Part shown: positions 1 through 64,000 of the stretch, one piece after another
Layout of the letters: the number at the start of each line of letters is the position of its first letter
Numbering within the stretch: the stretch's first letter is position 1
NCBI RefSeq assembly: GCF_003751805.1
Contig: NZ_RKHQ01000001.1
Location: 310,001-374,000 of the forward strand
Length of the DNA: 64,000 nucleotides
Direction of reading: 5' to 3'
Source: Salana multivorans
GTDB lineage: Bacteria; Actinomycetota; Actinomycetes; Actinomycetales; Beutenbergiaceae
The notes under the pieces: generated by a model
Seen by the model: the letters and a program-made list of their open reading frames with translations, nothing else
Databases searched by the model: none
Told to the model about the DNA's origin: nothing
Translations under genes and position numbers: made by a program

Positions 1-563
1 TCGCGATGCAGTATGGAACGACCGCTATCCGATTGCGGGCACTCCGCGAGATCCTCCACGGCCCGCACACTCTTCATGAGGGCATCGGCACCGTCATCGC
101 CGACATACGCGCGGAGGCCGCAACGTACGCGGACATGGTGCGCCACGATCCCGCCGATCTCCCAAGTCCTTCGATCGAGGGCACCACCCTCGGTGCCGCG
201 ACGACGATGGAGGGCGAGCCACGGGGACTCGGTTTCATTGCCTTCGCCGCCAGGACACTCGTCCGCTCGCTGCTGACGCCGGCCCGGGCTGCGAAGGGCA
301 CTTCGCCCCAGGCGAGCTTCGCCCATCGGTACGGCGAGTGGTGGCGTACGCCGCACTTCGACTCCGTCCTCGTGCCCACTGCCGACAACCAGGCCTACTT
401 CTGGTTGCGTCGCAGCCGTAAGCTCATGATCAGGCAGCTGGTGGAGGCGGCTCGTCTCAGCCTCGAGCTGCGGCGTCGGTGGCCGGAGCTGCAGGCCGAG
501 TACCGAGCAGCAGAGGGCGGGCTGACGAGCGAGACGACCTGGCGCCGGACGATCGGGCTCTGA
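1..563 (+). CDS. Galactofuranosyltransferase GlfT2-like, C-terminal part (5' end outside window)
   Basis: The frame is open to the left edge, so only about the last 187 codons are present and the ATG at 6 is probably internal. The visible part carries no catalytic motif. Its layout resembles the C-terminal region of GlfT2-type galactofuranosyltransferases: YGTTAIRLRALR, then LHGPHTLHEGIG, a Pro/basic stretch, HFDSVLVPTAD, and a final WPELQAEYR followed by LTSETTW. GlfT2 enzymes polymerise galactofuranose from UDP-Galf at the inner membrane face. A UDP-galactopyranose mutase gene 9 kb downstream supports a Galf role. The family call comes from remembered similarity of the C-terminus alone; the missing catalytic half would settle it. 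Confidence 0.6.
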   Translation, partial: AMQYGTTAIRLRALREILHGPHTLHEGIGTVIADIRAEAATYADMVRHDPADLPSPSIEGTTLGAATTMEGEPRGLGFIAFAARTLVRSLLTPARAAKGTSPQASFAHRYGEWWRTPHFDSVLVPTADNQAYFWLRRSRKLMIRQLVEAARLSLELRRRWPELQAEYRAAEGGLTSETTWRRTIGL

Positions 564-703
564 CCCGAAGTCTCATCACGGTCCTTCCGACGAGCATCGG
601 CGGAGGGAACACGCGGCCAGAACACCACCGGATCGCCGTCGCCCGTTCACGCTCCCGACTCGTGGTGGTCACGACCGAATGCTAGCCAACGCCGAGGTGT
701 CGA

Positions 704-709
704 TAGACT
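704..709 (+). promoter_or_regulatory. Candidate -10 element for the first LicD-methyltransferase cassette
   Basis: TAGACT lies about 34 bases upstream of the ATG at 744, in the 180-base gap after the GlfT2-like gene. It fits the actinobacterial TANNNT pattern and would give a short leader containing an AAGGAG at about 728. No clear -35 was found. Confidence 0.3.
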
Positions 710-743
710 GATCCGATCGCACACCAAGGAGCCGCGCTTCCCC

Positions 744-2327
744 ATGCCTCAGAGTCTGGACGTCACAGTCGAGCGAGTCGTCGTCGATACGACGTGCCTG
801 CGGGGTCGCGCATCGGTCGACGTCATGATCAACGGACATCGAACATGGTCGATCGACCTCGTGAGCTCCGAGGGGTACGCCGATGGATGCTGGACGTGGC
901 CGGCGCCACTGAGGCCCTATCTCGACGGCGTCGCTCAGATCGAGCTGCGCGACTCGGCCACTGGCGAGCTCCTCGCGTCCGCAGACGTGGCTCTCGGCAC
1001 AAGCAGCGACCCGATCGAGGTGCTCGACTCCGGTAACCGGCACCTGGCGATCAACAAGTGGGGACGCCTCGGCAAGTCGTTCGAGGGCAGCGAGAACACG
1101 CTCCGGACTCGGGTGCTGGACCGACTGGACGAGCTCGTCGCCTTCTGCGAGGCACGTGACCTGAGCCCGTTCGTCGTCGGGGGGACGCTGCTCGGCGCCG
1201 TCCGCGAGGGGAAGATCCTCGGGCACGACGACGACGCGGATCTCGCCTACCTCTCACACCACACCCACCCGAGCGATCTCGCACTCGAGAGCTTCGCGAT
1301 CGAGCGCGAGCTGGTCGCTATGGGCATTGAGGTCGTCCGCCATTCGGCCGCGCATCTTCAGCTGACGTGGCGCCACGAGGACGGGACGGTCGACGCCTAT
1401 GTCGACCTGTTCACGGCCTTTTTCAAGCCGGAGGGGATCATCAACCAGCCCTTCCACGTGCGCGGCCCGATGGACGAGAGCAGCATGCTGCCGTTCTCCG
1501 CGGTCACGCTGGAGGGGCGGACCTATCCCGCCCCGGCGGTTCCCGAGGACTGGCTGACCCTGAACTACGACCATAACTGGCGCACACCGCTGCCTGGATA
1601 CGTGCTGCGGACGCCGGGCTCAACGAAGCGGCGGTTCATGTCGTGGTTCGGGTGGTTCAACTTCCTGCGCGACTACTGGGAAGGGCGTTACGGCGACGGC
1701 CCAACTCCGGCCGACCACGACGTACGCGCAGCTGATCGGCTCCACTGCGTCATCCCGCCGGGAGCTCCGGTCCTCGATATAGGTTGTGGCTCCGGGGCGA
1801 ACGCGGTCCACCTCGCGGACCTGGGCCACCCGACCGTGGCCGTCGACTACTCTCCCGCCGCACTGCAACGAGCGACGGCCCTCGCCCGCGAGCGTGGCGT
1901 CGAGGTCGACTGGCGACGTCTCAACCTGGCCGAACATCGCAATACAGCGGAACTGTCGCTGCTGATCCGGGAGACGGCTGAGCCACGACACGTCCTGGTC
2001 AGCCATCTTCTGGAGCGCACTGGGAGCCACCTGCGCCGAACAGTGCTCCGTCTTCTGCAGACCTATGTGCGTTCCGGATCCCAGGTGGTGGTCGCTCTCG
2101 ACACGCAGATCGGCCCCGACTTCGACCGGACCGAGGCGGTGACGTGGCACCTGGAAGTCGGTGCGCTCAAGAAGGAGCTCGCGGACCTGGGCCTCACTGT
2201 CAGTGGCATCCGTCCGCTGCGCGAGACACCCAGAGATCGCGCTCGCGGAACCGTCATGTTTGAGGTGGTCCCGATGACGAGCCGACAGCCGGCCAACCCT
2301 CACCTCCCGAAGGAGACGGCACGATGA
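744..2327 (+). CDS. LicD-type phosphotransferase fused to SAM-dependent methyltransferase (cassette 1)
   Basis: This 527-residue protein has two catalytic modules. Residues 1-110 are a beta-rich N-terminal region. Residues 110-300 are a LicD/fukutin-type nucleotidyltransferase fold: VGGTLLGAVREG at 145-156, the acidic cluster HDDDADL at 161-167, and DAYVDLF at 217-223. Residues 335-520 are a class I methyltransferase with motif I DIGCGSG at 345-351 and an acidic AVDYS strand end. LicD-family enzymes move phosphocholine or alditol phosphate from a CDP-linked donor onto glycans. The methyltransferase may methylate the transferred group or the acceptor sugar, but the substrate is not visible. 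The stop overlaps the next start as ATGA. A paralog with the same domain order lies at 5575. Confidence 0.8.
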   Translation: MPQSLDVTVERVVVDTTCLRGRASVDVMINGHRTWSIDLVSSEGYADGCWTWPAPLRPYLDGVAQIELRDSATGELLASADVALGTSSDPIEVLDSGNRHLAINKWGRLGKSFEGSENTLRTRVLDRLDELVAFCEARDLSPFVVGGTLLGAVREGKILGHDDDADLAYLSHHTHPSDLALESFAIERELVAMGIEVVRHSAAHLQLTWRHEDGTVDAYVDLFTAFFKPEGIINQPFHVRGPMDESSMLPFSAVTLEGRTYPAPAVPEDWLTLNYDHNWRTPLPGYVLRTPGSTKRRFMSWFGWFNFLRDYWEGRYGDGPTPADHDVRAADRLHCVIPPGAPVLDIGCGSGANAVHLADLGHPTVAVDYSPAALQRATALARERGVEVDWRRLNLAEHRNTAELSLLIRETAEPRHVLVSHLLERTGSHLRRTVLRLLQTYVRSGSQVVVALDTQIGPDFDRTEAVTWHLEVGALKKELADLGLTVSGIRPLRETPRDRARGTVMFEVVPMTSRQPANPHLPKETAR

Positions 2328-2614
2328 AGCACTCCATCGTCGAAACGCTGCGCAGCATCTCGCCCCGCGCCCTCGATCGCGCCGTGGAGCTGCGCGGTCA
2401 CCTGCCCGCGAGCCACCAGCGAGTCCGCCGGCTGGAGGAGTCGCTCCAGAACGAGACCGTGTTCATGCTCGTGGAGGCGCTCGCGGAGCTGCGCGCCGAG
2501 GTCGCGGAGCTGCGCGCCGAGCTGAACGAGTGCCGCGGCGACGCGCTGCGGATCGCCGAGCTCACGGACATCGTCGAGCAGCGCCTGAGCGGCACGAACC
2601 CCGAGCAGCCGTGA
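2324..2614 (+). CDS. Small coiled-coil protein of cassette 1
   Basis: A 96-residue soluble protein with no signal peptide or membrane segment. From about residue 34 to 92 it is predicted coiled coil; the clearest part is LAELRAEVAELRAEL, with leucines or valine at heptad spacing. The same heptad is encoded twice by a perfect 20-base direct repeat (2481-2500 and 2502-2521). It overlaps the LicD-methyltransferase stop by 4 bases and the next glycosyltransferase start by 4 bases (GTGA), so translation is probably coupled. A similar small coiled-coil gene follows the second LicD-methyltransferase. I do not recognise a named family. A scaffold or spacer for the fusion enzyme is the most natural guess. 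Confidence 0.7.
   Translation: MKHSIVETLRSISPRALDRAVELRGHLPASHQRVRRLEESLQNETVFMLVEALAELRAEVAELRAELNECRGDALRIAELTDIVEQRLSGTNPEQP
2481..2521 (+). repeat. Heptad-length direct repeat in the coiled-coil gene
   Basis: A 20-base sequence beginning tcgcggagct occurs at 2481-2500 and again at 2502-2521. The 21-base period is exactly seven codons, one coiled-coil heptad. Gain or loss of a unit would keep the frame and change helix length by one heptad. Confidence 0.9.
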
Positions 2615-3585
2615 GTCCCTCCCCCGAGGCCCCGCCGGAGCACGGCTCGGTCGCCGCCGTCGTCGTCACCTTCAACAGGCGTCGGAAGCTGGAGCGGACG
2701 ATCGCGGCGCTGCGCGCCTCCGAGGTGCGACCGGACGCGATCATCGTGGTCAACAACGCGTCGACGGACGACACGGCAGAGCTCCTCGCGTCGATCGCCG
2801 AGGACGGCGACGTGATCGTGCTCGAGCTCCCGGAGAACGTGGGGGGCGCGGGAGGATTCGCGGCCGGTCTCCAGGAGGGGTGGCGGCTCGGGTTCGACTG
2901 GTTCTGGATCATGGACGACGACTGCTACCCGGAGCCGCCAGCGCTTCGACGGCTGCTCGAGGAGCATCGCGCGGTCGAGGCGCACACCGGGGCGCGGGTG
3001 CCCTTCTCCTGCTCGCTCGTGCAGGCCGTCGACGGGGCGCTGTGCGAGATGAACGAGGCCGTCACCACCTGGGACTGGCCGCGACCGCTGCTCGCGGGGT
3101 TCAACGCCGTCCGCGTCCGCGAGTGCACGTTCGTCTCGGTCCTCTTCCCGGCCGACGTCGTCGAGACGATCGGTCTGCCGCTGGTGGAGTACTTCATCTG
3201 GTTCGACGACAAGGAGTACACCAAGCGGGCGACGCGCCGGTTCGGGCCGGGGCTGCAGGTGCTCGACTCGCGCGTCGTGCACGACATGGGCGTCAACCGC
3301 GGCGTCGACTACGGCCGCATCACGGACTCGGACCTGTGGAAGTTCCGCTACGGCGCCCGCAACCAGGCCTCCTACCGCTGGCACCACGAGGGTGAGCCGA
3401 GCTACCAGGAGTACGCGACGCGCGTGCAGGACCGGATGGCGCGGGCCAACCTGCCGGAGCACCTGCAGGAGACCATGCGCGAGGCGCTCGCCGAGGGGAA
3501 GACGTTCAACCCCCAGCCGCGACAGGTCCGTGACCGTCTGCCGTGGGACGAGGCCATCGTCGAGGCCGAGGCCGGACTAGGCTGA
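2611..3585 (+). CDS. Family 2 glycosyltransferase, GlfT1-like subgroup
   Basis: 324 residues if started at GTG 2611, which overlaps the previous stop as GTGA. The upstream in-frame ATG at 2530 would lie inside the coiled-coil gene and is not used. The GT-A fold is clear: VAAVVVTFNRR at the nucleotide-binding start, NNASTDDT near 48-55, ENVGGAGGFAAG, the metal-binding WIMDDDCYPEP at about 99-109, and EYFIWFDDKEY at about 193-203 near the acceptor site. No membrane helix is seen. This MDDD/IWFDD subgroup includes galactofuranosyl- and rhamnosyltransferases of actinobacterial wall galactan. It is closely related to the product of the 4564 gene. Exact sugar and linkage are unknown. Confidence 0.8.
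   Translation: MSPSPEAPPEHGSVAAVVVTFNRRRKLERTIAALRASEVRPDAIIVVNNASTDDTAELLASIAEDGDVIVLELPENVGGAGGFAAGLQEGWRLGFDWFWIMDDDCYPEPPALRRLLEEHRAVEAHTGARVPFSCSLVQAVDGALCEMNEAVTTWDWPRPLLAGFNAVRVRECTFVSVLFPADVVETIGLPLVEYFIWFDDKEYTKRATRRFGPGLQVLDSRVVHDMGVNRGVDYGRITDSDLWKFRYGARNQASYRWHHEGEPSYQEYATRVQDRMARANLPEHLQETMREALAEGKTFNPQPRQVRDRLPWDEAIVEAEAGLG
3578..3583 (+). promoter_or_regulatory. Candidate leaderless -10 element inside the end of the preceding gene
   Basis: TAGGCT ends 6 bases before the GTG at 3590, the spacing of leaderless actinobacterial transcripts. It overlaps the stop region of the upstream glycosyltransferase, so the second glycosyltransferase could be transcribed separately. Confidence 0.3.
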
Positions 3586-3589
3586 CGCC

Positions 3590-4531
3590 GTGCCGGAACC
3601 TCGTGAACGCGTTGCACCCGCCCGACGCCGTGACGCCGAACGCGTCACGATCGTCATGCGCACGAAGGACAGGGCTCCCCTGCTCCGGCGCGCGCTGGAC
3701 GACGTCCTGGCCCAGACCCTCGCGGCCTGGCATCTGGTCGTCGTGAACGACGGGGGGGCCCGGCAGCCGGTCGACGTCCTCCTGACCGAGCGCGAGACGG
3801 CCTTCGACGGGCGCGTCGAGGTCGTCCACGTCGACGGCGGCAGCGGCTCGATGGAGGCCGCCGCGAACCTCGGTGTCGAGCGCGCCCGGGGCGACTTCGT
3901 CGTCGTGCACGACGACGACGACACGTGGGCGCCCACCTTCCTGGAGGAGATGGTCGCCGCGCTGGACGCGGACGAGGAGGCCGTCGCAGCGGCCGCCCGG
4001 ACCGAGATCGTCCACGAGGACTTCGACGGGACGTCGGCGACGGAGATCAGGCGTGAGCCCTTCGTCCCGCCGGGCGAGGTCGTCTCGCTCTTCGACCTGC
4101 TCAGGACCAACCGTGTCGTCCCGATCTCCCTGCTCGTGCGGCGTCGCGTCTACGACGAGATCGGGCTCTACGACCCGGTGCTCAAGGCGGTCGGCGACTG
4201 GGAGTTCAACCTCCGGCTGCTCCAGCACGGGCGGGTCGTCTTCGTGGGGAGCAAGCCGCTCGCGTTCTGGCACCAGCGGCGGCGCGCCGAGGGGACCGCG
4301 TCGAACAGCATCTTCGGCGGCGCCGACCACCATCTGTTCTTCGACCGGCACGTGCGCGACCGCGAGCTGCGCGACTACATCGAGCGCAACGGGATCGGTG
4401 GCCTGCTGTTCCTCGCCGGCTACATCGAGGAGACCGCCAGGTACTACTCGCTCCAGGAGACGGTCCGCCGCGTGCTCCATCGCGTCCGCGACCGAGGGCG
4501 AACGCTCCTGCGCCTCGGCCGTCGTCGATGA
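3590..4531 (+). CDS. Family 2 glycosyltransferase
   Basis: 313 residues starting at GTG. The GT-A catalytic domain spans roughly residues 18-230: VTIVMRTKDRAPLLRRAL, VVVNDGG, GSGSMEAAANLGVERARG, the metal-binding HDDDDTW at 107-113, and a late acidic GDWEFNLRLL that resembles the ED motif providing the catalytic base. No membrane segment is predicted. It differs from its two neighbours, lacking the MDDDCYPEP and IWFDD motifs, so it probably adds a different sugar or side branch. It lies 4 bases after the previous gene, and its stop overlaps an ATG at 4528. The transferred sugar cannot be read from sequence. Confidence 0.8.
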   Translation: MPEPRERVAPARRRDAERVTIVMRTKDRAPLLRRALDDVLAQTLAAWHLVVVNDGGARQPVDVLLTERETAFDGRVEVVHVDGGSGSMEAAANLGVERARGDFVVVHDDDDTWAPTFLEEMVAALDADEEAVAAAARTEIVHEDFDGTSATEIRREPFVPPGEVVSLFDLLRTNRVVPISLLVRRRVYDEIGLYDPVLKAVGDWEFNLRLLQHGRVVFVGSKPLAFWHQRRRAEGTASNSIFGGADHHLFFDRHVRDRELRDYIERNGIGGLLFLAGYIEETARYYSLQETVRRVLHRVRDRGRTLLRLGRRR

Positions 4532-4563
4532 CGTCGCAGCCGCCTACAACGGAAGGTTCCACC

Positions 4564-5472
4564 GTGACCCAGCGAGTCGCCGCCGTCGTCGTGACGTACA
4601 ACCGGCACGACAAGCTCATCACCGTCCTCGACCGGCTACGCTCCCAGACCGCACCACCGGCCTGGGTCGTCGTCGTCGACAACGCGTCGAACGACGGGAC
4701 GAAGGAGTACCTCGCCGGCCTCGCCGAGGACGCGCTCGGGACCTCGGCGCTGGAGATCATCCGGCTGGAGGAGAACACCGGCGGTGCCGGTGGCTTCGCG
4801 ACGGGCATGAAGCGCGCGTACGAGCTCGGGGCCGACCTGTTCTGGCTGATGGACGACGACTGCTACCCGGAGCCCGAGGCGCTGGACAAGCTCGTGGACG
4901 GACACGCCGAGGCCCAGCGCACCATGCCCGGTGGCGTCGCCTTCGCCTGCTCGCTCGTCCTCTACCGCGACGACGAGATCGCCGAGATGAACATCGCCGC
5001 ACCGGACTGGAAGTGGGCGACGCTGTGGGCGAAGGGGCAGCGCTCCGCCCTGGTGCAGACCTGCTCGTTCGTGTCGGCGCTGTACACCCGCGAGACCGTC
5101 GAGCGCATCGGCCTCCCCTTCCGGGAGTACTTCATCTGGTTCGACGACGCCGCCTACGCGCGGCTCGCGAGCGTCGGGGTCGGACCGGGCGTGTGCATCC
5201 TGGACAGCAAGGTCCTCCACGACACCCCCACCAACCTGCCGCCCGACTTCTCGAAGATCGACGAGTCGAACGTCTGGAAGTTCGCCTACGGAGCACGCAA
5301 CGAGGCCTCGTTCCACCTGCACCACGGGTCGCTCCTGGCGTACCTGCGGTTCTGCGCCCGCGTCGAGATCCTCATGCACCGCGGGCGGGTCTCCTGGCGG
5401 CTGCGTCGCCGGATCACCCGGCAGCTGCTCGCGGCCGTCCGGTTCAACCCGGCGGCCGAGCGCGTGGCCTGA
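4564..5472 (+). CDS. Family 2 glycosyltransferase, GlfT1-like subgroup
   Basis: 302 residues from GTG 4564, chosen because GGAAGG at 4551-4556 is a well-spaced ribosome-binding site. An alternative ATG at 4528 overlaps the previous stop (ATGA) but has no such site. Motifs match the 2611 gene: VAAVVVTYNRHDKL, DNASNDGT, ENTGGAGGFATG, FWLMDDDCYPEP and EYFIWFDDAAY. This suggests two related transferases acting in turn on one polymer, for example galactofuranose additions of different linkage. The basic C-terminus (RGRVSWRLRRRITRQ) could rest on the membrane surface. No transmembrane helix is evident. Confidence 0.8.
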   Translation: MTQRVAAVVVTYNRHDKLITVLDRLRSQTAPPAWVVVVDNASNDGTKEYLAGLAEDALGTSALEIIRLEENTGGAGGFATGMKRAYELGADLFWLMDDDCYPEPEALDKLVDGHAEAQRTMPGGVAFACSLVLYRDDEIAEMNIAAPDWKWATLWAKGQRSALVQTCSFVSALYTRETVERIGLPFREYFIWFDDAAYARLASVGVGPGVCILDSKVLHDTPTNLPPDFSKIDESNVWKFAYGARNEASFHLHHGSLLAYLRFCARVEILMHRGRVSWRLRRRITRQLLAAVRFNPAAERVA

Positions 5473-5493
5473 GCACGGACCAGCGAACTCGGC

Positions 5494-5499
5494 TACTGT
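5494..5499 (+). promoter_or_regulatory. Candidate -10 element for the second LicD cassette
   Basis: TACTGT sits in the 102-base gap between the glycosyltransferase and the second LicD-methyltransferase. It would give a leader of about 70 bases ending in a GGAGAG near 5563. This is the longest rightward gap within the cluster between 744 and 7454, so a separate promoter is plausible. Confidence 0.25.
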
Positions 5500-5574
5500 C
5501 GCTGAACGAGGCCCCGACCCACTCGCTGACGAGCTCAGGAAGGCCTCCTCCCCAGCGCGATCGGAGAGAAGACC

Positions 5575-7158
5575 GTGTCCAGCCTCTCCGCCTCCCTGCC
5601 CCGGGTGTCGATCACCGACCGGGGGCTCACGATCGACGGGGACTGCTCGAGCACCGAGGTCGTCGACGTCTGGTTCGAGGGCCACCGCGTCTGGTCGGCG
5701 AGGCTGCCCGACGAGGTCGGAGCCCCGCACCTCCTCCCGTGGCATCCAGCACTCGAACCCCACCTGCGCGGGACCGCGGACGTCACCGTACGCCGATCCT
5801 CCGACGGCGAGCTGCTCGCCGAGGGGACCGTCACGTTCCCCGGCGGAGGTCGGGTGCGTGTCGTGGACCCGGCGGGCCGCTGGCTCCAGGTGAGCAAGTG
5901 GGATCAGCTGGGTGTCTCGTTCGAGGGTCAGGATCCCGAGCTCACGCACCGCCTGCTCACGAGCTCGGACCGTCTGGTCGAGAACCTCCTCCGGTGGGGA
6001 TACCAGCCCTACATCGTGGGCGGAACCCTTCTCGGCGCCCTGCGCAGCGGCGAGCTGTTGCCGTTCGACGACGACGTGGACCTGGCGTGGCTCAGCCCGG
6101 TCTCCGACCCGATCGGTCTCGCGCTCGGCAGCTACCGCATGCAGGACCTGCTGGAGGAGGCGGGGTACTTCGTCGTGCGCCACAGCCAGACCCACATCCA
6201 GGTGACGTTCCTCGGTCCCGACCGACGTGGCGACCACCACGTCGACATCTTCACGGGCTGGCACCGCGACGGCGTCTACTACCAGCCCTTCGCGCTCGCC
6301 GGTGATCTTCCTCCCGAGGCCATCCTCCCGCCGACGACGTTGAGCGTGTCGGGTCACGAGTATCCCGCCCCCGCGCGTCCCGAGGCCTGGCTCGAGTTCG
6401 CGTACGGCCCGCGATGGCTGGTTCCCGATCCGTCGTTCCGGTTCGAGACACCGCGGCACATCCAGCGCTTCTTCCGCATGACGTTCGGGACCTACAACGC
6501 CAATCGCCTCTTCTGGGAGCTGCACTACGGCGCGCGACGAGACCGGGACGAGAGCGAGGACGGTCTCGCGACCGTCGCCGAGCTCTGTCGGATGGCACCG
6601 CGCGGAGCACCCGTCGTCGATCTCGGGTGCGGTGACGGACGCCTGACCGACGCACTCGCGGAGAGCGGCCTCGACGTCGTCGGGGTCGACTACAGCATCG
6701 AGGCGCTCGCGCTCGCTCGAGGTGCCTCGCGCACCGACGCCACGTTCGCCTACCTCAACCTCAACGACGGATACGACGCCGCACGGTTCGTCCGGCGCAT
6801 GCGCGGACGTGGGCCCTGGTGGGTCTTCAGCAGAGAGACCTTGCACACGATCCCGAAGGACGGCAGGATCACCGCCTTCGCGACGATCGCCGGCCTGCTC
6901 GGGCCGCAGACGTGCGCGCTGCTCACGGTGTTCACGGACTTCGCCGAGAACTTCGACCGGCCGGACCCGTCGACGTGGCACATGCGCGAGCAGTGGGTGC
7001 GGGAGGAGGCTGGAGCGGCCGGCCTCAGCGTCGAGGTCACCGGCACGCGCCGTGTCCCGCACGCCTCGGGCCACCGGCTGGAGGCCACGATGATCCTCCG
7101 CCTCTCCTCGGCGGACCTCGATGAGCCCGAGCCGACAAACCTCAGGAGGATGGAGTGA
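5575..7158 (+). CDS. LicD-type phosphotransferase fused to SAM-dependent methyltransferase (cassette 2)
   Basis: 527 residues, the same length as the paralog at 744, starting at GTG 5575 after a GGAGAG site. The LicD module shows IVGGTLLGALRSG at about 147-159, the acidic PFDDDVDLAW at 163-172, and HHVDIFTGW at 221-229. The methyltransferase begins with VVDLGCGDGRLTD at 347-359. Both active-site regions look intact. The two paralogs keep the same order but differ in the first hundred residues and in the acidic motif, so they may use different donors or acceptors. The next small gene starts at or overlapping its stop. Role proposed: phosphate-linked decoration or capping of the wall polymer. 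Confidence 0.8.
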   Translation: MSSLSASLPRVSITDRGLTIDGDCSSTEVVDVWFEGHRVWSARLPDEVGAPHLLPWHPALEPHLRGTADVTVRRSSDGELLAEGTVTFPGGGRVRVVDPAGRWLQVSKWDQLGVSFEGQDPELTHRLLTSSDRLVENLLRWGYQPYIVGGTLLGALRSGELLPFDDDVDLAWLSPVSDPIGLALGSYRMQDLLEEAGYFVVRHSQTHIQVTFLGPDRRGDHHVDIFTGWHRDGVYYQPFALAGDLPPEAILPPTTLSVSGHEYPAPARPEAWLEFAYGPRWLVPDPSFRFETPRHIQRFFRMTFGTYNANRLFWELHYGARRDRDESEDGLATVAELCRMAPRGAPVVDLGCGDGRLTDALAESGLDVVGVDYSIEALALARGASRTDATFAYLNLNDGYDAARFVRRMRGRGPWWVFSRETLHTIPKDGRITAFATIAGLLGPQTCALLTVFTDFAENFDRPDPSTWHMREQWVREEAGAAGLSVEVTGTRRVPHASGHRLEATMILRLSSADLDEPEPTNLRRME

Positions 7159-7454
7159 TGGGTTCGATGAGAGAGCTGCTTCGCCGCATCGCCCGGCGCA
7201 TCGCGCCCGGTCCAGTCGCGGCGCTGGACACCGTGCCGCAGCACGCGCAGGCGCTGGAAGGGCTGGCCGAGGAGATCGTCACGCTCCGGGCCGAGCTCGC
7301 CGCGCTGCGGACGGAGGTCACCGAGCTGTCGGCCTCGCTCGGGCGTCAGCAGGACGACCTCGATCTGCTCCGCCGGGACCAGCGCCGCTACGTCGAGCTG
7401 TACGCGGTGGTCCGCGGGCTCGAGGACGGGTCCGCGGTCACGGCTGGGAGCTGA
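7158..7454 (+). CDS. Small coiled-coil protein of cassette 2
   Basis: 98 residues from ATG 7158, which overlaps the LicD stop by one base (TGATG) and lies 8 bases after AGGAGG at 7144-7149. GTG 7155 is possible but too close to that site. The basic N-terminus (RELLRRIARRIAP) is followed by a coiled coil from about residue 35 to 85, including LRAELAALRTEVTELSASL. It matches the 2324 product in size, position and architecture but not closely in sequence. Its last 17 bases overlap the end of the opposing cytidylyltransferase gene. No named family recognised. Confidence 0.7.
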   Translation: MGSMRELLRRIARRIAPGPVAALDTVPQHAQALEGLAEEIVTLRAELAALRTEVTELSASLGRQQDDLDLLRRDQRRYVELYAVVRGLEDGSAVTAGS

Positions 7455-8160
7455 CGTCCGCCCCGGCGCCGCTGCCGGAGCGACGACGCTGGATCACCTC
7501 GGCCAGGGCCAGGTCGTTGCGCGTCGTGATCTTGATGTTGTCGTCGTCCCCCAGGACGATGCGCACCCGGTGACCGGTGAACTCGGCGACCAGGTCGGCG
7601 TCGTCGCTGACCCGGCGGTACTCGGACCGCAGGGCCGCACGGTACGCGTGCTCCAGCAGGTCGCGCCGGAACACCTGGGGTGTCTGCCCGAGCCACGAGT
7701 GCGCTCGGTCGAGCGAGCCGGTGACGTACTCGTCGTCGTCCACGAGCTTGAGCTGGACGACGGTGGGGATGCCGAGCATGGCGGCACCCTCGGACACCCC
7801 GGCCTCGAGCACCCTCTCGATGTGCTCGGAGCGCACGAAGGGCCGTACCCCGTCGTGCACCAGGACGATGTCTCCGGTGGTCGCCGCCAGCCCGTTCCAC
7901 GCGGAGACGAAACGCTCGGAACCGCCGTCGACGAGCGTCACCGGGAGGCCGGCGTCCTCGACCAGGATCTTCCGGTAGACGCCCCGGAAGTCGGCGTTCA
8001 CCGTGACGACCACCTCGTCGATGAGCGGGTGCACGACCTGCCGGACCGTGCGCTCCAGGACGCTCACACCGTCGATCGGAACCAGCAGCTTGTTGCTGCC
8101 GAACCGGGTCGCCCTCCCGGCACACGTGACGATGGCGGACACGCGGTGCGTGCCGATCAC
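7438..8160 (-). CDS. IspD/TarI-like cytidylyltransferase
   Basis: 240 residues from GTG 8160, which overlaps the upstream SDR stop as GTGA and follows a GGGAGG site. The IspD/TarI fold is clear: VSAIVTCAGRATRFGSNK for CTP binding, VHDGVRPFV, SWLGQTPQVFRRDLL and DDADLVAE. Such enzymes couple CTP to methylerythritol phosphate (IspD) or ribitol phosphate (TarI/Bcs1). Genes for other MEP-pathway steps are absent nearby. The neighbours are a dehydrogenase, glf, LicD enzymes and tagD, which favours a CDP-linked precursor for the wall polymer. Ribitol phosphate is a reasonable guess but not shown. Confidence 0.75.
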   Translation of the reverse strand: MIGTHRVSAIVTCAGRATRFGSNKLLVPIDGVSVLERTVRQVVHPLIDEVVVTVNADFRGVYRKILVEDAGLPVTLVDGGSERFVSAWNGLAATTGDIVLVHDGVRPFVRSEHIERVLEAGVSEGAAMLGIPTVVQLKLVDDDEYVTGSLDRAHSWLGQTPQVFRRDLLEHAYRAALRSEYRRVSDDADLVAEFTGHRVRIVLGDDDNIKITTRNDLALAEVIQRRRSGSGAGADVSSQP

Positions 8161-8975
8161 GAGACACCTCCCGGGCGCACCGCGTCCGAGGCGTCGGCCG
8201 TCCGGCACCGCACGAAACGCCGGAGGTCGTCCAGGACCTGCCGTTCGGAGGCGACGTAGCCCGTCGGTCCGCCGACGAGGTCGCTGTGCCGCGTCCGCAT
8301 GTCCCGGGTGTACATCGTCGCGTAGCGCGACGGGGGCTCCGGCGGACGCTGACCGCGGATGTCTCGACCGAACACCTCGGCGGCGACCCGCCAGCTCGGG
8401 AGGGGCGGCGTGGCCAGGTTGAGCGAGGCCAGCTCGTTGGCGAGGGCGAGCTCGATGTCCGACCACAGCCGGCCGAGGTCGTAGTACTGGAACTCGCCGT
8501 CCGGGTCGATGTGCTCGACCCGGTGATCGCGAAGGAGATCGTTGACGATCCCCTTCCTCATGTTCCGACCGAAGAGCTGGGGCAGCCGCACGATGGTCGC
8601 CGGGAACCGCGATGCGAGAAGCCGCTCGAGGAGCAGCCGGTTGCGGCCGTACGGGGTGAGGGCTTCCCCGGCCAGCGGCGTCGACTCGTCGGGACTGCCA
8701 CCTCCGGGATAGACGCACACGCTGGAGATCAGCACCAACCGCTCGATCCGCGCGCTCGAGATCGCGGCCGCGATGCCCTCGATCTCTGCGCGGTCGAGAT
8801 CCTCGTTCTGGTTGATCCGGTGGGAGTCCGCGCGGGCGGCGGCACTGACCACGAGGTCGTAGCGACGCCCGGCGATCTCCTCGAGGTTCCTCGAGTTGTA
8901 GAGGTCGTCGAAATCGTGCGCCGCGGCGATGTTCGAGCCAACGAATCCCGTATGACCGACCAGTGCCGTGCGCAC
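8157..8975 (-). CDS. NAD-dependent epimerase/dehydratase-like SDR protein with altered catalytic lysine
   Basis: 272 residues from GTG 8975. The N-terminal GHTGFVGSNI is the Rossmann glycine motif of extended SDR enzymes, followed by DLVVSAAAR and a strand with VLISSVCVY. The expected YxxxK catalytic pair appears as YGRNR, so the lysine is replaced by arginine. It lies between glf (14-base gap) and the cytidylyltransferase (4-base overlap) in one leftward operon. Haemophilus Bcs1/Acs1 fuses an IspD-like domain to an SDR reductase making CDP-ribitol, so this pair may do an analogous job with separate polypeptides. A sugar-nucleotide epimerase is the alternative. Substrate unknown. Confidence 0.65.
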   Translation of the reverse strand: MRTALVGHTGFVGSNIAAAHDFDDLYNSRNLEEIAGRRYDLVVSAAARADSHRINQNEDLDRAEIEGIAAAISSARIERLVLISSVCVYPGGGSPDESTPLAGEALTPYGRNRLLLERLLASRFPATIVRLPQLFGRNMRKGIVNDLLRDHRVEHIDPDGEFQYYDLGRLWSDIELALANELASLNLATPPLPSWRVAAEVFGRDIRGQRPPEPPSRYATMYTRDMRTRHSDLVGGPTGYVASERQVLDDLRRFVRCRTADASDAVRPGGVS

Positions 8976-8989
8976 GACGCTCCCGCTGC

Positions 8990-10159
<1,170 letters not shown>

Positions 10160-10240
10160 TCAGCGGTCAAGGGTACCGTCGAGGCCGTGGCTCCGTCGTG
10201 CGGAACCACGCGACGGAACCCCTGCGACGGAGGGCACGGC

Positions 10241-10636
10241 ATGAAGAGGGTCATCACCTACGGGACGTTCGATCTGCTGCACTACGGGCACATCAACCTG
10301 CTGCGTCGGGCAAAGGCGGAGGGCGACTACCTCATCGTGGCGCTGTCGACCGACGAGTTCAACGCCGGCAAGGGCAAGAAGGCCTACTTCTCCTACGAGG
10401 AGCGCAGGGGGATGCTCGAGGCGATCCGTTACGTCGACCTGGTGATTCCCGAGGTCACCTGGGAACAGAAGGCCGAGGACATCGTGAGCTATCGGGCCGA
10501 CAAGCTCGTCATGGGCGACGACTGGGCCGGCAAGTTCGACCACTTCGGCCACCTCGCCGAGATCGTCTACCTCCCCCGCACGCCCGAGATCTCGACGACA
10601 CAGATCAAGAACGACCTCACCGACCCGCTCCCGTGA
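10241..10636 (+). CDS. tagD: Glycerol-3-phosphate cytidylyltransferase
   Basis: 131 residues from ATG 10241, after GACGGAGGG. The cytidylyltransferase HxGH motif is in GTFDLLHYGHINLLRRAK, and EISTTQIK is the late RTxGISTT-type motif. The central VDLVIPE and DKLVMGDDW also match TagD. It makes CDP-glycerol from CTP and sn-glycerol 3-phosphate for teichoic-acid-type polymers. No TagF/TarF CDP-glycerol polymerase is present in the window, so the two LicD-type enzymes are the local candidates for using CDP-glycerol. It is divergent from glf. Confidence 0.9.
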   Translation: MKRVITYGTFDLLHYGHINLLRRAKAEGDYLIVALSTDEFNAGKGKKAYFSYEERRGMLEAIRYVDLVIPEVTWEQKAEDIVSYRADKLVMGDDWAGKFDHFGHLAEIVYLPRTPEISTTQIKNDLTDPLP

Positions 10637-10711
10637 CCCGTCCTGACACGTCCCGACCCCGCGCGGCCCGACCCCGACCCGTGGAACCACCGCCGGTGGG
10701 ATACTCGATCC

Positions 10712-11719
10712 GTGCCTGACGACAGCCCCGCCACGCGTGGTCCTCGAACGCAGCCCGACCCCTTCGACCCCGCGAGCGTCGCGATCGTCGTCGTCACGTA
10801 CAACCGGAGTCACCTGCTCACGACGCTGCTGACGTCGATCTGCGCGATGGAGCCGAAGCCCGGACGCATCGTCGTCATCGACAACGCCTCCGACGACGAC
10901 ACCACGGACGTGGTCGAGTCCTACCGCGAGCGCCTCGCCGCCGCCGGGACCGAGCTGGTCTACCGCCGCCTCGACACCAACACCGGCGGCTCCGGCGGCT
11001 TCAGCGCCGGGATGGAGACGGCCTACGGCCTCGGCGCCGAGTGGATCTGGCTCATGGACGACGACGTCGAGGTCATCCCCGACGCACTCGCCCTGCTCGG
11101 ACGGTGGACCCCCCGGTTCAGGAGCATCCAGGGGCGTCGCTACGACTACGACGGCTCACCGTTCTACTGGCAGTACCGCATCGCGCCGCGGATGGGCATC
11201 CCGATCCCGTTCGCGCCGAGCAAGTTCGACGCCAGCGGCTACAAGCCCATGAACTCCGGCTGCTTCGAGGGAATGTTCGTCCATCGCAGCATCGTCCAGC
11301 GGATCGGCCTGCCGGACCCCCGGTTCTTCATCTACTGGGACGACCAGGTGTACGGCTGGCTGGCGTCGCGGATCACGCGGTCGGTGGCCGTCGAGGACTT
11401 CATCCTGCGCCGCACGCGCGACATCAAGATGGTCAACCTCGGGGTGCGCAACCTGCGGGCGTCGAGCGACGCGTACCGCTACTACATCATGCGTAACCGC
11501 GGCTACATCAAGCAGTACTATCGGGCCTACGGTGCCTACAGCCCGCTCCTGTTCGCCGCGGGCACGGCCGCGACCTTCTGCAAGGAGCTGATCCGGCTCG
11601 TCGCGGTGGAGCGCCGGTCCATCGCCGGGGCGAAGAATCTCTGGCGGGGCCTGCGGGACGCTCGCGAGGTCGCCGCCGACACGACCTGGCGGCCGATGCC
11701 CCCGCTGCCGGTGGAGTAG
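10712..11719 (+). CDS. Family 2 glycosyltransferase, GlfT1-like with C-terminal hydrophobic segment
   Basis: 335 residues from GTG 10712. The GT-A core has VAIVVVTYNRSHLL, IDNASDDDT, NTGGSGGFSAGME, the metal site IWLMDDDVEVIPD near residue 113, and FFIYWDDQVYGW near 207. The C-terminal part (YYIMRNRGYIKQYY, then SPLLFAAGTAATFCKELIRL) resembles the tail of GlfT1/WbbL-type enzymes that sit on the membrane. The protein is more divergent than the two MDDDCYPEP enzymes and may start the galactan on its lipid-linked acceptor, which is inference. It lies 75 bases after tagD and precedes the two LCP ligase genes. Confidence 0.8.
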   Translation: MPDDSPATRGPRTQPDPFDPASVAIVVVTYNRSHLLTTLLTSICAMEPKPGRIVVIDNASDDDTTDVVESYRERLAAAGTELVYRRLDTNTGGSGGFSAGMETAYGLGAEWIWLMDDDVEVIPDALALLGRWTPRFRSIQGRRYDYDGSPFYWQYRIAPRMGIPIPFAPSKFDASGYKPMNSGCFEGMFVHRSIVQRIGLPDPRFFIYWDDQVYGWLASRITRSVAVEDFILRRTRDIKMVNLGVRNLRASSDAYRYYIMRNRGYIKQYYRAYGAYSPLLFAAGTAATFCKELIRLVAVERRSIAGAKNLWRGLRDAREVAADTTWRPMPPLPVE

Positions 11720-11812
11720 GCGCCTCGACTCACCCCGACCTCGCCGGCCAACGCGCACACACCTTTCACAGGTCGAGCGCGCGACCGCCCTCACGCCCGC
11801 GCTCCCGCCACC

Positions 11813-11818
11813 TACGAT
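11813..11818 (+). promoter_or_regulatory. Leaderless-type -10 element for the first LCP gene
   Basis: TACGAT ends 7 bases before the ATG at 11826. No ribosome-binding site lies in the intervening bases, as expected for a leaderless transcript. The rest of the 106-base gap shows nothing else recognisable. Confidence 0.4.
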
Positions 11819-11825
11819 CGTCGGG

Positions 11826-13121
11826 ATGGCCAGACAACCCGCCCCCCGCAAGTCCTTCCGGCACGCCCGGAGGCTGCCGCGTCGCCACGTCCTGCGGGCG
11901 ATCGCGTGCGTCGTCGCGGGTGCCCTCCTGTTCGCCGGGACCGGTGCGTACGCGCTCTACTCCGAGCTCATGGGCAACATCTCCTCCGACTACTCGGTGG
12001 ACGACTTCCGCACCACGACGCCGACGCCCACGCCGTCGGACACGGACACACCCGACCCCACCCCGACCGACCCGCGCGCCGGCCAGGAGATCAACATCCT
12101 GCTCATGGGCACGGACACGCGAGCGGGTGAGAACGCCGATGGCACCGACATCGAGGGGGCGCGCGCGGACACCACGATCCTGCTGCACATCCCGGCGGAC
12201 CGCTCGCGCGTCGAGGCTGTCTCGATCCCGCGTGACCTCCTCACGGACATCCCCTCCTGCCCGATGAATGCCGACGGCTCGAAGACGAGCTACGAGCAGG
12301 ACATGGAGATGTTCAACGCGGCGTTCATGACCGGCGCCTGGGAGGGCGACCTCGGGCTTGGAGCGCTCTGCACGCTGCTCACCGTGGAGAAGATGACGGG
12401 TCTCACGATCGACGACTACGCCGTGGTCGACTTCTCGGGTTTCAAGCGCGTGGTCGACACGATCGGTGGCGTCCCGATGTGCATCACCGAGCCGCTCAAG
12501 AACGCCGACGCGGTGATCGACCTCCAGCCCGGCTACCAGACGCTCAACGGCGAGCAGGCCCTCGGCTTCGCCCGGATGCGCAAGGGCCGCGACGACGGCT
12601 CGGACATCAAGCGCATCGGTCACCAGCAGGAGCTGCTCGCCGCGATCGTCCGCCAGGTGCTGTCGAAGAACCTCGTGACGGACTCGTTCCAGCTGGTCCA
12701 GTTCCTCGACGCCGTCACCTCCTCGCTGACGACGAGCCAGGGACTCAGCAACCCGATGCAGCTGGCCGGGCTCGCGAACGTCCTCGCACCGATCGGCGCC
12801 GAGGGGGTGACGTTCGTGACCATGCCGACCGAGGAGTACTCGCAGAACAAGAACCGCCTCGTCGCGAGCGCCGAGGCGGAGGTCCTGTGGGACCGCCTCC
12901 GGAACGGCATTCCCGTCAACTCCGCCTACGAGCCGCCGGCCAGCACCGGCGCGACGGCTGCCACGGCCACGGACGGCACCACTTCGGCCGCGCCCGACGG
13001 AACGGCCCCTGCCGAGGACGCCACCGCGGACGAGACCGCGGACACGTCGACGACCGAGCCGACCGAGACGCCCACCGACCCGTGGGACCTCAAGACGGGC
13101 CTCACCGAACCGGCCTGCTGA
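11826..13121 (+). CDS. LytR-CpsA-Psr (LCP) family glycopolymer ligase
   Basis: 431 residues. A basic N-terminus (RHARRLPRRHVLR) is followed by one membrane helix at about 23-46, so the catalytic part is outside the cell. After a Thr/Pro linker, the LCP domain covers about residues 90-260: INILLMGTDTRAG, ADTTILLHIPADR, VSIPRDLL, then GFARMRKGRDDGSDIKRIGHQQ with the conserved arginines. The C-terminal 70 residues are Thr/Ala/Glu-rich linker ending in WDLKTGLTEPAC. LCP proteins transfer lipid-linked wall polymers to peptidoglycan. Its place right after the glycosyltransferases suggests it attaches the polymer made by this locus. Confidence 0.9.
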   Translation: MARQPAPRKSFRHARRLPRRHVLRAIACVVAGALLFAGTGAYALYSELMGNISSDYSVDDFRTTTPTPTPSDTDTPDPTPTDPRAGQEINILLMGTDTRAGENADGTDIEGARADTTILLHIPADRSRVEAVSIPRDLLTDIPSCPMNADGSKTSYEQDMEMFNAAFMTGAWEGDLGLGALCTLLTVEKMTGLTIDDYAVVDFSGFKRVVDTIGGVPMCITEPLKNADAVIDLQPGYQTLNGEQALGFARMRKGRDDGSDIKRIGHQQELLAAIVRQVLSKNLVTDSFQLVQFLDAVTSSLTTSQGLSNPMQLAGLANVLAPIGAEGVTFVTMPTEEYSQNKNRLVASAEAEVLWDRLRNGIPVNSAYEPPASTGATAATATDGTTSAAPDGTAPAEDATADETADTSTTEPTETPTDPWDLKTGLTEPAC

Positions 13122-13197
13122 CCCGCGCGCCTACCGCTCGCGCTCCCACGTCGGCACCTACCGTGGGCCGCGTAGCGCCGACCGCCGAAGGAGCACC

Positions 13198-14652
13198 ATG
13201 CCCGACGACGTGATCCCGCCGTCGTTCGAACCCGGCAGCGGCCGCAGGATCGATCCCGTCCCCCCGCGGACCGAGCGCGCGCGCCCGGCTGCCGCGCCCA
13301 GCCCCGGACGGACGACGTCGGACGGCGCGTCGCCAGCCCCCCGTCGCGTTCCCCGGAGCGCGGCGGCACCCCCGCGCTCCGGCGCGACTCCCGGAGCACC
13401 CGCGCGTCGTCCGGCCGCCCGTCCGCCCCGGACCGCGCCGGACGTCGACCCGAGCGCCGGCCTCGACGAGACCGCGGCGCGGCCGATCCCCGTGCGGGGC
13501 AGCGGAGCGTCCGGCCGATCGCGGACCGACCCGGCACTCGGCGCGACCCGCGCGGTGCCGATGGGGACGCCGCCGGCCTCGGGCGCCCGCCCGGTCCGCG
13601 TCGGTGGTTCGGCAGGCTCCAGCAGGCCCGGCGGCCCCGGCGGCCCCGGCGGCCCCGGGCGCCCTCCGGGCGGTGCCCCGCGACCGAGTGCCCGTCCACC
13701 GTCGCGCAGCCGGGCCGTCTACCGGCGGCGCCGGATCGTCGTCGGCATCCTCGTCGTCCTCGTGCTGCTCCTGGCCTGGCCGATCGGGCTCGTGGTGTGG
13801 GCGAACGGGAAGATCCAGCACGTCGACGCGCTCACGGACCGCGCCCCGACCCCGGGCACGACCTACCTGCTCGCCGGGTCCGACTCCCGCGACGACGGCT
13901 CGGTCGGCGACCAGCCCGACGTCACGGGCGCCCGGACCGACACGATCATGCTGCTGACGGCTCCCGCGAGCGGAACGCCCTCGCTGATCTCGCTCCCCCG
14001 AGACGTCCCGATCGACTACCCCGGCCAGGGGAAGGTGAAGCTCAACGCGGCCTACGTCTACGGCGGCCCGGAGGGGCTCGTCTCGGCGGTCGAGGGGCTG
14101 ACCGGGATCACGGTCGACCACTACGTGGAGATCGGGATGCTGGGCGTGGAGAACGTCGTCGACGCCGTCGGCGGCATCAACCTGTGCTGGGACACCGAGG
14201 TGCACGACCCGGAGTCCGGCATGGAGTGGACGCCCGGCTGTCATGACGTCGACGGCGCCCAGGCGCTCGCCTTCGCGCGGATGCGCAAGGCCGACCCGAC
14301 GGGCGACATCGGCCGTCAGCTCCGCCAGCGCATGGTGATCCAGGCGGTCATGAGCGAGGTCAAGGGCACGGACGTCCTCGTGCCGGGGACGCAGGTCAAG
14401 CTGGTCAACGCCGTCACCGGGTCGCTCGTCACGAGCACCGGGACCGGCATCATCGACCTGGGGAAGATGGCGCTGACCTTCCGCGACGCGACCGGCCCGA
14501 ACGGCTACCAGGGCACCCCGCCGATCGCCGACTACGACTACCGCGGCGACGGGATCGGCTCGACGATCCTGCTCGACCCGGACGGCTCGGCCCTCATGTG
14601 GCAGCAGATCCTCGACGGGACGCTCCCGAAGGCGAAGGACGCCGAGGGCTGA
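13198..14652 (+). CDS. LytR-CpsA-Psr (LCP) family glycopolymer ligase, second copy
   Basis: 484 residues from ATG 13198, preceded by AAGGAG at good spacing. The first 175 residues are a long Pro/Arg/Ala-rich cytoplasmic tail with a PGGPGGPGGPG stretch. One membrane helix follows at about 181-202 (VVGILVVLVLLLAWPIGLVV). The external LCP domain has TTYLLAGSDSRDDG, ARTDTIMLLTAP, ISLPRDVPIDYPG, NAAYVYGG, and ALAFARMRKADPTGDIGRQLRQ. It is shorter at the C-terminus than the first LCP protein and has no Thr-rich end. Two LCP paralogs suggest overlapping roles or two polymers. Confidence 0.9.
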   Translation: MPDDVIPPSFEPGSGRRIDPVPPRTERARPAAAPSPGRTTSDGASPAPRRVPRSAAAPPRSGATPGAPARRPAARPPRTAPDVDPSAGLDETAARPIPVRGSGASGRSRTDPALGATRAVPMGTPPASGARPVRVGGSAGSSRPGGPGGPGGPGRPPGGAPRPSARPPSRSRAVYRRRRIVVGILVVLVLLLAWPIGLVVWANGKIQHVDALTDRAPTPGTTYLLAGSDSRDDGSVGDQPDVTGARTDTIMLLTAPASGTPSLISLPRDVPIDYPGQGKVKLNAAYVYGGPEGLVSAVEGLTGITVDHYVEIGMLGVENVVDAVGGINLCWDTEVHDPESGMEWTPGCHDVDGAQALAFARMRKADPTGDIGRQLRQRMVIQAVMSEVKGTDVLVPGTQVKLVNAVTGSLVTSTGTGIIDLGKMALTFRDATGPNGYQGTPPIADYDYRGDGIGSTILLDPDGSALMWQQILDGTLPKAKDAEG

Positions 14653-14657
14653 CGGCC

Positions 14658-15890
14658 TCAGGGGACGGACACGCCGACGGCGCGACCCGAGCCGCCGAGG
14701 ACCACATCCTCCCCCGCCGTGATGAAGACGGCCCGGCCGCGCTCCAGCAAGACCCGCTCGTCCGGCGTCGAGACCTCGAGCGACCCGTCGAGCACGAGCA
14801 GGATGCGCGGGCCGGGGTGCCCGAGATGCACCGGGGCGCCGTCCGTCTCGATGACGGCCAGCTCGAAGTCCTCGACGGGGGCGTAGTACATCTCGATGCC
14901 GTCGTCGACCCGCTCGGGCGCCACGCGCATCGGCGGGGCGGGGCGGACGTCGACGATGCCCATGAGCGCGCGCGCGTCCACGTGCTTGGGGGTGAGACCG
15001 GCCCGCACCACGTTGTCGGAGCTCGCCATCGCCTCGACGCCGAACCCGGACACGTAGGCGTGCACGCAGCCGGCGGGCACGAACATGACCTCGCCCGGCT
15101 TGAGCGTGACCGGGTTGAGCAGCAGCGAGGCCACGACGCCGCGGTCGCCCGGGAAGGCCTCGGCGAGGGCCAGCGCCACACGATCGGAGTGCTCCGAGGG
15201 GCTCTCCCCCGCCGCCAGGCGCTGACGCAGGAGCGCGACGACGGCGTCGACGTCGTGGTCACGGTCGCGGGCTCCCAGCAGCAGGTACTCCAGCGCCGAG
15301 CGCATCCCCTCGGCCGAGGAGCCGTGCCGCACGCGCTCGACGGCCTTGGTCACCAGCGGCACGTCCAGCCCGGCCAGGACCTGGAGCGCGCGGCGGGCCG
15401 TCCGGAAGCCGCTCAGGGCCTCGAACTCGGTCAGCGCGAGCAGCATCTCCGGCTTGTGGTTGGCATCCCGGTACGTGCGGTCGGGCGCGTCGATCGGCTT
15501 GCCGGAGCGCTCCTCGCGCACGAACCCGAGCGCCGCCTGCTCAGCCGAGGGATGCACCTGCAGCGACAGCGGCCGCGCCGGCGCCACCACCTTGAGCAGG
15601 AACGGCAGCCCGCTCCCGAACCGCTCGGCGACGTCCTCCCCCAGCATGCGCACCGGATCGGCCGCGATGACCTCCCCGAGGTGTCGGTGCGTGCCCTCGA
15701 CGATGACGGCGGCATGGTCCGTCGCATCCGTGTCGTCGACGATGCCCGTGACGAGCGAGGGCGCGACGGGGTGGGCTCCGAACCATGCTTCCGCGACGGG
15801 CGACCCGTCGGCCGTCAGCCCCAGGAAGTCGGGGATCGCGGTCGGCGAGCCCCAGTCGTAGGGCATCGTCGCGGGCGAGAGCAGGAGCAT
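14658..15890 (-). CDS. manA: Mannose-6-phosphate isomerase, class I
   Basis: 410 residues. Type I phosphomannose isomerase metal ligands are visible: [12 protein letters not shown] (Gln and His), [18 protein letters not shown] (His and Glu), and the late [19 protein letters not shown]. The zinc enzyme interconverts fructose 6-phosphate and mannose 6-phosphate and so feeds GDP-mannose for mannosylated lipids and wall sugars. It converges on the second LCP gene with a 5-base gap between stops. It is divergent from purK across 89 bases. Length and motif order are normal. Confidence 0.93.
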
Positions 15891-15967
15891 CCCTCGACCC
15901 TACCGAGCCGCCGGCCGCGACGGAGGACGGGTGGCGGGACGAACGCGCCCGCACCCGAAGGCGTCGG

Positions 15968-15973
15968 TAGGCT
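15968..15973 (+). promoter_or_regulatory. Leaderless-type -10 element for purK
   Basis: TAGGCT ends 6 bases before the purK ATG at 15980, with no ribosome-binding site between. This matches the leaderless pattern seen at several other genes in this window. Confidence 0.45.
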
Positions 15974-15979
15974 CGTGGG

Positions 15980-17158
15980 ATGCCCCAGCCCACGGTCGCC
16001 GTCGTCGGCGGCGGTCAGCTCGCCCGGATGATGCAGCAGGCGGCGATCGGACTCCAGGTCCGGCTCGTCGCCCTCGTCGAGTCGCCCACCTCCTCGACCG
16101 CGCAGGTCGTCCCCGACGCGCGCGTCGGTCGGGCCGACGACGTCGCGGCCCTGACGGCGCTGGCGCACGAGGCCGACGTCCTCACCTTCGAGCACGAGCA
16201 CGTGCCCAACGCTGCCCTCGCGGAGCTGCGCGCCGACGGTCACCCGGTCGAGCCCGGGCCGGAGGCGCTCGTCCACGCGCAGGACAAGCTCGTCATGCGC
16301 CGTCGGCTCACCGAGCTGGGCGTGCCGTGCCCCCGGTGGCGGGTCGCGCACTCGGCGAGCGACGTCGCGGAGTTCGGCGACGAGGTCGGCTGGCCCGTCG
16401 TCGTCAAGACGCCGCGGGGTGGCTACGACGGCAAGGGCGTCGCACTCGTCGAGCGCGCGGACGTCTCGGCGGGCGGTCCGGCGGGCGGCGCGGGGCTCCC
16501 GTTCGAGCTCGACGCCGACCACCCCCTGCTCCTCGAGGAGCGCGTGCCGTTCACGCGCGAGCTCGCGGCCCTCGTCGCGCGGCGTCCGAACGGCGAGCTG
16601 CGCACGTGGCCCGTCGTGGAGACCATCCAGCGCGGGGGCGTGTGCGCCGAGGTCCTGTCCCCCGCGCCGGACCTCAACCCCACCACCGCGCGCCAGGCCG
16701 AGGGGATCGCGCGGCTCGTCGCGGAGGGGCTCGGCGTCACCGGCGTGCTGGCGGTCGAGATGTTCCTCGTCGAGTCCGAGGGCGAGCCCGATCGCCTGCT
16801 CGTCAACGAGCTCGCCATGCGCCCGCACAACTCGGGCCACGTCACGATCGACGCCCACGTGACCTCGCAGTTCGAGCAGCACCTGCGGGCCGTGCTCGAC
16901 CTGCCCCTTGGCGAGACCGCCCAGCGGGCGCCGTGGGCAGTCATGGCGAACCTTCTGGGGTCCGAGCTGGCCGAGCCGTCGTCGTCCTACGCGACGCTGC
17001 TCGCCGAGCTGCCCGCCGCCAAGGTCCACCTGTACGGCAAGGAGGTGCGGCCCGGGCGCAAGCTCGGTCACGTCACCGTCGTCGGGGACGACCTGGACGT
17101 CCTGCGCGCGCAGGCGGCACGCGCGATCGAGATCCTCTCCGGGAAGGCCGAGTCATGA
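15980..17158 (+). CDS. purK: 5-(carboxyamino)imidazole ribonucleotide synthase
   Basis: 392 residues, ATP-grasp fold. The N-terminal [18 protein letters not shown] is the PurK start; [37 protein letters not shown] and [19 protein letters not shown] follow in order. It carboxylates aminoimidazole ribonucleotide using ATP and bicarbonate, in de novo purine synthesis. The stop overlaps the purE start as ATGA, so the two steps are translationally coupled. A small Gly/Ala insert ([10 protein letters not shown]) occurs after [11 protein letters not shown]; otherwise the length is typical. Confidence 0.95.
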
Positions 17159-17706
17159 GCGCACCGTCCGAGAACACCGCCCCGCTGGTCGGGATCGTCA
17201 TGGGGTCGGACTCCGACTGGCCCACCATGGAGGCCGCCGCCGACGCGCTCGCCGAGTTCGGGGTGCCCGTCGAGGTCGACGTCGTCTCGGCCCACCGCAT
17301 GCCGACCGAGATGATCGAGTACGGGCGCGGTGCCGCCGCGCGCGGCCTGCGGGTCATCATCGCCGGGGCCGGCGGCGCGGCCCACCTGCCCGGCATGCTC
17401 GCGTCGGTCACGCCGCTGCCCGTCATCGGGGTGCCCGTCCCGCTGCGCTACCTCGACGGGATGGACTCGCTCCTGTCGATCGTGCAGATGCCCGCCGGCG
17501 TCCCCGTCGCGACCGTCTCGATCGGCGGGGCGCGCAACGCCGGGCTGCTGGCCGCCCGGATCCTCGCGTCCGGCGCGGGTGACGAGGCCGCGCGGCTGCG
17601 CGGGCGGATGGAGGAGTTCCAGGCCGAGCTGGGCCGCGTCGCCCACGCCAAGGGCGCCTCGCTGCGCGCCTCCCGCAGGCAGACGACGGGGTTCTCCGCC
17701 GGCTGA
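17155..17706 (+). CDS. purE: N5-carboxyaminoimidazole ribonucleotide mutase
   Basis: 183 residues from ATG 17155, overlapping purK by 4 bases. Class I PurE motifs are complete: [23 protein letters not shown] with the catalytic histidine, [14 protein letters not shown], and [25 protein letters not shown]. It converts N5-CAIR to CAIR, the step after PurK. The last 20 residues form a short basic tail after the conserved core, common in actinobacteria. It converges on the GtrA gene with about 33 bases between stops; I see no good hairpin there. Confidence 0.95.
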
Positions 17707-17739
17707 CGACGCGCCGGGGGCGCGCCGATGCGCCGCGGC

Positions 17740-18354
17740 CTAGGCCGCCGGCCCCCCGCGGCGGAACGTCCAGAACTTGTTCACGAGGAAGTTGATCGGC
17801 ATCGTCACGACGATGGTGATGAGCTGCGCCCAGTACTCCCGCGAGTGCAGCCCCATGTCCTCGTGGAACCAGGGCGAGGGCAGGTAGATCGGCGAGGACG
17901 GGTTCGTCAGCGCGATCTTGATGAACAGGCCGACGAACGCCGCGACGCTGCCGACGAGCAGGAACCGCCAGAACTCCGACCACCACGCCCCGGCGAGCGG
18001 CGCGTCCGGTCCGATCTCGCGGAACGTCCACGACCGGTTGAGCTGGAAGTTGAAGAGGTTCGCGACGAGGAACGCGACGATCCACACGAGCGAGGTGAAC
18101 CGGACGTTGAAGTCCGTCCCCGGGATCGGGAACAGGATCTGCTGCGCGTTCGCCGGCCCGCCGTTGAGGGCGTTGAGCCCGATCGCCACCGCCATGTTGA
18201 CGACGACGCCGGCGCCCCCGACGAGTCCGAACATGACCGCCTGACGCAGCAGCAGCCCGATCCGGCGCCGCCGGCGCTGCGGTGCCCGCGGGGAGCCCGC
18301 TGGCTCGACCGGCTCGAGCGGGATCTCGGGGCCGGCATCGGTTGTCATCGACAT
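17740..18354 (-). CDS. GtrA-family membrane protein
   Basis: 204 residues from ATG 18354. A TTG at 18363 would add three residues but overlaps a TAGTCT box (18363-18368). A Pro/Arg-rich cytoplasmic start precedes four membrane helices: QAVMFGLVGGAGVVVNMAVA, SLVWIVAFLVANLFNF, FWRFLLVGSVAAFVGLFI and YWAQLITIVVTMPINFLVNKFW. The F-x-LNRSWTFR and NKFWTFRR signatures are typical of GtrA proteins, which are thought to move polyprenyl-linked sugars across the membrane. Its role may be tied to wall glycans, but it is separated from that cluster by purine genes. A long insert (INAQQILFPIPGTDFN-type) sits between helices 1 and 2. Confidence 0.85.
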   Translation of the reverse strand: MSMTTDAGPEIPLEPVEPAGSPRAPQRRRRRIGLLLRQAVMFGLVGGAGVVVNMAVAIGLNALNGGPANAQQILFPIPGTDFNVRFTSLVWIVAFLVANLFNFQLNRSWTFREIGPDAPLAGAWWSEFWRFLLVGSVAAFVGLFIKIALTNPSSPIYLPSPWFHEDMGLHSREYWAQLITIVVTMPINFLVNKFWTFRRGGPAA

Positions 18355-18417
18355 CGCGGTCAAGACTACGGGCGCGTCACGGCTGCCGTCGCGTCGTCCG
18401 CGACCCGTTCGCCACGC

Positions 18418-19743
18418 TCACGGCCGCCGCCGGCGGCGGCCGACCGCCACGAGCGCCCCGGGCGGAAGGACGCGCGCCGGGTCGAGCGCACCGGGCGCGG
18501 CCGAGAGGAAGATCTGGAAGACCGCCGGGACGGCCTGGACGAGCTCGAGCTTGCCGCCGTCGCTCGCGACGAGGTCGCGCGCGAGCGCGAGGCCGAGCCC
18601 CGTGCTCTTCCCGCCCGACACCGACCGCTCGAAGATCCGCGGCGCCAGCTCCGGCGCGACGCCAGCCCCCTCGTCGCTCACCTCGATGACGACGGACTCG
18701 CGCGAGGTCGTCGGTCGCACGGAGACCCGCGTCGTGCCGTCGCCGTACTTGAGGGAGTTCTCCAGCAGCGTCGCGAGCACCTGCGCCAGCGCGCCGGGCG
18801 TCGCGAGGACGGCCGTCGACCCGGCCGGGGAGAACACGAGCGAGCGGCCGGCCTTGCCGTAGCTCGGCCCCCACTCCTCCTCCTGCTGCGCGAACACCTC
18901 CGCGAGCGCCACCACCCCCGTCGTCCCGCCGGCTGCCTTGCGCGAGCGGGACAGGAGGTCGTCGACGACGCCGACGAGGCGTTCCACCTGCTCGAGGCTG
19001 ATCCGGGCCTCCTCGCGCACGTCCTCCTGCTCGGAGAGGAGCTGGATCTCCTCGAGCCGCATCGACAGCGCGGTGAGCGGCGTGCGGAGCTGGTGGGAGG
19101 CGTCGGAGGAGAACTGGCGCTCGGCCGCCAGCCGCGCGGCGAGCCGGTCGGAGGTGCGGCCGAGCTCGGCCGCCACGAGGTCGATCTCCTCGATGCCGGT
19201 GTCGGCCATCCGCGGCCGAACCTGGCCGGAGCCGAGCTGCTCGGCCGAGGCCGCGAGCAGGAGCAGCGGCGCGGCGAGCCGTCGGGCCTGCCAGCGGGCG
19301 AGCCCGACGGCGACGAAGATCGCGACGACGGACATGCCCGTGACCAGCAGGATCGCCTGGGCCATCCGCCACGCGAGCTCGTCCCCGCTGATCGAGACGA
19401 GGACGTTGGCGCCGGAGGTCGTGTTGATCTCACGGGTGACGGTGCGCCCCTCGGGCATGTCGGGCCCGACGATCACGACGTTGCCGCGCGGCTCCGTCAC
19501 CTCGATGCGGATGGGGAGCTGGTTGCCCTCCGAGACGAGCGGGGCGACGAGGTCCTCCGTCACGACGTCGCGCACGGCCACGCGTCGCTCGACGAGGCGG
19601 GCGACGAGCTGGGCACGCACCTCGAGGCTCGCCTCGATGCCGGAGCGGACCGTCAGGGCCGAGAGGATCGCGGCGGGCACGCCGACGAGCAGCACCGCGA
19701 CGACCACCGCGGCGATCGTCGCGGTGAGAAACCTCCGTTGCAC
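18418..19743 (-). CDS. Two-component sensor histidine kinase
   Basis: 441 residues from GTG 19743. Membrane helices lie at about 7-29 and 127-148, enclosing a sensor region of about 95 residues outside the cell. A HAMP-like linker follows, then the phosphoacceptor box SSDASHQLRTPL with His217, an N-box LENSLKYG near 345, DEGAGV, and the G-box GKSTGLGLALAR. All catalytic motifs look intact. It lies 29 bases after the response regulator on the same strand and probably forms one operon with it. The stimulus cannot be inferred. Confidence 0.92.
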   Translation of the reverse strand: MQRRFLTATIAAVVVAVLLVGVPAAILSALTVRSGIEASLEVRAQLVARLVERRVAVRDVVTEDLVAPLVSEGNQLPIRIEVTEPRGNVVIVGPDMPEGRTVTREINTTSGANVLVSISGDELAWRMAQAILLVTGMSVVAIFVAVGLARWQARRLAAPLLLLAASAEQLGSGQVRPRMADTGIEEIDLVAAELGRTSDRLAARLAAERQFSSDASHQLRTPLTALSMRLEEIQLLSEQEDVREEARISLEQVERLVGVVDDLLSRSRKAAGGTTGVVALAEVFAQQEEEWGPSYGKAGRSLVFSPAGSTAVLATPGALAQVLATLLENSLKYGDGTTRVSVRPTTSRESVVIEVSDEGAGVAPELAPRIFERSVSGGKSTGLGLALARDLVASDGGKLELVQAVPAVFQIFLSAAPGALDPARVLPPGALVAVGRRRRRP

Positions 19744-19749
19744 CGCACC

Positions 19750-19777
19750 ACCCGGCCGCTAGGACCCGGCCGCTAGG
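19750..19777 (-). repeat. 14-base tandem duplication at the response regulator stop
   Basis: The sequence acccggccgctagg occurs at 19750-19763 and again at 19764-19777. The second copy contains the regulator's stop codon. It fills most of the short gap to the kinase gene and has no obvious function. Confidence 0.8.
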
Positions 19778-20456
19778 CGGGGGTCGCCTCGAAGCGGAAG
19801 CCCATGCCGCGCACCGTCGAGATGTAGCGGGGGGCGCCCGCGTCGTCGCCGAGCTTGCGGCGCAGCCACGAGACGTGCATGTCGAGGGTCTTGGTCGAGC
19901 CCGTCGGGTCGGACGCCCACACCTCGCGCATGAGCGCCTCGCGCGAGACGACCGAGCCGGCGTCGCGGACGAGCACCCGCAGGAGGTCGAACTCCTTCGC
20001 GGTGAGCTGGAGCTCGCGCTCGCCCTGGAACGCGCGGTGCGCCGACACGTCGACCCGCACGTTCTGCGCGACGAGCTCGTCGGACTCCTCGCCCTCGACG
20101 CCCGCGCGGCGCAGCAGCGCCCGGACGCGGGCGAGCAGCTCGGCGAGCCGGAACGGCTTCGTCACGTAGTCGTCGGCTCCGGCGTCGAGCCCGACGACGA
20201 GGTCGACCTCGTCGGCCCGCGCCGTCAGCACGAGGATCGGGGTCGACATCGCCTGCGAGCGGATCCAGCGCGCGACGTCGAGCCCGTCCATGTCCGGCAG
20301 CCCGAGGTCGAGGACGAACAGGTCGGCCGTGTGCGCGTCGTCGATCGCTCCGCGGCCGGTCCCGTGGACGGAGACCTCGTACCCTTCGCGGGCCAGGGCG
20401 CGCGCGAGCGGCTCGGCGATCGCGGGGTCATCTTCAGCGAGCAGCACCTTGGTCAC
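19773..20456 (-). CDS. OmpR/PhoB-family response regulator
   Basis: 227 residues from GTG 20456. The receiver domain has the acidic pair EDD at 8-10, phosphoacceptor Asp50 in FVLDLGLPD, the TAR switch near 78-80, and Lys100 in VTKPF. The DNA-binding winged helix follows from about 128: LTAKEFDLLRVLVRDAG, VSREALMREVW, and DMHVSWLRRKLGDD with RYISTVRGMGFRF. It is paired with the histidine kinase downstream. Targets are unknown; the nearest candidates are its own operon and the small membrane protein upstream. Confidence 0.95.
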   Translation of the reverse strand: MTKVLLAEDDPAIAEPLARALAREGYEVSVHGTGRGAIDDAHTADLFVLDLGLPDMDGLDVARWIRSQAMSTPILVLTARADEVDLVVGLDAGADDYVTKPFRLAELLARVRALLRRAGVEGEESDELVAQNVRVDVSAHRAFQGERELQLTAKEFDLLRVLVRDAGSVVSREALMREVWASDPTGSTKTLDMHVSWLRRKLGDDAGAPRYISTVRGMGFRFEATPA

Positions 20457-20462
20457 ACCTGC

Positions 20463-20468
20463 ATGGTA
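20463..20468 (-). promoter_or_regulatory. Candidate leaderless -10 element for the response regulator
   Basis: On the minus strand TACCAT ends 6 bases before the GTG at 20456. The only Shine-Dalgarno-like bases nearby (GCAGGT) abut the start too closely to work, which supports a leaderless start. Confidence 0.35.
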
Positions 20469-20538
20469 AACCAGACGGCTCGCTGCGGTCCGTTCCGGTG
20501 CAAGGTCCGTTATCGATTCGGTATAGATGCGGCCCGGC

Positions 20539-20745
20539 TCAGGACCTTCGCTCTCCGAGACGCCGCACCGGGCGAGAGTCGATGCTCGCTCGCCGGCGCT
20601 CGCTCCTGGCGGCGAGCAACAGCGCGACGAGGATCAGGGGAAACGCGACGATCGCCAGCACCCACCACTCCCAGTCGAGGACGAAGCTGAGGACCCCGGT
20701 CAGGACGAGACCGCCCACGGCAACCCAGACCTGCAGGTTCTTCAT
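20539..20745 (-). CDS. Small two-helix membrane protein
   Basis: 68 residues from ATG 20745, chosen because AGGAG lies 6 bases upstream; longer in-frame starts lack this. Two hydrophobic segments, VWVAVGGLVLTGVLSFVL and WWVLAIVAFPLILVALLLA, are joined by a short DWEW turn, and the tail is strongly basic (ARSERRRASIDSRPVRRLGERR). Both ends are predicted to be inside the cell. It lies 82 bases upstream of the response regulator on the same strand and might be a modulator of that system. No family is recognised, and the link is positional only. Confidence 0.6.
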   Translation of the reverse strand: MKNLQVWVAVGGLVLTGVLSFVLDWEWWVLAIVAFPLILVALLLAARSERRRASIDSRPVRRLGERRS

Positions 20746-20940
20746 CGGTTCTCCTAGGGGACACCTCGGGCTACCGGGGCACGTCGCCCACGACAGCACC
20801 GATTCTCCTCGAACGGGCACGACCGTGCCAGCGCGTCGTCCGTCGCTGTTCGCTCCACGCGCGCGGGTCGGTCGCCCCGCCACGACGCGGACGCACGGAG
20901 CCGCGACCGGCGCCCGTCCGAGCGGCGCCAGCTTCCCGGC

Positions 20941-22002
20941 CTAGGCCCCCGCGATCCCCCGGCGGCGCAGCAGCACCGGCTCGACCGTCCCGATCCCGGC
21001 GGCGACGGCGGGCGGGAGCAGCGTGCCGTCGACCAGGTCGACGAGCGCCGAGCCCTCGACGAGCTGCCACGTCGCGACGTCGGTGAGGAGCTGCCCGGGC
21101 TCGGCGAGATCGGCCAGCCGCGCCGCGAGGTTGACCGACGGCCCGAACACGTCGCCGCTGCGCGGGAGGATCCGGCCCCACGTCACCGCGCCGTGCACCT
21201 CGAGCGGGACCGGCGCCTCGCGGTAGGTCTCCGACAGCCCGAGCGCGGCGCGCAGCCCCGTCGCGAGGTCGTCGGCGACGAACAGCACGCCGTCGCCCAT
21301 GGTCTTGACGACGCGACCGCCGACCTCGGTGATGACGTCCCGCGCACGCTCCTCGAACGCCACGACGAGCTCGGCCAGGTCCGACGCACCGAGGTCGAGC
21401 GTGCGCGAGGTGTAGGAGACGACGTCGCAGAACCCGATGGCGCGCTCCAGCGGCAGCTCGTCACCCGTCGCCTGGTTGCCGAGGTGGGCGACGGAGCGTT
21501 CGGTGCGGTCGAGCAGCGAGAGCAGGTGGCGTCGCCACGCGTGCGTGACGAGCAGCTCCAGCGGCTCGATCGTGTCGCCGATCGTGTCGACGACGACGAG
21601 GCGGGCCGACACGTCGTCGAGCTCGAAGCGTTCCTCCGCATCGGCGACGAGTGCCTCGAGCTGCCACACGGCGAGCCGGTCGGCGGAGTGCGCGGCGCCG
21701 CGGACGAGGGTGCGCAGGGCGTCGTCGGACAGGCCGAGCCTCTCGACGAGGGTGAGCGCGGCCCGCAGCGCCTCGACGTCGGAGCCGGCGAAGACGCGGG
21801 AGCTCGCCGGCACGCCGGCGAAGCCGAGCGCGCGCCAGAACTGCAGCACCCGCGCAGCGCTCGTCCCGACCTCGCGCGCGACGTCGTACGCGTCCATCGT
21901 CGGCAGCGTCCCGAGCAGGACCTCGGTCTGCCGCGCGAGGGTCGGGCGCTCGTCGGGGACGGGCGCGCTCGGTCGCGCGTCGTCGTCCCGGACCTGTGCC
22001 AC
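20941..22002 (-). CDS. Class III adenylate/guanylate cyclase
   Basis: 353 residues from GTG 22002, supported by a TAGGGT box 7 bases upstream; GTG 22020 would lie beyond that box. The N-terminal 170 residues are helical and unrecognised, perhaps regulatory. The catalytic domain runs from about 175: AIGFCDVVSYTSRT with the first metal-binding Asp, GGRVVKTMGDGVLFV with the second, and SGDVFGPSVNLAARL. These are the core class III cyclase motifs, so it probably makes cAMP. No membrane helix or HAMP is seen. No effector gene is adjacent. Confidence 0.85.
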   Translation of the reverse strand: MAQVRDDDARPSAPVPDERPTLARQTEVLLGTLPTMDAYDVAREVGTSAARVLQFWRALGFAGVPASSRVFAGSDVEALRAALTLVERLGLSDDALRTLVRGAAHSADRLAVWQLEALVADAEERFELDDVSARLVVVDTIGDTIEPLELLVTHAWRRHLLSLLDRTERSVAHLGNQATGDELPLERAIGFCDVVSYTSRTLDLGASDLAELVVAFEERARDVITEVGGRVVKTMGDGVLFVADDLATGLRAALGLSETYREAPVPLEVHGAVTWGRILPRSGDVFGPSVNLAARLADLAEPGQLLTDVATWQLVEGSALVDLVDGTLLPPAVAAGIGTVEPVLLRRRGIAGA

Positions 22003-22009
22003 GGACCAA

Positions 22010-22015
22010 ACCCTA
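22010..22015 (-). promoter_or_regulatory. Leaderless-type -10 element for the cyclase gene
   Basis: On the minus strand TAGGGT ends 7 bases before the GTG at 22002, with no ribosome-binding site between. This decides between two GTG starts. Confidence 0.45.
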
Positions 22016-22065
22016 GTCACGGGCGTCCCACCACGAGGTGCGGTCGGGGACGGAATCGATCACGG

Positions 22066-22467
22066 TACGGCCCGCACCACGCCGAGGCGCTCGCGGCCCT
22101 CGACGCGCTCGCGTCGGGCAGCGCCCCCTGGGCCGTCCCGTGGCCCTGCGTCCACGAGTTCCTCGCCGTCGTGACGCGGCCACGGCTCTATCAGCCACCG
22201 TCGACAGCGGCGCAGGCCATGGCGGCGGTCGAGGCGATCGGGCGGCTCCCCGCGACGACCTTCCTGCACGAGACGCCGGACCACCTCGACGTGCTCGCCG
22301 CCCTGCTGGCGGACGCGCCGGGCGTGGTCGGCCCGCGCATCCACGACGCGCGCATCGCCGCACTCTGCCTGGCAAACGGGGTCTCCGAGCTGTGGTCGGC
22401 CGATCGCGACCTCACCTGGTTCCCCCGGCTGCGCGTGGTCAACCCGCTGGTCGGCGCGCGGAGCTGA
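22066..22467 (+). pseudogene. 5'-truncated PIN-domain (VapC-like) gene
   Basis: The frame from about 22066 encodes a recognisable PIN domain lacking its N-terminus. It has YGPHHAEALAALDAL, WPCVHEFLAVVTRPRLY with the conserved Glu, IHDARIAALC with a conserved Asp, and SADRDLTWFP with the late acidic pair. The first strand, normally D-x-N-x-L with the first catalytic Asp, is missing, and no in-frame start with a ribosome site precedes the domain. Upstream bases run straight into the cyclase promoter. PIN toxins are Mg-dependent RNases and need all the acidic residues. No antitoxin gene is next to it. I read it as a decayed toxin relic of about 133 codons. Confidence 0.7.
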
Positions 22468-22483
22468 GGGGAACGGCCGCCGG

Positions 22484-23302
22484 TCAGCCCGCGCGGAGGT
22501 GCGCGACGTCGCCGGCCGCCACGTCGTGCAGGGTCCCGCCGTCCCGGACGACGAGCCGGCCGTCGGCCCCCAGCGCCTCGGCGATCCCCGTGAGGGTGCG
22601 CCCGCCCCCGAGCTCGACCGACACGCGTCGGCCGAGCGTGTCGAGGCGGGCCGCGACCTCCTCGCGCAGGACGGCGAACCCACCCGCGCGCCAGCGCTCG
22701 ACGAGCGGCGCCAGCTCCGCCCCGAGCGCCCCGGCGAGCGCCAGGGGATCCGGGGCGGAGGGAGCGCCGGCGTCGTCGTCCACCGGCCCGGCCGCGAGCG
22801 CAAGGGACGTCGCCCACGGCACGGGCAGCTCGCGCTGGCACACGTTGATCCCGACGCCGAGGATGACGGCGTCCGGCTGCGCCTGGGCGAGGATCCCGCC
22901 GACCTTCCGGATGCCGACCCACCCCGGGGCGACCGCGTCGTCGGCCGCGCTCGGGTCGACCACGACGACGTCGTTCGGCCACTTCAGCCCGAGGTCGACG
23001 CCGGGGACGACGCGCTCGCACGCTCGCACGGCCGCGAGCCCGGCGACGAGCGACAGCGTCGGCCACTCCTCGCGCGGCAGCGGCCCCGGCTCGACCACGA
23101 CGGAGATCGTGAGCGCCTGCCCGGGGGGTGTCGTCCACCCCCGGCCGAGCCGGCCGTGGCCCGCGCTCTGGTGGCGCGCCACGAGCGCGGACAGGTGCGG
23201 CCACGCCGCGGGATCGGCGGCGCGCAGGGCGGTGAGCTCGTCGTTCGTCGACGGGCTCTCCTCGACGACCACGAGCCGGGCGAGTCCAACCTCATCAGCC
23301 AT
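22484..23302 (-). CDS. birA: Biotin-[acetyl-CoA-carboxylase] ligase
   Basis: 272 residues. Biotin protein ligase motifs are clear: [28 protein letters not shown] for biotinyl-AMP formation, [19 protein letters not shown] and VILGVGINV. There is no N-terminal winged helix, so it is the monofunctional, non-repressor type. It biotinylates the BCCP domain of acyl-CoA carboxylase; that subunit is encoded at 28135 in this window and the beta subunit diverges from birA directly. A C-terminal SH3-like domain ([15 protein letters not shown]) is present as usual. Confidence 0.95.
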
Positions 23303-23317
23303 GCGGGCCAGCGTGCC

Positions 23318-23327
23318 ACGGTAGCCT
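23318..23327. promoter_or_regulatory. Divergent overlapping -10 elements for birA and accD
   Basis: Rightward TAGCCT (23322-23327) ends 7 bases before the accD GTG. Leftward TACCGT (complement of 23318-23323) points to birA. The two boxes share two bases, so one polymerase would block the other. Confidence 0.4.
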
Positions 23328-23334
23328 CGCGTTC

Positions 23335-24960
23335 GTGAGCGACGACGTGACCCAGACGCCTGCCCCCGCGCCGACTCCGGCGCCGACGACGGCCGACCGG
23401 CTCGAGGAGCTGCGGCGACGCCGTCGCGAGGACATCGAGGCCGCGGCGGCCGCGGCGGAGGCCAAGCAGGGCGCGCGCGGGAAGGGCTCGGCGCGTGGCC
23501 GCATCGACGCGCTGCTCGACCCGGGCTCCTTCACGGAGATCGATGCGTTCGCCCGGCACCGTTCCCGCGCCTTCGGCCTGGACAAGCGGCGCCCGGCCGG
23601 CGACGGCGTCGTCATCGGCCACGGCACGATCGACGGGCGCCGCGTCTGCGTCTACAGCCAGGACTTCTCCGTCTTCGGGGGCTCGCTCGGCGAGGTGCAC
23701 GGCGAGAAGATCGCCAAGATCCAGGACTTCGCGCTGCGCACGGGCGTCCCCATCATCGGGATCAGCGACGGCGGCGGCGCCCGCATCCAGGAGGGGGTCG
23801 CGGCGCTCACGCAGTTCGCGGAGATCTTCCGGCGCAACGTCGCCGCCTCGGGCGTCGTACCGCAGATCTCGCTCATCCTCGGCCCGTCGGCCGGCGGCGC
23901 GGTCTACTCCCCCGCGCTGACGGACTTCATCGTGATGGCCGACCAGACGTCGAACATGTTCATCACCGGGCCGGACGTCATCCGCGCGGTGACGGGCGAG
24001 GACGTCGGCTTCGAGGAGCTCGGCGGCGGACGCACGCACAACGAGCGGTCGGGCGTCGCGCACTACCTCGCGGCCGACGAGGAGGAGGCGTTCGAGTACG
24101 TCCGCGCGCTCCTGTCCTACCTGCCGTCGAACAACCTGGCCGACCCGCCCGCCTACGACGACGCCGCGGAGGACGACGTGGTCGAGGTGACCGACGAGGA
24201 CCTGGCGCTCGACACCGTCGTCCCCGACTCGGACAACCAGCCCTACGACATGCGCGCGGTGATCGGCCGCGTGCTCGACGACGACGTGCTGCTGGAGGTG
24301 CAGCCGCTGTTCGCGCGCAACGTGATCGTCGGCTTCGGGCACGTCGAGGGTCACGCGGTCGGCGTCGTCGCCAACCAGCCGCTCGTCATGGCCGGGACGC
24401 TCGACATCGACGCCGCCGAGAAGGCCGCCCGGTTCGTCCGCACGTGCGACGCGTTCAACATCCCCGTCCTCACGTTCGTGGACGTGCCCGGCTTCCTGCC
24501 CGGGACCGACCAGGAGTGGAACGGCATCATCCGCCGCGGCGCCAAGCTCATCTACGCGTACGCCGAAGCAACCGTGCCGCTCGTCACCGTCATCACGCGC
24601 AAGGCGTACGGCGGCGCGTACATCGTCATGGGGTCCAAGCAGCTCGGGGCCGACGTCAACCTGGCGTGGCCGACCGCGCAGATCGCCGTCATGGGCGCCG
24701 CCGGGGCCGTCAACATCCTGCAGCGCGCGCCGCTCGCGGCGGTGGCGGCCGACGGCGGCGACGTCGAGGCCGAGCGAGCCCGCCTCGTCGTCGAGTACAA
24801 CGAGGCGATCGTCAACCCGTGGGAGGCGGCCGACCGCGGCTACGTCGACGCGGTCATCGCCCCGTCCGAGACGCGCGTCCAGGTGGTGTCGGCCCTGCGG
24901 GCCCTGCGGACGAAGCGCGCGGCCCTGCCGCCCAAGAAGCACGGGAACATCCCGCTGTGA
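23335..24960 (+). CDS. accD: Acyl-CoA carboxylase beta subunit (carboxyltransferase)
   Basis: 541 residues from GTG 23335. The carboxyltransferase beta fold is complete: [69 protein letters not shown], and [14 protein letters not shown] then [15 protein letters not shown]. It resembles PccB/AccD5-type subunits that carboxylate acetyl- or propionyl-CoA with the biotinylated alpha subunit. The N-terminus has a Pro/Thr-rich lead of about 20 residues. It overlaps accE by 4 bases. Substrate preference is not readable by eye. Confidence 0.95.
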
Positions 24961-25370
24961 GCGCGGACGAGGGTGACGCGGGCATCGCGTCCGGCACCGC
25001 GGGCGGTGTCGACGGCGAGCTCGGCGGCGCGAGCGGGGCGGACCTTCCCGGCGCCTCGGACCGGACGCGCCTCGGCGAGCTGTACGGCGAGATGCCACCG
25101 GCACGCTCCGAGACCGCGGCGTCCGACGGGACGGCCGCCGGGCAGGCCGGCGTCGCGGAGCCGGTCGTCCGCGTCGTGCGCGGCGAGCCCGACGCCCTCG
25201 AGCTGGCGGCCCTCATCGCGGGGCTGACGGCGGCTGCGTCCTCCGTCGACGACTCGGAGGAGGAGGCGACGCGGCACCGCTGGGCCGATCGGTCGCACGC
25301 CCTGCGCGGCGGGGACCGCGGCCTCCCCGAGCGCGGCGCGAACGCCTGGCGCTGGTCGCTCCACCCCTGA
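24957..25370 (+). CDS. accE: Acyl-CoA carboxylase epsilon subunit
   Basis: 137 residues from GTG 24957, overlapping accD as GTGA. The first 75 residues are Gly/Ala/Ser-rich and low complexity. The conserved core follows: [20 protein letters not shown], the hallmark of actinobacterial epsilon subunits, and a C-terminal NAWRWSLHP. Epsilon subunits stabilise and activate the alpha-beta complex. The N-terminal lead is longer than in many homologs. The gene is followed by a strong inverted repeat. Confidence 0.85.
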
Positions 25371-25384
25371 TCCCGCCGCCCGCC

Positions 25385-25441
25385 TCCGACATCGGGGTGG
25401 GTCCGATCGCCATACGCGACCCGGTCCACCCCGACGTCGGA
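25385..25441 (+). terminator. Inverted repeat after accE, probable terminator
   Basis: Arms 25385-25400 and 25426-25441 pair at 15 of 16 positions around a 25-base loop. It lies just after the accE stop and before the DUF885 promoter. No clear U-run follows, as is usual in GC-rich actinobacteria. An operator is the alternative. Confidence 0.5.
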
Positions 25442-25453
25442 GCGGGTCCGACG

Positions 25454-25459
25454 TAGGGT
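25454..25459 (+). promoter_or_regulatory. Leaderless-type -10 element for the DUF885 gene
   Basis: TAGGGT ends 7 bases before the GTG at 25467, favouring that start over the GTG at 25461. Confidence 0.45.
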
Positions 25460-25466
25460 TGTGGAC

Positions 25467-27146
25467 GTGACCGAGAACTCGCCCAGCCCCCGCACCCCGA
25501 CCGCCGTCGATGCCATCGCCGAGGAGTGGGTCGACACCCTCGGCCGGCTCTCCCCCGGCATCCGCACCTACCTCGGCCTCCCCGGCGACCAGACCGAGCT
25601 GGACGACGTCTCGCCCGCCGGCCTCGCCGAGCTCGACGCCGAGCGCACGGCCGTCCTCGCCAGGCTCGCGAAGGCCACCCCGGCCGACGACGTCGACCGC
25701 GTGACGATCGCCGCGATGCGCGAGCGGATCGGGCTGGAGTCCGAGCTCTACGACGCCGGCGAGCAGTTCGCCGACCTCAACGTCATCGCCTCCCCCGCCC
25801 AGAGCACGCGCGACATCTTCGACCTCATGTCCACCGAGACCTCGCAGGACTGGGAGGTCGTCGCCGCGCGCATGGGCAACGTCCCGCACGCGCTGGAGGG
25901 CTGGATCGAGTCGCTGCGCGAGGGCGTCGGGACCGGCATCGTGCCGGCGCAGCGCCAGGTCGAGGCCGTCGCGAAGCAGGCCGACGAGCTCGCGGACATC
26001 GACACGTCGTTCTGGTCGAGCCTCGCCACCCGCGGCACCGAGGCGCACCCCGAGCTCGCGGCGGCCCTCACGGAGGGCGCCGAGAAGGCCCGCCGCGGCT
26101 ACGCGGAGCTCGCCGAGTACCTGCGCGGCGAGCTCATCCACGCCGCGCCGGAGCGCGACGGCGTCGGCCGCGAGCGGTACCAGCTCCACTCCCGCCAGTT
26201 CCTCGGCGCGACCGTCGACCTCGACGAGACCTACGAGTGGGGCCTGCAGGAGCTCGCGCGCGTCGTCGCCGAGCAGGAGGAGGCCGCCGCCGAGCTGTAC
26301 GGCCCCGGCACGACGCCCGAGGACGCCATGGCTCGCCTCGACGCCGACCCCGAGCGCCAGCTCCACGGGACGGACGCGCTCCAGCGCTGGATGCAGGAGA
26401 CGGCCGACACCGCCATCGCCGCGCTCGAGGGCGCCCAGTTCGACATCCCCGGCCCCGTCCGCACGCTCGAGGCCCGCATCGCCCCGACCCAGAGCGGCGG
26501 CATCTACTACACCGGCCCGACCGACGACTTCTCCCGTCCCGGTCGCATGTGGTGGTCCGTCCCGCCGGGCGTCACGGAGTTCGGCACCTGGCGCGAGAAG
26601 ACGACGGTCTACCACGAGGGAGTCCCGGGGCACCACCTGCAGGTCGCGCAGACCGTCTACCGCCGCGAGCTGCTCAACCGCTGGCGCCGGCTCGTCTCCT
26701 GGGTGAGCGGCCACGGCGAGGGCTGGGCCCTGTACGCCGAGCGCCTCATGGCCGATCTCGGCTTCCTCGACGACCCGGCCGACCGCCTCGGCATGCTCGA
26801 CGGCCAGCGGCTGCGGGCGGCCCGCGTCGTCCTCGACATCGGCGTCCACCTCGGCAAGCCCGCGCCCGAGCACCTCGGCGGCGGGACGTGGGACGCGGAG
26901 AAGGCCAAGACGTTCCTCTTCGCCAACGTCAACATGAACGAGGGCTTCGTCCTGTTCGAGCTCGACCGCTACCTCGGCTGGCCGGGCCAGGCGCCGTCGT
27001 ACAAGATCGGCCAGCGCCTCTGGGAGCAGATCCGCGACGAGGCGGCGGCCCGCGAGGGCGACGCGTTCGACCTGCGCGCGTTCCACCGTCGCGCGCTCGA
27101 CATCGGCTCGGTCGGGCTCGACACGCTCGCCGAGGCGATGCGCTGA
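25467..27146 (+). CDS. DUF885 family protein, predicted zinc metallopeptidase
   Basis: 559 residues from GTG 25467. The defining motif YHEGVPGHHLQ lies near residue 385 and resembles an HExxH-type zinc site in a gluzincin-like fold. GHGEGWALYAERLMADLG follows about 30 residues later and supplies a further glutamate; near the end, FANVNMNEGFVLFELDRYLGWPGQAPSYKIG is also conserved in DUF885. There is no signal peptide, so the protein is cytosolic. DUF885 proteins have no well-established substrate; peptidase activity is inferred from the motif. The gene stands alone between accE and maf. Confidence 0.85.
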   Translation: MTENSPSPRTPTAVDAIAEEWVDTLGRLSPGIRTYLGLPGDQTELDDVSPAGLAELDAERTAVLARLAKATPADDVDRVTIAAMRERIGLESELYDAGEQFADLNVIASPAQSTRDIFDLMSTETSQDWEVVAARMGNVPHALEGWIESLREGVGTGIVPAQRQVEAVAKQADELADIDTSFWSSLATRGTEAHPELAAALTEGAEKARRGYAELAEYLRGELIHAAPERDGVGRERYQLHSRQFLGATVDLDETYEWGLQELARVVAEQEEAAAELYGPGTTPEDAMARLDADPERQLHGTDALQRWMQETADTAIAALEGAQFDIPGPVRTLEARIAPTQSGGIYYTGPTDDFSRPGRMWWSVPPGVTEFGTWREKTTVYHEGVPGHHLQVAQTVYRRELLNRWRRLVSWVSGHGEGWALYAERLMADLGFLDDPADRLGMLDGQRLRAARVVLDIGVHLGKPAPEHLGGGTWDAEKAKTFLFANVNMNEGFVLFELDRYLGWPGQAPSYKIGQRLWEQIRDEAAAREGDAFDLRAFHRRALDIGSVGLDTLAEAMR

Positions 27147-27165
27147 GTCGCGACGCGGGCGACCG

Positions 27166-27903
27166 ATGAGGCCGACGAGCGCCGACGGGACGACGGACGG
27201 CGCGACGCCGGACGCGCGGCCGGCACCGGGGGCGCGCCTGCCCCTGGTGCTGGCCTCGGCGTCCCCCGCCCGGCTGGCGACCCTGCGCGCCGCCGGCATC
27301 GAGCCGGAGGTGCTCGTCTCGGACGTGGACGAGGACGCCGTGCTCGCGCGGGCGTCGCTCGCGCGGGGGCACGTCCTCACCGTCCCGGAGCAGGTCGCCG
27401 TCCTGGCCGAGGCGAAGGCGAGCGCCGTCGTCGCGCGCCGTCGCGCCGGCCGGTTGCGACCGGCCGGCGACGCCGGTGACGCGGGCGGCTCTCGGGACGC
27501 CGGGCTCGTCCTCGGCGGCGACTCGCTGCTGGAGCTGGACGGGACGGCGCACGGCAAGCCGGGGACGCCGGCGGTCGCGCGCGAGCGGTGGCGCGCGATG
27601 CGCGGGCGCACGGGCACGCTCCACACGGGCCACCATCTCCTCGACCTCGCGACCGGCCGCTCGGCGAGCGGCGTCGCCTCGACGCTGGTCCGGTTCGCCG
27701 ACGTCACCGACACGGAGATCGACGCCTACGTCGCGACCGGGGAGCCGCTCGCCGTCGCGGGCGCCTTCACGATCGACGGGCTCGGAGGCGCGTTCGTCGA
27801 GGGGGTCGACGGCGACCACCACGCCGTCGTCGGTCTGAGCCTTCCGCTGCTGCGCCGGCTGGTCCGCGACCTCGGTCACGACTACCCGTCGCTCTGGACC
27901 TGA
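27166..27903 (+). CDS. maf: Maf-like nucleoside triphosphate pyrophosphatase
   Basis: 245 residues from ATG 27166, 19 bases after the DUF885 stop. The N-terminal LVLASASPARLATLRAAGI is the Maf signature in its actinobacterial form, followed by VLGGDSLLELDG with the catalytic Asp, GKPGTPAVARERW, and a late GAFTIDGLGGAFVEGVDGD. Maf enzymes hydrolyse non-canonical or pyrimidine nucleoside triphosphates and are often found beside acyl-CoA carboxylase genes in actinobacteria, as here. A Gly/Ala/Asp-rich insert (RRRAGRLRPAGDAGDAGG) makes it longer than the usual 200-residue form. Confidence 0.88.
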   Translation: MRPTSADGTTDGATPDARPAPGARLPLVLASASPARLATLRAAGIEPEVLVSDVDEDAVLARASLARGHVLTVPEQVAVLAEAKASAVVARRRAGRLRPAGDAGDAGGSRDAGLVLGGDSLLELDGTAHGKPGTPAVARERWRAMRGRTGTLHTGHHLLDLATGRSASGVASTLVRFADVTDTEIDAYVATGEPLAVAGAFTIDGLGGAFVEGVDGDHHAVVGLSLPLLRRLVRDLGHDYPSLWT

Positions 27904-28010
27904 CCCCCTTCCCGACGCCGCGCGCGGCCCGCCCGCGTGTCGAGCTCGACCGTTTGGGGATAATCGACGACGCCCAGCGCATCAGGGCGGGCTCGACAAC
28001 GACCCTGTTG

Positions 28011-28016
28011 TAGGTT
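28011..28016 (+). promoter_or_regulatory. Candidate -10 element for the acyl-CoA carboxylase alpha gene
   Basis: TAGGTT lies about 120 bases upstream of the ATG at 28135. An ACAAC/GTTGT inverted repeat (27996-28000 and 28007-28011) overlaps its start and could be an operator. Transcription would begin near 28023. Confidence 0.3.
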
Positions 28017-28024
28017 TCCCACAA

Positions 28025-28063
28025 GCGGGCACGGAAGTCCTTGCCCGCCTCGACAGACTTCCG
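28025..28063 (+). promoter_or_regulatory. Interlocked inverted repeats in the accA leader (possible pseudoknot or switch)
   Basis: GCGGGCA (28025-28031) pairs with TGCCCGC (28042-28048). CGGAAGTC (28032-28039), lying in the loop of that hairpin, pairs with GACTTCCG (28056-28063). The order A1-B1-A2-B2 is that of an H-type pseudoknot, or the two hairpins could alternate. It lies at the predicted 5' end of the transcript, about 70 bases before the start codon. I recognise no known RNA family. Confidence 0.4.
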
Positions 28064-28134
28064 GACGCTGGCGCGCTGGCCTTGGGGCAGGCCGGTCCCG
28101 AGCGTTACCGTGAGCCGATCGCGAAGGAGTGTGC

Positions 28135-30006
28135 ATGACGTCCGTGCTGCACCGGCCCGCTTCGGGCACCGTTTCCCGTCCCGTCACCCGGGTCCTCGTC
28201 GCCAACCGTGGCGAGATCGCCCTCCGGGTGGTCCGCGCCCTTCGCGACGCCGGGCTCGTCTCGATCGCGGTCTACGCCGACTCCGACCGGGACGCCCCGT
28301 TCGTCCGCTACGCCGACGAGGCCTTCGCCCTCGGCGGCGCGCGCGCGGCCGAGACGTACCTCGACACGGCCAAGGTGCTCGACGTCGCCCGCCGCGCGGG
28401 CGCCGACGCCCTCCACCCCGGCTACGGGTTCCTCTCCGAGAACGCCGACTTCGCCCGCCGCGTCATCGCGGCCGGCCTCACCTGGATCGGTCCCTCCCCC
28501 GAGGCGATCGACGCGCTCGGCGACAAGGTCTCCGCCCGCCACATCGCCCAGCGCGCCGGCGCCCCGCTCGTCGCGGGCACGCCCGACCCGGTGGCCTCGG
28601 CCGACGAGGTCGTCACGTTCGCGCGGGAGAACGGGCTGCCCGTCGCGATCAAGGCGGCGTTCGGCGGCGGCGGCCGCGGCCTCAAGGTCGCGCGGACGCT
28701 GGAGGAGATCCCCGAGCTGTTCGAGTCGGCGACCCGCGAGGCCGTCGCGGCGTTCGGCCGGGGCGAGTGCTTCGTCGAGCGCTTCCTCGACCGGCCCCGC
28801 CACGTCGAGACGCAGTGCCTCGCCGATGCGTACGGCAACGTCGTCGTCGTCTCGACGCGCGACTGCTCGCTGCAGCGCCGCCACCAGAAGCTCGTCGAGG
28901 AGGCGCCGGCGCCGTTCCTCACCGACGCCCAGAACGCCGAGCTCGTCGCCGCGTCGAAGGCGATCCTGCGCGAGGCCGCCTACGAGGGGGCCGGCACCTG
29001 CGAGTTCCTCGTCGGCGTCGACGGCACCATCTCCTTCCTCGAGGTCAACACCCGCCTCCAGGTCGAGCACTGCGTGAGCGAGGAGATCTCCGGGATCGAC
29101 CTCGTGCGCGAGCAGCTCCGGCTGGCCGCCGGCGAAGAGCTCGGCTACGACGAGGTCGTCACGCGGGGGCACTCCATCGAGTTCCGCATCAACGGCGAGG
29201 ACCCGACCGCGAACTTCCTCCCCGCGCCCGGCACGCCGACGGCCATCACGTGGCCGTCCGGCCCGGGGGTCCGGGTCGACGCCGGGATCGTCGCCGGCCA
29301 GCCCGTGACCGGCAACTTCGACTCGATGCTGGCCAAGATCGTCGTCACGGGCGCGACCCGCCAGCAGGCGGTCGAGCGGGCCCGGCGCGCACTGGGCGAG
29401 GCCGAGATCGTCGGGCTCCCGACCGTCCTGCCGTTCCATCGCGCCGTGCTGCGCGAGCCCGCCTTCGCCGGCGTCCCCGGCGAGGCGCAGGAGTCCCTCG
29501 GCGTGTGGACGACCTGGATCGAGTCGGAGATGGGACCGCGGCTCGCGACGCTGGAGAAGCCGACCGGGGCCGGCGCGCCTTCCCCCGCCAACGGCACCGG
29601 CCCCGACGCGGACGACACGCTCGAGCGCGTCGTCGTCGAGGTCGGCGGGAAGCGGCTCGAGGTCGTCCTCCCGGCGAGCCTCGGCATCCTCGGCGGGGCC
29701 GCGAAGGCCCGCAGCCGTCCGGGCCGCTCGCGCCCCGTGCCGCGGGCCGGCGCCTCCGGCGGTGCCGGCGCCGCCGGCGCGTCGGGGAACGCGCTCACCT
29801 CGCCCATGCAGGGCACGATCGTCAAGGTCGCCGTCACCGAGGGCGACACGGTCGCCGAGGGCGACCTCGTCGTCGTGCTCGAGGCGATGAAGATGGAGCA
29901 GCCGCTGACCGCGCACCGCGCGGGCGTGGTCACCTCGCTCGCCGCCGCGCCCGGGACGGGTGTCTCGGCCGGCGAGGTCCTCTGCCAGATCACCGACCCG
30001 GCGTAG
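28135..30006 (+). CDS. accA: Acyl-CoA carboxylase alpha subunit (biotin carboxylase plus BCCP)
   Basis: 623 residues from ATG 28135, 6 bases after an AAGGAG; GTG 28129 is less well placed. The biotin carboxylase starts [22 protein letters not shown] and includes [16 protein letters not shown], the glycine-rich [31 protein letters not shown] and the core of an ATP-grasp enzyme. After a linker with a basic, Gly/Ala-rich stretch, the C-terminal BCCP domain has EAMKMEQPL with the biotinylated Lys586. It carboxylates biotin and works with the AccD and AccE subunits; BirA attaches the biotin. All four genes lie within 7.5 kb. The name accA is used in the actinobacterial sense. Confidence 0.95.
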
Positions 30007-30243
30007 CCCCTCCCCCGAGCCCGGCGGGCCACGCCGAGCTCGGCCCACCCGCGCATCGGGTCGACTCACCCGCGCGCCCAGCGTGACGACCTCGGCGTGC
30101 CCGGCGCGCGGCCTACCGGTGCGTCCAGCGCGGCCCGTTCGAACCCCCGCGGCGCGCACCGCGACCCAGCCCCGCCCGTCCGCGGGCCGAGGTCAGCACG
30201 CCCGGGAGCGGGCTCAGCGAACCTGACCCCGCCGGGGACGACG

Positions 30244-30284
30244 AAGGCCGGGCTCCGAGGTCGTCGACCCCGGAGCCCGGCCTT
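30244..30284 (-). terminator. Perfect 14-bp hairpin after the giant surface protein gene
   Basis: Arms 30244-30257 and 30271-30284 are perfectly complementary around a 13-base loop, 6 bases past the stop of the leftward gene. It could also stop rightward transcripts from accA. The rest of the 284-base gap (30007-30243) shows no gene or clear signal. Confidence 0.8.
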
Positions 30285-30290
30285 CCGTGC

Positions 30291-33200
30291 TCAGTCCGTC
30301 AGCGCGGACCGGCGACGACGCTGCCAGACCACGAGCAGGGCGCCGAGCAGGAGCAGGAGTGCCGCCCCGGCCGCCGCGGCCCCGATCTGGGCCCCCGTCG
30401 CCGGCAGCTTGCTCCGGTCGACCTCGCCGGAGGCGGAGTCCGTGCCCGGCGTCGGGTCGTTCGGCGACGTGACGCCCGCCGTGTTGACGATCGTCCCCGA
30501 CGCGTCGCGCGAGACGTCGACCACGAGCGTCACGACGGCCGACTCACCCACCGCCAGGGTGGTCGTGAGCGTGCACGTCACGAGGTCGCGACCGGCCGTG
30601 CCCGACCCGGTCGAGCACTGCCCGGCGTCGTCGGCCACCGCGGCCGAGCGGAGCGTCAGCCCCGCCGGCAGCTCGTCCGTCACGGTCACGGGGCCGGGCT
30701 CGGGCGTCGGGCCCTCGTTCGTCACCGTGAGCGTGTACGTCCCCGTCCGACCCGCGACGAGCTGAGCCGTCAGCTCCTTGTCGATCACCAGGTCGGTGAG
30801 GGCCGGGACCTCGAGCACGACGGACGACGTGTTGTCCTCCAGCGTGGCGGGGTCCTCCGGCGTCGCCGCGTCGACCGTCGCCGTGTTCACGACCGACGGG
30901 TAGGCGGCGGCGAGCACGGTCACCGTGACGGTGATCGTCGGGGCCGTGGCACCAGCGGCGAGCTCCGGGAGCGTGCAGACCACCGGGGTCCCCGTCTCGC
31001 CCGCCGCGAGCGCGGCGCAGTCCAGCGTCGCGTCCGTCGAGCCCTCGCCCGAGTCGTCGACCGACACCCCGGTCACCTGGAGCGACGGCGGCACGAGGTC
31101 TGAGACCACGAGCCCGCGGGCCGTGGACGGGCCGGCGTTCGAGACGACCAGCTCGTACTCGAGCGCCTGCCCGACCACCGGGCTGCCGAGCGCCGACTTC
31201 ACGATCGACAGGTCGGCCACCTCCGCGACGGTCCCCGTCGCGGTCGCGGTGTTGTCCTCGAGCGTCGCGGGGTCCTCCGGCGTCGTCGACGTGACCGTCG
31301 CCGTGTTGACGATGTCACCCTGGAGCTGCTGGGCCACCGAGACCTCGATCTCGAACGAGATCGTGCCGCCGGCCGCGAGCACACCGCCGTCGGCGACGAG
31401 CGCGCAGTCGACCGCCTGGCCCGCCGACGGGTCCGGCTCACCGGGCTCGCCCGGCTCACCGGTCGCGACCTCGCAGGTCCACTCCGGGTCGGTCCCGTCG
31501 GCGCCGGGCACGACCCCGACCAGCTCGACCCCGGCCGGCAGCGTGTCGACGAGCGTGACGTCGCGCGCGTCCGACGGACCGAGGTTCGTCACCGTGAGCA
31601 CGTAGCGTCCCGTCGCCCCGGCCACGAGGTCGGCCGAGACGGCCTTGCCGAGGACGAGATCGACGAGCGTGGTGATCGGCGTCGTGACCTGGGTCGTGTC
31701 GTTCTCCAGCGCCTCCTCCGTGTCCGGCTGATCGGTCAGCCCGGGGGCGACGGCGGCGTCGTTGACGATCGGCTCGAGCCAGCCCGAGGCGAGCGTCCCC
31801 GTCACGGTGATGACCGGCGCCTGGCCGACGGCCAGGTCGGCGTCCCGCGTGCAGGTGAGGACCTCGCGACCCTCCGCGCCTCCCTCACCGGCGTCAGCGA
31901 CGCACTCCCAGCCCTCGCCCGCGCCGACGGCCCCGGTCACCCCGAGCGGCAGCGTCTCCGTCACCGTGATCGGGTGCTCCGGGTCGGCGTCGGAGTTGGA
32001 CGGCCCGAGGTTCGTCACCGTGACGTCCCACGACACCGCGCGACCGGCGACGACGGGGTCCGTCGTCACCTCCTTGGCGATCGCGAGGTCCGCGATCTCG
32101 ACGATCGGCACCTCGTCCGTGTCCGTGTCGGGCCAGACCTGCTGGTCCGGCTGCGGCGTCAGGCCGGGAGCGACGTTGACCAGGTTCGTCACGCTGCCCG
32201 TCAGGGCCTCGTCGAGGTCGACGTTGAGCGTGAGCGTGACGGACGCACCGGCGTCGAGCGACTCGGTCAGCTCGCAGACCACGACCTGGTGGCCGTCGTC
32301 GTCGAGGTCGGGCAGCGCGGCGCACGTCGTCCCCTCACCGCCGGAGCCGAGCCCCGGGTCGGTCGAGAGCGTGACACCCAGCGGCAGCACGTCGGTGACG
32401 ACGATCGGGTCGTCGGCGGTCGCGACCGACCGCGAGGCGCCCTTGTTCGTCACGACGACCGTCCAGGTGAACGGCGTCCCGGCGATCGCCTGGACGGACG
32501 GGTCGTGCGACTTCTCGACCGTGAGGTCGGCGTGCGTCACCACCTCGACGTCCGCGGTGTCCTCCGGCGACGTCGGCGAGCTCGGGCTCGTCGCGCTCGC
32601 GTCGTTCGTCAGCGTCGAGGCCTCGAGCGCCTGGTCGACGTGCGCGGTGAGGCGCAGCGTCGGCGCCACGACCGGGGCGTCGACCGTCCCGGCCGGCAGC
32701 GTCGCGTCGGCCGAGTCGTCGGCCGTGCGCAGCGTGCACGTCACGACCTGGCCGGCGTCCGTCGGCTCCTGCGCGGCGCAGGCCCAGGTGGACCCGCCGG
32801 GCGTCACCGTGCCGTGCGAGACGAAGGTCATCCCGACCGGCAGGGTGTCCGTCACGACGACCGGGGCCGCCGCGTCGGACGGTCCGGCGTTCGTCACGTC
32901 GATCTCGAACGTCGCGTCGGCACCCGCGTCGACGACCGGCGTCGTCGTGCGCTTGTCGATCCCGAGCGCGGTCCTGGCGACGACGCGCACGTCGTCGTCG
33001 TCCCGCGCCGTCGCCGGCTCGTCGGTCTCCGCGTCGAGGGTCGAGGACGTCGCGACGGCCTCGTTCCCGATCAGCGTCGGCGCCTCGTCCGTCCCCTCGG
33101 GGACCGAGGAGGCCACCCGGGTGACGAGCGTGATCGTGACCGAGCCGCCGGCCGGGATCGTCCCGAGCGTGCAGGCGAGGTCGGGCGCGCCCGAGCAGGA

Positions 33201-36200
33201 GCCCTGCTCGGCGATCACCGACCGGAACGCCAGCCGCGGGTCGAGCGTGTCCGCGAGGGTCACGGCCTGCGCGTCGGAGGGGCCGTCGTTGTGGACCACG
33301 ATCGTCCACGTCACGTCCTCGCCGGCCGTCACCGGGTCGGGCGCGCCCGACTTCTCCACCCGGAGGCTCGCCCGCTGCAGGACGTCGAGCGGGACGGTGC
33401 TCGTGTTGTCCTCGAGCGTGGCCGGGTCCTCCGGCGTCGCGCTCGTCACGGTGGCCGTGTTGTCCAGGCCGGCGGCCTGGACGTCCGCGGCGACCAGGAC
33501 GGGCAGCTCGATGAGCCACGGGGTGGCCCCGGACGCGACGGTCCCGAGCGTCTCCCGGGTGCAGGTGACGGTCTGCCGGCCGTCCTGCTCGCTCGTCGTG
33601 CACCCGGCCGGGACGTCGCCGTCGAGCGTGACGCCGGCGGGCAGGGTGTCGCTCACGACGAGGTCGGTCGCCTGGGACGGCCCCTTGTTCGTCACGGCGA
33701 GCGTGTAGGTCACGCCCTCACCGCCGGCGATCACCACGTCGGCCGAGACGGTCTTGACGATGGCCAGGTCCGCCTCCTCCCGGGTGTTCACGCCGACCTG
33801 CGAGGTGTCCTGGTCCTCACGCCACGCCGAGCTGACGGTCACGACGTTGACGAGGTCCACCGGCGGGTCCGGCATGACGTAGTCGTCGTCGATCCGCACG
33901 GCGATCTCGAAGGTCGTCGTCTGGCCGACGCCGAGGACGGGACCGCGGTCGAGGCGCAGGTTCCCGCGCTGGCCCGCGGCCGCCGTGGTGCTCCACGCCC
34001 CGCTGTCGGTCTCGGTGAGCTGGACGAACGACGTGTGCGCCGGTGAGGCGTCGACCACGAACACGCCGCGGGCCACCGAGGGACCGGCGTTGGAGACCGC
34101 GACCCGGTAGGTGATGACGTCACCCGCCACCGGCGTGCCCTCGGGCGCGGCGATCGACTTCTGGATCGTCAGGGCCTCGCGGACCGCGGTCGGGGTCGTC
34201 GTCGTGCTCGTGTTGTTCCCCGTGGAGCCAGCGGGCTCCGGCGTCACGGGCGTGACCGTCGCCGAGTTGACGACCGACCCGCCGGCCGCGACGTCGGCCG
34301 GCACCTGCGCGGCGAGCCGCACGACGACCGACTCCCCGACGGCGAGGTCCCGCGTGACGCGGCAGACGAGCGATCCGCCGGCGGGCGCGTCGCAGGTGAC
34401 GCCGGCCGGGAGGGCCGCCTCGTCGACGACGACGTCCGTGACGTTCGCCGGGAGCGAGTCCGTCAGGAGGATCGGGGCGGCGGAGCTGCCCCGCGAGACG
34501 CTCGGTCCGTGGTTCGTCAGCGTGACGCTCCACCCGATCGGCTCACCGGCGACGACGGCGGTGGCCGGCGCGGCGGGGTCGGTCACGGCCTTGACGACGC
34601 CGAGGTCGGCCTCGCCCCGGACGATGCCCGGGTCGCTGGAGGTGTCGTTGTCCGGCTGTCGGTCGAGCGTCGTGGCCGAGACCGTCGCGGTGTTGGGCAC
34701 CTGCGTGCCAGCCGGGACGGACGCCGCGACCGACGCCGCGACCGTCAGCGTGCGGGTCTGGCCGACCGCGAGCTGCTCGTTGGCGTTGCTGCGGACGCAG
34801 TCGATCGTGGCCGTTCCGCCGGCCACGACGGCCGGGGCGCAGGTCCACCCCTCGGCGGCCGCGTTCGGCGTCGTCACATTCGTCACGCCCTCGGGCAGCG
34901 TGACGACGTCGTGGATCGCGACGCCCACCGCGGCATCGGGGCCGAGGTTGTCCACCGTGAGCCGCCAGGTGCCCGGCGCGGTGGCGCCGGCGACGAAGTC
35001 GTCGTTCGCGGACTTGGTCACCCGCAGGTCGGCCAGCGCGATGTTCGCCGTCGCCGACCCCCGCGTGCCGACGTACGAGCCGGAGCCGCCGTTGTACGAC
35101 GTGCCGCCCGTGCGGTCGGTGACGTTGGCCGCCGTCGCGTCGTTCGTGTGGTCGACGGACATGCCGGCGGCCGCGGTGGTCAGCGGCGTCGCGAGGTAGC
35201 GGATCACCACCGACTGACCGGGCGCGAGGTCGACGCCGGAACCACCGACACCGGCCCAGGTGAGCACCCGCGCGTCGATCGACGGGTCGGCGAGCGCCAC
35301 GGGGGCTGCGCCGCGCACCGAGACCGTCGCGGAGCCGGGCACGAACGCCCAGTCGGCCGGGAGCGTGTCGACGGCGTCGAGCGAGACCGCGACGGCGCCC
35401 GTGCGGTTCGCGTCCGACGCGCGGTTGGTCAGCGTGATCGTGTACTCGACCTCCTGGCCGATGTAGACCGGGTTGCCCGTCACGCGGCGCTTCACCGTGT
35501 CGACGAGCGGGAACTGCGGGGTGACCGTCGTCGTGGAGGTGGCCGTTGCCGTGTAGTCGCGACCGCCGCTCGGCAGGGAGCTCCACCCCGTGGCGCCCGC
35601 GCGGTTGACCAGCCCGGCGCCGGTGAGGCTGCTCGCCGGCGCGAGCTTCGCGGAGTAGGAGAAGGTCTGCGGCGTCCCCGGGACGAGCTGGGCGATCGTC
35701 CACGTGATGGTGCGGGCACCCGCGTTCCAGGTCCCGGTGAGCGCGCCCGACGTGATCGTCGCGCCGTCGGCGAGGGGGGTGCCCGACGCGTCGGCGACGG
35801 GGACGACCCCGGCCGGGACCGTGTCGACGACCGTGACGCCGTAGGCCGTCACGTTGCGCCGGTTCGAGGCGGTGTCGGTCGTCACCGCGGCGGCCTGGAC
35901 CGAGTAGGTGAACACGTCACCCTGGGCCGGCCGGGTGTTCGTGACCGACTTCTGCGTCGAGACGGTGGGCTCGCGGACCGTGACCGACGCGGCCACCTCC
36001 GAGCCGGAGATGTCCCAGGTCCCGCCGCTGCTCGTGGGCGGGGTGCCGTCGGAGGACGCGTTCCACCGGGGCTGCGCCGCGTTCGTCAGGGTCTGCGAGT
36101 GGACCGGGTACCCACCGCTGGCGACGGTGTTCACCACGGTGTCGTAGGTGACCGTGACGGTGCGGGTGCCACCCGCCTGGGTGACGTCGCCGAGGAGGAA

Positions 36201-39200
36201 CGCCACGCGCTCGCGGTTGTTCGACGTCGTCGACGCGAGCTGGGTGACCGCACAGAGCGACGGGTCGGTCGTCCACGAGCACGTCACCGTGACGTTCGTC
36301 GGCGAGCCGACGCCGCGCGGCAGCAGGTCGACGAGCGCGAAGTCGTAGACCGAGGTCTCACCGGGGATGTCGGCGCGCACGGTCCACCGGATCGTCTGGC
36401 CGGGGACGGCGCTGCCCGCCGGCTGGTTCCCGGGCGCACCGAGGACCTGGGCCGACTTGGCGCCGGTCACGTTGGCGATCCGGACCTCGGCCCCGTCGGA
36501 GCTCGTGTAGGTCCGCTCGCCGTCGACGACGCCGGGCATCGACGTCGCGGTGAGGTCGGCGCGGTTGGCGAAGACGTTCCCGGCCGCGGCGGTCTCGTCG
36601 ACCGTCGTGGCGAGGAACAGGTCGAGCGTGCCGTTCGCGGGGACGTCACCGACCGTCCAGGTGATCTGGCTGCCGCCGTTGGCGCACGAGCCGGCGGCGC
36701 CGATGGCGACGCTGCCCTGGGGCGCCGTCCCCACCTGCGTGACGTCGCCCAGCCGTGCCGGGACGCAGTCCGTCACGACGGTGTCGTGCGCCGTGGACCG
36801 GCCGGCCGGGTTGGTGACGCGGATCGTGAAGAAGGCGGTCGCGCCGCCCGTGGTCGTGATCGACACGTCGTTGCCGGGCACCGAGGTGGTCGGCTGGGGG
36901 GTCGAGACGTACTTGCGGACGGCCGGGGCCGGCTCGACGACGCCGAGCGTCGCGACCGCGCTGTCGCGCAGGACGGGCGAGCCGGCGACGGTCGAGGAGC
37001 TGGTGAACGTCGCGGTGTTCGGGATCGTGACGCCGTGCTGGTTCGCCGGGACGTCGCGCACCTTCGCCGTGAAGCCGATCGTGAACGTCACGGGGTCACC
37101 GGTCGTGTTGGTCCAGGTCGTCGGGAAGAGCAGGCGCCCGTCCTCGCACAGGACGAACTGCGACCCGTCGGCGCTGGCGACGCACTCCGCGCTCGCGTCC
37201 GTCGGCGCCGAGGCTCCGAAGGTCGGGAAGCCCTGGATCGACGGCGTGCCGACCTGCTCGAACCGGTCCATCGGGAGGGCGTCGTCGAGCACACCGTTGA
37301 ACACGGACGTGTACGGCGGGACGGTGACGGAGTAGTGGTACACCGCCCACTCCCCGATCGTCGCGGTCGCGGGGGCGCCGATGCCGCCGTTCTGGGTCGC
37401 GTAGACCGTCTTGGCGACCGTGGCGTTCGCAAGCCGGAGCGTCGCGGTGTCGCTGGCCTCGGGGGCGTTCTTCGTCTCGTCCGGGTAGGCGCCGACCGGG
37501 TTGGTCGGGTAGTACGGAGCGGTCGTCGGCGCGATGCCGTCGGTCGTGGGCGCGGTGTAGCGGGTGACCGCGGCCGTGTTCGTGTGCTCCGTGCCGATCG
37601 ACAGCGGCGACGGGACGTCGAGGTCGTAGGTGATGCGGAGCGTCTCGCCCGGCTCCCAGAGCTCGTCGCCGTCGCTGCCCGTGCCCGCCTCGAGCGCCGT
37701 GCGCAGCGAGGGGCCGGTCAGCTTCCAGACGATCGTCGCCGGGATGCTGCCGACGGCGGGCGTGCAGACCTCGAAGGCCGGGGAGACCGTGGCGTCCAGG
37801 AGGTCGTCGCAGGAGAAGCCGGTGGGCAGCACGTCCCACACCTCGACGGAGTCGAGCGGGTAGTCAGTCCGGTTCTCGGCGGTCCCGCGGTGCGCGACGT
37901 CGACCGTGAAGGTCACGACGCTCGACTCGTTCACGTCCCGGACGCTCACGCCGTCGGCGAGCTTCTCGGTCGCGAGCGGCACGGGCGGGGCGAGCGTGAG
38001 GTCCACCTGGTCGCGCAGACCGACGACGCGGCCGTGGCCGTCCGTGTAGCGCATCTTCGCGAGGTTGCCCGTGACGTCGGGGACGTTCTGGCTGACCTCG
38101 GTGACGCGGGCGAGGACGACGAGGGTGAGCACCTCGCCGCGCTCGACCACGCGGGAGGAGCCGAGCTGGTCCCCCAGCAGCCACGACGCGACGGCCGGGT
38201 CGGGCTGGGTGATCGTCACGGTGTTGGCCGGGACCGCGGGCGACGTGCCCGACTCCGGGGCACCGGCGCCGGGGGCCCAGCCGACCAGCTCGGTGCCCTC
38301 GGGCAGGAAGTCGACGAGGCGGACGTCGCGCGTCGCGACACCCGCCGGGAAGACGGAGCTGATCGTGAAGCAGACGAGGTCGCCGAGCTGAAGGTTGGGG
38401 CCGCCCTCGCCCACCCACTCGGACGCCGGCGCGGTGCCGTCGGCGCAGGTCAGGTTCGTCATCGCCTGACCCGGCGTCGCGGGCGCGGTGGCGCTGATCC
38501 GGACGCGCTCGGGGTTGGACCAGACGGTCTTGTCCATCGAGACGTCGCCCGTGCTGAGCTCGGCCGCCGAGCCGTTCGTGCCCGTGACGAGGTCGTCGTC
38601 GACCGTGTTCTCCTCGGTCGGCGTGAGGTCGCCGGTGACCTGCGCGGTGTTGACGAAGCCGTCGCCGACCGACGTGAGCGAGCCGTCCTGGTAGCTCTCG
38701 CGCATGTGCACCTGGTAGGAGATCGCCTCTTCGAGGTCCTCGGGCTCGACCCCGTCGGCGAGCGCGAACGTCACGGTGAACGTGCCGTTGGCGCCCACGA
38801 CGACGCCCGTCATCGTCCCGCCCGTGACGCTCCCGTCGGTCGCGGCGGTGCCCGGCTGCGGGCAGTCGGCCGGCCACGCGGCCCCCGTCACGTCGACGCC
38901 GGCGGGCACGATCGGGCACATGCCGTTCGGGACGGTGTCCGTCACGACGACGTCGGCGGCGTCGACGTACTGGCTGGAGCGGACGTGCAGGGTGAACGTC
39001 GCGCGCTCACCAGCGTGGAAGTCACCCGCCGCGCTCGTCTTCACGGCGCCGAGGTCGAGCAGCGTCGCGGTCGCGGTGTCGCTCGTCTCCACGGAGGTCG
39101 AGGCGCCGGCGGCGACGTCGCCCCCGTAGGTTCCGGTCGCGGTCGCCGTGTTGCGGATCGCGTCGCCGGAGCCGCCCGGGCGGGTGGGCTCGCCGTCCTG

Positions 39201-40178
39201 CGTGCCGTCCGGCGCGGTGATGGTCCGCAGCCCGACGTAGGCGTCGTAGGTCAGCGTCGTGACCGAGGCCCCGGGCAGGTCGCCGAGGTTCCAGGTGAGC
39301 TGCGTGTAGACCGCGCCGTCGATGGTGACGATCTCGCGGGTGCAGCCGTCGGAGCAGCCGGTCACGACGTACTCGGCCGGCACCCGGTCCACGACGACGA
39401 CGTCGTTCGTCCCGGCCACCTGCGCCGTGCGGACGGTGAGCGTGTACCGCGTGGCGTTGTCCGGCCCGCGGTACACCTCGCTCTCGGCGTCGTCGTTGGT
39501 CTTGGTCAGCTCGAGCGGGATGACGTCGAGCTCGACGGCGTCGTCGCCCCAGCCGTCCGTCGCGTCGACCGTCGGCGGACCGACCGGCGGGACCGTGATC
39601 CGCGGGACGACGCGCTCGTTGCTGTTGGCGTAGACGCCGGCGTCCACGGTGAAGCTGGAGCCGGCCGGGTAGGCGGCGGGGTCGGCGGTGACCGGGACCG
39701 AGATCTCCAGCTCGGAGCCCTTGGGCACGTCGGTCACGTTGTCCCACACGAGCGCCGTGGCCGTGACGGCGGGGACGCCCGGCGAGGCGGGGGTGACGAC
39801 GTACGTCACCTGGCGGGGCTCGCCGAGGCCCTGGATGCCCGAGGCGCCGCCGGCGTAGGCGATGCCGGGCGGGAGGACGACGACGATGCTCGCGTTGTAG
39901 AGGTCGGCGCCCGGCCCGTCGACGGGATAGGCGGCGGTGACGCGGACGGTGCCGGTCGCGCCCGCGAGGACGTCCGTGCCCGAGTCCGTGACGGTCAGCG
40001 GGTTGGTGTTCTGCGCGGCGGCCGGCGTTCCCGGCGCGTCCGCGAGCGCCGGGGCGAACGCCCCGGGGAGCACGACGCCGAGCGCCAGGACCAGCGCGGC
40101 CACGACGGTCGCGACGATCCCTCGCCGCCGACTCGATCCGGCCGACCCGTCCCCCCGGGTCGCGCCGACAATGTCCAT
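30291..40178 (-). CDS. Giant LPXTG-anchored surface protein with DUF11-like repeats
   Basis: About 3295 residues from ATG 40178; in-frame starts up to 40310 exist but only the later Met gives a normal signal peptide ([20 protein letters not shown], cleavage probably after FAPALA). The first 1700 residues are a series of divergent beta-sandwich-like units with recurring phrases such as [11 protein letters not shown]. The C-terminal half is at least eleven consecutive DUF11-like repeats of 132-147 residues. It ends with LPATG (30393-30407), a hydrophobic helix and RRRRSALTD, a standard sortase signal. There are few cysteines per repeat. Function is likely adhesion or a surface layer. No sortase gene is in the window, and the opposite strand has long open frames that are shadows. 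Confidence 0.9.
30430..35045 (-). repeat. Eleven consecutive DUF11-like repeats
   Basis: Units start (minus strand) near 35036, 34615, 34172, 33775, 33371, 32974, 32533, 32092, 31661, 31220 and 30804. Each opens with a phrase like ADLAIVK, continues with a [11 protein letters not shown]-type strand, then [10 protein letters not shown], and a central cysteine pair region. Spacing is about 397-443 bases. Units are clearly related in protein but not near-identical in DNA, so this is an old array rather than a recent expansion. Confidence 0.85.
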
Positions 40179-40216
40179 CCCTACGGTGCGCAGCACGAAG
40201 ATTCCCCACTCACTGT

Positions 40217-40239
40217 TCGTTCCACCCCACGCGGAACGA
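40217..40239 (-). promoter_or_regulatory. Inverted repeat and CCCCAC hexamers upstream of the giant surface gene
   Basis: TCGTTCC (40217-40223) and GGAACGA (40233-40239) are perfect 7-base arms around 9 bases. A CCCCAC hexamer lies in the spacer and two more flank it, 21 and 18 bases apart. This may be an operator or a leader hairpin about 40-60 bases before the start codon. Confidence 0.35.
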
Positions 40240-40490
40240 GTCCCCCACTCCACGCCAGACGGCGCAGGCGTCACCGATCCTAGGCTGGAACGGCTCCCGC
40301 GTCTCGACAACCGAGAGCGCTTCCGGATGGCCCGGGGAGACCCAGATCACAGGGGTCGGAAGGGTGCGCCGGGTTGGGACGCACCGGCACCGGTTGAGGC
40401 GGTCCGCTCGGCCCGGCGACCACCACGGACGCTGCTCCGACGCTGCTCGGGTCCCGCCCCTGGTCCCACCCCGCGAGACGGCGGCGCGGC

Positions 40491-40496
40491 TACGCT
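40491..40496 (+). promoter_or_regulatory. Leaderless-type -10 element for dapD
   Basis: TACGCT ends 7 bases before the ATG at 40504, with no purine-rich ribosome site between. It supports that ATG despite the unusual N-terminal extension. Confidence 0.45.
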
Positions 40497-40503
40497 GGGC
40501 GGC

Positions 40504-41631
40504 ATGTCCACCACCCCGACGCCCGACGCGGCGACCCCTGAGCCGACGGGCCGAGCCGCCGAGCCAACCGAGCCCACCGCCGGCAGTGGGAGCGAGGCGG
40601 CCGGGCGGACCGCGTGGGGCATCGGGCTCGCGAGCGTGAGCGAGCTCGACGGAGCGACGCTCGACGTCCGCTACCCCTACCTCGGCCTCGGCGCCGCCCC
40701 GGCCGCGAGCCCCTGGGACGCCCCGGCCGAGCTCGGCGCGCTCGAGCGGATGGACCCGGCGCGTCGGGTGCGCTCGCGCGTCGTGCGGACCGTGGTCGAC
40801 CTCGACGCGGCGCCGACCGACGCCGCCGACGTCTACCTCCGGCTCCACCTGCTGTCGCACTGCCTCGTCGCGCCGAACACGATCAACCTCGACGGTGTCT
40901 TCGGGCTGCTCGCCAACGTCGTGTGGACCTCGGCCGGGCCGTGCAGCCCCGTCGACTTCGAGAGCACCCGCCTGCGCCTCCTCCTCGCGCACCCGGGCCT
41001 CACGGTCCACGGCGTCGACCGGTTCCCGCGCCTGACCGACTACGTCCTGCCGCCGTCCGTCCGGATCGCCGACGCCTCACGCGTCCGGCTCGGCGCGCAC
41101 CTCGCGCCGGGCACGGTCGTGATGCACGAGGGCTTCGTCAACTTCAACGCCGGGTCGCTCGGCACCGCGATGATCGAGGGTCGGGTCTCGCAGGGCGTCG
41201 TGCTCGGCGACGGCACGGACATCGGCGGCGGGGCCTCGATCATGGGCACGCTGTCGGGCGGCGGTCGCGAGCGGGTCGGCCTCGGCGAGCGCTGCCTGCT
41301 CGGCGCGAACGCCGGGCTCGGCGTCGCGCTCGGCGACGACTGCGTGGTCGAGGCCGGCCTCTACGTCACCGCCGGCACCAAGGTCACGGTGATCGGCTCC
41401 CTCGCCGACGACCTCGGTCTCACCGGCGAGGCGTCGGGGGAGACGTCGGACGACGCGTCCGGCGCGACCCGGGTCGCCCGCGACGACGCCGGCCGCCCGG
41501 TGGTGGCGGCGCGTGTCCTGTCCGGCGTCGACGGCGTGCTGTTCCGCCGCAACTCGCTCACGGGCGGTGTCGAGGCGCTCCCGCGGAAGGCTCGCACCGT
41601 CGAGCTCAACGCGGCGCTGCACGCCCCGTGA
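40504..41631 (+). CDS. dapD: 2,3,4,5-tetrahydropyridine-2,6-dicarboxylate N-succinyltransferase
   Basis: 375 residues from ATG 40504. The actinobacterial DapD form is clear: [36 protein letters not shown]-type [14 protein letters not shown], then the left-handed beta-helix [36 protein letters not shown] and [21 protein letters not shown]. It succinylates tetrahydrodipicolinate in lysine and diaminopimelate synthesis. It is longer than the usual ~320 residues because of a Thr/Pro/Glu-rich lead of about 35 residues and an acidic insert near residue 310. It overlaps the next gene as GTGA. dapC lies 2.5 kb away. Confidence 0.93.
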
Positions 41632-42596
41632 GCGTCAACGCGCAGCGCCCCCGGGCCTCCCGGCGTCGCCTGCTCGTCCGCTGGATCCTCGTCCTCACGG
41701 CGCTCGCCGTCGCCCTCGCCCTCGCCATCGGGGCCGTCGTGCTGGGGCTGCGCAGCCTCGAGCCGGCGGCGCAGGTCAGCCCCGAGTGCGTCGCCGGCGA
41801 GTACCGGGTGGCACCGGACCAGGCCGCCAACGCGGCGCTCATCGTCGGGACGACCGTGCGCCGCGGGCTGCCGGCGCGCGCCGGGACGATCGGCATCGCG
41901 ACGGCGCTGCAGGAGTCCTGGATGCGCAACATCGACTACGGCGACCGGGACTCGCTCGGGATGTTCCAGCAGCGTCCGTCCCAGGGCTGGGGGACGCCCG
42001 AGCAGGTGATGGACCCCGTGTACGCCGTCAACATCTTCTACGACCACCTCGTCGCCGTGCCCGGCTACACCGAGATGGCCGTGACCGAGGCGGCGCAGGC
42101 CGTCCAGCGCAGCGGCTTCCCCGACGCGTACGCCCAGCACGAGGAGCTGGCGCGCGCGTTCGCCTCGGCGCTCACCGGGTGGACCGAGGCCGACCTGCGC
42201 TGCGTGCTCGACCCGTTCGACGGCGACCCGGCCGCGGTGGCACCGGCCGTCGTCACGCGTCTGGAGCGGGACTACGGCGTGGTCGGCACCGTGACGACGC
42301 TGAGCACCGCGAGCACGCCGTCGTCCGGGTCCCGGGGTGCCGGCGACGCCGCGCGGGCCGAGGCCGGCTGGGCCGACGTCGCGATCCTCGACGCCCGCTC
42401 GCTGGGCCGTCCGGACGAGGACACGACGCGGCTCGCCTGGGCGATCGCCCAGGGCGCGGTCGCCGGCGCCGTCGACACGGGAGCCGGGACGGTGCGCGTG
42501 GCCGCCTCCGTGTGGGAGCGCGAGACGGGACGCTGGCGGGCGGCGGGCGAGAACGAGGCGGTGCCCGAGCTGGGCATGGTCGTCGTCGCCCCCTGA
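41628..42596 (+). CDS. Membrane-anchored lysozyme-like protein
   Basis: 322 residues from GTG 41628. A basic start ([13 protein letters not shown]) leads into one helix at about 17-43, so the rest is outside. The external domain has [23 protein letters not shown], then [39 protein letters not shown]. This pattern is common in actinobacteria, usually left unnamed, and recalls lytic transglycosylase/lysozyme folds with a Glu after the ALQ helix. A Ser/Gly linker and a small C-terminal domain follow. Muralytic activity is inference. It is coupled to dapD by a 4-base overlap and ends 1 base before gltA. Confidence 0.7.
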
Positions 42597-42597
42597 C

Positions 42598-43920
42598 TCA
42601 GCGGGTGGGACGGTCCTGGACCGGGACGAAGTCCCGCTCGAGCGGACCCGTGTAGACCTGGCGCGGCCGGGCGATCTTGGTGCTCGGGTCCTGCATCATC
42701 TCGCGCCACTGGGCGATCCAGCCGGGCATCCGGCCGATCGCGAACAGCGGGGTGAACATCGACGTCGGGAAGCCCATCGCGCGGTAGATGAGGCCCGTGT
42801 AGAAGTCGACGTTCGGGTAGAGCTTGCGCTCGACGAAGTAGTCGTCCGCCAGGGCGATGCCCTCGAGCTCCATCGCGATGTCGAGCAGCTCGTCCCGCTT
42901 GCCCATCGAGGAGAGCACCTCGTCCGCCAGCTTCTTGACGATCGCCGCGCGCGGGTCGTAGTTCTTGTAGACGCGGTGCCCGAAGCCCATGAGTCGCGCG
43001 CCCGACGACTTGTCCTTGACCTTCGTCATGAACTCCGAGACGGCGACGCCGGAGTCGCGGATCTCCTCGAGCATCGCGAGGACGGCCTCGTTCGCGCCGC
43101 CGTGCTTGGGGCCGGCGAGCGCGCTGATCCCGGCGGAGACGGACAGGAACAGGTTCGCCCCGGCCGACCCGACGTTGCGGACCGTCGACGTGGAGCAGTT
43201 CTGCTCGTGGTCGGCGTGCAGCAGCAGGAGGACGTCGAGCGCGCGGACCATCGCGGGGTCCGGCTCCCAGCGCCGGTGCGGTCCGACGGACAGGCGCAGC
43301 ATGTCCGCCACGTAGCCGATCTCGGGCGCGACGTCGGGCTTGTCCTGGTGCCGCGCGTGCCGCAGGGCGTACGCCATGAGCGTCGGCGCCTTTGCCAGCA
43401 GCAGCACGGTGGCGAGGTCCATCTGCTCGGCGCTCGTGATGTCGAAGACCTCGTGGTAGTGCCCCGGCATGGCGGCGACCGCCGAGGAGAGGATCGCCAT
43501 CGGGTGCGCCTCGCGCGGGAACGAGGAGATGAGGCGCTGGTAGTCGTCGTGCACGTGGGTGTGCCGGAGGATCCGGTCCTCCCACTCGAGCGCCTCCTCG
43601 GCCGTCGGCAGCTCGCCGTGGCTCAGCAGGTAGCCCGTCTCGAGGTAGCTCGAGCTCTCCGCGAGCTGCTCGATGGGGTAGCCGCGGTAGCGCAGGATGC
43701 CCGCGTCGCCGTCGATGTAGGTGATCGCCGAACGGCACGCCGCCGTGTTCATGAACCCGGGGTCGTACGTCACCATCCCGGTCGTGCCGAGGAGCGAGTT
43801 GATCGAGAGACCCGAGGCCCCCTCGACCGCCGGCACCACCGAGAGCTCGAGGCTCGTCTCGTCGACGGTCAGCGTCGGGGTGGCCGTCGGGATCGTGTCG
43901 GGGGTGTCGGTCGCCGTCAT
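42598..43920 (-). CDS. gltA: Citrate synthase
   Basis: 440 residues from ATG 43920, preceded by GGAG; an upstream ATG at 43998 would add a non-conserved lead. The type II pattern is present: GMVTYDPGFMNTAACRSAITYIDGD, GILRYRGYPIEQLAE, the catalytic His in LLHADHEQNCSTSTVR, and GFGHRVYKNYDPRA with the second His. VDFYTGLIYRAMGFP carries the catalytic Asp. It condenses acetyl-CoA and oxaloacetate in the TCA cycle. It follows dapC by about 97 bases on the same strand and converges with the lysozyme-like gene with one base between stops. Confidence 0.95.
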   Translation of the reverse strand: MTATDTPDTIPTATPTLTVDETSLELSVVPAVEGASGLSINSLLGTTGMVTYDPGFMNTAACRSAITYIDGDAGILRYRGYPIEQLAESSSYLETGYLLSHGELPTAEEALEWEDRILRHTHVHDDYQRLISSFPREAHPMAILSSAVAAMPGHYHEVFDITSAEQMDLATVLLLAKAPTLMAYALRHARHQDKPDVAPEIGYVADMLRLSVGPHRRWEPDPAMVRALDVLLLLHADHEQNCSTSTVRNVGSAGANLFLSVSAGISALAGPKHGGANEAVLAMLEEIRDSGVAVSEFMTKVKDKSSGARLMGFGHRVYKNYDPRAAIVKKLADEVLSSMGKRDELLDIAMELEGIALADDYFVERKLYPNVDFYTGLIYRAMGFPTSMFTPLFAIGRMPGWIAQWREMMQDPSTKIARPRQVYTGPLERDFVPVQDRPTR

Positions 43921-44017
43921 CGGAGCTCCGTTCGCAGTGGTGCCGGTCCTGCCAGGCGCGCACCACCGGCGGGGCGGCGCGATGCCACGGAAGGGCAAAG
44001 ATCAGGTGTCGATTGTC

Positions 44018-45226
44018 TCACGCCGAGGCGCGCGGACCCGCGAGAGCCGAGAGCCGCTCAGCGGCCGCGGCGACGTCGGCGTCCGATGCCGTCAGCGAGA
44101 CGCGCACGTGGTCGCCGGCCGCCGGACCGTAGAAGATCCCGGGTCCCGCCACGATCCCGAGGTCGGCCAGCAGCTCCATGACGGGCCAGCACAGCGGTCC
44201 ACGGGACGCGTCGCCGCCGGTCCCGCGCGCGGCCAGCAGCTCCTCGAGCCCGGCCCCCGGGCGCACCCAGAGGTACAGGCCGGCCTCGGAGTGGTCGATG
44301 ACGAAGCCGGCGGCCTCCAGCGCCGGGGCGAGCAGCTCGCGGCGCGCTGCGTACCGCGCGACCTGCTCGACCACGTGCTCCCGGTCGCCGAGCGCGACCT
44401 CCATCGCGCGCTGCACGGGCGCCGGCGGCATCATCCCGAGGTGCCGGCGCTGCTGGAGCAGCCGGTCGACCAGGTCCGCGTCGCCCGCGACGAACGCGGC
44501 GCGGTAGCCCGCGAGGTTCGACTGCTTGGAGAGCGAGTAGACCGACAGCAGCCCCGTGTGGTCGCCGGAGCTGACCGCGTCCTCGAGCACGCACGGCACT
44601 CCCCCGCCGGCCGAGCGCGGCAGCGACCACGGCTCGGTCCACGGCAGCATCGCGTAGCACTCGTCGCTCGCCACGACGGCGCCGACGGCGCGCGCCGCGC
44701 GCACGGTTGCCGCCATCAGCTCCCGCGGGAGGACCTCGCCGGTCGGGTTCGCCGGGGAGTTGAGCCAGACGAGGCGGACCGCCGGGTCCCCGGCCCACTC
44801 GGACGGATCGTCGGAGGCGAGCACGTCGGCACCGGCGAGGCGCGCGCCCACCTCGTACGTCGGGTACGCCATCGTCGGGACGACGACGACGTCACCCGGC
44901 CCCAGCCCGAGCTGGCTCGGCAGGAGGGCGACGAGCTCCTTCGAGCCGATGGTCGGCAGGACGGCCTCGGGACGCAGCCCGCTGACGCCGCGCTCGCGCG
45001 CGTACCAGTCCACCACGGCGCGGCGCAGCGAGGCTGGACCGGCGACGGTCGGGTAGCCGTGCGCGTCCGCCGCCGCGCGCAGCGCGTCCTGGACGAGCGC
45101 CGGGGTCGGGTCGACGGGGGTGCCGATCGACAGGTCGACCGGGCCGCCGGGGTGCCGGCCGGCGCGCTCGCGCAGGGGCACGACGGCGTCCCAGGGGTAG
45201 GCGACCCCCAGCTCGTGGAAGCCCAT
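44018..45226 (-). CDS. dapC: N-succinyldiaminopimelate aminotransferase
   Basis: 402 residues, fold type I PLP enzyme. DLSIGTPVDPTPALVQ opens the domain, GYPTVAGPASLRRAV follows, WLNSPANPTGEVLP carries the conserved Asn and Asp region, VVASDECYAMLPW the Asp/Tyr pair, and YSLSKQSNLAGYRAAF the PLP lysine. A late GDHVRVSLTAS has the conserved arginine. It transaminates succinyl-amino-ketopimelate in the lysine pathway, next to DapD. It lies 7 bases after fdxA, an arrangement widely conserved in actinobacteria. Confidence 0.93.
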   Translation of the reverse strand: MGFHELGVAYPWDAVVPLRERAGRHPGGPVDLSIGTPVDPTPALVQDALRAAADAHGYPTVAGPASLRRAVVDWYARERGVSGLRPEAVLPTIGSKELVALLPSQLGLGPGDVVVVPTMAYPTYEVGARLAGADVLASDDPSEWAGDPAVRLVWLNSPANPTGEVLPRELMAATVRAARAVGAVVASDECYAMLPWTEPWSLPRSAGGGVPCVLEDAVSSGDHTGLLSVYSLSKQSNLAGYRAAFVAGDADLVDRLLQQRRHLGMMPPAPVQRAMEVALGDREHVVEQVARYAARRELLAPALEAAGFVIDHSEAGLYLWVRPGAGLEELLAARGTGGDASRGPLCWPVMELLADLGIVAGPGIFYGPAAGDHVRVSLTASDADVAAAAERLSALAGPRASA

Positions 45227-45233
45227 CCGCGGT

Positions 45234-45557
45234 CTAGTCCTCGACCTGCGGGGGGAGCGCCTGGACGTAGGGGGCGTCCGTGGGGATGAGCCCGAGCTTG
45301 GCGGCGCCGCCGGGCGAGCCGAGGTCGTCGAAGAAGTCGGCGTTGACGGCGGTGAAGACGGACCACTCCGACGGGACGTCGTCCTCGTAGTAGATCGCCT
45401 CGACCGGGCAGACCGGCTCGCACGCGCCGCAGTCGACGCACTCGTCCGGGTGGATGTAGAGCGAGCGTTCCCCCTCGTAGATGCAGTCGACGGGGCACTC
45501 GTCGACGCACGCCTTGTCCTTGACGTCGACGCACGGCAGCGCGATCACGTAGGTCAC
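45234..45557 (-). CDS. fdxA: 7Fe ferredoxin
   Basis: 107 residues from GTG 45557 after GGAAGG. The [3Fe-4S] ligands are in ACVDECPVDCIYEG and the [4Fe-4S] set in CVDCGACEPVCPVEAIYYEDD, the standard bacterial 7Fe ferredoxin pattern with an extended C-terminus. It acts as a soluble low-potential electron carrier. The gene is the first of an operon with dapC and diverges from the SH3-like gene at 45617. Confidence 0.95.
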   Translation of the reverse strand: MTYVIALPCVDVKDKACVDECPVDCIYEGERSLYIHPDECVDCGACEPVCPVEAIYYEDDVPSEWSVFTAVNADFFDDLGSPGGAAKLGLIPTDAPYVQALPPQVED

Positions 45558-45616
45558 TGGGGATTCCTTCCAACACTCCTGCCACCAGTATCGCAGGCCG
45601 GTGGGACACTTCCTGG

Positions 45617-45874
45617 ATGGAGAGGCTGCAGCTCGGGGAGCGGGTGGTGATCCGCTACCGCCTGCCGAACGACACGTCGGACGGGCTCGGGCCGAGCCTG
45701 TCCGACGCCCTCGGACGCCTGGTCGAGCTGCGTCCGGACGCCGTCGTCGTCCAGACGAGGCGGGGGCCGGTGACCATCCCGCACGACGCCATCCTGCTCG
45801 TCAAGCGGGTCCCGCCGCCCCCGCCACCGCGGGGACGCACGCGCCCGGTGGATCCGCCGCGTCCGCTCGCCTGA
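45617..45874 (+). CDS. Stand-alone Rv0428c-like SH3 domain protein
   Basis: 85 residues. The sequence LQLGERVVIRYRLP, SLSDALGRLVELRPDAVVVQTRRGPVTIPHDAILLVKRVPPPPP matches the SH3-like N-terminal domain that precedes a GNAT acetyltransferase domain in actinobacterial proteins of the Rv0428c type. Here the acetyltransferase part is missing: after a Pro-rich stretch the frame ends at 45874 and VanW-type coding begins on the other strand. It is either a genuine small adaptor or a remnant of a longer gene. The reading frame is intact and starts with ATG. Confidence 0.65.
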   Translation: MERLQLGERVVIRYRLPNDTSDGLGPSLSDALGRLVELRPDAVVVQTRRGPVTIPHDAILLVKRVPPPPPPRGRTRPVDPPRPLA

Positions 45875-45902
45875 GCGGCGCCGGCCGCGGGTGGCGCCGG
45901 GA

Positions 45903-48179
45903 TCAGCCCTCGGCCGGAGCCTCCGGCGTCGGCGGCGGCAGCGTCGCGGGGTCCGGCCCGCAGACCACCTTGGGCCACGCCGTGTAGGTCCACGACAGCG
46001 TGCCCGACGCCTCGGTGTCCACCACGCCGTCGCGCGAGACGGTCCGCTCGACGTTGATCGAGAAGCCCTGCTTCCCGCCCGACTCGGCCTGGCAGTTGGC
46101 CTTCGTGTTGTAGATCGTCTTCGAGGACGTGAAGTTGTACTTCGCGCCCGAGACGATCTCCACGTCCCAGTAGGGGACGCTCCACAGCTTGACCCACGTC
46201 CGGCTGTCCGCGACGCCCGCCTGCATGAGGATCGGGTACGGCGTGTTGTTCCGCCAGCGCATGTCGAGGCCCGGGTCGTTCACGGTCGCCTCGCGCCCAG
46301 GCGGGTAGCGGTCGAACCAGCGCGTGTGCGGCCGGTGCTCGACGTCGACCATCCCCGCCTCGAACGCGGCGTTGAACGTCGTGGTCGAGAGCTGCGAGAG
46401 GCCGCCGCCGGCGACGTCGACGACGAGCCCCTGGTCGACGCCGTGCGAGACGTTGTACCCGTTGGCCGTCGAGATCGGGCCGATGGTGCCGAGCAGCGAG
46501 AACTCCTGGCCCGGCATGACGACGGTGCCGGTGATCCGGCCCGTCCCGATGACGAGGTTCTCGGTGCGCGGCGGGTCGTAGGGCATCGGGGTCGAGAACT
46601 CCCCAATCACCTCGAGCGGGCCGAGCGCCTCGGCGGCGGCCGTCGTGAACTCGGGCTCGGCCGAGACGAGCTCGGCCGTCGCGACGCGTCCCGTCGGCTC
46701 GATCGCCGCGGCGGCCACGACGTCGGCGATCTGCTGCGCGTCGATCCCGGTCCCCTCGACGGCCGGCACCACGGTCGGAACGCCGTCGACGAACTGGAAG
46801 CTCGCGTCCTTCGGCTCGCCGCCGAGATCCGGCAGGCCCGTCGCGACGACCTCGGCCACCTTCGTCGGGTCGACGACGAGCTCGAACGCCCCGTCCGCGC
46901 CGACGAGCGAGGAGATCTCCGTCAGGGTCACGGGCTCGATCGCGAGCTGCTGCTCCCCCGCCTGGAGCGTGACGGGCGCGGACATCATCGGGTCGACGAT
47001 CGTCGACATCGCCGCGTCGACGGCGGCCTGATCGAGGTCGGGCGTGACGACGGAGAGCGGCAGGTCGAGCGAGCCCTCGGCGGTCAGCCAGTCCTCGGAG
47101 ATGATCGCGACGGCGCCCGGGACGTCGAGCTCGGCCCCGTCGACCGGGTCGGTCACGACGGCGCGGCCGTCGGCGAACACGATCGCCGCGTCCTGCGGCG
47201 CGACCGCGACGTAGGACGCGGCCTCGTCGAGCTGCTCCTCGAGCGCGGCCTGGTCGACGTGGGTCACGGCCTCGACGTCGACGGTGCCGGCGAGTCGCTC
47301 CCAGATCACCCGCGGGTCCCAGGACCGGCCGGTGATCTGACCGACCGACGCCTCCGGGTCGTAGGTCAGTCCGGCGGCGGCCGGCTCGATCGTCGCCTCG
47401 ATCTCGCCGATGGTGAGCGGGATGGCCGCGTCGGCGCGCGGGTCGAACGCGGCGCGGACGGTCGAGACCGCATCCGAGGTCGTCATGCCGCCGACGTCGA
47501 CGCCGGAGACGGTCGCGTTCGGCGGCGTCCGGTCGGCCGTGTAGAACACGCCGCCCAGGTACACGCCGGCGAGCACGACGATCCCGATGCCGACCCCCGT
47601 CAGGACCTTCCAGGTCCGTCCGCTGCGGCGCTCCTCCGGCATCTCGTCGAGCAGGCCGGCGGGCGTGTCGTCGCCCCCGTCGCTGTCGTCGCCACCGTCG
47701 TCGGAGCCGGTCTCGGGCAGGACCTCGGTACGCTCCGGCTCGGCGGCCGCCAGCGGCACGACGGTGGTCGCCTCCGCGTCGTCGGTCGCCTCGGTCGCCT
47801 CCGCGTCGTCGGTCGCCTCGGGGACCGCTGGCACGAGGGTGGTCGCCGCGGGGTCGAGGTCCGGCTCACCGGCCTCGGGCTCGACGGCCTCGGGCTCGGC
47901 CGGGAGCGGCGCGATGACGTCGGTCAGCTCGGCGTCGCTCTCGGGACGGTCGGGCTCGGCGTCCTCGGGAAGGCCGCCCGACTCGAGGCTCGCCTCGGTC
48001 TCGACGCCCTCGTCGTCCTCGACGACGACCGCGTCCTCGATGCCGTCCTCCACGATCGGCGGGACGATCTCGGTGCGCTCGGCGGCGCTCTCCGGCAGCT
48101 CGACCTCACCCGACTCGGGGGTGGTGACTGGCTCGGTCACGTCCGGGTGCTCGCCCGTGACTCCGTCAGCTTCCTTCAC
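45903..48179 (-). CDS. VanW-family membrane protein
   Basis: 758 residues from GTG 48179, with AAGGGGA 8 bases upstream. Residues 1-186 are an acidic cytoplasmic tail very rich in Glu, Asp, Thr and Pro. A single helix at about 191-213 (VLTGVGIGIVVLAGVYLGG) puts the rest outside. The external part has two or three peptidoglycan-binding-like units (RTPPNATVSGVDVGGMT, later VPTVVPAVEGTGIDAQQI) and the VanW domain: GQEFSLLGTIGPIST, HGVDQGLVVDVAGGGLSQLSTTTFNAAFEAG, DMRWRNNTPYPILMQ. The family is common in actinobacterial envelopes; biochemical function is not settled. A 27-base tandem repeat lies in the acidic tail. Confidence 0.85.
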   Translation of the reverse strand: MKEADGVTGEHPDVTEPVTTPESGEVELPESAAERTEIVPPIVEDGIEDAVVVEDDEGVETEASLESGGLPEDAEPDRPESDAELTDVIAPLPAEPEAVEPEAGEPDLDPAATTLVPAVPEATDDAEATEATDDAEATTVVPLAAAEPERTEVLPETGSDDGGDDSDGGDDTPAGLLDEMPEERRSGRTWKVLTGVGIGIVVLAGVYLGGVFYTADRTPPNATVSGVDVGGMTTSDAVSTVRAAFDPRADAAIPLTIGEIEATIEPAAAGLTYDPEASVGQITGRSWDPRVIWERLAGTVDVEAVTHVDQAALEEQLDEAASYVAVAPQDAAIVFADGRAVVTDPVDGAELDVPGAVAIISEDWLTAEGSLDLPLSVVTPDLDQAAVDAAMSTIVDPMMSAPVTLQAGEQQLAIEPVTLTEISSLVGADGAFELVVDPTKVAEVVATGLPDLGGEPKDASFQFVDGVPTVVPAVEGTGIDAQQIADVVAAAAIEPTGRVATAELVSAEPEFTTAAAEALGPLEVIGEFSTPMPYDPPRTENLVIGTGRITGTVVMPGQEFSLLGTIGPISTANGYNVSHGVDQGLVVDVAGGGLSQLSTTTFNAAFEAGMVDVEHRPHTRWFDRYPPGREATVNDPGLDMRWRNNTPYPILMQAGVADSRTWVKLWSVPYWDVEIVSGAKYNFTSSKTIYNTKANCQAESGGKQGFSINVERTVSRDGVVDTEASGTLSWTYTAWPKVVCGPDPATLPPPTPEAPAEG
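47768..47821 (-). repeat. Perfect 27-base tandem duplication in the VanW-family gene
   Basis: The units 47768-47794 and 47795-47821 are identical and in frame, adding nine residues of the type ATDDAEATE to the acidic tail. Copy-number change would not break the frame. Confidence 0.9.
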
Positions 48180-48245
48180 CGATACGTCCCCTTGTCGGAA
48201 GTGGATACACGTGTGCCCGGCAATCCGCGTGGGCCCCAACGGGCG

Positions 48246-48251
48246 ATTCTA
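48246..48251 (-). promoter_or_regulatory. Candidate -10 element for the VanW-family gene
   Basis: TAGAAT on the minus strand, in the 108-base gap after the flavin reductase, gives a leader of about 60 bases. The palindrome ACACGTGT (48207-48214) lies within that leader. Confidence 0.3.
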
Positions 48252-48287
48252 CGCAGCACGCTCGGATTTCCACGCCGCGCGGACCGA

Positions 48288-48773
48288 TCAGTCGGCTGTG
48301 ACGTCCCGCACGCGACCGAGCCGGTGGACGAGCGCGCCGTCGCGCGTCCCGGTCCCGGCGGCGAGGACGCGGCCGACGACGATCCGGTGATCGCCCTCCT
48401 CGACGACCACGGTGGTGCGGCACTCGAGCCACGCCGCGCCGTCGAGGATCGCGGCACCGGTGAGCTCGCCGGGCCGGAACGCGATGCCCTGGAGCTGGCC
48501 GATGTCCGGCCGTCCGGGCTCGGCGATCCAGGCGACGGTGCCCTCCTGGCCCGCGCCCATGACGGTGGCGGCCCAGAGCGAGTCGACGTCGAGCAGGTCG
48601 GCCAGCCGGCCGGCGCCGTGGACGACGACGAGGACGGTCGGCGGGTCGAGCGACACCGAGACCAGCGAGGTGACGACGGCCGCGATGTCCCGGCCGCCCG
48701 CGCGGGCGGCGACCACCGCGACACCGCCCGGCAGTCGCTGCATGGCCGCGCGGTAGGTCTGCTCCAGGCCCAT
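48288..48773 (-). CDS. Flavin reductase-like domain protein
   Basis: 161 residues from ATG 48773, two bases after the mshB stop, with GGGGGAG inside the end of mshB. The flavin reductase/FMN-binding split barrel pattern is visible: YRAAMQRLPGGVAVVAARAGG, AAVVTSLVSVSLDPPTVLVVV, and DGAAWLECRTTVVVEEGDHRIVVGRVLA near the end. Such proteins bind FMN or FAD and reduce it with NAD(P)H, often feeding a monooxygenase. No partner oxygenase is adjacent. Position suggests co-transcription with mshB and typA. Confidence 0.85.
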   Translation of the reverse strand: MGLEQTYRAAMQRLPGGVAVVAARAGGRDIAAVVTSLVSVSLDPPTVLVVVHGAGRLADLLDVDSLWAATVMGAGQEGTVAWIAEPGRPDIGQLQGIAFRPGELTGAAILDGAAWLECRTTVVVEEGDHRIVVGRVLAAGTGTRDGALVHRLGRVRDVTAD

Positions 48774-48775
48774 CG

Positions 48776-50275
48776 TCAGCCGCTCCCCCGCGACCCGGTC
48801 CGCTCGCCGACCCAGCGGTCGGGCACGAAGGCGGCGGCGACCGCCGCGGCGAGGCTGAGCCCGAGCCAGGTGAGACCGAAGCCGTCCTGGGCGACCAGCA
48901 CGTCGCCCCCGCGGCCGAGGTAGGTGAGCGCCTGGATGCCCGCGAGCACACCGAGGATCGAGCCGACGACGCCGGGACCGCGGCCGATCGAGCGCGCGAG
49001 CATCGCGGCCACCAGCACGATCGCGCAGGCGAGCACCATGCCGTAGGGGACGTGGCCGAGGCGCGCGCGGTGGAGCAGCGTGCCGGCGGTCGCGGCGACG
49101 AGGCCGAGCAGCACGCCGGTCAGCACGCGGACCCAGGTCCGCTCCGCTCGCCCGCCCGCGGCCGGAGCGTCCTCCCGCGGCGCGAGCGGGCTCGTCGAGG
49201 CGCCGTCGGCGGGACCGGCACCGTCCTCGCGCCGGGCGTCATCGACGACGACCGAGGCGGTCAGGCCGGCGGCCGCCGCGTCGCCGTGCGCGAGCTCGAG
49301 GCTCACGACGGGCAGGATCGGCTGGGCGACGCCGTTGCTCAGCGCGAACCAGCCGACCGCTGCCTGGTCCGTCCGGAGGGCGCGGACGCCCCGGCCCGCG
49401 AGGAGGGCGCGATCGATCGCGGGGACGGTCGCCCCCTGCACCTGCGAGTCGTAGCACCGCATCGCGGCCAGGAGGTTCGGGACGACGCGCGTGGCGTCGA
49501 GGGTCACGTCGACGTCGGCCGCGGACCGGGCGATCGACGGCAGCTCCCCGGTCTCGACCGTGAGCGCCTCCCCGTCCTCGCCGACGGCGCCCTCGAACGC
49601 GATCCCGCGCGCCACCTCGGCGCGCGCCGCGACGAGGCGGTCAGCCTCCTGCGCGACCCAGCCGACGGCCGGCACGACCCACGGGCCGTCGCCGCCGTCC
49701 GCGGTGGCCGCGGCACCGTCGCCCCGGGCCGCCAGGTCGACGGCGGCCATCGTGATCGCGTGCGTCCGGACGTGGTCGGGGTGCCCGTAGGCCCCGCCCG
49801 GCTCGTCGCAGACGACCAGGCCCGGCCGCAGCCGGCGCACGAGCCCGGCGAGCGCGGCTGCCTGCCCGTCGAGGTCGCCGGAGGTGAGGGCGGTCGGGGG
49901 TGCGTCGGCGGCGGGACCGGCGACGCCCGGCGCGACCCAGCGCATCCCCGAGTCGGTCCACCGCACGCCGTCGCCGGCGAGCTCGTCGAGGACGTGGCTC
50001 TCGTGGACGCCGAGCGCCGCGAGGGCGTCGCGGCGCTCGCGCATCCGGATCTCGGCGACCTCGGCGGTCCCCTCGGTCTCGTGCATCCCGATCATCTCGC
50101 CGCACTCGCCGCGCGTCGCCGTCACGACGACGACGCGGCGGCCGCGTGCCGCCTCCAGCGCGAGCAGCGCCCCGGCCTGGAGCGTCTCGTCGTCCGGGTG
50201 GGCGAAGACCGCGAGGAGCGGGGCGCCCGCGTCACCGGCACCGCCGGACGGCGGGGTGGGAGGCGTCGTGGACAT
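48776..50275 (-). CDS. mshB: MshB-type deacetylase fused to a membrane domain
   Basis: 499 residues. The N-terminal PIG-L/MshB deacetylase has LLAVFAHPDDETLQAG with the zinc-binding AHPDDE at 25-30, VVVTATRGECGEM, and GGAYGHPDHVRTHA with the HxxH pair near 165. Enzymes of this class deacetylate GlcNAc-inositol in mycothiol synthesis. After about residue 300 the protein continues with an acidic linker and four or five hydrophobic segments at about 380-490 (WVRVLTGVLLGLVAATAG through LTWLGLSLAAAVAAAFV). That part resembles the small DUF6113-type membrane proteins usually encoded separately next to mshB. It follows typA by 17 bases. Confidence 0.85.
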   Translation of the reverse strand: MSTTPPTPPSGGAGDAGAPLLAVFAHPDDETLQAGALLALEAARGRRVVVVTATRGECGEMIGMHETEGTAEVAEIRMRERRDALAALGVHESHVLDELAGDGVRWTDSGMRWVAPGVAGPAADAPPTALTSGDLDGQAAALAGLVRRLRPGLVVCDEPGGAYGHPDHVRTHAITMAAVDLAARGDGAAATADGGDGPWVVPAVGWVAQEADRLVAARAEVARGIAFEGAVGEDGEALTVETGELPSIARSAADVDVTLDATRVVPNLLAAMRCYDSQVQGATVPAIDRALLAGRGVRALRTDQAAVGWFALSNGVAQPILPVVSLELAHGDAAAAGLTASVVVDDARREDGAGPADGASTSPLAPREDAPAAGGRAERTWVRVLTGVLLGLVAATAGTLLHRARLGHVPYGMVLACAIVLVAAMLARSIGRGPGVVGSILGVLAGIQALTYLGRGGDVLVAQDGFGLTWLGLSLAAAVAAAFVPDRWVGERTGSRGSG

Positions 50276-50292
50276 GCGGCCCTCGGGTTGGC

Positions 50293-52251
<1,959 letters not shown>

Positions 52252-52375
52252 CGACTCATCTCGGTCGTCGGGTGCTGGCTGAAGCTCCGGTCGGTGCCGT
52301 CCGAAGCGTGCTCCGGGGAGCGGGTGGTGAGTGGCGGAGCCGCCCACGCCGGGGCACTGCAACGCGCAATCGATC

Positions 52376-52392
52376 ATTCTACGCCGTAGCCT
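52376..52392. promoter_or_regulatory. Divergent -10 elements for typA and the FtsX-type operon
   Basis: Leftward TAGAAT (complement of 52376-52381) points to typA with a leader of about 118 bases. Rightward TAGCCT (52387-52392) points to the ABC operon. The boxes are five bases apart. Confidence 0.4.
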
Positions 52393-52395
52393 GAA

Positions 52396-52419
52396 GGGCG
52401 CGGGAACGGGCCCGCGCCC
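52396..52419 (+). promoter_or_regulatory. Leader hairpin before the FtsX-type ABC operon
   Basis: GGGCGCGGG (52396-52404) and CCCGCGCCC (52411-52419) form a perfect 9-bp stem with a 6-base loop, starting near the predicted transcript start and ending 18 bases before the ATG at 52438. It could shield the 5' end or affect translation. Confidence 0.35.
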
Positions 52420-52437
52420 GGGCGTCGAGAGGGTGGC

Positions 52438-54270
52438 ATGCGCGGCAGACTCGTCCTCGGCGGCCCTCGTGCGGCCCGGCTGCCGCTGGCCCTGCTCGCC
52501 CTCGTCGTCGCGATCGTGTCGCTCGCGGGTCCGCTCGCCCTCGCGCTGGCCCGCGGCGCGGACGACGCCGGCGCGGCGGGCGTCCTGGCCCACCTGCCGA
52601 CGCCGGACCGCGGGCTCGCCATCGCGACCCGCACGGCCGACGACCCCGCCGAGCAGCTCGCCGGAGCCGACGACGTGCTCGCGGCGCTGCCCGGCGCCCC
52701 CGCGCTGCACGTCATCACCCAGCGCCTCACCTACCCGCTCGCGAGCGCCGAGCAGCTTCCGGGCGGCCGGGACTCCGTCGTGCTCATGGCGACCGACGAC
52801 CTCGCCGACGCGGTCCGGATCGTGGCGGGGACGCTGCCGTCGTCCGCCGACGGGGCCGCGCGGCTGGAGGTCGTGGCGCCCGCCCCCTCGGGTCTCGCGA
52901 TCGGCGACGTGCTCACGCTCGGGGAGCGCGCGACGCGGGTCGTCGTCGTCGGGCTGTGGGAGACGACCGACGACGACGCGGCGTGGTTCGGGGACCCGGG
53001 CGTCGCGGACGGCGAGGTGACCGATGTCACGACGGGCGGCGGGAGCGCGATCGGCCCGCTCCTCGTCGCCGACCCGGCCGACCTCCTGCCGACGGTGGAG
53101 CGCGCGCGGCAGCGCTGGATCCTCCTGCCCGCGCCGGACCTGCGGGGCGAGGACGTCCCCCGCGTCGCCCAGGCCCTCGCCGCGGCACCCGACCGGCTGG
53201 CCGGGGCTGGCGTGTTCACGCAGGGCTCGGCGGTGAGCGGCGGCGGACCGGCGACGTTCGCCGCGCTGGCGGCCCGCGCGGCGGACGTCGGGGCGCGCGG
53301 TCAGAGCGCCGCCGCGCTCGTGGTCGTGGCGGGCGCGGTGGGTGTGCTCGCCGTCGGCGCCGCGCTGGGCCGAGCGCTCCTCGCGCGCACGCGCCTGCTG
53401 CTCGCGCGCGGGGCTGGCCAGCTCCAGGTCGGTGCCGTCGACGCGCCCGGCGTCGTGGCCGCGGCGGGACTCGGGGCGGGCGTCGGGCTCGGCTGCGGGC
53501 TCGCACTCGGCGCGATCCTCGCCGCCGTGGGAGCCGGCGGTGGCGGTGTCGGGGCTGGCGACGCCGCCCGGTGGGCGCTCGGCGCGTTCCTCGCCGCCGG
53601 CCTCGGGACGTGGGCCCTGACGCGGCGACGGCTCGCCGTCGACCGGTTCCGGCCGGGGCTCGGCCGGCTCGTCGGATGGACGATCCTCGCGGTGGGAACC
53701 GCCTGGACGCTCTGGCGCCTGCTCACGGGCGGCCTCCTCGTCGGGACCGGGACCGGTGTGCGAGCGGATCTCGCCGCGGCGTTCGCGCTCCCGCTGCTGC
53801 TCCCGGTCGCCGGGGTTGCCGCGACCTCGCTGCTGCGCCCCGTGGCGCGGGCCGCGACCCGGCTCGCGCGGCGCGGGCTCGGCCCGCTGCTGACGCTGCG
53901 ACGGCTCGCGCACGGCCCTCACCCGACGCTCGGGGCCGCCGCGGCCGTCACCGGCGGCGCCGCGCTCCTGGCGACGCGGGCCGCGGCCGCCGACGACCAG
54001 CTCGGCCGGCCCCTCGCCCTGGCGCTGCTGTGCGCGGCCGTCGCGAGCGCGGCGCTCGCGACGGCGGTGGGGATCGCCGCCGCCGGCGAGCGGCGCCGTC
54101 GCGGGCTCGCCGGGGCGACGGCGAGCGGGGTCCCGCCGCGCACCGGTCGCCTCGGCTCGACGGCGAGCGATGTCGTCACGGCCGCGGTCGCGCTCGCGGT
54201 CGGGGCCGCCGTCGCCGCCGCACTGGCACCCGAGCTGCTCGAGACGCCCACCGTGGGCGGGGGCTCCTGA
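52438..54270 (+). CDS. FtsX-like ABC permease, smaller subunit
   Basis: 610 residues. One N-terminal helix (LPLALLALVVAIVSLAGPLALALA) is followed by an external region of about 250 residues, then a cluster of helices starting at SAAALVVVAGAVGVLAVGAALG and continuing to AVALAVGAAVAAAL. The layout recalls FtsX/MacB permeases but the conserved core is weak, and Ala/Gly/Leu bias is strong, so the assignment leans on context. The gene overlaps the next, clearly FtsX-like permease by one base (TGATG), and two ABC ATPases follow in the same operon. Confidence 0.7.
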   Translation: MRGRLVLGGPRAARLPLALLALVVAIVSLAGPLALALARGADDAGAAGVLAHLPTPDRGLAIATRTADDPAEQLAGADDVLAALPGAPALHVITQRLTYPLASAEQLPGGRDSVVLMATDDLADAVRIVAGTLPSSADGAARLEVVAPAPSGLAIGDVLTLGERATRVVVVGLWETTDDDAAWFGDPGVADGEVTDVTTGGGSAIGPLLVADPADLLPTVERARQRWILLPAPDLRGEDVPRVAQALAAAPDRLAGAGVFTQGSAVSGGGPATFAALAARAADVGARGQSAAALVVVAGAVGVLAVGAALGRALLARTRLLLARGAGQLQVGAVDAPGVVAAAGLGAGVGLGCGLALGAILAAVGAGGGGVGAGDAARWALGAFLAAGLGTWALTRRRLAVDRFRPGLGRLVGWTILAVGTAWTLWRLLTGGLLVGTGTGVRADLAAAFALPLLLPVAGVAATSLLRPVARAATRLARRGLGPLLTLRRLAHGPHPTLGAAAAVTGGAALLATRAAAADDQLGRPLALALLCAAVASAALATAVGIAAAGERRRRGLAGATASGVPPRTGRLGSTASDVVTAAVALAVGAAVAAALAPELLETPTVGGGS

Positions 54271-57017
54271 TGGCCGCGGCCGGACTGGGCTGGGGGCGGC
54301 TGCTCGCCCGGCACCTGCGGCTGAGCGCGGCCCGCTGGAGCGTGCTCGCGCTCGTGGTCCTCGTGACCTCGGCCGCCGTCATGATCTGGCCGCGGTGGAT
54401 CGAACGCAGCGCGACCGACGAGCTGCGCCAGGCGCTGTCCGCCTCCGGCTTCGTCGACCCGACGGCCGTGCCCAGCTCCCTGTGGATCGACGTCATGCGG
54501 CCGGCCCCCTCGGCCGAGACCGCCGAGGCCTACGCGTGGGGGGCGGTCCAGCGCACGCTGACGCAGGTCCACGACGACGCGCCCTCCCCCCTGCGCGACG
54601 TCCTCGACGACCCGGGCATGTTCGCGGTCGTCACGGGGCAGGTCCAGCTCCCGGTCCCCGGGGGCTCGGGGATCACGGGGATGTCGATCCGCGGCTTCAC
54701 CGCACCCGACGTCCTCGACCGCGTCGAGCTGGTCGAGGGACGCCCGCCGGCCTACGTGCCGATCCCGTCCGATCAGGTCCTCTTCCCGATCGAGGGCGAG
54801 CCGGGGTACGAGGAGTACGAGTCCCCGCCGCTGGAGATCGCCCTGTCCGAGGACGCGGCCGAGGCGCTCATGTGGCCGGTCGGCGAGTCCCGCGTGGTGG
54901 CCACGCGCTACCCCTGGACGCAGGAGATCGTGCTCACCGCGACGTTCCGGGCCACGCCGGAGTCCGAGGCCTCCGGCTGGGCGAACCAGGCCGCGCAGCT
55001 CCTGCACCCCACCACGTCGTACTCGATCTACCAGGACGTCTTCGTCGAGGCGCGGGCCTACGTGCCGCCGGGCGGGGCCATGATGCGGCTCTGGGCCGCC
55101 GACACCAGCTCCAACCAGCCGTCCTACGTCCGGCTCTGGTACCCGTTCACCGCCTCCACCGTGACCATGCACGAGGCGGGGCTGCTCGCGCAGCAGCTCC
55201 GCGACCTCGTCGAGGTCCCGGTCCCGGTCGAGAACGGGTCCGTCTCGTTCACCACGTCGGCGCCCGACATCATCGACGACGTCGCCGCCCGGCAGCTGGC
55301 GACGAACGCGGTGCTCGGCCTCGCGGTGGCGGCACCGGCCGGCGTCCTCCTCGTGCTCCTCGCCCTCGCCGCGAGCGTCATCGTGCAGCCGCGCCGCACG
55401 GCGCTCGGGCTCCTCACCGCGCGCGGCGCGTCGCCCGGCCAGGTGCGCGCCCTGCTGGGCGCGGAGGCGGCGCTCGTGGCGGTCCCGGCCGCCGTCGCCG
55501 GGGGCGTCCTCGCCACGGCCCTCGTCCCCGCCCACGCCTCGCCGTGGTGGTGGGCGGGACCGGCGGCGGTCGCGGCCGCCCCGGTCTGCTCGCTCGCGCT
55601 CGGCGGCGGGGGCCGACCGCGTCCGCGGGTCCGCCTCGTGACGGAGCTCGCGGTCGGTCTCCTCACGCTCGCCGCAACGGTCACGCTCCTGACCGCCCGC
55701 CGCATCGGCACCACCGCCGTCGGCGCGGCGTCGGGAGGCACCGATCCCCTCGTCCTCGTGACACCGCTCCTGCTCGCCGTCTGCGTCGCCATCGTCTGTC
55801 TCCACCTGCTCCCGGCGCTGGTCCGGCCCGTCGCCGCGCGGCTGCGCCGGCGAGACGACCTCGTGCCGGCCCTCGGCTCGACCCTCGCGAGCCGCCGCCG
55901 GCCACCGCTGGCGAGCACGATCGCCGTCGCGACCGGAGCCGCCGTCGCCGTGCTCGGGCAGGTCGCGACGGCCACGGTGACGCACGGGCTGCACGAGGCC
56001 GCCAGGACCTCGGTCGGGGCCGACGTGCGGATCACCGCTGGACTGTCCCCGGACGACGTCGCCTGGCTGGAGGACCTGGACGGGGTCGCGGCGGTGGCGA
56101 CGGTCGTCTCGCCGTACTCCTCGGCCACGTTCATCGCCGCCGACGGGCCGACGACGACCTTCACGCTCTACGCCGTCGACCCCGCCGCCCTTGCCGCCGT
56201 CCAGGCCGAGGTCCCCGGCGCGCTCGAGGTGCCGACGCACCGGGCCGGCGCGCCGGCCGACCTCGTGCTGTCCGAGCGCGCCGGTCAGCCGCCCGGGACC
56301 GCGGGCGAGCTGGTCGCGAGCCGTCGGTCCCCGGCCGTGGTCGACCACCTCGCCGCCCGCGCCCCCGGCCTCACCGGCAGCGGCACGTGGGGCGCCGTCG
56401 ACGTCGCCGCGCTCCAGGAGGCCGGGATCGACCTGCCGCCCGGATCGGCCCTGCTGTCCGTCGACCCGGACGACCGCGCGGCGACGGCGGCGGTCGTCGC
56501 GGCGCTGCGGGAGCACTTCGGCGACCGCGCGACGGTCGCGTCCTACGACGAGCGCGTGGCCGAGCTGGCCGAGGCGCCCACCGCGCGAGCGCTGCGCACC
56601 GGCCTGGCCATCGTGAGCTGGCTGGGGATCGGCGCCGCCGTCGTCGCCGTCCTCCTGACGCTCGCCGGGGCCAACGAGCCGCGCACGCGTCTCGTGTCCG
56701 TGCTGCGCACGCTCGGGCTCCCGCCGCGCGCTGAGCTCCGGCTGGTGCTGTGGGAGATCGCGCCGGCGGTCGGGCTCGCGCTCGTGCTCGGCGCCGGGCT
56801 GGGTGTCGGCCTCGGCGCCCTGCTGGTCCGGGTCACCGACCTGCGGCCGTTCACCGGGACCGTCGAGCAGCCGTCGATCGCGCTGGAGCCGCTCGGGCTC
56901 ACGCTCACGCTGGCTGGGGCGGTGCTCGCCGTTGTCGTCTCCGTGGTCGTGGCCGCCTGGTCGTCCGGGCGCCGCAGCGCCGCCGTCGTCCTACGAGTCG
57001 GAGAGGGGTCGTCATGA
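54270..57017 (+). CDS. FtsX-like ABC permease, larger subunit
   Basis: 915 residues from ATG 54270. An N-terminal helix (WSVLALVVLVTSAAVMIWP) is followed by a large external domain, then helix clusters near residues 345-480 and 760-910. FtsX-type segments include LVLLALAASVIVQPRRTALGLLTARGASPGQVRALL and the closing VSVLRTLGLPPRAELRLVLWEIAPAVGLALVLGAGLG. It probably pairs with the smaller permease or with itself, driven by the two ATPases downstream. Such transporters move lipids, lipoproteins or peptides, or act mechanically on the envelope. The substrate is unknown. Confidence 0.85.
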   Translation: MAAAGLGWGRLLARHLRLSAARWSVLALVVLVTSAAVMIWPRWIERSATDELRQALSASGFVDPTAVPSSLWIDVMRPAPSAETAEAYAWGAVQRTLTQVHDDAPSPLRDVLDDPGMFAVVTGQVQLPVPGGSGITGMSIRGFTAPDVLDRVELVEGRPPAYVPIPSDQVLFPIEGEPGYEEYESPPLEIALSEDAAEALMWPVGESRVVATRYPWTQEIVLTATFRATPESEASGWANQAAQLLHPTTSYSIYQDVFVEARAYVPPGGAMMRLWAADTSSNQPSYVRLWYPFTASTVTMHEAGLLAQQLRDLVEVPVPVENGSVSFTTSAPDIIDDVAARQLATNAVLGLAVAAPAGVLLVLLALAASVIVQPRRTALGLLTARGASPGQVRALLGAEAALVAVPAAVAGGVLATALVPAHASPWWWAGPAAVAAAPVCSLALGGGGRPRPRVRLVTELAVGLLTLAATVTLLTARRIGTTAVGAASGGTDPLVLVTPLLLAVCVAIVCLHLLPALVRPVAARLRRRDDLVPALGSTLASRRRPPLASTIAVATGAAVAVLGQVATATVTHGLHEAARTSVGADVRITAGLSPDDVAWLEDLDGVAAVATVVSPYSSATFIAADGPTTTFTLYAVDPAALAAVQAEVPGALEVPTHRAGAPADLVLSERAGQPPGTAGELVASRRSPAVVDHLAARAPGLTGSGTWGAVDVAALQEAGIDLPPGSALLSVDPDDRAATAAVVAALREHFGDRATVASYDERVAELAEAPTARALRTGLAIVSWLGIGAAVVAVLLTLAGANEPRTRLVSVLRTLGLPPRAELRLVLWEIAPAVGLALVLGAGLGVGLGALLVRVTDLRPFTGTVEQPSIALEPLGLTLTLAGAVLAVVVSVVVAAWSSGRRSAAVVLRVGEGSS

Positions 57018-57865
57018 TCGTGTGCGAGGACCTGGTGCGGATCTTCCGCGGCGAGGGGGTCGAGGTGCAGGCCCTGCAGGGCCTGTCGCTGCGGATCGAG
57101 AAGGGGGAGCTGGTCGCGGTGGTCGGGGCGTCCGGCTCCGGCAAGTCCACCCTGCTCAACATCCTCTCGGCGCAGGACGTCCCGAGCGCGGGAGCCGTGC
57201 GGGTCGCGGGCCGCGACCTCACCTCGCTCGGCCGGCGCGGCCGGGTCGGCTACCGCCGCGAGCACGTGGGCTTCGTCTGGCAGCAGACGGGCCAGAACCT
57301 CGTGCCCTACCTCACCGCCGCCGAGAACGTCGCGCTGCCGATGATGGTGGCCGGCACCGCGCGGGCTCGGCGGGGACGGTCCGGCGAGCTGCTCGACCTG
57401 CTCGAGGTCGGCGAGCTGGCCGACCGCCGGCCCGAGGAGATGTCCGGCGGTCAGCAGCAGCGGGTGGCGATCGCCGTCGCGCTCGCGAACGAGCCGGACG
57501 TGCTGCTCGCGGACGAGCCGACCGGTCAGCTCGACGAGGAGACGAGCGCCACCGTGCTCGAGGCGATCCGGCGGGTCAACGCCGAGACGGGGGTGACGAC
57601 GCTCATCGTCACGCACGACCGCGCCGTCAGCGACCACGTCGCCCGCACGGTCCAGATCCGCGACGGCCGCGTGGCCGGTGAGGTCCACCGGAGCCAGGGC
57701 GAGGGCGGCGAGCACCACTCCCCGCAGGAGTACACGGTCATCGACCGGGTGGGACGCCTGCAGCTCCCGAGCGAGTACGTCGCGCGGCTCCAGCTCATCG
57801 ACCGCGTGCGGCTCACGCTCGAGCCCGATCACGTCGAGGTCCACCCGGGGAAGGAGCAGTCATGA
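57014..57865 (+). CDS. ABC ATPase of the FtsX-type operon, with AbrB-like C-terminal tail
   Basis: 283 residues from ATG 57014, overlapping the permease as ATGA. Walker A GASGSGKS is at 38-45, Q-loop WQQTGQ at 89-94, signature MSGGQQQR at 143-150, Walker B LLADEPTG at 164-171 and the H-loop THD at 200-202. The core is a LolD/MacB-type ATPase. After the core, residues 239-277 (VIDRVGRLQLPSEYV and DRVRLTLEPDHVEV) resemble an AbrB/SpoVT swapped-hairpin domain. That tail is absent from the second ATPase downstream. It may dimerise the protein or bind something other than DNA. Confidence 0.9.
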   Translation: MIVCEDLVRIFRGEGVEVQALQGLSLRIEKGELVAVVGASGSGKSTLLNILSAQDVPSAGAVRVAGRDLTSLGRRGRVGYRREHVGFVWQQTGQNLVPYLTAAENVALPMMVAGTARARRGRSGELLDLLEVGELADRRPEEMSGGQQQRVAIAVALANEPDVLLADEPTGQLDEETSATVLEAIRRVNAETGVTTLIVTHDRAVSDHVARTVQIRDGRVAGEVHRSQGEGGEHHSPQEYTVIDRVGRLQLPSEYVARLQLIDRVRLTLEPDHVEVHPGKEQS

Positions 57866-58629
57866 GTCCCGAGACGCACGGTCCGGAGGCGCACGGCCCC
57901 GGCGACTCGCCCGGGACGAGGCGGGAACGCCGGGAGCGCGCCCGTGCCGCGGTCGCCCCGGTGCTCGTCGCCGAGCGTCTCTCCCGGGTCTTCCCGACGC
58001 CCGCGGGCGACGTCGTCGCGGTCGCGGACGTCTCGCTCGACCTGCGCCCCGGCGAGCTCGTCGCGCTGCGCGGGCCCTCCGGCTCGGGCAAGACCACGCT
58101 GCTCAACCTGCTCGGCGGGCTCGACGAGCCGACGTCGGGCACCGCCCGGGTCGACGGGCAGGACCTGGCCGACCTGGACGAGTCGGCGCGGCTCGCGCTG
58201 CGCCGAACCACGCTGGCGTTCGTCTTCCAGGCGTTCGGGCTCATCGGGGACCTCACCGCCCGGGAGAACGTCGAGGTGCCGCTCCGGCTGCGCGGCACGC
58301 CCCCGACCGAGCGCGACCTGCGGGTCGACGCGGTGCTCGGCGCGGTCGGTCTCGCGCCCCACGCCCATCAGCGGCCGGGCGAGCTCTCGGGCGGTCAGCA
58401 GCAGCGCGTCGGGATCGCGCGGGCGATCGTGGCCGAGCCGCGCCTCCTCCTGGCGGACGAGCCGACCGGTCAGCTCGACTCCACCACGGGGACCGAGATC
58501 ATGGAGCTGCTGGCCGAGGTGGTGCACGCGCGCGGGCTCGCCGCGCTCGTAGCGACGCACGACCCGCTCATGCTCGAGCGGGCCGACCGCGTCCTCCGGC
58601 TGCGCGACGGCCGCCTCGTCGACGACTAG
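57862..58629 (+). CDS. ABC ATPase of the FtsX-type operon, second subunit
   Basis: 255 residues from ATG 57862, overlapping the previous gene as ATGA. Walker A GPSGSGKT near residue 73, Q-loop FQAFG, signature LSGGQQQR, Walker B LLADEPTG and an H-loop histidine (THD) are all present, so it is active by motif. The first 30 residues are a charged lead. It has no extra C-terminal domain. Two different ATPases and two permeases suggest a heteromeric exporter or envelope-remodelling complex. A hairpin overlaps the stop codon and closes the operon. Confidence 0.93.
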   Translation: MSPETHGPEAHGPGDSPGTRRERRERARAAVAPVLVAERLSRVFPTPAGDVVAVADVSLDLRPGELVALRGPSGSGKTTLLNLLGGLDEPTSGTARVDGQDLADLDESARLALRRTTLAFVFQAFGLIGDLTARENVEVPLRLRGTPPTERDLRVDAVLGAVGLAPHAHQRPGELSGGQQQRVGIARAIVAEPRLLLADEPTGQLDSTTGTEIMELLAEVVHARGLAALVATHDPLMLERADRVLRLRDGRLVDD

Positions 58630-58648
58630 CGCGCCGGCCCGGCGCGCT
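58628..58648 (+). terminator. GC-rich hairpin at the end of the ABC operon
   Basis: AGCGCGCC and GGCGCGCT form a perfect 8-bp stem around five bases, starting inside the stop codon. It sits between the converging FtsX-type operon and the peptide transporter ATPase gene. Confidence 0.55.
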
Positions 58649-58670
58649 GGCCTCTCCCCGCGGGTGGGCG

Positions 58671-60680
58671 TCAGGACCGCTCGTCGTCCTCCGGACGGGA
58701 CGGCCCGGTCGGGCCCTGGGGCCAGGCGGCGTCGCTCGCGGCGTCCGCGTCGGCCTCGTCCGGCCCCCACTCGCTGAGCGTGCGGGGCACGTCGCTGTCC
58801 GTGCCCGCCGACGCGGCCACCGGACGCTGCTCGGCGCGGCCGTCCAGCCCGAGGCCGACCTCGAGGAGCGCGGCCCGCAGCTCGCGGCGCTCGCGCTGCT
58901 TGTCCGGGTCGGGGACCGGGACGGCCGCGATGAGGCGCTGCGTGTAGGCCTCCCGCGGGGCGCGCAGGATCTCGTCCCGCGTCCCCTCCTCCACGATCCG
59001 TCCGTGCTGCATCACGACGATCCGGTCGGCGAGCAGGTCGATGACCGCGAGGTCGTGCGTGACGAACAGGCAGGCGAACTTGAGCTCGGCCTGGATCTGC
59101 TGGAACAGCTCGAGGACGTGCGACTGGACGGAGACGTCGAGCGCCGAGGTCGGCTCGTCCGCGACGAGCAGCTCGGGCCCGAGCGCGAGCGCCCGGGCGA
59201 TGCCGACGCGCTGCTTCTGGCCGCCCGACAGCTCGTGCGGGTAGCGGTTGCGGTAGGCCCGCGGCAGCTCGACCTGGTCCAGCAGCTCCTCGATCCGCTT
59301 CTGCAGCGCGTCGCCCTTGGCGAGGCCGGCCAGGTAGATCGGCTCACCGATCGACTCGCCGATCGGGAGCCGGGGGTTGAGCGAGGACGACGGGTCCTGG
59401 AACACCATGCCGACCTTGCGCCGCAGCTGCGCGCGCACCTTGCGGTCGCGCGTGCTCACGTCGATGCCGGCGACCGTCAGCGTGCCCTCGACGACGGGGA
59501 GCAGGCCGACGGCCGCCCGCCCGATGGTCGTCTTGCCGGAGCCGGACTCCCCGACCAGGCCGACGACCTCGCCCGGGCGGATCTCGAGGTTGGCGCCCTC
59601 GACCGCCCGGAACGCCGGGATCCGGCCCTGCTTGGGGTACTCGATCGCGACGTCCGCGAGCGTGAGGATCGGCGTCGTCCGGGCGAGCTCGTCCGAGCGC
59701 GCGGCCGCGGCCTCCGCCTTGGCGAGCGCCTCGGCGTTGGCCGCCTCGCGTCGGGCCATCTCCTCCGGGTCGACGTCGACGAGCGCGCTGCCCTCGCCGA
59801 CGGCGGAGGCGAGCGAGGCCGTGAGGTCGATGTCCGCGCCGCCGAGCGCCGGGACGGACGCGAGCAGCTCGCGCGTGTACGGGTGCTTCGGCTCGCTGAA
59901 GATCTCGTTCGACGTCCCGCGCTCGACGATGAGCCCGTGACGCATCACGATGATCTCGTCCGCCAGGTCGGCGACGACCCCCATGTCGTGCGTGATGAGG
60001 ATGACGGCGCTCTGGAGCTGGTCCTTGAGGTTGCGCATGAGGTCGAGGATCTCGGCCTGGACCGTGACGTCGAGCGCGGTGGTCGGCTCGTCGGCGATGA
60101 GCAGCTTCGGGTCGCAGGAGAGCGACTGGGCGATCATCGCGCGCTGCCGCTGCCCGCCGGAGAGCTGGTGGGGGTAGGACCGGAACGCCTTGACCGGGTC
60201 GGGCAGCTCCACCATCGTGAGCAGCTCGATCGCGCGGTCGCGGGCGGCGTCCGGGGAGAGCGGGTTGTGCAGCCGGAGCGTCTCGACGATCTGGTTGCCG
60301 ACCGTGTAGACGGGGTTGAGCGCCGTCATCGGCTCCTGGAAGATCATCGCGATCTCGTCGCCGCGGATGCCGCGCATCCGGGCCGGCGACATCCCCCGCA
60401 GCTCGCGGCCGGACAGCTTGACGCTGCCCGAGATGCGCGCGTTCTTCGGCAGCAGGTCGAGGATCGCCATCGACGAGACCGACTTGCCCGAGCCCGACTC
60501 GCCGACGATCGCGAGCACCTCGCCCGCGTGGACCGTGTAGCTCAGGTCGATCGCTGCCGGCACCCACTTGCGGTCCACGGCGAAGTCGACCGACAGGCCG
60601 GAGACCTCGAGGACGACGTCTCCGGTCGCGAGGTCCGGCGCCGCATCCACCGCGACGGCGGCGTAGCTGTTGTCGGTCAT
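58671..60680 (-). CDS. Peptide ABC transporter double ATPase (DppD-DppF type fusion)
   Basis: 669 residues from ATG 60680, six bases after AGGAGGT. Two complete ATPase halves: the first with GESGSGKS at 60-67, [13 protein letters not shown] and [11 protein letters not shown]; the second with a second GESGSGKT near residue 405, [15 protein letters not shown] and [11 protein letters not shown]. Both have the C-terminal extension typical of oligopeptide/dipeptide importers ([12 protein letters not shown]). It would energise the permeases DppB and DppC encoded upstream on the same strand. The PH-like gene lies between, on the other strand. Halves may have arisen by fusion of dppD and dppF. Confidence 0.93.
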
Positions 60681-60706
60681 CGGATACCTCCTGGGATCAT
60701 GCTGGA

Positions 60707-61354
60707 GTGAGAACACGCGGGGACGGACGCAACGACACCTCGACACCGGGCGGGACGTGGGTCTACCGACCCCGGAGCTCCTCGGTCTACGCCGCCATCC
60801 TCGCGGTGGTGCTGGCCGGCTGGACGTGGTCGACGCTGGCCGACGGGACGTTCCGGCCGCTGGTCGCGCTGCCGTGGCTGCTGTTCCTGGCTACCGCCGG
60901 GTACACGGTGTTCGTGCGGCCGAGAGTCGAGGTGGACGACGCCGGCGTCACGCTGGTCAACCCGCTGCGCACCGTCGTCGTGCCGTGGCCGGCGCTCGTG
61001 CACGTCAGCACGCGCTACGCGCTCACCCTGCACACGCCCGGTGGGAACCACCGCGCCTGGGCGGCGCCCGGCCCCGGCCGGCACGCCGCCACCATGTCCA
61101 CCGCCGTCGACGTGCGCGCGGTCAGCCGGACCGGCGGGAGCACCGGCAGCGTCGGCCTCGGCGACCTGCCGAGCTCGCCGTCCGGCGTCGCGGCCCACCA
61201 CGTGCGCGAGCGGTGGCAGAACCTCGTCGACGCCGGCGCCGTCGAGGCGGGCGTCGCCGAGGAGACCCCGGTGCGCACGCGCGTCGCGTGGCCGTGGGTC
61301 GCCGCGCTCGCCGTCACCGCACTGGTCGGCGTCGGCGCGGCCCTGCTCGGCTGA
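60707..61354 (+). CDS. PH-like domain membrane protein
   Basis: 215 residues from GTG 60707. Two helices at about 27-44 and 49-68 (VYAAILAVVLAGWTWSTL and LVALPWLLFLATAGYTVF) precede a bacterial PH-like region (VEVDDAGVTLVNPLRTVVVPWPALVHVSTRYALTLHT), and a third helix ends the protein (VAWPWVAALAVTALVGVGAALLG). The PH region is probably cytoplasmic. Bacterial PH proteins of this form are common in actinobacteria and mostly unstudied. The gene fills the space between dppC and the double ATPase in antisense, starting 26 bases from one and ending 5 bases from the other. Confidence 0.75.
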   Translation: MRTRGDGRNDTSTPGGTWVYRPRSSSVYAAILAVVLAGWTWSTLADGTFRPLVALPWLLFLATAGYTVFVRPRVEVDDAGVTLVNPLRTVVVPWPALVHVSTRYALTLHTPGGNHRAWAAPGPGRHAATMSTAVDVRAVSRTGGSTGSVGLGDLPSSPSGVAAHHVRERWQNLVDAGAVEAGVAEETPVRTRVAWPWVAALAVTALVGVGAALLG

Positions 61355-61359
61355 GGTCG

Positions 61360-62481
61360 TCACGACCCCAGCCCGCCGATGCCGAAGCCGCTCGAGCGCT
61401 GGTCCAGCGGCCGCGGCGGCCCGGACGTCGTGGCCCCGGCCTCCGACACGATCCGCGCATTGGCCTCGCGGCGACGCTCGGCCTCGCCCGTGTCGGCCAC
61501 GCGACGCAGGGAGATCTTCTTCTGCCGCGGGTCGAAGGCGTCGCGCAGACCGTCGCCGATGAAGTTGATGCAGAGGCAGATGACGATGATGAAGATGCCG
61601 GGGAACCAGAACAGCCAGGGCCGGGTGGAGAACGCGGCCTGGTTCTCGCTGATGAGCTTGCCGAGCGAGGTGTCCGGCGCCTGCACGCCGAAGCCCAGGT
61701 AGCTCAGCGCCGTCTCGGTGAGGATCGCCGCGGACATGAGCAGCGTCGTGTTGACCGTGATGACGCCGACGGCGTTCGGCAGGATGTGCTTGAAGATGAT
61801 CCGGTTGTTCGAGGCGCCGGCGAGCCGCGCGGCGTCGACGAACTCCCGCTCGCGCAGCGTGAGGAAGTCACCGCGGGTGAGACGCGCCATCCCGGTCCAG
61901 CTCACGAGGCCGAGGAAGACACCCAGCAGGAGAACGCCCCCGTCGGACGCGTTCTGCCCGACGACCGCCGCGGCGACGAGCGCCGGGATGATGATGATGA
62001 CGTCGGTGAACCGCATGAGGACGGTCTCGACCTTGCCGCGGAAGTAGCCCGAGCAGGCGCCGATGACGACCCCGACGAAGGCGGCGATGGCGCCGACGAC
62101 GACGGTGATGAAGAGCGAGATCTGGATCCCGCGCATCGTCATGGCGAAGTAGTCGCGCCCGACCGAGTCCTGGCCGAACGGGTGCTCGCCGAGCGAGAAC
62201 GGCCAGAGCTGGAGCGAGGGGCGGCCGCCGTCGACGAGCGTCGGGATCTTCCCGGCGTAGCCGTACTTCCACCAGCCGGGGATCGGGCCCAGGCCGATCG
62301 AGGTGATCGCGAGGATCACGACGAACGCGAGCACGACGATGGAGACCATGGCCCCGGTGTGGCCGCGGAACCGCTTGCGGACGATGGCGCCCTGGCTCAG
62401 GCCCTTGACGTCGTCGCCGTCCGTGCCGCCTGCCGCGGCGTCCACCGGACGGACGTTCTCGAGGTTCTCCGGGGAGCTCAT
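61360..62481 (-). CDS. dppC: Peptide ABC transporter permease DppC-like
   Basis: 373 residues from ATG 62481, overlapping dppB as ATGA. The OppC N-terminal region (GAIVRKRFRGHTGAMVSIVVLAFVVILAI) is followed by the binding-protein-dependent permease domain with five or six helices and the EAA loop around EFVDAARLAGASNNRIIFKHILPNAVGVI. The long loop after the first helix is typical of OppC/DppC. The tail after ISLRRVADTGEAERR is basic and Gly-rich. It forms the peptide channel with DppB. Confidence 0.93.
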   Translation of the reverse strand: MSSPENLENVRPVDAAAGGTDGDDVKGLSQGAIVRKRFRGHTGAMVSIVVLAFVVILAITSIGLGPIPGWWKYGYAGKIPTLVDGGRPSLQLWPFSLGEHPFGQDSVGRDYFAMTMRGIQISLFITVVVGAIAAFVGVVIGACSGYFRGKVETVLMRFTDVIIIIPALVAAAVVGQNASDGGVLLLGVFLGLVSWTGMARLTRGDFLTLREREFVDAARLAGASNNRIIFKHILPNAVGVITVNTTLLMSAAILTETALSYLGFGVQAPDTSLGKLISENQAAFSTRPWLFWFPGIFIIVICLCINFIGDGLRDAFDPRQKKISLRRVADTGEAERRREANARIVSEAGATTSGPPRPLDQRSSGFGIGGLGS

Positions 62482-64000
62482 GCCTTCACCCGCACTCTCG
62501 GGTCGAGGGCGGAGTACGCGAGGTCCGCCAGGAGGTTGAACACGACGGCCATGAGGCCCGTGACGAGGAAGAAGCCCATGACGGGGGGTGGATCGATGTT
62601 GCTGAGCCCCTGGATGAACAACGTGCCCATGCCCTGGATCGAGAAGATCCGCTCCGTGATGACGGCGCCACCGAGCAGGGCGCCGATGTCGAAGGCCACG
62701 ATGGTCGCGATCGGGATGAGCGCGTTGCGGAACGCGTGCCGCGTGACGACGACGCGCTCGGACAGGCCCTTCGCGCGCGCGGTCCGCACGTAGTCCTGGC
62801 TCATCACCTCGAGCATCGAGGCCCGCGAGTAGCGCGTGTAGGACGCGAGGGAGATGAGGACGAGGGCCGCGGTCGGCAGCACGAAGTGGGTGAACGTGTC
62901 GATGCCGGAGGTCCAGAAGTCGCCGTCGAGGCCGGCCGTCGAGGAGCCGATGGTCGCGATCGGGCGGCCGCGCACGCGCGGGTGCGACATGTACCCGGGC
63001 CAGGCCAGGAAGAACCGGTCGAGCGCCACGAGGAGGGCGACGAGGAAGCCGGTGAGCCCGGCCGCCTTCATCGACTGGCCACGGTCGTAGCCGCCCATGA
63101 GGTAGCCGACCAGGACGCTGGCCCCGACGGCGAGGGCGCACAGCCCGACCATGAGCCAGAACGTCGCGCGCTCGAACAGCGGGACCATCACGACCATCGC
63201 CACGAGGCCGAGCCCGACGGAGATGAGGCTGGACCACAGCGCCTTGCGGTTCTTCAGCCCGGCGAACAGGACCGTGGCGCCGAACGCGATGGCGACGCCG
63301 AACACGGCGACCAGCGGGATGCCGAGACCCGGGTAGAGGAACCACCTGCTCGCGGAGAGGTAGAACGCGACGCCGGCGCCCACGACGATCCCGCCGCCGA
63401 GGAACGCGAGCCGCCGCAGCCAGCTCCCGCTCGCGACGAGGAGAGCCAGCAGACCCGTGACGACGCCGATGCCGATGATCGCGCCGGGTGGGATGGTCGG
63501 GTCGACCAGGAAGTCGTTGAACCGGATCGCGCCGAACTCCTTGAGCAGCACCGCCACCCAGAAGGACGGCAGCGAGAAGAAGAGGAACGTGCCGAAGGTG
63601 ATGAGGTAGTCGAACCCCGAGTACTGCCGCAGGGCGGTCACGATGCCGATGGTGACGCCGAGGATGATGGCGAGCAGCGTCGCGGCCGTGACGAGCTGGA
63701 GCGTCGAGGGGATCGCCGCCCGGAGCAGGCTCGTGACGGGCAGGCCGCCCGTGTTCGTGCCGAGGTCACAGGTTCCGGCGAAGGGGGCGACGCACCCGAC
63801 CACCCCGCGCAGCCACAGGAAGTAGCGCGGGACCAGCGGCACGTCGAGGTGGAGCTTCGCCGAGCGGTCGGCCATCAGCTGGTCGCGGTTCGGGGCGTTG
63901 CTCTGGCGCAGCTCGCGGAGCGGGTCACCCGACCACGCGACGAGGCAGAAGACGACGAACGATGCTGCTAGCAGAATCAGCGCTGACTGCAGCAGCCTGC
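62478..64000 (-). CDS. dppB: Peptide ABC transporter permease DppB-like, with extra membrane helices (5' end outside window)
   Basis: The frame runs past the right edge; the ATG at 63875 is internal, since upstream codons to 64000 encode the normal DppB start (LLQSALILLAASFVVFCLVAW then SGDPLRELR). Over 500 residues are visible versus about 310-340 for typical DppB. The extra length lies at about 62991-63485: some six hydrophobic segments between the usual third and fourth helices. The flanks are canonical: FLFFSLPSFWVAVLL before, and THFVLPTAALVLISLASYTRYSRASMLEV, QDYVRTARAKGLSERVVVTRHAFRNALIPI (EAA loop) after. It overlaps dppC by 4 bases. Confidence 0.88.
   Translation of the reverse strand, partial: RLLQSALILLAASFVVFCLVAWSGDPLRELRQSNAPNRDQLMADRSAKLHLDVPLVPRYFLWLRGVVGCVAPFAGTCDLGTNTGGLPVTSLLRAAIPSTLQLVTAATLLAIILGVTIGIVTALRQYSGFDYLITFGTFLFFSLPSFWVAVLLKEFGAIRFNDFLVDPTIPPGAIIGIGVVTGLLALLVASGSWLRRLAFLGGGIVVGAGVAFYLSASRWFLYPGLGIPLVAVFGVAIAFGATVLFAGLKNRKALWSSLISVGLGLVAMVVMVPLFERATFWLMVGLCALAVGASVLVGYLMGGYDRGQSMKAAGLTGFLVALLVALDRFFLAWPGYMSHPRVRGRPIATIGSSTAGLDGDFWTSGIDTFTHFVLPTAALVLISLASYTRYSRASMLEVMSQDYVRTARAKGLSERVVVTRHAFRNALIPIATIVAFDIGALLGGAVITERIFSIQGMGTLFIQGLSNIDPPPVMGFFLVTGLMAVVFNLLADLAYSALDPRVRVKA

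Follow-up and report, generated by a model that had tools for sequence, protein, structure and literature searches.

Near the end of the analyzed window, a 64,000-nucleotide stretch of the Salana multivorans genome, the minus strand carries a gene for a DppB/OppB-type permease, followed by genes for a DppC/OppC-type partner permease and a fused DppD-DppF-type ATPase (Table 1). The open frame of dppB inside the window covers 62478-63998 (506 residues) and its start lies past the window edge; residue numbers hereafter refer to the full-length permease of 513 residues, unless the 506-residue window frame is named. The permease matched the Pfam family BPD_transp_1 with 90.7 bits against a cut-off of 26.4 (E 1.2e-25), and its alignment with E. 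coli DppB and M. tuberculosis OppB revealed the coupling (EAA/RTA) stretch between TM4 and TM5 (YVRTARAKGL...RHAFRNALIP). The NCBIfam equivalog cut-off was reached by none of the permease, the binding protein and DppC. The best NCBIfam models and PDB chains each aligned to the permease in two separate stretches.

Table 1. Coordinates of the permease gene, its insert and the neighboring operon genes within the window.
Feature	Coordinates	Strand	Remarks
dppB, DppB/OppB-type permease gene with insert	62478..64000	-	first seven codons beyond window edge; 513 aa in genome
Insert	62955..63515	-	~187 residues, about residues 169-355 of 513; profile alignment
Insert helix a (hairpin 1)	63435..63488	-	predicted out to in; AlphaFold2 and Kyte-Doolittle
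Insert helix b (hairpin 1)	63351..63422	-	predicted in to out; AlphaFold2 and Kyte-Doolittle
Insert helix c (hairpin 2)	63264..63323	-	predicted out to in; AlphaFold2 and Kyte-Doolittle
Insert helix d (hairpin 2)	63189..63248	-	predicted in to out; AlphaFold2 and Kyte-Doolittle
Insert helix e (hairpin 3)	63096..63161	-	predicted out to in; AlphaFold2 and Kyte-Doolittle
Insert helix f (hairpin 3)	62988..63083	-	predicted in to out, with conserved D334; AlphaFold2, Kyte-Doolittle and conservation
DppC/OppC-type partner permease	61360..62481	-	Pfam BPD_transp_1 and OppC_N, NCBIfam; start overlaps dppB stop (ATGA)
Fused DppD-DppF-type ATPase	58671..60680	-	two ABC_tran and two oligo_HPY stretches; without four-Cys iron-sulfur motif

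The insert in the TM3-TM4 loop

The borders of the insert were set with a profile of 20 insert-bearing relatives aligned to M. tuberculosis OppB (Rv1283c, PDB 8j5q chain B), the best solved relative of the permease by sequence (E 2.4e-48) and by profile (E 1.2e-80). This chain is also its best structural relative (Z 12.8, rmsd 3.0 over 164 residues), the core being aligned on both sides of the insert. The 325-residue M. tuberculosis protein has nine residues (160-168, the outer loop between TM3 and TM4) where insert-bearing permeases have approximately 187, and homology restarts after the insert at a TIG...TP...FW stretch preceding TM4. In the pairwise alignment, the same chain covered residues 1-161 and 351-504 of the 506-residue window frame and left the middle unmatched. 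The Kyte-Doolittle profile of the whole permease displayed 12 hydrophobic segments, six falling within the insert and six outside it; the latter constitute the core, and the flanks align with solved chains. E. coli DppB (PDB 8z1v and 8z1y), which shares the same core and RTA coupling stretch by alignment, has six helices in all according to PMC12136057. Despite its 12 segments, the permease is filed as a variant within the OppB/DppB family because the core homology is kept, and the insert is what sets it apart.

The first-pass annotation had placed about six hydrophobic segments between the third and fourth helices of DppB, at 62991-63485, and our predictions agree closely with it, since the predicted insert helices span 62988-63488. 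In the AlphaFold2 model of the full permease (mean pLDDT 71.3, pTM 0.54), which is weak outside the insert, the latter appeared as six long helices, with a pLDDT of 79-93 per ten-residue block. A separate prediction of the insert by itself, from an alignment that included 46 relatives, reached a mean pLDDT of 88.6 and a pTM of 0.76 and gave six long helices and two short ones. We gathered 142 proteins by match to the insert, of which 137 were distinct, the window permease included. The insert held six segments in 136 of these and five in the remaining one (L020), and its length, as cut for this count, ranged from 181 to 192 residues with a median of 184. The same crude predictor returned 12, 13 or 14 segments for the whole protein in 36, 67 and 34 of the 137 cases, so that only the count within the insert is firm. 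That count is even and comprises six membrane segments, neither odd nor few; both flanks of the insert therefore remain outside, as had been anticipated. Lysine and arginine accounted for 985 of 4469 residues in the predicted cytoplasmic turns of the insert and for 462 of 6701 outside (136 proteins), and the loops of the insert on the outer side are short. The earlier proposal of a separate membrane domain is likewise borne out at the level of prediction, by the confident fold of the insert alone, its conservation in many families and its clean insertion; of the tasks suggested for it there, regulation, lipid contact or a partner protein may each apply. We conclude that the permease is almost certainly of the OppB/DppB kind of type I ABC importers, with a six-helix membrane domain in the extracellular TM3-TM4 loop.

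Searches with the insert alone assigned it to no family. At E 0.1, none of the Pfam families had matches in more than 2 of 20 members, and DUF6056 stayed below its cut-off for the window permease. A profile search of the PDB returned nothing at E up to 1 and Foldseek nothing at E 0.001 or better, which does not imply that the fold is new. VIA found nothing at Z 8 or more; its top rows were the membrane half of RND efflux pumps (MexB, AcrB; Z at most 7.2, rmsd 4.2, 114 residues), a likeness with many tied rows that extends over roughly helices c-f alone and is no better than unrelated helical bundles would be expected to give. No description of such a permease was found in the literature searched, namely open-licence PMC articles, with most subscription journals lying outside.

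Distribution and origin of the insert

The insert alone matched 36 of 59 genomes including that of S. multivorans, hence 35 of 58 other related genomes, and always at the same place. In the class sample, the 20-row insert profile matched 50 of 296 genomes (own genome included) with one match each; 48 of these matches had E < 1e-40, corresponding to 47 other genomes, and the rest were a contig-edge fragment (G303) and a weak match (G046). In the phylum sample, 5 of 296 genomes matched. Besides the own genome, these were two members of the order that had been found before, and G371 and G441, which belong to other groups. The classes of the last two yielded 2 matches in 148 genomes (G371 and one weak match) and 1 in 66 (G441 itself), with no new strong case in either; it is to be noted that these samples overlap in some genomes. 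A query comprising the insert and its flanks confirmed at least 498 related stretches, the best 80 of which were examined and all carried the insert. These 80 belong mostly to Arthrobacter, and also to Cellulomonas, Luteimicrobium, Sinomonas, Actinotalea, Pseudarthrobacter and Haematomicrobium. In the plasmid collection 3420 records matched the query and one, an 11.9 Mb record labelled Nonomuraea gerenzanensis, covered at least 80% of it. Insert-bearing permeases are found mostly in one actinobacterial class, which the genus names suggest to be Actinomycetes, in many families and usually once per genome. The possibility of an assembly error, a chimera or a chance run of hydrophobic codons is ruled out with near certainty by these independent assemblies (the 35 other related genomes, the 47 other class genomes and the 80 loci) and by the six segments kept in 136 of 137 proteins; the close homologs, whose lack of the insert the first-pass annotation would have read as an assembly error, carry it.

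Four records deserve separate mention. One of them (L144), a short contig from a metagenome, bears the title Acidobacteria bacterium isolate G2_11 and thus a different phylum name, yet has an insert-bearing permease; it is probably misbinned, transfer being the other option. Another (L080) bears the title Vibrio cholerae strain 35D, contig 29, but the 3.7 Mb genome behind it has two insert-bearing matches, so that mislabelling or contamination of an actinobacterial assembly is probable. Two weak partial profile matches, G655:C37:61279-61551 (L220, E 5.1e-4) and G046:C36:22784-23122 (E 6.4e-4), whose frames have 388 and 278 residues respectively, are at most putative permeases and possibly due to chance.

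In order to place the insert-bearing permeases, we compared 34 of them with a chosen sample of 37 insert-less permeases of 307-358 aa, 30 from 16 genomes without an insert match and seven from the own genome. Between fixed alignment points the insert-less proteins have 18-44 residues and the insert-bearing ones 209-220. In a tree of the core only (312 columns, 71 sequences, supports read as splits of an unrooted tree), the 34 insert-bearing permeases formed one clade with a UFBoot support of 100, and this clade together with six insert-less permeases formed a larger group with a split support of 99. None of the 37 sampled insert-less permeases, drawn as they were from insert-free genomes and paralogs, fell inside the insert clade. 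Because the sampled insert-bearing permeases form one clade, the data fit a single gain of the insert, within a sample that was chosen and not exhaustive.

The three hairpins of the insert resembled each other when compared with hhalign (scores 24.1, 18.6 and 19.3; probabilities 69, 21.5 and 19.5%). These scores were reached by 0, 1 and 0 of 60 within-helix column shuffles, and reversed controls scored 9.0-12.1. This resemblance makes it likely, though not certain, that the insert arose by tandem triplication of a two-helix unit. A derivation from the permease's own helices was also considered, as BLAST aligned the last insert helices with TM2-TM3 of insert-less permeases, and was rejected: profile comparison with the core gave a probability of 0.4, not above that of the reversed insert (0.9 and 0.3).

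The operon and its ATPases

Genes for the binding protein (SBP), a second permease and the ATPase also accompany dppB in its own operon. The binding-protein gene, the permease, DppC and the ATPase lie together on one strand in all 80 loci examined, the best of at least 498, and the binding protein carries a lipobox-like motif near its start in 77 of them. The permease gene also has the binding-protein gene immediately upstream of it in each of 20 further insert-bearing loci. As described in PMC12136057, E. coli DppB functions together with an SBP, DppC and a pair of ATPases, which are separate and each hold a [4Fe-4S] cluster; the ATPases of the window are instead fused, lack the Cys motif and have two cysteines in all. 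The four-Cys motif is absent, as in the own genome, from the 80 best of at least 498 loci, three of which have short frames. Among the 20 further insert-bearing loci, it is found in at least one ATPase in eight and in none in 11, while L203 breaks off ahead of its ATPase gene; in addition, it is present in L199 and absent in L198. Four insert-less relatives near the clade (L194-L197) have the order B-C-DF-A with the Cys motif. Because some insert-bearing loci keep the motif, the insert is, from these gene comparisons, probably older than the ATPase fusion and the loss of the cluster. The simple idea that the insert compensates for lost iron-sulfur clusters was rejected, since eight of the 20 loci and L199 have insert and motif together and 5 of 7 insert-less paralog systems of the own genome also show no motif (regex).

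A gene of the bPH_6 family (Pfam PF10756, E 2.3e-10) is located at 60707-61354 on the plus strand, antisense between dppC and dppDF, both on the minus strand, with its start 26 bases from that of dppDF. A bPH_6 homolog lies antisense between C and DF in all 80 loci (best 80 of at least 498) and in seven of a further 26 (L198, L201, L202, L208, L210, L216 and L219); among the rest, the contig edge truncates L203, and in L212 the homolog is located elsewhere. This arrangement may represent a conserved noncontiguous operon, a concept that PMC7154746 reportedly describes.

Possible roles of the six-helix domain

According to PMC12136057, residue F164 of E. coli DppB is packed onto DppC at the entrance on the periplasmic side. 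In our alignments this residue comes three positions after the last one aligned ahead of the graft. Because the graft adjoins the extracellular gate, we tentatively propose a role as a lateral scaffold. The domain would pack beside the permease core, where it would stabilize the DppB/DppC assembly and the gate, and/or would seat the lipoprotein binding protein over the importer entrance. Together with the identification of the permease and its domain, this makes up our best explanation of the core homology and borders, the six helices with their even topology and positive inside, the occurrence in many genomes, the single clade (split support 100), the hairpin similarity above shuffles, the operon with a binding protein carrying a lipobox-like motif, the position of the graft three residues before F164, and the near-invariant residues mostly at turns and helix ends. 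Beyond the insert the full model is too weak to show the insert packed against the core, and this counts against a scaffold. So does the conservation of the insert, lower than that of the core (0.58 versus 0.74), which speaks against any tight role, and the short outer loops leave little surface for a binding protein to be seated on. We therefore regard the scaffold role, whether in assembly, gate or seating, as possible yet doubtful, and the complete statement of identification, clade, hairpins, operon and scaffold as having slightly less than an even chance of being right. A second transport path through the insert is probably not present.

The same low conservation would be expected of an insert that is a mostly passive appendage: a block of membrane helices acquired a single time and tolerated since, in which selection maintains topology and packing alone. 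In weighted counts, which rest on about 30 effective sequences, the insert helices scored 0.39-0.57 and the core helices 0.53-0.79. Such an appendage, which we consider a real if minority prospect, is harder to reconcile with a length of 181-192 residues and six segments kept in 136 of 137 proteins, with the absence of insert-less permeases from the clade among the 37 sampled from insert-free genomes and paralogs, and with near-invariant residues such as N168, P230, G254, G305, G310 and D334. The positions with weighted counts of at least 0.91 also include G198, R203, W226, G233, A245, T249, L261, G271, L293 and R352, and most of these positions lie in turns or at helix ends.

The membrane aspartate D334, located toward the outer end of helix f and conserved at 0.97 by weighted count, raises the prospect that the insert binds a ligand or ion by itself, for example a lipid, a hydrophobic cargo or protons. 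The weak likeness to half of an RND membrane domain (Z at most 7.2) would fit such a module. This seems rather unlikely, as D334 is a single conserved acid, the RND likeness is confined to about helices c-f at the level of unrelated helical bundles and Foldseek returned nothing at E 0.001 or better. An equally speculative proposal, and an improbable one, is a built-in partner subunit: an autonomous domain made of a triplicated two-helix hairpin, fused into the extracellular gate loop, that would bind the SBP lipid anchor, a lipid or hydrophobic cargo and control gate opening. If true, it would be an integral-membrane regulatory domain undescribed for importers of the OppB/DppB family in the literature searched.

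The six-helix permease is the described unit of peptide-type importers, and here a widespread clade has added as many helices again at the gate loop. The insert clade constitutes a natural test of gate control and SBP docking.
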